Source: an uncultured Methanobrevibacter sp. (GTDB taxonomy: Archaea > Methanobacteriota > Methanobacteria > Methanobacteriales > Methanobacteriaceae). From it: DNA of 32,401 bases. The stretch's first letter is position 1, and each line of letters starts with the position of its first letter. This document shows, in pieces, positions 1-32,401 of the stretch. The position numbers and the translations under genes were made by a program. The notes beneath the pieces are model-generated. The model did not search any database and was not told the origin of the DNA. It saw only the letters and a list, made by a program, of their open reading frames with translations. The stretch covers positions 1 through 32,401 of the forward strand of contig NZ_CAJOKH010000036.1 of assembly GCF_905235195.1 (NCBI RefSeq). The letters run 5' to 3'.

Positions 1-143
1 ATATTTTATGAAAATTTTTCGCAAAAAGCAAAAAATCAAAAATTTTAACCTAAAAAATCACAAAAACAAAATTACCAACTAACAAATTGACAAATACATT
101 TTTCAATAAATTTTTAATTTTTTTATAAAATATTTTAAACAAA

Positions 144-490
144 GTTTTATATATGATAAATATAAAAGATTAAAATAACCTTTTAGGGCGGGTTTTATTT
201 TATTAAAACTTTTATTTCAAAATACTTTTAAAAATAAATGGACTGAGTCCATATCAGCTGGATTGTAGATTGGAAAATTAAAATAACTCTTTATCTTGTT
301 TAATAGAGTGTTCTATGTTTATTTGACAATTATAGAATATAGTACTTTGTTTTATGTATTTTATAAAATCTAATCTTAGTGAGAAAATTTTTTCTAAATT
401 AGATTTATTTATTTTCATTCAATCTTAGAGAAAACTAGTTTTTTAGCTGATATTAAAATTTAACTTATTAGATAGCAGTATCTAATTTTT
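144..490 (+). ncRNA. possible structured small RNA or leader upstream of S3Ae
   Basis: Inference only. A TATA-like box (TTTTATATATG) around 145-155 would place a transcription start near 175-180. The stretch after it contains the palindrome at 238-252, a 9-bp stem at 366-374/398-406 that continues inward as TTAG/CTAA past a one-base bulge, and an 8-bp stem with a 4-nt loop at 467-486 that ends in a T5 run like a weak terminator. No known archaeal RNA family (tRNA, SRP RNA, RNase P RNA, C/D box RNA) was recognised. It could also just be the untranslated leader of the ribosomal protein gene. Confidence 0.25.
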
Positions 491-545
491 ACAATATTTA
501 AAAAATAATTCATAATCCTATTCGATTTATATTTTTATTAAATAT

Positions 546-558
546 TACAATTATATAA
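546..558 (+). promoter_or_regulatory. TATA-like box for S3Ae
   Basis: The TTATATAA sequence at 551-558 lies about 25 nt before a predicted start near 577-580. That would leave a short leader carrying the GAGGAGA ribosome binding site at 582-588. The spacing is reasonable, but such boxes are common in DNA this AT-rich. Confidence 0.3.
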
Positions 559-592
559 TTAAGGGATTTAAAAAAATTAATGAGGAGATATA

Positions 593-1168
593 ATGGCAAA
601 AGCTAGACGTAGAGTACGTGATACTTGGAGAGAAAAATCTTGGTATACTATTAAAACCCCGGTCGAATTTGGGGAAAAAGAAATTGGTTCAACCCCAGCA
701 AGAGATCCGGAATTTTTACCTGGAAGAACTGTCGATGTTACTATGAGGGAATTAACTGGTGATTTTTCCAAACAATATATTAAATTACATTTTGAAATTG
801 ATAATGTTGCAGGTACTGTAGCAAATACTAAATTTACTGGACATAAAATCACTACTGACCGTATTAGAAGTATGATTAGAAGAGGAACCAGTAGAATTGA
901 TGCTCCTGTTATTGTAACTACTAAAGATGATCGTGAAATTAAAGTTCATGTTTTAGCTGTAACTAGTAGAAGAGCTAAATCTTCCCAACAAAAATTCATG
1001 AGGGAAACTATTGAAAATTTAGTTGCAGAATCAGCAAGTGAAAAATCATTTAAAGAATTTATTGATGTTTTAACTAGTGGTAAATTAGCTTCTGAAATTT
1101 ATCATAATGCTAAAAAAATATACCCTCTTAACAGAGTAGAAATTATTAAAAGTAAAGTTTTTAACTAA
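593..1168 (+). CDS. rps3ae: 30S ribosomal protein S3Ae (eS1)
   Basis: Small-subunit ribosomal protein of the eukaryote/archaeal S1e (S3Ae) family, located at the mRNA exit side of the 30S subunit. The 191-residue product is basic and opens with MAKARRRVRDTWREKSW. It carries the family's central stretches GRTVDVTMRELTGDFSKQ and, later, DRIRSMIRRGTSRIDAP; the length fits archaeal members. The start is supported by GAGGAGA a few bases upstream. The gene stands alone: a T-rich stretch follows the stop and a long untranslated spacer precedes it. No oddities seen. The identification is secure from sequence similarity to the family as remembered. Confidence 0.95.
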   Translation: MAKARRRVRDTWREKSWYTIKTPVEFGEKEIGSTPARDPEFLPGRTVDVTMRELTGDFSKQYIKLHFEIDNVAGTVANTKFTGHKITTDRIRSMIRRGTSRIDAPVIVTTKDDREIKVHVLAVTSRRAKSSQQKFMRETIENLVAESASEKSFKEFIDVLTSGKLASEIYHNAKKIYPLNRVEIIKSKVFN

Positions 1169-1185
1169 GTTTAAAACTTTTCTTA

Positions 1186-1207
1186 AACTTCTTTTTTTTT
1201 ATTTTAG
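1186..1207 (+). terminator. T-rich terminator after S3Ae
   Basis: About 20 nt after the stop codon the plus strand reads CTTCTTTTTTTTTTATTTT, the kind of oligo-T tract at which archaeal RNA polymerase stops. No hairpin is needed or clearly present. Confidence 0.5.
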
Positions 1208-1278
1208 ACTACTATTTCCCTTATACTATTTTTTTTTAAAAATTAGATTTTTTATTATCTTAGATAATTATAATATTT

Positions 1279-1385
1279 TTTTATTAATAAAACAAAATAT
1301 TTATTATTTAATAATTAAATAAGATTATATATAATACTTTTATTAATAAAACAAAATCTTTTTTATTTAATAATTAAATAAGATT
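1279..1385. repeat. 48-bp direct repeat pair upstream of DUF92 gene
   Basis: Two near-identical 48-bp units at 1279-1326 and 1338-1385, both starting TTTTATTAATAAAACAAAAT and ending AATTAAATAAGATT, are separated by 11 bp (period 59). A degenerate start of a third unit follows at about 1386-1408, running up to the next gene. The repeats probably include or displace the promoter of the DUF92 gene. Copy number is likely to vary between strains. Confidence 0.8.
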
Positions 1386-1422
1386 TTAATAATATTTTTA
1401 TTAATTATTTTTGAGTGATTTT

Positions 1423-2121
1423 ATGCAAGATATGGTATGGGTAAATTGGGTTGCTGTGATTCTTTTATTTATTATGGGGGCTTTTATTTATAAAAGAAAG
1501 GCTTTGGACTTTTTTGGATCACTTGTAATGATTATTATGGGTATAGTCATCCTACTTTCAGCAGGTATTCGATGGTTAGCAATTATTGTTCTGTTTTTAA
1601 TAATGGGGCTAATTGCTACATACTACTCAAAAGATTATAAAAAACGTCTTGGAGAATTTGAAGGTAGAAGAACTGCTAAAAATGTTATTTCCAATGGTGT
1701 TGTAGCTTTTATTATGGCTGCATTTGGAGGTTACTATCTTCCATTTGTTGGAGGTTTTATTGGTGCTATTGCAACTGCAACATCTGATACATTAGGAAGT
1801 GAATTAGGTATTTTATCTAATCCTCGTTTAATAACTACCTTTAAAAAAGTTCCTGCGGGAACAAATGGGGCAATATCTATTAGAGGAACTTCTGCAGGTA
1901 TAGTTGGTTCTGCAATTATTGGTTTAGCTTCTTATTTCCTTGGACTCTTACCAAATCCATTAATGGCACTTAAAATCAGTGTTATTTCAGGTACTTTTGG
2001 TTGTTTTATGGATAGTATTCTTGGAGCTTTACTTGAAAATAGAAATATTATAAATAATGAACATGTAAATCTTCTTGCAACTATTACTGGTGCTATAGTA
2101 GGTATATTATGCACATTTTAA
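1423..2121 (+). CDS. DUF92 family integral membrane protein
   Basis: A 232-residue, very hydrophobic protein with about six membrane segments. The central region has the DUF92/TMEM19 signature stretches: a soluble loop with KKRLGEFEGRRTAKNVISNG, then ATATSDTLGSELGIL and GTNGAISIRGTSAG. Known relatives include the plant VTE6 phytyl-phosphate kinase, so a CTP-dependent isoprenyl-phosphate kinase role, for example in membrane lipid salvage, is a reasonable inference but not shown here. I place the start at the ATG at 1423 because GAGTGAT lies 3 nt before it, the same spacing as in neighbouring genes; a TTG 12 nt upstream keeps the frame open but would start inside that ribosome binding site. Confidence 0.8.
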   Translation: MQDMVWVNWVAVILLFIMGAFIYKRKALDFFGSLVMIIMGIVILLSAGIRWLAIIVLFLIMGLIATYYSKDYKKRLGEFEGRRTAKNVISNGVVAFIMAAFGGYYLPFVGGFIGAIATATSDTLGSELGILSNPRLITTFKKVPAGTNGAISIRGTSAGIVGSAIIGLASYFLGLLPNPLMALKISVISGTFGCFMDSILGALLENRNIINNEHVNLLATITGAIVGILCTF

Positions 2122-2135
2122 TTTATTCATATATT

Positions 2136-2217
2136 TAATTAGTTAATTAGTTAATAGGTAATTAGTTAATTAGTTAATAGGTAATTAGTTAATTAGTTAA
2201 TAGGTAATTAGTTAATA
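2136..2217. repeat. 23-bp tandem repeat, about 3.6 copies
   Basis: Units at 2136-2158, 2159-2181 and 2182-2204 are identical (TAATTAGTTAATTAGTTAA plus TAGG), and a partial unit runs to 2217. Each unit itself contains two copies of an 8-bp TTAGTTAA step, so this is a nested simple repeat just downstream of the DUF92 gene. Confidence 0.9.
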
Positions 2218-2260
2218 TGTAGTAGATTATTAGTTAATTAATTATTTAATTATTTTAATT

Positions 2261-2341
2261 TAATTATTTCTTTTTTTTTTAAAAGTAGGATTATTATTTT
2301 AATTAATTATTTCTTTTTTTTTTAAAAAAGTAGGATTATTA
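2261..2341. repeat. direct repeat of about 36 bp, two copies
   Basis: The block TAATTATTTC, a T10-11 run, an A-run and GTAGGATTATTA occurs at 2261-2296 and again at 2305-2341, differing mainly in homopolymer length. The T-runs may also stop transcription coming from the DUF92 gene. Confidence 0.8.
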
Positions 2342-2477
2342 AAATTTTAAAAAAATTTAAAAACTTTAAAAAACCTTTAATAAACTTTAAAAAGTTTTTA
2401 ATAAAATTAGAAAATTTATTTGAATCTTATTTAAAAATAAAAAAAGAAGGTTATTAAATTTTAAATCAAATTAAAAT

Positions 2478-2645
2478 TTAAGCTTCTTCTTCAGGAACGA
2501 ATGCATCTTTTCCTTGGTGACATTCAGGACAATCCCAATTATCAGGCATATCTGCTAATTTGGTTCCTGGTGCAATATTATGTGCTTCATCACCAGCTTC
2601 TTCGTCAAAGACATATCCGCAGTACATACATACATATCTTGCCAT
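2478..2645 (-). CDS. rubredoxin
   Basis: Small iron protein with a single Fe(SCys)4 site, a cytoplasmic one-electron carrier. In methanogens it usually supplies electrons for oxygen and peroxide detoxification (rubrerythrin, FprA-type flavoproteins). The 55-residue product has both cysteine knuckles, C6-M-Y-C9-G-Y and C39-P-E-C42, the conserved DEEAGD stretch between them and the NWDCPEC segment typical of the family. The second knuckle is followed by H-Q-G-K-D where many members have G-x-x-K. The start is supported by AGTGGT about 5 nt upstream. It is transcribed divergently from apgM and has no redox partner gene beside it. Confidence 0.93.
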   Translation of the reverse strand: MARYVCMYCGYVFDEEAGDEAHNIAPGTKLADMPDNWDCPECHQGKDAFVPEEEA

Positions 2646-2935
2646 TTTTTACCACTTCGCTTTTTGTTAATTTAATTCCTATATATTAGAATTAATTAAA
2701 TTTAATTTCTTATTTATACTATTAATAATTATTGTTTTTATTTCAAATTAAATTATAAATAAATTATATATGTTTTTAAAATAATAATTATATTTGCATA
2801 AATATTTACTTAAAATCTTAAATGATATTTTTATTAAGATTTTTAAAATTTTGATTAAATTTTCTTATTATCTAATATTTTCGGATTATTTGATTTTAAA
2901 TTTAATATAAATCTTTAAATTTTCTAGGTGATTAA

Positions 2936-4174
2936 ATGAAAGGAATGATATTGGTAATGGATGGTATGGGTGATCGTCCAATTAAAGAGCTTAACAATCA
3001 AACTCCTCTTCAAGCAGCTAATACTCCAAATATGGATAGAATGGCTAAAGAGGGTATTACTGGAATTATGGATTCAATTGCTCCAGGTATTAGGCCTGGA
3101 AGCGATACTGCACACTTATCTATTTTGGGTTATGATCCTTATGTTGTATATACTGGAAGAGGTCCTTTTGAAGCTTCAGGTGTAGGATTAAATGTTATTC
3201 CAGGAGATATAGCATTTAGATGTAATTTTTCAACTATGGATGAAAATTATATAGTAACTGATAGACGTGCTGGGAGAGTAAGAGAAGGTACTAAAGACCT
3301 TGTAGATGTTTTAAATACTATGGTTATTGAAGGTTATGAAGATATTAAAATAATATTTAAAGAATCTACTGGTCATCGTGCAGTACTTGTACTTAGAGGT
3401 GAAGGTTTATCTGGGGAAGTTTCTGATGCAGACCCTAAAGTAGAAGGTAAAAAACCTGCAAAGGTTAAAGCTTTAGATGGAAGTCCTGAAGCAGAAAAAA
3501 CTGCTGATTTATTAAATAAAATTGTTTATAAAACTTATGAAATGATTAAAGACCATCCTGCAAATCTTGAGAGGATTGAAAATAATTTGCCTCCTGCAAA
3601 TGTTGTTATTCCTCGTGGTGCAGGAGCAGTTCCTGATGTTGAAGCAATTAACGATAAATATGAAGTTAATTCTGCTTGTATTGCTGAAACTGGTTTAATT
3701 ATGGGTATTGGACGTTTTGCAGGAATGGATATTATTGAAATGGAAGATGTGACTGGTGGGGTAGATACTAATCTTGATAATATTAGAGATACAATTATTA
3801 ATCAGGTTAAAAATTCTTCCCATGATTTCTTCTTAATAAATATTGACGGTGCAGATGAGGCAGGTCATGATGGAAATATAAAGGAGAAACTTGAATTTAT
3901 TGAAAAAGTTGATGAAGTTGTTATGAGTGAACTTTTAAAATTGGATGATGTTTATATTTTCCTTACAGCAGATCATTCTACTCCAATATCGGTTAAAAAC
4001 CATACAGGCGATCCTGTCCCTGTTTTAATTAGAGGTCCTGAAGTTAGAGTAGATGATGTTTGTGAATATAGTGAAGTTGCTGTTGCAAGAGGCGGCCTTT
4101 CAAGAATCAGAGGGGCTGATGTAATGAACATTATGATGGATTATATGAATTATGCACATAAATTTGGTGCATAA
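2936..4174 (+). CDS. apgM: 2,3-bisphosphoglycerate-independent phosphoglycerate mutase, archaeal type
   Basis: Interconverts 3- and 2-phosphoglycerate in glycolysis/gluconeogenesis, using two divalent metal ions and a phosphoserine intermediate. The 412 residues match the archaeal ApgM length. Visible alkaline-phosphatase-superfamily sites are Asp9 in VMDGMGDRP, the catalytic Ser56 in [16 protein letters not shown], the metal-binding segment [13 protein letters not shown] at 302-314, TADHSTP at 344-350, and NHTGDPVP at 355-362. The start is clear: AGGTGAT sits 3 nt before the ATG. The next gene starts 22 nt after the stop, so it is probably co-transcribed with the sugar-phosphate mutase. Older annotations call such proteins phosphonopyruvate decarboxylase-related. 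Confidence 0.95.
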
Positions 4175-4196
4175 ATAATTTTTTTGGGGTTAAAAT

Positions 4197-5542
4197 ATGG
4201 CTAGTGTTGGTAAAAAGCTATTTGGAACTTCTGGAATTAGGGGAGAAATAGGTAGTGAAGTTACTTCTGAACTTGCTTTAAATGTAGGTAAATCTTTAGC
4301 TTACTATCTTGGAGGTAATGGAACAGTTGTACTTGGTTATGATACAAGAACCACAAGTAAAATGTTAGAACATGCAATAACAGCAGGACTTGTTGAAAGT
4401 GGATTAAATGTTATAAAAATTGGTATGGTTCCAACTCCTCTTGTAGGTTATGCAACAGAAAAATTATCTGCAGATGCGGGGGTAATGATTACAGCATCAC
4501 ATAATCCTTCTAAATATAATGGCATTAAATTATGGAATACTAATGCTATGGCTTATACACCAGAGCAGGAGAAGACTATAGAAGAGATTTACCTTAATAA
4601 AAAATATGAAAATGTATCATGGGATAATATAGGTTCTATTGAAGAAGATAATGAGATTCAAGAAACCTATATGGAAGATTTACTTACTATGGTAAATATT
4701 AAACCTGGATTTAAAGTTGTAATTGACTGTGCTTCAGGAGCAGGTAGCCAATATTATTTAGACGTGCTGGTTGTGATGTAATCACATTGAATTCACAAGT
4801 AGACGGTTTTTTCCCAGGTCGAAATCCAGAACCAAATGATGCAAATTTAGGTTCTCTTAAGAAGGTTGTAAAGGCTACAGGTGCAAATCTTGGAATTGCT
4901 CATGATGGTGATGCAGATCGTATGATGGCTGTAGATGAAAATGGTAAGGTAGTAGATTTCGACAAATTACTTGCACTTATGGCTGCTGAATTTGGAGGAA
5001 CCGTTGTAACTACAGTTGATGCAGGTCTTGTAATGGATGTTGAACTTGAAAAAGTGGGAGGTAAAGTTTTAAGAACTCCTGTTGGGGATGTTGCTGTAGC
5101 TGATGCAATAATTAAAAATAATGCAAGCTTTGGTGGAGAACCTTCAGGTACATGGTTATATCCTGATTTCTGTATGTGTCCTGATGGATTATTATCTGGT
5201 ATTAGACTTGCAAATATAGTTTCTCACAAAGGGCCTCTTTCAAAATTATTATCTAACATGGATGATTATCCAAATATCCGTGAAAAAGTAACTTGTTCTA
5301 ATGAAGAAAAGGCAATTATAATGGAAAATATGGAAGAAGAGATGAAAAATGCCTTTGATGATATTAAAGAAGTTAATAATATTGACGGTGTTCGTTTAAG
5401 TTTAAATGATGGTAGTTGGGTTTTAGTACGTCCATCTGGGACTGAAAATTATATAAGAATTACTTTAGAATCTCCTGATGAAAACAAAGCAAATGAAATG
5501 AAGGAAATTTGTGTTGATTTAATCAAATCACATATATCTTAA
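4197..5542 (+). pseudogene. glmM: phosphoglucosamine/phosphohexose mutase, frameshifted (glmM-type, copy 1)
   Basis: Alpha-D-phosphohexomutase, by context likely GlmM (glucosamine-6-P to glucosamine-1-P) for UDP-GlcNAc. The first frame (4197-4781) has LFGTSGIRG and TASHNP with catalytic Ser101. The second frame, read from about 4758, continues with RRAGCDV, FPGRNPEP, the metal loop DGDADR, GGEPSG and the phosphate-binding RPSGTEN. The frame breaks at about 4750-4760, between GAGS and LFRRAGCDV; the downstream part lies in the -1 frame. Compared with the intact paralogue at 12515-13876, about ten bases are missing there, which fits a real deletion better than ribosomal frameshifting. With those bases restored the protein would have about 451 residues. 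It follows apgM by 22 nt. Could also be a consensus sequence error. Confidence 0.88.
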
Positions 5543-5716
5543 TTTTATTAATTTTTTATTTTTTCAATTATTTTCTATAACTAATTTTTTTATAATAAAA
5601 TAAATTACTTTAATAATTATTAAGATTAAATAATTATGTAATATACAAATAATATAAATAGTAATATTCATTGATAATTTTTTTAATTTATATTCTTAAA
5701 CCAAGGAGGAATTAAT

Positions 5717-6989
5717 TTGAAAGCCGTAATTTTAAGTGCAGGTGAAGGAACTAGAATGAGACCCTTAACAATCACTAAGCCAAAAACAATGTTGCCTGTA
5801 GCGGGAAAACCAATTATTAGATATAATATAGAAGCATTAAGAGATTGTGGTGTAACAGACATTCTTTTAATTGTAGGATATAAAGAGGAAATGGTTAGAA
5901 ATTATTTTAAGGATGGAAAAGATTTAGGAGTTAATATTTCTTATATGACACAAAAAGATTTAGAAGGAACCGCAAATGCAATAGGTTATGCTAAAGACTT
6001 TATAGAAGATAGTATTATAGTTCTTAATGGAGATATTATCTTAGATGTATCTATTTTATCTGAAATTATTTCAAATTATGAAGAATCTAAACCTGATACA
6101 TTAATGGTTTTAAAAGAAGTCGAAGATCCAACACGTTTTGGAGTAGTTGAAATTAAAGATGATCATGTTGTAAATATTGTTGAAAAACCAGAAAAAGATA
6201 AAGTTCCAAGTAATCTAGCAAATACGGGAATATATATTTTTAATAAGGATATATTTGAAAAAATTGAAAAAACTCCAGAATCTCCTCGTGGAGAATATGA
6301 AATTACTGATTCTTTATCAATGCAAATTGAAGATGGTAAATTTGTAAAAGGATATACAACTGAAAAAGAATGGTTGGATATTGGAAAACCATGGGAACTC
6401 ATTGAAATCAATGAAAAACTTCTTGGTGAAATTAAAACCAATATTAAGGGTAAAATTGAAACAGGTGTAACAATTCATGGAGAACTTGTTTTAGAGGAAG
6501 GAAGTATTATTAAATCTGGAGTATATATAGAAGGCTCTGTTTATATTGGTAAAAACTGTGATATTGGACCAAATTCTTATATAAGGGGAAATTCTTATTT
6601 TGGTGATAATGTACATGTTGGCTGTAGAGATTAAAAACTCAATTATTATGGAAGATACTAACGTTAGTCACTTAAGTTATGTAGGAGACAGTGTATTAGG
6701 TTCTCATTGTAATATTGCAGCAGGAACTAATATTGCAAATTTACGTTTTGATAATAAAACTGTTAAAACAGTTGTTAAAGATAAAAAAATAGATAGTGGT
6801 AGGAGAAAATTAGGTGCTATTGTTGGAGATTATACTAAAACAGGTATTAATTCAAGTTTAAGTCCTGGTGTAAAAGTTGGTTCTAATTCTTCAATAGGTT
6901 CTAATGTTTTGCTTAATGAGGATATTGGTTCAAATACAAGAGTACTTGAAAAACAAGAACACATTATCCAGCATAAAGGAAACGAATAG
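5717..6989 (+). pseudogene. glmU: bifunctional sugar-1-phosphate nucleotidyltransferase/acetyltransferase, GlmU type, frameshifted
   Basis: Expected to acetylate GlcN-1-P and couple it to UTP, giving UDP-GlcNAc. The N-terminal half is a nucleotidyltransferase: GEGTRMRPLT with K22P, then NGD near residue 104, VEKP, and GEYEITDSL. The C-terminal half is a left-handed beta-helix with hexapeptide repeats, ending in HLSYVGDSV, AAGTNIANLRFD and GRRKLGAIVGD as in archaeal GlmU proteins. The frame is lost at about 6620-6630: the upstream frame ends at 6634, while AVEIKNSIIM continues one base over. Restoring one copy of a 5-bp GCTGT repeat would rejoin the halves as VGCAVEIKNS. The start is TTG at 5717, with AGGAGG upstream. 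It may be dead, a split gene, or miscalled. Confidence 0.85.
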
Positions 6990-7290
6990 GCATTTTTATT
7001 TCTTTTTTAATCAATACTTTATTTAATTATTTTTCTTATTTTTTTTACTTTTCTTCTTTTTCTTATTTTTTTAATCTTTCCATTTTCTTATAATTTTACA
7101 TTTTTTTAGTTTATCTGTTTATTTATATTTTCTTTTTTGAATTTTTCTAATTTTAAACTTTTTAATTTAATTTTTTATTTTTACAATAAATTTTATTTAT
7201 TAAAAAAATTAAAATATATTTTTGAATTAATTAATTCATGATTATTTTAGTTAATTTAAAACTTTATATAATTTATTGTGAGGTAAAATA
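6990..7290. other. pyrimidine-rich spacer after glmU
   Basis: No gene seen. The first 150 bp are a long T/C-rich tract on the plus strand (many T6-T8 runs, 6995-7150), a strong candidate for factor-independent archaeal termination of the apgM-glmM-glmU transcript. TATA-like boxes before the next gene occur near 7211-7220 and 7263-7270; the second is so close to the start codon that it would give an almost leaderless message, although GAGGT is present at 7280-7284. Confidence 0.5.
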
Positions 7291-7773
7291 ATGGAAATTA
7301 ATAATAATACTGTAATATTTCCGGGTGCTCATGTAATATGTGATGTTGAACTTGAAGAAAATGTATCTATATGGTATGGTGCTGTTGTTCGTGGTGATGT
7401 AGCACCAATTAAAATAGGTAAAAATTCTAATGTTCAAGATAATTGTGTACTTCATGCAACAAAAGGTAAACCTTTATCTATTGGGGAAAATGTAACAATA
7501 GGTCATGGTGCTGTTGTTCATGGATGTACTCTTGAAGATAATGTGCTTGTTGGTATGAATGCTACAATACTTAATGATGCACATATTGGTAAAAATTCAA
7601 TTGTTGGTGCTGGAGCAGTAGTAAGTGAAGGAAAAGAATTTCCTGAAGGAAGTTTAATTTTAGGAGTTCCAGCTAAACTTGTAAAAGAATGTAATCAAGA
7701 ACAAATTGAATCAATTAAAGAAAATGCTAATCATTATGTAAGATTATCAAAAGAATATAATTTTGATGATTAG
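7291..7773 (+). CDS. gamma-carbonic anhydrase-like hexapeptide-repeat protein
   Basis: Left-handed beta-helix protein of the gamma-carbonic anhydrase/YrdA/CamH group, 160 residues. The zinc-site pattern is complete: Arg34 and Asp36 in VVRGDVAPI, Gln49-Asp50, His55 in VLHAT, and His72 and His77 in GHGAVVHGC. The long acidic loop of Methanosarcina Cam is absent, as in CamH-type members, so CO2 hydration activity is plausible but unproven; relatives have also been annotated as ferripyochelin-binding or PaaY thioesterase-like. A short helical tail ends the protein. GAGGT precedes the ATG. It is followed by hisC after a 90-bp spacer, and may be transcribed separately from the upstream glmU gene. 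Confidence 0.85.
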   Translation: MEINNNTVIFPGAHVICDVELEENVSIWYGAVVRGDVAPIKIGKNSNVQDNCVLHATKGKPLSIGENVTIGHGAVVHGCTLEDNVLVGMNATILNDAHIGKNSIVGAGAVVSEGKEFPEGSLILGVPAKLVKECNQEQIESIKENANHYVRLSKEYNFDD

Positions 7774-7863
7774 ATTAATTAAATAAATTAATTAAAACCT
7801 ATTTAACTCAAAAACTTTTTATTTAACTTAATTTATTAAATTTTATTATTATGAAGTGGTTTA

Positions 7864-8964
7864 ATGGATGTAAGAGATGCTGTTAAGAAATTAGATCCTT
7901 ATGTACCTGGAAGGTCTGAGGATGAGATTGCTAGTGAATTTAATTTAAAAAAAGAGGATATTGTAAAATTAGGTTCTAATGAAAATCCATGGGGGCCATC
8001 CCCTAAGGCAGTAGAAGCTATTAGAACTGAAGCATATAATGTAAATCGTTATCCTGAAACAGACTTACATGAATTAAAAGAAGAATTTGCTAAATACACC
8101 AATTTGGATGCAGATAATATTATTATATCTGGTGATGGTGCAGATGAAATTATAGATATTTTGGCTAAAACATTTATAAATCCTGGTGATGAATTTATAA
8201 CTCCTCTTCCAACATATACATACTATGAATTTTTATTTAAACCATATGGGGGAGTACCAGTCTATGCTAAATGGAATCTTCAAGATAATGTTTTAGATTT
8301 GGATTCTGTCTTAGATGCAATAAACGATAAAACCAAATTAATTTTTATCTGCTCTCCAAATAATCCAACAGGTACTCTTGTAAGTGAGAAAGATTTAAGA
8401 ACAATTATAGAAACCGCTCCTAACGCTCTTGTAGTTATTGATGAGGCATACTATGAATATTCTAAGCAAACTCAAGCAAATCTAATCAAGGAATATGATA
8501 ATGTATTTGTTTTAAGAACAATGTCTAAAGTTATGGGTCTTGCAGGTCAAAGAATAGGTTATGGTTTATCTAATCCTGAAATAATTGAATATATGCATAG
8601 AATTAAACCAGTATTTTCTCTTACACGTTCTTCTTATGTTGCTTGTCTTGCAACACTTAAAGATAAAGATTATATTTCTCAATCAATTAAAAAAGGTATA
8701 GAATCTAGAGATTATCTTTACAGGGAAGTTTCTAAATTTGAAAATCTTCGAGTACTTGAATCTAAATCAAATTTTATGTTAATTGATGTTCATAATTCAA
8801 CTTATGATGCAGCAGGATTAACAAGGAAATTAATGGAAAAGGGTATGATTGTAAGGGACTGTACCTCATTTAAGGGAATTGATGAGTATTGGATTAGAAT
8901 TAGTATTGCAACAATGGAAGATAATAAAAAATTCATTGATGTTTTACATACAATTCTTGATTAA
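7864..8964 (+). CDS. hisC: histidinol-phosphate aminotransferase
   Basis: PLP-dependent class I/II aminotransferase that converts imidazole acetol phosphate and glutamate to histidinol phosphate in histidine biosynthesis. The 366 residues match HisC. Visible sites are [13 protein letters not shown] near the N-terminus, CSPNNPTG at 163-170, the cofactor-binding Asp193 and Tyr196 in VIDEAYYEY, the Schiff-base lysine Lys222 in [17 protein letters not shown], and the C-terminal IRISIAT arginine that binds the substrate carboxylate. AGTGGTT precedes the ATG. No other his genes are nearby, which is usual for methanogens with scattered his genes. Broad aromatic aminotransferase activity cannot be excluded from sequence alone. 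Confidence 0.92.
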
Positions 8965-9113
8965 TTTTATATTTTTATTTCATTATTTTTTATATTCATT
9001 TTTGTTTATATGATGATTTAATACAATTTTTAAATTCTTAATTTTTTATATTTTAATATTTTTTATAATCTTTATTTTTTTTAATAAATTTTTAAATTCT
9101 TATTTTCTATTTG

Positions 9114-9129
9114 GGTAAAGTATATATTA
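9114..9129 (+). promoter_or_regulatory. archaeal BRE/TATA promoter for the NrdG2-type gene
   Basis: GGGTAAAG followed directly by TATATATTAG reads as a purine-rich BRE plus TATA box. The predicted start near 9150 gives a leader of about 55 nt before the ATG at 9208. The preceding 150 bp are T-rich and probably end the hisC transcript. Confidence 0.5.
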
Positions 9130-9207
9130 GAATAAAATAAACAATTATAAATATAATGTTTATTTATTATTAAATCCTAATTTTTATCTGGAGTATATTG
9201 TGATATT

Positions 9208-9918
9208 ATGTATTTTGGCGGTTCTGTTATTTCAAGTGTTGATTATCATGGACGAATTGCACTGGCTATTTTTTTATCACAATGTCCATTAAGATGTCCA
9301 TATTGTCAAAATGGCGAGTTACTTGAAGATAAATCTGAAAAGTCATTAGAAGAAGTTTTTAATCTTATTGATGATTCAAATGATTTTATTGATGCTGTTG
9401 TAATCTCTGGTGGTGAGCCTTTAGTGCAAGCTAGAGATGTTTTAGAGATTTTCAAATATTCTAAAAAATTAGGTCTTGAGACAAAATTAGATACAAGTGG
9501 AGTTTATCCAGAAAAATTAGAACCTTTACTGGACTGGATAGATTATCTTGCACTTGATATTAAGGTTCCTTTTGATAGGTATAAGGATGTTATCGGTGCA
9601 GATATAGGTTTGGACGTGAAAAAATCCATGGAAATGGCATATAATAAGGATGATTTAATTTTAGAATGTAGAACTACATATGTTCCAAAATTAATGTCTC
9701 TTGTAGATTTGGAAGCTATTTCAAAAATAGTCCAATGTGATATTTTCACTCTCCAACAATTTAGAAATAGAAATGTTCTTGATAAACATTTATATAAAAT
9801 CGATTCTCCAAATCCCATAGATATGAGAGAATTTGCACAATTTCTTAAAAAATATCACTTAAATAATATTGAAGTTCAGCTTAAAACAGCTGAATTTGGT
9901 GATGAGATAATCGAATAA
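9208..9918 (+). CDS. radical SAM activating enzyme, NrdG2 type (anaerobic ribonucleotide reductase activase family)
   Basis: Radical SAM protein of 236 residues resembling the NrdG2 family, annotated as anaerobic ribonucleoside-triphosphate reductase activating protein. The cluster-binding motif is C26-PLR-C30-PY-C33 (CxxxCxxC), followed by the SAM-binding SGGEPL near 68-73 and KLDTSGVYP. It should bind a [4Fe-4S] cluster, cleave SAM and install a glycyl radical on a partner. No glycyl radical enzyme (NrdD) is in this window, so the partner is inferred only. The ATG at 9208 has GTGAT 3 nt upstream, matching local practice. Other radical SAM activases (PflA-like) are possible. Confidence 0.83.
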   Translation: MYFGGSVISSVDYHGRIALAIFLSQCPLRCPYCQNGELLEDKSEKSLEEVFNLIDDSNDFIDAVVISGGEPLVQARDVLEIFKYSKKLGLETKLDTSGVYPEKLEPLLDWIDYLALDIKVPFDRYKDVIGADIGLDVKKSMEMAYNKDDLILECRTTYVPKLMSLVDLEAISKIVQCDIFTLQQFRNRNVLDKHLYKIDSPNPIDMREFAQFLKKYHLNNIEVQLKTAEFGDEIIE

Positions 9919-10229
9919 TTTAAACTTCTATAAATTCCATTTAATCTGTATTTTAATAAATTTATTATTAATTATACTAAAATATACTAAATATATCTTT
10001 TAATTCATTATAAATTCATGACTTATTTTATCTATTAATTAAATAACTTAATTAATATATTATCCAATTTTTTACTATTTTTTTATACTTTATTGGATAA
10101 TATGAAAATTTAATATATAATATAAAAGATAATATATTATGTTAAATATTTATTTTGAAATTTCTGATATTTTTTTAAAATAATTATATTAATCTATTAT
10201 ACTAGCAATAAATGAATTGAGAGTTTTTC
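9919..10229. other. spacer with a 12-bp inverted repeat upstream of the ASCH-TPR gene
   Basis: Non-coding and AT-rich. It holds a perfect 12-bp inverted repeat at 10067-10078/10092-10103 (ATATTATCCAAT and its complement) and, just after it, a TATA-like stretch at about 10110-10127 that could drive the next gene. Confidence 0.5.
10067..10103. repeat. perfect 12-bp inverted repeat
   Basis: ATATTATCCAAT (10067-10078) faces ATTGGATAATAT (10092-10103) across a 13-bp T-rich spacer. It lies just upstream of a TATA-like box and about 125 bp before the ASCH-TPR start. It could be an operator for a dimeric regulator, or a hairpin that ends the upstream transcript. Confidence 0.75.
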
Positions 10230-11366
10230 ATGCCAATTTTATCCTTCGGAAGTCAGAATATTAATATTATTACTGGAAGTAAACGGATGACTATCCGGAA
10301 AATATGGAAACATCCTCTTAAAGTTGGGGACCGTCTCTATTGTTATTGGAATTTAGTATCTAAAGAGAAAACGAAAATCTTTGAAGCTAAGGTTACAGAT
10401 ATAGATTTAATCAATTATGGTGATTTAAAATCAAATGATGAGTTAGCTAGAGAAGAAGGTTACGAGGATGCTAAAGATATGGTTCGGGAATTTAAAAAAA
10501 TGTATCTTGAACCCTTAAAGGATAGTGATGTTTTTCAGATTATATATTTTGAAAAATTAGATGTTGATGATTGGGAAGGAGAAAAAATTGATGAAAAGGC
10601 AATGATAACTCAAAGGGCAGATATTCTATTTGATAGCGGTAAATACGATAAATCAGTTTTATGTTATACTGCAGCATTAAAATTTGATACAGATGATGTT
10701 TATCTTTTAAATAAAAAGGGAGATAATCTTTCAAGGCTTGGAAAATTTGAAGAATCCTTAGAATGTTATGATAAAGCATTAGCTATTGAATCAGATAATG
10801 AATATATTTGGAACAATAAAGCTATTGCATACTTAAATTCAGGTAATCCGAATCAAGCTTTAAAAGCAAATGATAAAGCAATTAAAATTAATCCAAGAAA
10901 CACAGTTGTTCTATATTGGAGAGGATTTATTTTAGAAGTTTTAGGTAATCTTGAAGAAGCACTTCAAGTATATAATATTATTTTAAACATTGATGATACT
11001 AATCCTGAAGTGTGGAATGCTATTGGAGATATTTTAACTGATCTTGAAAGACCTGAAGATGCACTTTTAGCATATGATAAGGGTTTAGAATTATGTCTTG
11101 AAGATTCTCAAATAAGTGCAGTTGCTCAAAACCGTAGGGGTAATGCTCTTTTAGAGCTTGGAAGATTTAATGAAGCTTTAAATTGTTATGATAAGGCCAT
11201 ATCTATTGAAAAAGATAATACTTCCTTTTTACTTAATAAAGGTGTTGTTTTAATGGAACTTGGTGAGTTTCAACAAGCTGAAAACCTTTTTACTAAAGTT
11301 TTGGCAATAGATCCAAATAATGAGGATGCTAAAATCCTTAAAATAGAATGTCTTGAAAACTTTTAG
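10230..11366 (+). CDS. ASCH-domain protein with seven TPR repeats
   Basis: 378 residues in two parts. Residues 1-110 look like an ASCH (PUA-like) domain: ITGSKRMTIR matches the conserved GxKxxTiR strand, KVGDRLYCYW the GD turn, and DELAREEGYEDAKDMV plus VFQIIYFEKL the end of the fold; ASCH domains are thought to bind RNA. Residues about 122-378 are roughly seven tetratricopeptide repeats of 34 residues (for example GKFEESLECYDKALAIESDN and GRFNEALNCYDKAISIEKDN), a protein-binding scaffold. The cellular role is unknown; an RNA-linked adaptor is inference. The ribosome binding site is weak (TTGAGAG upstream), but the ASCH fold supports this start. No operon partner. Confidence 0.8.
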   Translation: MPILSFGSQNINIITGSKRMTIRKIWKHPLKVGDRLYCYWNLVSKEKTKIFEAKVTDIDLINYGDLKSNDELAREEGYEDAKDMVREFKKMYLEPLKDSDVFQIIYFEKLDVDDWEGEKIDEKAMITQRADILFDSGKYDKSVLCYTAALKFDTDDVYLLNKKGDNLSRLGKFEESLECYDKALAIESDNEYIWNNKAIAYLNSGNPNQALKANDKAIKINPRNTVVLYWRGFILEVLGNLEEALQVYNIILNIDDTNPEVWNAIGDILTDLERPEDALLAYDKGLELCLEDSQISAVAQNRRGNALLELGRFNEALNCYDKAISIEKDNTSFLLNKGVVLMELGEFQQAENLFTKVLAIDPNNEDAKILKIECLENF

Positions 11367-11708
11367 GGTTTTTATAATTTTAACTTAATTTATTCTATTA
11401 ATTTGATTTAGCTATACATATGCATATATGTACATCTATATTCTAGACAATAATTTTCAATATTTTTTTCACACTATTTTAATTATTAATATAATCTTTT
11501 ATTATTTTATATATTTTCACTTAACTTTTGTTTTATTTTGCCATTATTTTAATTATTTCATACCTTATTTTCACTTCAAATTTTATTCATTTTAAATTAT
11601 AATATTTAATTTTATTATTTTATACAATTTTTATAAAAAGAGGATTTTTTTATTTAGAGGATTTTTTTTATAGTGATCTTTATGTAAGTAGAATTTGTAT
11701 ATATCAAT
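11367..11708. other. spacer between convergent 3' ends
   Basis: No gene seen. It separates the ends of the plus-strand ASCH-TPR gene and the minus-strand zinc-ribbon gene. It holds T-rich tracts on the plus strand (11455-11560), an ACATATGCATATATGT palindrome-like stretch near 11416-11431, and two AGAGGATTTTTT steps at about 11639-11668. Confidence 0.5.
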
Positions 11709-12320
11709 TTATTTATCAATATTTTTTTTTAAAATAAGGGTTTTAATTTTTATTGAGATATATGCTCCAATAAAACTACTAATTACACCACCAATAAGAT
11801 ATATGAAGAGTTCTAAAAAATTTATCCGATTAAGCATAACAGAACTTCCGGAGGAAAGACTACTTATATCAACGCTTTGATTTACAGTTTCTGTAATTGA
11901 ACTTGAAATTACACTATTATTAACATAGCTTAAAACTCCACATAAAATTATCACAGTAACTATAATTAATAAAAAACCAAGGATATTGTTTACACCATCA
12001 GTAAAATCTCTACATCCATATATGCTAATAACAAAACTAGATAAAAATAATGAAATAATTATTATAAGCCCTAAATATCCAGTATAATCAAGTACTCCTT
12101 CGGTGTAAAATCCTTTTATAAGTTCTGAGAATATAAATAAAAAGATTCCAAAAAATATAATACCTATTATAATAGTAAACAAATCGGCATTTTTATCAAT
12201 ATCGATTTTACGTTTGCCATTGTGTTTTGAATTATTATTTATACTTGTTAGGTCGTATTGACAATTACAACAAATATTAGCACTATCTGTATTTTCCATT
12301 CCACAATTAGGACATTTCAC
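11709..12320 (-). CDS. zinc-ribbon membrane protein of unknown function
   Basis: 203 residues. The N-terminus is a short zinc ribbon: C3-PN-C6 and, eleven residues on, C17-CN-C20. A polar linker follows, then four predicted membrane helices at about 45-66, 78-100, 110-132 and 166-193. Small proteins with an N-terminal CPxCG ribbon followed by membrane helices are very common in Methanobrevibacter-type genomes, and nothing further can be assigned. The start is a GTG at 12320, chosen because GCTGAT sits 3 nt before it and the ribbon begins at residue 3; the nearby ATG is out of frame. It lies downstream of glmM copy 2 on the same strand, separated by 194 bp. Confidence 0.75.
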   Translation of the reverse strand: MKCPNCGMENTDSANICCNCQYDLTSINNNSKHNGKRKIDIDKNADLFTIIIGIIFFGIFLFIFSELIKGFYTEGVLDYTGYLGLIIIISLFLSSFVISIYGCRDFTDGVNNILGFLLIIVTVIILCGVLSYVNNSVISSSITETVNQSVDISSLSSGSSVMLNRINFLELFIYLIGGVISSFIGAYISIKIKTLILKKNIDK

Positions 12321-12514
12321 TTTATCAGCCTGGTATTTAAAAGTGTAATATATTATTAAAAATAAGTTTTAAAATCTTAAATATTAATGATTAATTATTT
12401 ATGAAGATATTTTGATTTTATTTTTATTTTTAGATTTAGTTTTATTTTAATTTTAAATTTATTGATTTAAATAAATATTTAAAAAAAGAATTAATTTAGA
12501 ATAAAATATGCAAT

Positions 12515-13876
12515 TTATTCTAAATATTTATTTACAAGAGAAATTCCCCATTCGGTCATTTCTTTTGATTTTTCAATATTATCAGTTTCAGCAAAACATC
12601 TGAAAATTGGTTCTGTTCCACTAGGTCTAATAATCACCCAGCCATCATCTTTAAGGATTTTAACACCATCAGTTGTATCAAGTGTATAATCTGTTGTGTT
12701 TTTAATCTCTTCAGCTATTTTTGTCATGACATTTTCTTTCTGGTCATCTGGACAATGGGTTTTCATTTTAACTGTATGGTAAACTGGAAGTTCTCCTACA
12801 AGTTGGGATAATGGTTTTTTCTCCTTTGCCATAATCTCTAAAATTTTACAAACAGTCATTGCAGCGTCTCTTCCATAAACAAAATCCGGAAAGATTAATC
12901 CACCATTTTCTTCTCCACCAAAAAGACCATTGGTTTCTTTAAGTTTTCTTGCAACAAGAAGATCTCCTACTGCAGTTGCAATAACTTCTCCATTATATTC
13001 TTCTGCAATATCATAGATTGCAGTTGATGTTGCAACTGTGGTTACAATAGTTCCTCCATTATTTTCTTTAAGCATTGCCTTCTCAACAAGTGTAAATGTT
13101 TTATCTCCTAAGACAAAATTCCCTAATTCATCAATACATATTGTTCGGTCCGCATCTCCATCATGTGCAAGTCCAATATCTGCATTTAATTCTTTTACAG
13201 TACTTATTAAATCTTGAAGATTTTCTTCAATTGGTTCTGGGTCACGTCCTGGGAAGTGTCCATCAGCTTGACAATTAATAGTTGTAACATCACAGCCAAG
13301 TTTTCTAAGTAAATATGGCGCAGTATAGGATCCTGCACCGGAACCTGTATCTACAACTACTTTTAATTTTGCATCTTTAATTGCTTCTATATCTACGCCC
13401 TTAATTGCCTCTGTAATATATTCGTTGATAATAGTGTTATTTGTGTAAAATTTACCTATTTCATTCCAACTAGCTCTTTTAGGTTCTCCATCAAAGAATA
13501 TATCTTCAATTTTTATTTCCATATCATCCCTTGTACCTATTCCATCTTCATCTACAAATTTGAGACCATTATATTCTGGAGGGTTGTGGGATGCAGTTAC
13601 TATAATTCCACCATCATAATAGTTTCTAACTGCATATTGTATTGCAGGTGTTGGAAGTATTCCTAAATCTACTACGTCACATCCTGAAGATAATAATCCT
13701 GCAGCAATTCCATTTTTAAGCATAGGTGTTGTTGTTCTTGTATCTCCACCAATAGCAACAGTTCCTTGTACTAATGTACCATAACTTGCTGCAAGTCTAG
13801 ATGCAAATTCAGGAGTCATTTCTTCATTTGCTATTCTACGAATACCGAAAGTTCCAAATAATCTTTTTTTAGACAT
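12515..13876 (-). CDS. glmM: phosphoglucosamine mutase-type phosphohexomutase (intact, copy 2)
   Basis: Alpha-D-phosphohexomutase of 453 residues, full length. It has TASHNP with catalytic Ser96, the Mg-binding DGDADR at 239-244, the sugar-binding GEENGG at 321-326 and the phosphate-binding RPSGTEP at 417-423. The N-terminal motif is LFGTFGIRRIANEE, a variant of the usual FGTxGxRG seen also in archaeal GlmM-like proteins. Probable reaction is GlcN-6-P to GlcN-1-P, although phosphomannomutase or phosphoglucomutase activity cannot be ruled out. AGGAGAT lies before the ATG. It is the paralogue of the frameshifted gene at 4197-5542 and could cover for it, though their substrates may differ. Confidence 0.88.
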   Translation of the reverse strand: MSKKRLFGTFGIRRIANEEMTPEFASRLAASYGTLVQGTVAIGGDTRTTTPMLKNGIAAGLLSSGCDVVDLGILPTPAIQYAVRNYYDGGIIVTASHNPPEYNGLKFVDEDGIGTRDDMEIKIEDIFFDGEPKRASWNEIGKFYTNNTIINEYITEAIKGVDIEAIKDAKLKVVVDTGSGAGSYTAPYLLRKLGCDVTTINCQADGHFPGRDPEPIEENLQDLISTVKELNADIGLAHDGDADRTICIDELGNFVLGDKTFTLVEKAMLKENNGGTIVTTVATSTAIYDIAEEYNGEVIATAVGDLLVARKLKETNGLFGGEENGGLIFPDFVYGRDAAMTVCKILEIMAKEKKPLSQLVGELPVYHTVKMKTHCPDDQKENVMTKIAEEIKNTTDYTLDTTDGVKILKDDGWVIIRPSGTEPIFRCFAETDNIEKSKEMTEWGISLVNKYLE

Positions 13877-14068
13877 GTTATCTCCTTTATTATATTGTAT
13901 AATTAAATTCTAATCAATTAATATTATTTTCATTTGTTTGTTTAAATTGTTTATTAATTTTTTACTTTTTAGGTAAACTATTATTATTATATTATTATTA
14001 TTTTATTTTAATTATTAATATTTTTTAGTTATTCACTTAATTTTAAAAATTTATAGATAAGTTATAAA

Positions 14069-14237
14069 TAATATTTGGCTTTGTAGAAATCCTCCTATTT
14101 ATTATATTTTAGTTAAACAATAAAAAATAAAATTAATTAAAATTAAGATCCATTTCAAACATTAAGGTCATAAAAAAAATTGATTTTTATAAAAATTTTT
14201 GCAAAAATCAATATGATTTCTACAAAGTCTAATATTT
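14069..14237. mobile_element. MITE-like element, 153 bp, with 15-bp terminal inverted repeats and 8-bp target duplication
   Basis: The left end at 14077 reads GGCTTTGTAGAAATC and the right end at 14215-14229 reads GATTTCTACAAAGTC; these are inverted copies matching at 14 of 15 positions. Directly outside, TAATATTT occurs on both sides (14069-14076 and 14230-14237), a classic target-site duplication. Inside is a further stem (TTGATTTTT against AAAAATCAA, about 14180-14211). There is no transposase, so it would need one in trans. The M. smithii element ISM1 is reported to make 8-bp duplications, which fits, but I cannot verify that the ends match. Confidence 0.85.
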
Positions 14238-14387
14238 TAAAAAATGAAGATTTAACCTTTTAATTTTCTTTTAGAAAATAGGACTATTATTAATTTTTAT
14301 TTATATTTAAAATTTAAAACTTCATTAAGAAATTAGGATAATTCATAGAATTATAATTTTTATTTTATAAAATTTATTCATCCTATA

Positions 14388-14399
14388 ATTTTATATTTC
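14388..14399 (+). promoter_or_regulatory. TATA-like box for the 14423-14600 RNA
   Basis: AATTTTATATTT at this position would place transcription start 22-27 nt downstream of its centre, at about 14418-14424, which coincides with the first base of the first hairpin of the RNA candidate at 14423. The match to the consensus is moderate. Confidence 0.35.
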
Positions 14400-14422
14400 T
14401 AGTTAATTTATTAGTTTTATAT

Positions 14423-14600
14423 TCTTAATAATGCAGAATTTTTTTAAAAAAAGAGTTTTGTCAGTTAAATTCTGCACGTATTAAGAAATTTAAAGTAGAG
14501 AATGTCTTTAATAAAGGTTTAAAATTTAAAGACATGTTTCAAAATTTTTTTGTAGGTGAGGGGTTGAGTTAAGGGAAATTTTGAACCTCTACTTTTTTTA
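14423..14600 (+). ncRNA. candidate structured non-coding RNA (hairpin plus three-way junction, U-tail)
   Basis: Read by eye, this stretch folds almost completely. The first hairpin pairs 14423-14430 with 14479-14486 and 14432-14441 with 14467-14476. After 5 nt, P1 pairs AAAGTAGAG (14492-14500) with CTCTACTTT (14587-14595). Enclosed by P1 are P2, ATGTCTTTA (14502-14510) with TAAAGACAT (14527-14535), and P3, 14536-14547 with 14576-14586 (11 pairs, one bulge). The three stems abut with a single unpaired base, forming a three-way junction. P3 ends in a 28-nt G-rich loop containing GUAGGUGAGGGGUUGAG. A T7 run at 14593-14599 marks plus-strand termination. All genes around it are on the minus strand. 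No known RNA family recognised. Confidence 0.6.
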
Positions 14601-14637
14601 TAAATCAAACTATGTTTAATTTATAATCGTAATTTAG

Positions 14638-15033
14638 TTAAATAATTTCTAATCCATTTATATCATCAATGGTTAGTTCTAATTCATTATTATATTGAGT
14701 TACAGTTCCTGTAACCTTTACTTTTCTATTTTTAAATTGATTAATGTTAATATTATGATCTTCAAAATCTTTAAGGCCAGACTCAAATACTATTATATTT
14801 ATTTTTCCACTTCCATCATATAGTGTTAAAAAACATGTATCAGTATTTTTTGAAAATTTAATTTCACTTATTACTCCATTTACAGAAATTTTTTCATTAA
14901 TATTATTGCTAGTAATTTCTCCAATTTCTAGTTCTTTAGTTTCTATATAACTAGAGCTTATTATCAGTCCAATAACTCCAATAATTGTTGTAATAAGTGC
15001 AATTTTATATATTTCCTTATCACCTAGTATCAT
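14638..15033 (-). CDS. membrane-anchored OB-fold nucleic-acid-binding-type protein
   Basis: 131 residues. A membrane helix at about 10-29 (ALITTIIGVIGLIISSSYI) is followed by an OB-fold of the tRNA-anticodon/single-strand-binding type. The pattern VNGVISEIKFSKNTDTCFLTLYDG then SGKINIIVFE and VKVTGTVTQYNNELELTI is typical of these beta-barrels. Binding of nucleic acid is suggested by the family, but many short membrane-tethered OB proteins have no known role. Two in-frame ATGs lie at 15039 and 15033; I prefer 15033 because AAGGT then falls at the usual distance, while it abuts the first ATG. A strong promoter lies just upstream. Confidence 0.7.
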   Translation of the reverse strand: MILGDKEIYKIALITTIIGVIGLIISSSYIETKELEIGEITSNNINEKISVNGVISEIKFSKNTDTCFLTLYDGSGKINIIVFESGLKDFEDHNININQFKNRKVKVTGTVTQYNNELELTIDDINGLEII

Positions 15034-15079
15034 AATCATACCTTATGATTTTGAATTCTATTTAATACTTGTAGGTGAG

Positions 15080-15097
15080 TGTATATAAACCTTTTTT
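15080..15097 (-). promoter_or_regulatory. strong archaeal promoter for the OB-fold gene
   Basis: On the minus strand AAAAAAGG precedes TTTATATAC (box A at 15082-15089), close to the textbook BRE-TATA combination. The expected start near 15059 leaves a leader of about 25 nt. Confidence 0.65.
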
Positions 15098-15280
15098 AAT
15101 TTAAACTAAATTAAGCATTTATTTTAAAAAATAAGATTGTATTTTAAATAATTTTTATTTTTAAAATAATTCTAAATTCTAAAATATTTTTTAATTTTAT
15201 TTTGCATCGAAGAAAAAATAGTTGATGAGATTTATTTGATTTTGAAAAATAAAAAAATCAATATATATTTGAAAATTAAT

Positions 15281-15308
15281 AAAAAAAAGATTAATATAAT
15301 AATCTTTT
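15281..15308 (-). terminator. hairpin and T-run terminator after DNA ligase
   Basis: On the minus strand, starting 35 nt after the ligase stop, AAAAGATTA pairs with TAATCTTTT across a 6-nt loop and runs straight into T8. This is the clearest hairpin-type terminator in the window. The rest of the 15034-15342 spacer holds only the OB-gene promoter and AT-rich filler. Confidence 0.7.
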
Positions 15309-15342
15309 ATATAAAATCTAGAAAAATATTATAAAAAAATTA

Positions 15343-16992
15343 TTAAGCTTTATACATTAATTCAAGTCTTTCAATTGTATCAATGTCTTTAAGGCCTTTA
15401 TCTTCTCTTATTCTTTTTACTACGGGAAATCTCAACGAATAACCCGCTTCATATTCTGGAGATTTTACGATTTCACTATAAGCTATTTCAAAAATAATTT
15501 TTGGTTCTACTGTAATTTTAGTACCTTTTTGAGAAATTTTATATTCTTCCATTTTTTGTGTTAGCTCTTCTAATTGTTCATCACTAAGGCCAGTACCTAC
15601 TTGAGCTATTGGTTTAAGATTTTCATCTTCATCTTGTAGTGCAATAAGGTAAGATCCGATAAATTCTCCTCTTTTTCCAATACCTTTTGTTCCTCCAATA
15701 ACTACAACATCTAAGTTTTCAGGTTCTGCTTTGTATTTAAGCATTTTCTTTCCACGAATACCTGGAATATATGGTTCATAAGCATTTTTTATCATAATTC
15801 CTTCATGGCCTCCACTAATTGACTCTTCAAATAATTGTTTTGCATCATCAATATTTCCAGGACTACACAATACAAGTTTGCTTAAATGAACCATATCTGT
15901 TGTAGTTACAATACTTTCTAAAATTTCCCGTCTTGTTTTAATTGGATTATCGATTAAAGGCTCTTTATAATATAATAAATCATATAAGTATAATTCTACA
16001 GGTATGTTTTCCATAGTCTCTTCAATATTATATTTACGTCTTACACGATGTAGAATATGTTGGAAAGATAAAGGCTTTCCATTACGGGTAGCTATTATTT
16101 CTCCTTCTGCTATAAAATCATTATCTGGAAAAGCAATCTTTATTTCTTCGACAATTTCAGGAATTGCTTTTGTAATATTTTCAAGTCTACGTGTAAAGAG
16201 AGTAACCTCTCCATTATGTTTGTGGATTTGACATCTAATACCATCATATTTAGTCTCACATAATGCAAGACCCATTTCATTAATACTAATATCAATTCCT
16301 TCAGATAATTGTGCAAGCATTAATTTAACAGGCTTTCCTGGTGTAAGATTTAGTTTTTGTAGGCCTTCTCCACCTTCTTCTTTTGCTACCTTTGCAACGA
16401 GACCTAAATCATTTGTAAGCATAGATGCTCTATCTACAATTTCCTTATCAATGGAAAATGCTCCTGCTATTCCGTCTCTAATAATTCCTTCACCGACACC
16501 AATACGTAACTGTTCAACAATGGTTCTACAAATGTATTTAGATTCAACAGCACTTGCAGAAGATAATAATTCAAGAATAATAGAAATTTTTCGTGATGTT
16601 GATCTATTACCTGAGATTTCAGTTAATTTTCTAAGATTATTAAAGACAAATTCAATTGTAAGTGGTTGTGAGAAGAAAGTCATCTGTTTTTTATTTTTAA
16701 CAAGTACTTCACTAGCAGCACCAATATCTCCTTTGTCTCTAACTTTATCCTCCACCTCCAGAACACTTACACCAGCTACATCTGCAACTGCTTTCATTAT
16801 AAGTTTGTCTCCAATTCCTTGTTCCTCTTCACTCCATGAAGGGAAAACTTTTCCAAGGCACATAAGTGTTACTTGTGGTAGAAGCTCACTATCTACAGTT
16901 TTAAGAAAATTAGATAATATTTCAGTTTTCTCTAATCTTTTTGTAGTAGCATTTAATGCTTCATAAATATTAACTAATTCTTCATATTTCAT
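15343..16992 (-). CDS. lig: ATP-dependent DNA ligase
   Basis: Joins nicks during replication and repair through an enzyme-adenylate intermediate. The 549 residues are the usual length of archaeal replicative ligases. Residues 1-215 form the DNA-binding domain (RIGVGEGIIRDGI near 163). The adenylation domain carries the motif I lysine Lys248 in ETKYDGIR; later motifs include RRLENITK, EGEI, LYLYDLLYY, GHEGIMIKN and KMLKYKAE. The C-terminal OB domain ends with SLRFPVVKRIREDKG. AGGAAGAT lies before the ATG. It starts 48 nt downstream of thiC on the same strand, so read-through from thiC is likely although the functions are unrelated. Confidence 0.95.
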   Translation of the reverse strand: MKYEELVNIYEALNATTKRLEKTEILSNFLKTVDSELLPQVTLMCLGKVFPSWSEEEQGIGDKLIMKAVADVAGVSVLEVEDKVRDKGDIGAASEVLVKNKKQMTFFSQPLTIEFVFNNLRKLTEISGNRSTSRKISIILELLSSASAVESKYICRTIVEQLRIGVGEGIIRDGIAGAFSIDKEIVDRASMLTNDLGLVAKVAKEEGGEGLQKLNLTPGKPVKLMLAQLSEGIDISINEMGLALCETKYDGIRCQIHKHNGEVTLFTRRLENITKAIPEIVEEIKIAFPDNDFIAEGEIIATRNGKPLSFQHILHRVRRKYNIEETMENIPVELYLYDLLYYKEPLIDNPIKTRREILESIVTTTDMVHLSKLVLCSPGNIDDAKQLFEESISGGHEGIMIKNAYEPYIPGIRGKKMLKYKAEPENLDVVVIGGTKGIGKRGEFIGSYLIALQDEDENLKPIAQVGTGLSDEQLEELTQKMEEYKISQKGTKITVEPKIIFEIAYSEIVKSPEYEAGYSLRFPVVKRIREDKGLKDIDTIERLELMYKA

Positions 16993-17040
16993 TTTATCTT
17001 CCTAAATATTCTATTATTCGGTTCATTTATTATTCTAAAT

Positions 17041-18315
17041 TTAAAAATCATCTTTAGCTATTTTGACAGCACAATATTCTCCACACATTGCACACATTTC
17101 ATTATCATCTATTTTACATTTATCTTTATAAACTCTTGGTTTAGATGAATCAAGTGCAATTTCGAATTGTTTATCCCAATCAAAATCCCGTCTAGCTTGT
17201 GACATTTCATTTTCTTTCTCCCAAGCTTTTTCAAGACCAAGAGATACATCTGCAACTTCAGCAGCTATTTTAGTTGCAATAACACCTTCTTTAACATCTT
17301 CAAGTGAAGGTAAAGATAAATGTTCTGCAGGGGTCACATAGCATAGGAAATCTGCTCCATTTGATGCAGCTATTGCTCCACCAATTGCTGAGGTTATATG
17401 GTCATAACCTGGTGCAATATCTGTTGGAATTGGTCCAAGTACATAGAATGGTGCACCATGACATAATGTTTTTTGAACTTCCATATTTGCTTTTATTTGG
17501 TTTAGTGGAATATGTCCTGGTCCTTCAACCATTACCTGGACTTTTTCTTCTTGTGCTCTTTTTACAAGTCCTCCAAGAGTTATGAGTTCTTGAATTTGCG
17601 GAATATCACTTGCATCATGTAAACATCCAGGACGTAGTCCATCTCCTAAACTTAAGGTTATATCATACTCATATGCTATTTCAAGTAAATAATCGTAATT
17701 TTCATATAATGGATTTTCACATTCATTGTGTAATATCCATGATGCTAAAAAGGTTCCTCCACGTGATACAACTCCCATTTTTCTTTTTTGATTTTGGATT
17801 TTAGGAATAATTTCTTTAGTTATGCCACAGTGAAGGGTCATATAATCAACACCTTCTTTTGCTTGAGATTCAATAACTTTAAAGAATAGATCTTTATCCA
17901 TATCAATAATTTCTTTATTGTTATTTAATGTATGAACTCCAGCTTCATAAATCGGTACAGTTCCTAGTGGAACATCTATTTCATTAAGTATTGATTTTCT
18001 AAATTCATTAAGTTTAGGCCCTGTACTTAAATCCATAACTGTATCTGCACCATATTCTACTGCAAGCTTTGCCTTTTTCAATTCAAGGTCTAAATCTTCA
18101 ATTTTACTTGATGAACCAATATTTGCATTAACTTTAGTTGTAAGGCCAGCTCCTATACCACAAGTATTAGTGTCACGATTAATATTTTTAGGTATTACAA
18201 TAGTACCATTAGCTAGCCCATGAAGAATTTTATTTACTTCCATTCTTTCATATTCTGCAACAGCTTCCATTTGTGGGGTAATATTACCTTTTATAGCTTC
18301 ACTCATTTGAGTCAT
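17041..18315 (-). CDS. thiC: phosphomethylpyrimidine synthase
   Basis: Radical SAM enzyme that rearranges aminoimidazole ribotide into hydroxymethylpyrimidine phosphate for thiamine. The 424 residues include GIGAGLTTKVNANIGSS, GADTVMDLSTGP, TLHCGIT and EGPGHIPLNQI, all typical ThiC segments. The non-canonical cluster motif is at the extreme C-terminus: C-AM-C-GEYC (CxxCx4C), within the last 20 residues. It lacks the N-terminal extension of bacterial and plant ThiC, as other archaeal members do. The start is ATG 18315, with GAGGGAT 3 nt upstream. I see no TPP riboswitch signature upstream. DNA ligase follows 48 nt downstream. Confidence 0.94.
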   Translation of the reverse strand: MTQMSEAIKGNITPQMEAVAEYERMEVNKILHGLANGTIVIPKNINRDTNTCGIGAGLTTKVNANIGSSSKIEDLDLELKKAKLAVEYGADTVMDLSTGPKLNEFRKSILNEIDVPLGTVPIYEAGVHTLNNNKEIIDMDKDLFFKVIESQAKEGVDYMTLHCGITKEIIPKIQNQKRKMGVVSRGGTFLASWILHNECENPLYENYDYLLEIAYEYDITLSLGDGLRPGCLHDASDIPQIQELITLGGLVKRAQEEKVQVMVEGPGHIPLNQIKANMEVQKTLCHGAPFYVLGPIPTDIAPGYDHITSAIGGAIAASNGADFLCYVTPAEHLSLPSLEDVKEGVIATKIAAEVADVSLGLEKAWEKENEMSQARRDFDWDKQFEIALDSSKPRVYKDKCKIDDNEMCAMCGEYCAVKIAKDDF

Positions 18316-18653
18316 TTAATCCCTCTTTAAAAATGATTTAAAGTTCTTTAATTCATTAATTTCTAAATTTTAATCTTTAATATTTAGTATTAGTTTTTCA
18401 TTGGTATTTAAAAAAATTTAATTGGAATTACAATTAGAATTTAATTAAATTTCAATAAGAATTTCAATAAAATTTATTTATTTATTAGTTTATATTTTTT
18501 AAGAATTTTTTCTTTAAAATTAGTTTTTTATTAAATTCTTTTAATGCTTTTATTAATTTATTTAATTATTATTTAATAATTTCATTTTGTTAAATTATTA
18601 TTTATTAAATTATTTTAAATAGGATAAAAAGAGTTTATTATTTTTTTGGAATA

Positions 18654-18757
18654 TATAATATTATAATATTTATTTTTTCTGTACTAATTTAATTTTTTCT
18701 TAGTTTATTAAGGAGGATTAATTTTTTTTTATTTAAAATAAATATTATAATATTATA
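18654..18757. repeat. perfect 23-bp inverted repeat with 57-bp centre
   Basis: Positions 18654-18676 (TATAATATTATAATATT followed by TATTTT) are exactly complementary in reverse to 18735-18757. No matching target duplication was found outside the arms. It may be a bidirectional terminator region between thiC's control region and cdc48's 3' end, or the remnant of a small element. Confidence 0.8.
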
Positions 18758-18766
18758 ATGTATTTT

Positions 18767-18870
18767 GGCTGTTTATTCATATTAAACAGTCAATTGTAAA
18801 TTTAATTATGAATTTTATTTTTAATTTGTAATGGATAGTGATAGGGATTTAAATCCCTATTTTCTCCATT
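18767..18870. repeat. two further hairpins downstream of cdc48
   Basis: GGCTGTTTA (18767-18775) faces TAAACAGTC (18783-18791) across 7 nt, with one non-Watson-Crick position. ATAGGGATTTAAATCCCTAT (18841-18860) is a perfect 20-bp palindrome, flanked by AATGGA (18830-18835) and TCCATT (18865-18870), so the stem extends outward. On the minus strand these would lie in the 3' untranslated region of cdc48. Confidence 0.7.
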
Positions 18871-18908
18871 TATTTTTATTTCTTTTGGAGGTTAAAAATA
18901 TTTAATAT

Positions 18909-21125
18909 CTAGAGATATTGAACCATTTCATCTTGGCTTTGTTTAAATGCATTAGGTTTAACTTTCTCCATAGCTTCATTAAATGCACTCATATCAACTT
19001 TTTCTGCATCCATACTTTCTCTTAAAGTTAACATTGCAGCTTCACGACATACTGCTTCAATGTCTGCTCCGACATATCCTTCAGTACGTTTAGCTAATTT
19101 TGAAAGTTTTACATTATCTGCAAGAGGCATTTCATTTGTATGTACCTCAAAGATTTTAAGCCTACTTTCTTCATCTGGAGTCTCAACTTTAATGTGTCTG
19201 TCGAATCTTCCAGGTCTCATTAAACCAGGATCTATAATATCTGGTCTGTTTGTTGCTGCAATAATTGCAACATCATGTAAATCTTCCATTCCATCAATTT
19301 CAGTAAGTAATTGATTGACTACTCTTTGAGTAACATTAGAACTTCCGCTATCGCCACGTGTATTTGCTATAGAATCTATTTCATCGAAGAAGATTACAGT
19401 AGGCGCAGTTTGCCTTGCTTTTCTAAATACTTCTCTTACTCCTTTTTCTGATTCTCCAACCCATTTTGATAAAAGTTCAGGACCTTTAATTGCAATAAAG
19501 TTTGCATCACTTTCACTTGCAACTGCTTTTGCAAGTAAAGTTTTACCGGTTCCTGGATCACCATATAATAAAATTCCTCGTGGAGGTTCTACATGGAATT
19601 TTTTAAACTTATCTGGGTATTTTAACGGCCATTCTATTGCTTCTTGTAATTCTTGTTTTGCAGTTTCAAGTCCACCAATGTCAGACCATTTAATATCAGG
19701 TATTTGTACAAGAACTTCTCTTAAAGCTGAAGGTTGGATTTCTTTCAATGCTTCTTTAAAGTCAGCGTTATTAACAATAATCTTTTTAAGAGTTTCTTCT
19801 GGAATTTCTTCATCAGATTTATTAATCTCAGGTATGATTCTTCTAACTACTCTCATTGCAGCTTCTTTACATAATGACTCTAAATCTGCACCTACAAATC
19901 CATGGGTGCTTTCAGCAATTTTATCAAGCTCTACGTCCTTACTTAAAGGCATAGTTCTTGTGTGAATTTCCATAATTTCTCTTCTCTCTTCCCTATCTGG
20001 AACACCTATTTCGATTTCTCTATCAAATCTTCCAGGTCTTCTAAGTGCTTGATCTAATGAATCTGGTCTATTGGTTGCTCCAATAACAACAACCTGTCCT
20101 CTAGAATTAAGACCATCCATTAATGTTAGAAGTTGTGCAACGGTCCTTCTTTCTACTTCACCTTGGGTTTCTTCCCTTTTTGGTGCAATAGCATCAAGTT
20201 CGTCTATAAATATAATAGATGGTGCATTTGCTTCTGCTTCTTCAAAGAATTCCCTAAGGTTTTCTTCAGATCCTCCTACATATTTACTCATAATTTCAGG
20301 CCCATTTATTGAAATAAAATGAGCATCACTTTCACTTGCAACTGCTTTTGCAAGTAAAGTTTTACCAGTTCCAGGAGGCCCATGCATTAAGACTCCTTTT
20401 GGTGGTGCAATACCTAATCTTTCAAAAAGTTCTGGCCTTTTAAGAGGTATTTCAATCATTTCTCTAACTTTTCTTACTTCTTCTTTAAGACCACCAATAT
20501 CTTCATAACTTACATTAACAAGATTAGTTACACCTTCAAGTTTAGATATATCTACAGGATGATCTTGAAGGTCAATTTGTGTATTAGGACCTACTTTTAC
20601 AACTCCTGTTGGATGGGTGGATACAACAGCGAATTTTAACTCACCCATCGGGGAAATATCCATAAAATTATTAAACATATCATCAAATGGATTTCCACCT
20701 TGATTTTGCATCATTGGAGGTTTAATACCAGAACCTACAATGTCTCCTTTAGTCATTACTTTGTTTAAGAATAATCCTCTAATATCTCCTTGGATTTTCA
20801 CATTATTTTCAGTTGGTGCAAGAACTACTTTTTTAGCAATTTTTACACTTGCTTTTTTTACTTCTATTTCTTCACCAATTGATGCACCTGAATTTTTACG
20901 AATAGTACCATCCATTCTTATAATTCCAAGACCTATATCAGATTGTGATGAAACAACAGTTGCAGCAGTGGTTTTAGATCCTTTTATTTCAATTAAATCT
21001 CCTTCTTCAAGACCTAATTCTCCCATTGCATTTGGGTCAATTCTTACAATTCCTTGACCAATATCACGTTGAGATAATGCTTCTGCAACTTTCAATGTTG
21101 GGGTTTTGATATTATCATCAACCAT
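18909..21125 (-). CDS. cdc48: Cdc48/VAT-type AAA ATPase (p97 family)
   Basis: Hexameric unfoldase that feeds proteins to the proteasome, 738 residues. The N-domain (1-about 200) has the double-psi barrel motif [12 protein letters not shown] and an extra Gly/Phe-rich insert around 135-160. D1: Walker A GPPGTGKT at 249-256, Walker [10 protein letters not shown] (Asp308, Glu309), arginine finger region RRPGRFDR. D2: Walker A reads GDPGTGKT at 522-529 where most members have GPPGTGKT, Walker [10 protein letters not shown] (Asp581, Glu582), MRPGRFDR. The protein ends in VQYL. The start is placed at ATG 21125, because AGGAGATGAT would overlap the in-frame ATG 9 nt upstream. It has a long leader with a candidate heat-shock operator. 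Confidence 0.95.
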
Positions 21126-21172
21126 AATAATCATCTCCTTAATGTGATAATTTAATAAATTTTATATTTTTT

Positions 21173-21229
21173 TATGAAAGCTATAATTTATTTATTTTTT
21201 TATTTTTTATATGAAAGCTATAATTTATT
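21173..21229. repeat. 20-bp direct repeat in the cdc48 leader
   Basis: TATGAAAGCTATAATTTATT occurs at 21173-21192 and again, identical, at 21210-21229 (period 37). Both copies lie between the predicted cdc48 promoter and its start codon. They could be protein-binding sites, RNA elements, or a simple duplication. Confidence 0.8.
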
Positions 21230-21380
21230 AACCTTTTGTACTTAAAATATTATAATTCTTTCTTTTTAATTTTTTTATATTATTTTCATATAATTTATTA
21301 ATTATAAGCTTTAAATTTTATTTATATAAAATAAATCATTATTTAACTTTTGATTTGAATTTTATATTTTATTTTTTTTA

Positions 21381-21397
21381 AGTTACTTTTTGTAACT
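21381..21397 (-). promoter_or_regulatory. candidate heat-shock-type operator at the cdc48 transcription start
   Basis: AGTTAC-N5-GTAACT is a perfect 6+6 palindrome. It overlaps the start predicted from the promoter at 21418-21433. The arrangement and core (AC-N5-GT) resemble the CTAAC-N5-GTTAG site of the Archaeoglobus HSR1 regulator and the TnnCnnnnnGnnA core of Pyrococcus Phr sites, both of which control AAA ATPase/Hsp20 genes. The match is by memory; function is inferred. Confidence 0.5.
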
Positions 21398-21417
21398 ATA
21401 ATTAAATTGTTGGCGAA

Positions 21418-21433
21418 TATATATAAATCTTTC
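21418..21433 (-). promoter_or_regulatory. strong archaeal promoter for cdc48
   Basis: The minus strand reads CGAAAGA then TTTATATATA (box A 21427 down to 21418), a near-ideal BRE plus TATA. The start is expected about 26 nt from the box centre, near 21396, which makes the leader about 270 nt long. That length is unusual and leaves room for a second promoter closer to the gene. Confidence 0.6.
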
Positions 21434-21600
21434 GATTTTAGTAATATTTTATTATAAAATAGTAATACTTTTATTATTTTATTTTAAAAAATTTCTTTAT
21501 TTTAAAAGTAAATAGTAATTGTTTAAATTAAATAAAGAATAAGTTTATATATTTTAAAAAACCTAATTAAATAATAGCCAAATAAAGAAAAATAGAGTTA

Positions 21601-22917
21601 TTATCTAATTTTGGCTCCAAATCCTAAAATTAATTCCTTAATATCTTCAGCTGATTCTTCAGATAAACTTTCAATTTCAAAGGTATAACTGACTTTACCC
21701 TTATCAATTTGTGGCCCATTATAGGTATCAGTTAATTTTACAGAAGAAATATTTGGAACTTTCAATAGGGTATCTTTAATTATAGTACTATCTGAACATT
21801 CTTCAAAGAGACAACTTATAGAATATGTGTAAATTTTCCAATTTTTCTTCTTCCATTCAAATAATTCTTCTTCTGTAAGTATTATAATATTAGATATTTT
21901 TAATTTGTATTCTCTATTACTATTGTTTCGAGTACTTTTAAGTATTACAAAACCGTCTTTTAATTCTTTAACAATACCAACATGAACACTTTGTGAGTAG
22001 ATGTGTTGGAGACCTATTTCTCTTCCAATAGATGAATGTAGTTGTTTTTCTTCATTAGTTAATGCGGCAATTGCTTTATCACTTCTTCCAAGTGCTGCTT
22101 TAACATCACCCATATGTTTTTTTGCATTAATGGTAATTTCTCTAAATTTCTCTTCATCCTCTCTTAATAGCACATCTTTAATTTCACATGTAGCATCAAT
22201 AAAACTTTGACGTATATGATTACCATTTTTATTTTCGGTTTGGATTGAATAAGTTAAATATGGGTTTTGTGATGTAATACGTGCAATTATATCAATCATT
22301 AGATTGTAAATAGGACTTTCATAATTTTCTGTATCTTTAAGATTAATATTTAATTTTTCAATGGTGGATGCAATTGAAATATATGAAAAGTGAGTTAAAA
22401 CCTGTACTATTCCCATCATATAATCATGATGTTCTGGTGTGGTTTCAATTATTCTCATATTTTTATTTTTTAAAAAATTGTAAATTTTGGGATACCATTT
22501 TCCTTTTACAGTCGGAGTTAAAACAATTACTTGTCCTTCTAAACTAGGTGTACGTGGTCCGAAAATTGGATGGGTTGGTATAAACTCTACTTCACTGTTT
22601 AAACATTCTTCCATAGTTTCTGTAGGTTTCATTTTAATTGATGTAACATCAATCATAACTGATCCTTTTTTCATTTTCCCTGCAAGGTTTTTAATCACCT
22701 CAACAGTATTTGCTATTGGAACGGCAATAATAAGTATATCTGAATTTTTTGCAACATAATCATTATCAGTTGTAAAGTCTACATTTAATTTTTTACTGGT
22801 TTCGATTCCTGATTTTTTATCTCTACCAGTAATAGTCACATTAAAGTTTTCACATTTAAGGTATGATGCAAGTGTTTTTCCAAGACCTTTTGTTCCACCA
22901 ATAATTCCAATCTTCAT
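21601..22917 (-). CDS. tyrA: prephenate dehydrogenase, methanogen type with C-terminal extension
   Basis: Oxidatively decarboxylates prephenate to 4-hydroxyphenylpyruvate for tyrosine. Of 438 residues, 1-about 150 form the Rossmann fold: MKIGIIGGTKGLGKTLA, AVPIANTVEV, DVTSIK, then His116 in THPIFGPRTPSLEGQ. The helical dimerization domain follows (HHDYMMGIVQVLTHF). The last 150 residues or so are an extra domain, with a KOW/Sm-like stretch (VHVGIVKELKDGFVILKS) followed by an ACT-like segment (YTFEIESLSEESAEDIKELI), probably regulatory; this extended form is known from methanogens. The start is ATG 22917, since the fold begins there; an in-frame GTG 9 nt upstream has no good ribosome binding site. 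Arogenate specificity cannot be excluded. Confidence 0.9.
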   Translation of the reverse strand: MKIGIIGGTKGLGKTLASYLKCENFNVTITGRDKKSGIETSKKLNVDFTTDNDYVAKNSDILIIAVPIANTVEVIKNLAGKMKKGSVMIDVTSIKMKPTETMEECLNSEVEFIPTHPIFGPRTPSLEGQVIVLTPTVKGKWYPKIYNFLKNKNMRIIETTPEHHDYMMGIVQVLTHFSYISIASTIEKLNINLKDTENYESPIYNLMIDIIARITSQNPYLTYSIQTENKNGNHIRQSFIDATCEIKDVLLREDEEKFREITINAKKHMGDVKAALGRSDKAIAALTNEEKQLHSSIGREIGLQHIYSQSVHVGIVKELKDGFVILKSTRNNSNREYKLKISNIIILTEEELFEWKKKNWKIYTYSISCLFEECSDSTIIKDTLLKVPNISSVKLTDTYNGPQIDKGKVSYTFEIESLSEESAEDIKELILGFGAKIR

Positions 22918-23483
22918 TATACCCACAAAATTCTTTGATTTTTTTTAATTTGTTTAATTTATTAATATTTTTTCATTATAATTTTTTATTCTTCTAATAT
23001 AAAATTATTTATTTAAAATTTTAAAATTAAGGTAATGATTATTAAAAAAAGCATTAAATTAAAATAAATTAATTTATTTTATTTAACTACTATCTATAAT
23101 TTTTATACTAAATTTAGATAAAGACAATTATATTTAAAAAATTAATTAAAGATTTAATACATAAGACTAATAATCAAATCATAACATTAATTAATTTTAT
23201 TAAATTATTAATAATATAATAATTGATATTTTAGTTTCAATTTTATATAATTTAATTTCAATATTATTAAATATGATTATTGATAGTTTAATTTCATTAA
23301 ATATTTGATTTAATATTTAATAGTTTAGTTTAAATATTTTTATTAATAATTTCTTAAAATTTTAAAACAAGTATTCATTAATAATTTCTTAAAATTTTAA
23401 AACAAGTATTCATGTTAATATTTCAGTATTTTAGTATTATTTTAATTATTTATATCCTTAACATTGTGAATTTAGGTGGACAA
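22918..23483. other. divergent control region between tyrA and pelA
   Basis: 566 bp of AT-rich DNA with many degenerate repeats (GATAGTTTAATTTCA-like steps, 23220-23340). Its clearest feature is the exact 35-bp tandem duplication at 23342-23411. No gene is visible. Promoters for both flanking genes must lie here, but none stands out. Confidence 0.5.
23342..23411. repeat. perfect 35-bp tandem duplication upstream of pelA
   Basis: Units at 23342-23376 and 23377-23411 are identical and directly abutting. Each begins ATTAATAATTTCTTAAAATT and ends ACAAGTATTC. The second unit ends 72 bp before the pelA start codon. Being exact, the duplication looks recent. Confidence 0.92.
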
Positions 23484-24545
23484 ATGAAAATAGTTGGTAA
23501 AAATCAAAAGGAAGGGAAAATGGATATTATTCCTGAAACTTTAGATGATCTTTGGCATTTATCTCATATTATCCAAGAAGGAGATGATATTAGTTCTGTT
23601 ACTACAAGACGTATACAGGATACAAGTGGTGATAAGCTTAGAAGTGATAGAGGTGTTAAAAAAACCTTTGTTTTGGGAGTTCATGTTGAATCTATAAGTT
23701 TCCATATGTTCACTGCTAAATTACGTTTAACAGGTACTATTACAAAAGGTCCGGAAGATTTAATTCCTTTAGGTTCTCATCATACTGTGGAAGTTAAGTT
23801 TAATACTCCTATTACGATTAAAAAAGAAAAATGGTCTAAATGGGCATTAGATAGGCTTGATTTAGCTATGAAATCTTCTAAAAAATTATCTGCAATCATT
23901 GTTTTAATTGAAGATGGTACGGCTACATTAGGTCTTATTCGTCAATATGGAATAGAATATTATGGTCCAATACAGTCTAATATTTCTGGTAAGAGGATAA
24001 TTGATAAAAATCGCCCAAAAGAACAAATAGAATTTTATCAACAAATTGTTAAAACCTTATTTAAATTTAAAGATATACAGAATATTGTAATTGCAGGACC
24101 AGGATTTTCAAAAGAAAACTTTTATAAATTCCTTGAAGATAACTATTCAGACCTTGCAGAAAAATCCATTTTAGAAGCTACTGGTTCTTCTGGAAGGGTA
24201 GGTATTAGTGAAGTTTTAAAGAAAGGGACTGTTGAAAAGTTAACCTCAGAAAATAGAATAGCATTTGAAATGAAAGATATTAATGACATGTTAAAATTAC
24301 TTTCAACAAATCATGAACTTGTTGTTTATGGAAAGGATGAAGTAAATAATGCAGTTAATATGGGTGCTGTGAAAAAACTACTTGTTAGAGATTTAAATAT
24401 TAATTCAGAGGGTATGGAATCTATTATGAATTTATGTGAAAATATGGGAGGTAAGGTTAGTATAATAAGCAGTGAACATGAAGGGGGAGAACAATTAAAT
24501 GCTTTAGGTGGTGTGGCCGCAATATTAAGATATCCTATAAAATAA
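23484..24545 (+). CDS. pelA: mRNA surveillance protein pelota (aPelota/Dom34)
   Basis: Ribosome rescue factor that, with aEF1A and ABCE1, splits stalled ribosomes; in archaea aEF1A delivers it because Hbs1 is missing. The 353 residues match the family. Residues 1-about 130 are the Sm-like domain A (ETLDDLWHLSHIIQEGD, SVTTRR near the decoding-site loop). Domain B has IIVLIEDGTATLGLI, without the GGQ motif of release factors, as expected. Domain C includes NIVIAGPGFSKENF, TGSSGRVGISEVL and the C-terminal LGGVAAILRYPI. The ATG at 23484 is chosen because AGGTGGA lies 3 nt upstream; the frame stays open 72 nt further but that stretch is unrelated and hydrophobic. Confidence 0.94.
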   Translation: MKIVGKNQKEGKMDIIPETLDDLWHLSHIIQEGDDISSVTTRRIQDTSGDKLRSDRGVKKTFVLGVHVESISFHMFTAKLRLTGTITKGPEDLIPLGSHHTVEVKFNTPITIKKEKWSKWALDRLDLAMKSSKKLSAIIVLIEDGTATLGLIRQYGIEYYGPIQSNISGKRIIDKNRPKEQIEFYQQIVKTLFKFKDIQNIVIAGPGFSKENFYKFLEDNYSDLAEKSILEATGSSGRVGISEVLKKGTVEKLTSENRIAFEMKDINDMLKLLSTNHELVVYGKDEVNNAVNMGAVKKLLVRDLNINSEGMESIMNLCENMGGKVSIISSEHEGGEQLNALGGVAAILRYPIK

Positions 24546-24760
24546 TTTTTTTCGATTTTTTTTTAATTAATATTAATTCTATGATTTAACTTCTATTTTT
24601 AAATGCTGTCAATAGTTATTTTATTTTTTAACTTGTAATTTAATAATTTATTTTTTTTTAATAGATAAATATTATATAAGATTAGTTAAATAAATTATAT
24701 TTAATATTATTATAATTTTAAAAAATTTTTAATCTTTTTAATTGTTGATGTTGTGTTTTT

Positions 24761-25693
24761 ATGTATTCTGGAGTGATAAATGCATTAATACAAGTTTTCT
24801 TTATAACATTTTTTGCTACTATGGCATTAGATATTATTATGAGAAAATTAGGTAAAAGGGGATTTATTCACAATCTTTATCCCAATGTAAGGGGCGGAAC
24901 TCCAAGAGGAGTTGGATTAGTATTATTTTTCGTTTTAAGTTTTTATGTACCTGATAAATATAGTGATCTTATACTTATAATAGGTTTATTTGCATTTATG
25001 GATGATATTCTTGGAAGAAGTAGAATTTCTCATTACAATATGCAATGGGGTCAATTATTTAGAGGAATCGGTATGATTCTTGTAATGGTTGCAGGGTTCT
25101 GTCTTGGTTTAGGACTATCTTCAATATTCATTGCACTTTTAATTCAACCATTAAATATATCAGATATGCAGCCAGGTTCTACATGTATTGTAACATTAAT
25201 AATTAGTTCTATGGTTTTAGTTTTAACATTATTATTTAATGTTAACCCTGCAGATGAATTACTACCTTCATTTTATACTCCATTACTAATAATTGTTGCA
25301 ATACTTGCTTATTGTCCTCTTGACTTTGCAGGTAAAATTATGTTAGGTGAAGTTGGAAATCATTCAATTGCTATTGCTTTAGGTATTTCATTTTATTTAC
25401 TTGGAGGTCTTCCTGCTGTTTTAATATTTGGTTTAATTACATCAATATTAATTGCATTTGTTAGAAGAAATACTCTAAATGTATTCTTTACTCATAGAAT
25501 GGGATTATTTAATCCAGTATTTTGTGATTATTTGATGGATGTTTTAACAGGTGGAGGCCTTGGAGATTTCATTAGAAAGCTCATTTGGAAAAATAAACAA
25601 CCAATTGTTAATAATAATCTTTTAATTTTATTAGGTGCTAGAAGATTGGTTTATAATCCTGCAGCTCACAGATCTGGCTTTATTAATTATTAG
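24761..25693 (+). CDS. MraY-like glycosyltransferase family 4 membrane protein (probable pseudomurein synthesis)
   Basis: 310 residues with about eight to nine membrane helices. It resembles the MraY/WecA phosphoglycosyl transferases that move a sugar-phosphate from a UDP-sugar to an undecaprenyl-type lipid. Visible landmarks are PNVRGGTPRG (41-50), equivalent to the cytoplasmic PxxRGG motif, and Asp81-Asp82 in FMDDILGR, which bind Mg in the family. KIMLGEVGNHSIA is equivalent to the MFxGDxGS loop. The family NxxNxxDG loop is weak here. In Methanobacteriales, divergent MraY-like proteins sit with Mur ligases and are thought to start pseudomurein lipid precursors; that role is inference, supported by the MurG-like gene 22 nt downstream. 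Confidence 0.75.
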   Translation: MYSGVINALIQVFFITFFATMALDIIMRKLGKRGFIHNLYPNVRGGTPRGVGLVLFFVLSFYVPDKYSDLILIIGLFAFMDDILGRSRISHYNMQWGQLFRGIGMILVMVAGFCLGLGLSSIFIALLIQPLNISDMQPGSTCIVTLIISSMVLVLTLLFNVNPADELLPSFYTPLLIIVAILAYCPLDFAGKIMLGEVGNHSIAIALGISFYLLGGLPAVLIFGLITSILIAFVRRNTLNVFFTHRMGLFNPVFCDYLMDVLTGGGLGDFIRKLIWKNKQPIVNNNLLILLGARRLVYNPAAHRSGFINY

Positions 25694-25715
25694 CTATTAT
25701 GTTGTGGTAGATATA

Positions 25716-26807
25716 ATGAAAGCGTTAGTTGTTGTTACTGGTAGAGGATTAGGTGGAGATGCAGTAATTGGTTTAAATATTATTAAATCTTTAGAAGCTA
25801 AAGGTGTTCAATGTGAAATTGCATTGGATTCAAGCGCTCAAGGAATATTATTTGAAAAAAATGGTTACAGTTGGCATAGAATATCTGTTCCTCAAGCTGG
25901 AGGTCATGCGGCTAGTAAAATAACAACATTAAAGGCAGGTCTTCGAACTATTAAAGCTTCTTTTCAATGTAGAAGCTTAATTAAAAAAATCAAGGCAGAT
26001 GTGGTTGTAGGTATTATTGGTGGAGGAGCAGTTGTAGGATGTTTAGCTGCTAAACTTGCCCGCACTCCTGCAGTAGGTATTTTAAGTACTCCTCTTGATA
26101 CAAAGGTTTGCACTAAATTAAATAAATGTATTATATTTCCAGAAGCACATATGTTTAGGCAAAAAACAATACCTCCAAATGTTATAAAATCTTATTTTCC
26201 AGTTCAATCAAATATTTTAAAAGGAGATAAAAATAAGGCTATTTTTAAAATTAAAGAGCATTGTAAAAGAGCAGTAGCAAAAAACCCAAAGGCATTAGAT
26301 TTTGATGAGAATAAAAAAACTATTCTCTTTTCATCAGGTTCTACAATCTTTGAAAAAATGGCTCGTGCCGTTTCAGATTATTCAAAATTAACAGATAAAT
26401 ATAATATTGTTCTTGTAGGTCTTCCTCTTGAAGATGAATATTATAATTGGTTTAATCCAGAAAATATGATTTATTTATCTTATATTGATTGGATAAAAGA
26501 TTTATATGAAATAGTCGATCTTGCAGTTTTAACTGATGATGGAATGATGTTATCTGAAGCTATGATGTGCCATCTTCCGACAATTGCACTTTTAAGAGTT
26601 AAATACGGTCGTTATCATAATATGAAAGAAGTTTTTCAAGATGCAGTCTTTGAAGCAGATAATGAAAATTTAGCAGAAACTATAGAAGAAGTTATTTCAA
26701 AATTAGATTTTGTTAAATCCAAAACGGTAGTTTATGGGGATAAAATTGCTAAATCAGAAGGGCTAATTGCTGAGACTATTATAGATGAAGTAAAACATAA
26801 AGATTAG
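25716..26807 (+). CDS. MurG-like glycosyltransferase (GT28-type, probable pseudomurein synthesis)
   Basis: 363 residues with a two-domain GT-B layout. The N-terminal domain opens with VVVTGRGLGGDAVIGLNIIKSL, a version of the glycine-rich MurG loop, and has VVVGIIGGGAVVGCLAAKLA where MurG carries its second glycine loop. The C-terminal domain shows TILFSSGSTIFEKMA, then DLYEIVDLAVLTDDGMMLSEAM and LPTIALLRVKYGRYHNMKEV, equivalent to the UDP-sugar-binding side. It probably adds a UDP-linked sugar (GlcNAc or the talosaminuronic unit) to the lipid intermediate made by the preceding gene. GGTAGAT 3 nt before the ATG marks the start; an upstream in-frame ATG would overlap the previous gene. Confidence 0.75.
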   Translation: MKALVVVTGRGLGGDAVIGLNIIKSLEAKGVQCEIALDSSAQGILFEKNGYSWHRISVPQAGGHAASKITTLKAGLRTIKASFQCRSLIKKIKADVVVGIIGGGAVVGCLAAKLARTPAVGILSTPLDTKVCTKLNKCIIFPEAHMFRQKTIPPNVIKSYFPVQSNILKGDKNKAIFKIKEHCKRAVAKNPKALDFDENKKTILFSSGSTIFEKMARAVSDYSKLTDKYNIVLVGLPLEDEYYNWFNPENMIYLSYIDWIKDLYEIVDLAVLTDDGMMLSEAMMCHLPTIALLRVKYGRYHNMKEVFQDAVFEADNENLAETIEEVISKLDFVKSKTVVYGDKIAKSEGLIAETIIDEVKHKD

Positions 26808-26853
26808 TCATTTTATTATATTTTAATTAAATTTACTTTATTTTATGGGAATT

Positions 26854-26971
26854 TTTAAATTACTTGAAAACTTGATTTTACATTTTTATTCAGTTTTATC
26901 ATTAATATTAATTTTAAATTACTTGAGAACTTGATTTTAGGTTTTTATTCAGTTTCATCATTCATATTAAG
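26854..26971. repeat. 59-bp tandem duplication overlapping the 3' end of the SWIM gene
   Basis: Two abutting units, 26854-26912 and 26913-26971, differ at only a handful of positions. The second contains the last 27 bases of the SWIM gene. The first, read on the minus strand, still spells NINDKTE plus a stop, an echo of the real C-terminus NMNDETE. So the gene's tail was duplicated and then drifted. Confidence 0.85.
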
Positions 26972-27988
26972 TTTTAAATGATATTCACTTAGTAATTTAG
27001 AGATTTCCTCTTCATTATATCCTTCTAATTTTAGAAGTCTGTATTTTAAGAGTAATAATGTTTTTAATCGATTTAAATTGTCATTTTTTTCATTTTTTTC
27101 AATTTCACTATTTAAAAATTCCTCTTTTTTTAGTAAATAATAAGGACCTTCGAATTTATGTAAAAATATATTTTCATAAAACTTCAAGAGCATATTGTTA
27201 TTTGTATTGGAATTTTTTAAATAGCAAAGACTATATTCAAAAATCTCATTTTCTAAACTTTCACTTAGGTCTTTTTTCATTAATGTATTGATTATTTTAA
27301 GTGAATTTTTAGATAGCTCATTTATATCTGTGTAATTTTCAAGACTCTCATGTTTTTCAATGATTAAATTAAGATTATCTGATATTTCTTTAAATAAATT
27401 AAAGATAAGATAATATTTTTCATATTTTAATAGTAATTGGAAATCTTCTTCAATAAATTCTAAGAGCCTAATATTTATATTTTCAATTATGCTCTCATGT
27501 TTTTCAATATTTTCCCATCCTTCAAAACTAAAGATTATTCTGATTTTATTTATATAATAGTCTTCATCTTCTTTGGATAGTTTAGTTTTATATTTTAATT
27601 TAAATTCTCTTAAATTATCATTGTTTTTTAAAAGATCTTTTAATAGTTCTTTTAAGTTCTTTTTACTTAATGAATCTAATATCTCATCAATTGAATTATC
27701 TTCTATTGTATTTTCTTTTAAAATTATTTTTGAATTTTCAACTGCATATAATACAGAGGCCATATGTTTACAGTAAGGATTTTCTTTTGCATAGGGGCAA
27801 GTACAATTCATTTTGAGTATTTGCTTGTCATTTAAATCTATTTTAATATTATAGTATTCACTTCCAAATACTTCTGCTTCAAGATGAGTAGTTTCATATT
27901 CAAGAAGTTCTACTCTTCCCTCAATATAGTACTGTCTACCTCGCTCTAGCACTCCTTTTTTAAATATACTTTCCCATCCTTCTTCCAT
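26945..27988 (-). CDS. SWIM zinc-finger protein
   Basis: 347 residues. The N-terminal 80 residues are a SWIM domain: Cys62-T-Cys64, then Cys73-K-His75 (CxCx8CxH), preceded by the typical GRQYYIEGRVELLE and beta strands. SWIM domains bind DNA or proteins and are found in Swi2/Snf2 helicases, transposases and Sws1-type recombination mediators. The remaining 270 residues are Lys/Glu/Leu-rich and helical with no recognised domain, so function is unknown. No helicase is next to it, although in many archaea SWIM proteins neighbour Snf2 ATPases. The ATG at 27988 is preferred (weak TTTGAT upstream) over an in-frame TTG 9 nt further. Its 3' end lies in a tandem duplication. Confidence 0.78.
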   Translation of the reverse strand: MEEGWESIFKKGVLERGRQYYIEGRVELLEYETTHLEAEVFGSEYYNIKIDLNDKQILKMNCTCPYAKENPYCKHMASVLYAVENSKIILKENTIEDNSIDEILDSLSKKNLKELLKDLLKNNDNLREFKLKYKTKLSKEDEDYYINKIRIIFSFEGWENIEKHESIIENINIRLLEFIEEDFQLLLKYEKYYLIFNLFKEISDNLNLIIEKHESLENYTDINELSKNSLKIINTLMKKDLSESLENEIFEYSLCYLKNSNTNNNMLLKFYENIFLHKFEGPYYLLKKEEFLNSEIEKNEKNDNLNRLKTLLLLKYRLLKLEGYNEEEISKLLSEYHLKLNMNDETE

Positions 27989-28183
27989 ATGAATCAAACT
28001 AAATATTTTTTAAAATTACATTTTATTATATCTTATAGAACTTAATACTTAAGAATTTGCTGTTATTACTTTAAAAAATTATAATTATTGGTTTAATAGA
28101 AAAATAAAATATTTTAATTCTAAATGATGTAAATCACAATTTTGAAACTTTATTATAATTTATTTAATTTTTAGGAATTTAAA

Positions 28184-29473
28184 TTATAAATTATACATGT
28201 ATTTCATTATCATGCTTACAGCATCTGATGTTGGATGTATTTCTAAAAAATCATCAAAATCTTCTATATCCATACCTAGTCTCATAAGTAGTGTCATATA
28301 TGCAACACCTTCAACAGATGCGGAAGATATAGAATATATATTTTCAATTTCCTTATTTTCTTTATTTATATCTATTTTTGTCATTCCAGTATTTCTATTT
28401 AATAAATTCCAAAATGCACCAGGTCCTGCAACTCCTGGTATTTGTATTGTTTCAGTTTCAATATTTCTATTTCTTTTAACAAAGCTTACAGGCATATTAA
28501 GGGTGATTGATTCTGGAACATATTTAATATCTACTTTTTGTGATAATCCTGCCATATTCCTTGCAGCGGTTATTCCTTCTGTTCTTGCAACTGGGGTAAA
28601 CATTTGACCTCCGGTAACATCACCTGCAGCATATATATTTGAAACACTTGTTTGCATCATTTCATCAACTTTAATACCACCATCAGGATTTAAATCTACT
28701 ATATCTTTTACAATATCTGAATTTGGATTTCTTCCTGTACAAATAAAGTTAATTCCTTCAAATTCTCCTTTTTCAGTAATTATTGAATTTTTTCTAATTT
28801 CATTAACATTGGTGTTTTCATATATGTTAACATTTTTTAGAAGATTTTTTACTACATAATCTTTAATTGATGGATCTAATTCTTTTAAGAAGGTAGTTCT
28901 TCCAAATATATTAACTTCACTTCCAAAATTAGATAATATATTTCCAATCTCACAGGATATAACTCCACTACCAATAATATTGACCTTTGGAGGTATTTTA
29001 TTAAGATTTAATAGGTCACTATGGATATATCCATGTTCGCTACCTTTAATATTTGGTATATATGGTTTTCCTCCGGTTGCAATCATAAGGTTTTTATATT
29101 CAAAACTTTCTCCATTAACAGTAACCATATCTCCATTAATTTCTGCTTCACCAAAAATCACTTCAATACCTAAGTCTTCACATTGTTTCTGTTCGATTAT
29201 TCTAAGCATTTGCTGTGTTTCTTTTACCTTATCACATAATAATTTATAGTCAAGTTCAATTTCTCCTTTTATAAAACCATGTGCCTGATATGTTTTTTGA
29301 TTTGCAAGATGGCGAGAAATATCTGTTAATGCACAAATAACCATACATCCTTCATTAAGGCATGTTCCTGCAATATGTTTTCTTTCTATAAGAATAGTTT
29401 CTTGATTTAATTTTCCAAGTTCTATAGACCCAATTCTACCTGCTGGTCCTGCACCTATTACAATATTTTTCAT
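28184..29473 (-). CDS. class I pyridine nucleotide-disulfide oxidoreductase (dihydrolipoamide dehydrogenase-like)
   Basis: FAD flavoprotein, 429 residues. It has the FAD-binding VIGAGPAGRIGSIELG at the N-terminus, the redox-active pair Cys38-LNEG-Cys43, the NAD(P)-binding IIGSGVISCEIGNIL in the middle and the second FAD site IYAAGDVTGG. The C-terminal interface domain has His in EIHPTSDA, but the glutamate expected five residues after it (HPTxxE) is alanine here, with Asp one position earlier. The partner substrate is unknown: methanogens of this group lack 2-oxoacid dehydrogenase complexes, so calling it lipoamide dehydrogenase would be unsafe. The start is ATG 29473, with GGGTGAT 4 nt upstream; an in-frame GTG lies inside that ribosome binding site. 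Confidence 0.82.
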   Translation of the reverse strand: MKNIVIGAGPAGRIGSIELGKLNQETILIERKHIAGTCLNEGCMVICALTDISRHLANQKTYQAHGFIKGEIELDYKLLCDKVKETQQMLRIIEQKQCEDLGIEVIFGEAEINGDMVTVNGESFEYKNLMIATGGKPYIPNIKGSEHGYIHSDLLNLNKIPPKVNIIGSGVISCEIGNILSNFGSEVNIFGRTTFLKELDPSIKDYVVKNLLKNVNIYENTNVNEIRKNSIITEKGEFEGINFICTGRNPNSDIVKDIVDLNPDGGIKVDEMMQTSVSNIYAAGDVTGGQMFTPVARTEGITAARNMAGLSQKVDIKYVPESITLNMPVSFVKRNRNIETETIQIPGVAGPGAFWNLLNRNTGMTKIDINKENKEIENIYSISSASVEGVAYMTLLMRLGMDIEDFDDFLEIHPTSDAVSMIMKYMYNL

Positions 29474-29710
29474 TTTAATCACCCTATTTTTACTTTTTTT
29501 ACATCTTTTTAAATTTAGTTAATTATAATAATTAAATATTACTTTTATATTTTATTATTTAATTCTTTTCATAATTTTTTTCTTGTATTTAATTTTTAGC
29601 TATTTTTAAAATTTTATTTAGTTTAATTTTTATTTAATCATAATTTTTACTTTTATGAGTATAAATGGGATTATAAGGGTATTATAAAAAAGCAACTACA
29701 AGAAGAAAAG

Positions 29711-30544
29711 TTGCTAAAAAGTGAAGTTTTAGGTATTAAAGGATTATCCAAGGATGATAAATTTACTGATGGGCAAAATGTTGTAGTAGCAGACTATGAT
29801 GATTTTATAGAAATATTAAATGATTCTGGATATAATGAAAAATTTAAAGAATTATCTATGAAAATCTTCAACTTAAAGATGAAATTAATAAGTTAAATAA
29901 AAAATTAGAAGAAAAAAGAATGAAATTTCACAAAAGATGTGAAAGTTGAAGGATTGCAGAATAATATAATTGATATTCAAGAACACACATATAATAAAGA
30001 ATCAGAGTCTTATTTTAACACTAAATTCATTGATACATTTGAAAGAATGGATAGATTACCTGACCCGTTAATCAAAGAAATGAATTATTATTTGGAGCAC
30101 AAACAAATATTCTAAATACAATTGATGATATTATTAATGAAAGTGTTGAGAAGGTCAATAAGATAATTGCTGAAAATAATCAGGAAAATCAGTTAATTAT
30201 GGATTCAGCTATTAAAGATATTCAGAACATGTATGATCAACGTGATTTATATACATCAAAAGCTATTGAAGATACTGTTAACGGGATTAATGAAGAATTA
30301 CGTGATATAAGCTTCTGGAAATTATTTAGAAATAGGAAAAAAATAGAATTAAAAGTAGATGTAAGTGATTTAAAAGAAAGTATACCTGTTGATAATAAAA
30401 AATTACTTATAAAAACTTAATGTACAAATTTCTTCATCTGAAATTAAGAAAAATCATAAGGTATATGACTTAAAACAGTTATGGATTGACACTACAAAAG
30501 ATGATGATGAAGACGATAATAAACCAATAGATATTGGTAATTAA
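29711..30544 (+). pseudogene. coiled-coil protein gene broken by four frameshifts
   Basis: Coding-like sequence runs through changing frames to the stop at 30542-30544. Breaks fall near 29851-29860 (KFKEL to YENLQLKDEINKL), 29926-29936 (to KDVKVEGLQNNIID), 30070-30080 (to RNELLFGAQTNIL) and 30408-30418 (to KLNVQISSSEIKKN). The last two are at A-runs. The joined product would be about 275 residues, Lys/Glu/Asn-rich with coiled-coil stretches and a charged DDDEDDNKPIDIGN tail. No family recognised. The only start in the first frame is a TTG; that frame stays open further upstream without a start, so the 5' end may be missing too. Nearby long genes are error-free, so real decay is more likely than poor sequence. 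Confidence 0.7.
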
Positions 30545-30735
30545 TTTTATTTATTAGAAATCTAATATAATAGTGAGTGAATTATTACTCTATATTGTAT
30601 TTTAATAGATTAGTATTTGGGGTTTAATTTTTTTTGAATAAGGATCTATCGCCTAAAAATTATTTTGCAAATATTTATATTTAAGAAGATTACCTAAAAT
30701 AATAGGAAATATTAGGAAAAATATGATGTGAAGAT

Positions 30736-31542
30736 ATGGTACATAGTAAAAGATTTGAAGATTTAAAAGAAAAGGAAATACAAAGATTAGTTGATTCATT
30801 AGGTAAAGAAGAACCTGTTAAAGGTGTTTTAACTGATGATGAAATTTTACAATATGCTGGAAATTCTGTTTCTGCTTCAAAAATTAGATTAAAAAGAGGG
30901 ATAGGTGACCAATCAGATAAATTAAAATGTAATTATAGTCTAAAACAATTATACACATGGCTCATTTGTTTAGGATTTCTGGTTTTATTATTAGGTTGGT
31001 GGGTTGATATTCGGGCAACATTAGTGATTATATTGATTTTAATAAATGTAATGATATTATACCCTCTTTATATTCTATATATAAAAGATTATACTCTTTC
31101 TGAATTTAAAAAATCTACTCAAAAGAATGAAGAAAAAAATATAAAAAAAGCGCTATGGAGCATAAAAGAAAATAAAATAAACAAAAATAAGAAAAATAAA
31201 TCAAAAAATGGTGAATTATTACTATTATTCCAAAGTAAAGAAAAAATTGCAAGAGAGATGATTGAAAAAAGATTTCCAGCACCACAACTCACCAATACTA
31301 AATTTAATGCAGTTTTAGATAATTGTAAAGATATTGTCGAATCTCAAATAGAAAACTTAAATGCTTTAACTTTAACAGAAAAAACTAAATATGAAATAGA
31401 ATCAAGAAAACAACTAATCAAACAAGTAATTAGAAAAATAGATGATTTAACTAACGAATTAATATTATCTGAACAAAGTGATATTGAAAATGTGATTGAT
31501 GAAATGGATGATTTAATTAATTCAATTAAAGAATATAAATAA
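30736..31542 (+). CDS. two-helix membrane protein with coiled-coil tail, unknown function
   Basis: 268 residues, not recognised. An acidic/basic cytoplasmic-type N-terminus (1-70) is followed by two adjacent membrane helices at about 72-90 and 92-115 (TWLICLGFLVLLLGWWV and TLVIILILINVMILYPLYIL). Then comes a very Lys/Asn-rich linker (around 140-158) and a helical, probably coiled-coil tail from about 160 to the end, with heptad-like Ile/Leu spacing (KQLIKQVIRKIDDLTNELIL). The helical hairpin would leave both ends on the same side. GTGAAGAT precedes the ATG, and a TATA-like box lies near 30673-30682. It sits between a broken gene and two small membrane/secreted genes. Confidence 0.7.
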   Translation: MVHSKRFEDLKEKEIQRLVDSLGKEEPVKGVLTDDEILQYAGNSVSASKIRLKRGIGDQSDKLKCNYSLKQLYTWLICLGFLVLLLGWWVDIRATLVIILILINVMILYPLYILYIKDYTLSEFKKSTQKNEEKNIKKALWSIKENKINKNKKNKSKNGELLLLFQSKEKIAREMIEKRFPAPQLTNTKFNAVLDNCKDIVESQIENLNALTLTEKTKYEIESRKQLIKQVIRKIDDLTNELILSEQSDIENVIDEMDDLINSIKEYK

Positions 31543-31619
31543 TTATAAAATATTATATTTAAAAGATTAACCTTTTTTATTTAAGGAGTTAAAATATTAT
31601 ATATATGGAGGTTTTTTAT

Positions 31620-31796
31620 ATGCAAAAAATTATTTTATGTTTAATTATGATTTTAATTTTCTCTTCAGTTTCAGTTGTATTTGCTGTTTCTGGAGCAAAT
31701 GATTTCAAAGTACCAGGTAATTTTTTAGAAAGCAATGCTGATACAAGTTTAGCTAATTTCTACTTAAAATTTTTTAATTGGTGTTTGAATGGTTAA
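31620..31796 (+). CDS. small secreted peptide with signal sequence
   Basis: 58 residues. The first 21 or so are a signal peptide: MQKIILCLIMILIFSSVSVVFA with a cleavage site likely after VFA. The mature part would be only about 36 residues (beginning VSGANDFKVPGNFLES), with one cysteine near the end. The start is ATG 31620, because GGAGGT lies 7 nt before it; an ATG 15 nt upstream would place that site inside the gene. The stop overlaps the start of the next gene by 8 bp, suggesting translational coupling. It may instead be the truncated front of a longer secreted protein. Confidence 0.55.
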   Translation: MQKIILCLIMILIFSSVSVVFAVSGANDFKVPGNFLESNADTSLANFYLKFFNWCLNG

Positions 31797-32373
31797 AAAA
31801 TGTCCCTATTGTGGGAGTAGCTTAGTTGATAATGTAGAAGCCTGTCCATATTGTGGAATTCATTTAGAATCATCTAATAATATATCCATTGATAATTCTC
31901 AAAATTTTGTAGCTAAGCTAACTAATTTTGATTTTAAAAATAAAAAAGTCCCAATTTTATTAGTAATTATTCTTTTAATTATTGATGGAGCGGTTATTCT
32001 GACCTTATATGGAAATAACGTAGAATTCACTGTTTTAAGCGCAGAATGCACTCATTCACCAACTAACCCTTCACAATATGTTTTACGTGCAAATATAATG
32101 TTATATCAAGTTCCTTCAAATTTAGACGAGTATTCTATAAGACAAACATACTATGATAAGTATAATACTAGAATAGGTTCTTCAACAGAATCATTAGCTT
32201 CTCATTCAAGTTGGCTGATGGATACAAAATATAATGTTGATCATGTAATATATTTAAAATCAGTCGTAGTTAATAAAAAACCCCATCCTGATCATGTATA
32301 TAGGGTGTCCGCCAAAATGCAATTTTTGAATTTTGGGTCAAAATTTTTTCACATGAAATTTAATATTTTTTAA
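31789..32373 (+). CDS. zinc-ribbon membrane protein, possibly truncated at its 3' end
   Basis: 194 residues. The N-terminal zinc ribbon is C5-PY-C8 and C19-PY-C22 (CPYCG twice), followed by a polar linker, one membrane helix at about 53-73 and an extracellular beta-rich domain (FTVLSAECTHSPTNPSQYVLRANIMLYQ). This is a common Methanobrevibacter-type architecture without known function. From about residue 173 (after HVYR) the protein changes character to SAKMQFLNFGSKFFHMKF, and at the same point the DNA becomes GGGTGTCCGCCAAAATGC, unlike its surroundings. The true C-terminus may have been replaced by the end of an inserted element. It overlaps the preceding small gene by 8 bp. Confidence 0.65.
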   Translation: MVKKCPYCGSSLVDNVEACPYCGIHLESSNNISIDNSQNFVAKLTNFDFKNKKVPILLVIILLIIDGAVILTLYGNNVEFTVLSAECTHSPTNPSQYVLRANIMLYQVPSNLDEYSIRQTYYDKYNTRIGSSTESLASHSSWLMDTKYNVDHVIYLKSVVVNKKPHPDHVYRVSAKMQFLNFGSKFFHMKFNIF

Positions 32374-32401
32374 AAATACTTACTAATTTTTAATTAAAGT
32401 A
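32305..32401. mobile_element. possible end of an insertion sequence running off the window
   Basis: GGGTGTCCGCCAAAATGC begins at about 32305 inside the zinc-ribbon gene. It is more GC-rich than its surroundings and starts with GGGTGTCC, resembling IS termini. After it come A/T tracts with no gene visible before the window ends. The partner end would lie outside, so this is a suggestion only. Confidence 0.3.

Follow-up and report, generated by a model that had tools for sequence, protein, structure and literature searches.

A conserved folded element beside an OB-fold gene of Methanobrevibacter, a candidate minus-strand small RNA of restricted distribution

Methanobrevibacter are the main methane producers of the rumen and the human gut. 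In an uncultured member of the genus, a tightly folded element is located between glmM (12515-13876, minus strand) and the gene of an OB-fold protein, beyond which lie lig and thiC. We propose that this is a structured small RNA gene of the minus strand that is confined to its lineage and whose C-rich loop would pair in trans with stretches resembling ribosome-binding sites (RBS), and we give this putative assignment somewhat better than even chances. Positions are those of the window, the whole 32,401-nucleotide stretch of DNA analysed, which belongs to a genome of 1.89 Mb in 107 contigs; SSU rRNA is absent from the assembly. The element had initially been annotated as unassigned and probably RNA, in agreement with our search of Rfam, in which no family matches it at the gathering threshold or permissively (E ≤ 5). 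It is a previously uncatalogued candidate outside Rfam, most likely a minus-strand small RNA, and in the literature searched no small RNA is described for the genus Methanobrevibacter. The kind of RNA is already known and the element is of interest to methanogen specialists; being compact, young and single-copy, with its start, stop and fold predicted and its loop invariant, the candidate is directly checkable in strand-specific metatranscriptomes of rumen or gut.

Table 1. Features of the element and its upstream neighbour (window positions; G002, genome carrying the homologue)
Feature	Position	Strand	Remarks
First hairpin P4, long imperfect	14423-14486	minus	8 + 10-11 bp; outer end 14421 is the limit of homology with G002
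Three-way junction	14487-14595	minus	P1 9 bp, P2 10 bp, P3 10 bp; joining bases 1, 2, 1 unpaired
P1 5′ strand and start of P2 5′ strand	14583-14595	minus	P1 part AAAGUAGAG at 14587-14595
P3 hairpin	14502-14535	minus	loop of 14 nt, 3 nt in G002; stem retained
P1 3′ strand CUCUACUUU	14492-14500	minus	CTCTACTTTAAAT at 14488-14500
C-rich loop CCCUUAACUCAACCCCUCACCUACAA	14550-14575	minus	unpaired on minus; 26/26 identical in G002; contains UCACCU
U7 tract in P4 loop, candidate archaeal terminator	14446-14452	minus	U8 in G002; RNA would be ~150 nt
11-13 bp dyad ATAAATTAAAC-ATA-GTTTGATTTAT	14598-14626	minus	promoter box to first stem; MFE structure
BRE/TATA-like promoter box ACGATTATAAATTA	14617-14630	minus	identical in both species; predicted start ~14596
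OB-fold gene, upstream neighbour on minus	14638-15039	minus	133-aa membrane-anchored protein; PF01336, E 3.4e-10

As had been claimed from its appearance, the folded unit is real, and chance in AT-rich DNA does not account for it: on either strand none of 200 dinucleotide-preserving shuffles folds as well, with z-scores of -4.40 for the plus and -7.80 for the minus strand, the latter reaching -8.38 with the 5′ flank. Of 718 windows of 180 nt scanned over both strands, five had z below -5, and two of these overlap the element on the minus strand, which puts it among the top two intergenic places of the window for strength of folding. The other place, at 18631-18990 between thiC and a CDC48-type gene, folds with z-scores of -6.6 (plus) and -6.1 (minus), contains a long AT-rich inverted repeat together with a GGGATTTAAATCCC hairpin, and has no match in Rfam. 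The three-way junction and the hairpin preceding it lie about where the initial annotation had placed them. Its stems of 9, 9 and 11 bp meeting with one unpaired base survive as three near-contiguous stems, although their computed lengths and joining bases differ slightly (9, 10 and 10 bp; 1, 2 and 1 bases). The loop at the end of P2 has 28 nt and was described earlier as exposed, G-rich and RBS-like; it is indeed present and invariant, but on the likelier minus strand it is C-rich and resembles an anti-RBS. Its unpaired probability is 0.94-0.99 on the minus strand against about 45% on the plus strand. Upstream of P1, the dyad ATAAATTAAAC-ATA-GTTTGATTTAT may form a 5′ hairpin with one U-G pair or act as an operator-like palindrome. 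Both species have the palindrome, and its place after the predicted TATA box and before the start is operator-like. No conserved small ORF was found, the minus-strand 24-codon ATG frame in P3-P4 being without an ATG counterpart in G002.

A clear homologue was found in one of 40 related genomes, G002 (E 2.3e-41, 80% identity), which represents a sister species and is also the only one of the three congeneric species examined to carry it. Element and OB-fold gene have been inherited together: the G002 copy is placed directly downstream of the orthologous gene and on its strand, and the block keeps its relative orientation in G002, yet it is inverted relative to lig. On its own, the G002 sequence adopts the same hairpin and three-way junction (minus strand, z -6.7), with matched insertions in both arms of P2. 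The loop core is identical at all 26 positions, while the third codon positions of the OB-fold gene are only 70% identical. When the observed changes were placed at random with the loop held fixed, the redistributed sequences folded at -19.5 ± 3.6 kcal/mol, against -45.7 kcal/mol for the homologue (0/500). For the junction alone, simulated from a parsimonious hand alignment, the corresponding values were -6.9 ± 2.8 and -20.6, with 0/600 on the minus and 2/600 on the plus strand. Since random redistribution almost never keeps the fold, the structure is under selection. Base-by-base support from covariation is modest, because it comes from two sequences. In the structural alignment, which was fitted to the model, 96.8% of the cells are paired, decreasing to 42-53% when partners are slid by 1-3 columns; with two sequences the shuffle control (124/500) is uninformative. 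The compensatory changes that the initial annotation had suggested looking for exist as two double compensatory pairs, in P2 and P3, and one U-A to U-G change is also seen.

The element is single-copy in both genomes. Neither the loop (up to 3 mismatches, 139 family genomes) nor its 19-nt core (up to 2 mismatches, 151 order genomes) was found outside them, and a covariance model built from the window gave convincing matches within the family only in these two. The remaining matches of the model (G119, G020, G085 and others) have many broken or missing pairs and in none is the loop sequence kept; the best of them, in G119, falls inside a coding sequence. No match to the element was obtained in plasmids and phages, and none to the exact 19-mer in viral contigs. 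Hence, the homologues anticipated in other Methanobacteriales did not appear, only two species carrying the element. The OB-fold gene is present in 126 of 139 family genomes and is followed by glmM in most of 30 inspected loci, typically with a short spacer; most of these relatives have no comparable structure, and two other species of the genus have a different hairpin after the gene. The OB-glmM spacer contains short tandem repeats of the GTGTAGAGTTGAGGGG type in L046 and repeats of about 57 nt in L029; such repeats in other family members indicate that the spacer varies quickly. Alignment of L023 3780-4616 with window 14421-15330 places the inverted OB-fold gene and element beside lig in G002. 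The inversion junction and the outer end of the P4 hairpin are no more than about 8 bp apart, and the gene beyond the junction in G002 is a SIS-domain gene, not glmM.

The initial annotation regarded the plus strand as the transcribed one, a choice against which the conserved promoter-like box, flank and U-tract speak, all of them on the minus strand. A BRE/TATA matrix of 14 positions (consensus AGCTTTATATATGA) was derived from 28 regions upstream of tRNAs, taken from the two genomes; with it, the minus-strand box ACGATTATAAATTA scores 7.57, a value attained by 0.07% of window positions. The box lies about 27 nt before P1 in both species and ends 21 nt ahead of it, so that the expected start coincides with P1, and the minus-strand 5′ flank is identical at 34 of 39 positions. 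The U7/U8 tract is also kept; in archaea, a run of some four to seven U residues serves as terminator and no hairpin is required (PMC8716108). Because box, flank and U-tract are conserved, the loop is better exposed and the z-scores are stronger, the minus strand is probably the transcribed one, about five times likelier than the plus. This strand agrees with the surrounding block of minus-strand genes, so that the element, once singled out as the sole plus-strand unit there, is no longer an exception. A plus-strand small RNA is quite unlikely; its G-rich loop GUAGGUGAGGGG, resembling an RBS, would mimic or block such a site or pair with the anti-SD. This reading would be consistent with a plus-strand fold that exceeds shuffles (z -4.8, -3.7) and is kept under simulation (2/600), and close to the OB promoter the loop would find an 11-nt pairing partner, CTCACCTACAA (15069-15079). 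G-U pairs point both ways: those at the end of P4 and in the 5′ dyad favour the minus strand, and one pair beside the loop, a C-G to U-G change, fits the plus strand better and counts against the minus reading. However, the 11-nt site is missing from the OB promoter of G002, the loop would be only about 45% unpaired, and no promoter is conserved: homology does not extend past the structure but ends at P4, beyond which the plus-strand upstream region is unalignable. The TATA-like boxes noted earlier on that strand do exist in the window, with similar scores, but the best (14412-14425) overlaps the P4 hairpin and none is kept in G002, where the best near the expected place scores 3.2. Likewise, the T7 run that was thought to end the unit is present at 14593-14599, but it overlaps P1 and is reduced to T4 in G002.

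The main rival is a purely cis function, in which the element would be part of the 3′-UTR of the OB-fold mRNA and stabilize or terminate the transcript with neither a trans function nor a separate promoter; we consider it possible, although rather unlikely. In both genomes the element lies just 3′ of the OB-fold gene and shares its strand; this position, the joint passage of gene and element through the inversion, the conserved U-tract and the different hairpin at the same place in two congeners all suit this reading, and the element shares with archaeal 3′-UTR hairpins and terminators its location 3′ of a gene and its U-tract. However, hairpins are not required for termination (PMC8716108), and the junction and the invariant loop exceed what termination needs. 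A cis role leaves unexplained both a 26-nt unpaired loop without a single change and an identical promoter-like box at the correct distance in the two species, and such a structure is missing in most inspected OB relatives, with their short spacers before glmM. An element acting as DNA, whose cruciform-prone dyads would be a terminator, a protein-binding site or an inversion breakpoint, is very unlikely. The dyad overlaps the promoter box, and structure and homology end at the same point, which is where the inversion meets lig in G002; nonetheless, the stems of the junction persist despite changes in loop length, through insertions and substitutions that compensate, a pattern typical of RNA, and dyads do not account for the single conserved 26-nt loop sequence. 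Least credible is a mobile-element relic (MITE or IS end), for which only a genuine MITE-like repeat 190 nt away in the same spacer could be adduced. It is already contradicted by the single copy in both genomes, the lack of terminal repeats or target duplication around the element, and the failure to match any plasmid or phage.

In the small RNA model that we prefer, transcription would start near 14596 from the element's own BRE/TATA box, just after the OB-fold gene, although read-through from that gene could also supply the RNA as a 3′ UTR. The transcript would pass through the P1-P3 junction and end at the U7 tract (~150 nt) or beyond P4 (~175 nt). Kept open by the junction, the C-rich loop CCCCUCACCU would pair with G-rich, RBS-like stretches of target mRNAs. 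Its UCACCU is complementary to AGGUGA, a form of RBS seen in the window, e.g. in CTAGGTGATTAA-ATG before the gene at 2936. In Methanosarcina mazei, an anti-RBS loop of sRNA154 has been proposed to mask the ribosome-binding site and block translation (PMC5867862). With sRNA154, and with sRNA41, the candidate would share the character of a methanogen intergenic RNA with a stable fold, exposed loops and an anti-RBS-like loop (PMC5867862). The two differ in that they belong to different orders with no sequence relation shown, and in that the element has a three-way junction and a single C-rich loop; sRNA154 would nevertheless be its closest described analogue. The archaeal families of Rfam (RNase P, SRP, C/D and H/ACA guide RNAs, riboswitches) are likewise structured archaeal RNAs, yet none matches the element even at E ≤ 5; the RNase P RNA is found elsewhere in the window genome. 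Given the exposed invariant loop with its UCACCU and the sRNA154 analogue, a candidate trans-acting anti-RBS small RNA appears to be the most economical reading. Counting against it, the U-tract lies inside P4 although the 3′ arm of P4 is also conserved, and the element is represented by two sequences and was not found in the two remaining congeners or elsewhere in the family and order. A search for targets of long complementarity (18-mer, up to 3 mismatches) gave few matches, none convincing; they were not common to both genomes, and neither of the two inspected lies at a start codon. A more elaborate version, in which a newly arisen, genus-restricted small RNA titrates or blocks with its 26-nt C-rich loop the AGGUGA-type RBSs of many mRNAs and is controlled by a palindromic operator between TATA box and start, is speculative and should be considered unlikely.

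The 11-mer CTCACCTACAA has only four copies in the genome, two of them inside coding genes. The other two, on the same strand and 519 bp apart, are in the loop of the element (14550-14560) and at 15069-15079, just after the TATA box of the OB-fold gene. Autoregulation by the OB protein through this sequence was not retained as an explanation: G002 lacks the promoter copy, and the OB domain probably faces outside, as a basic N-terminus before the single hydrophobic helix suggests. A MITE-like dispersed repeat is located at 14077-14229, with terminal inverted repeats GGCTTTGTAGAAATC / GATTTCTACAAAGTC and a flanking perfect 8-bp duplication, TAATATTT (14069-14076 and 14230-14237). It is weak or absent in G001 and G003, has about seven strong copies in the window genome and about a dozen in G002 (75-82% identity), and accounts for part of the long spacer between glmM and the OB-fold gene.
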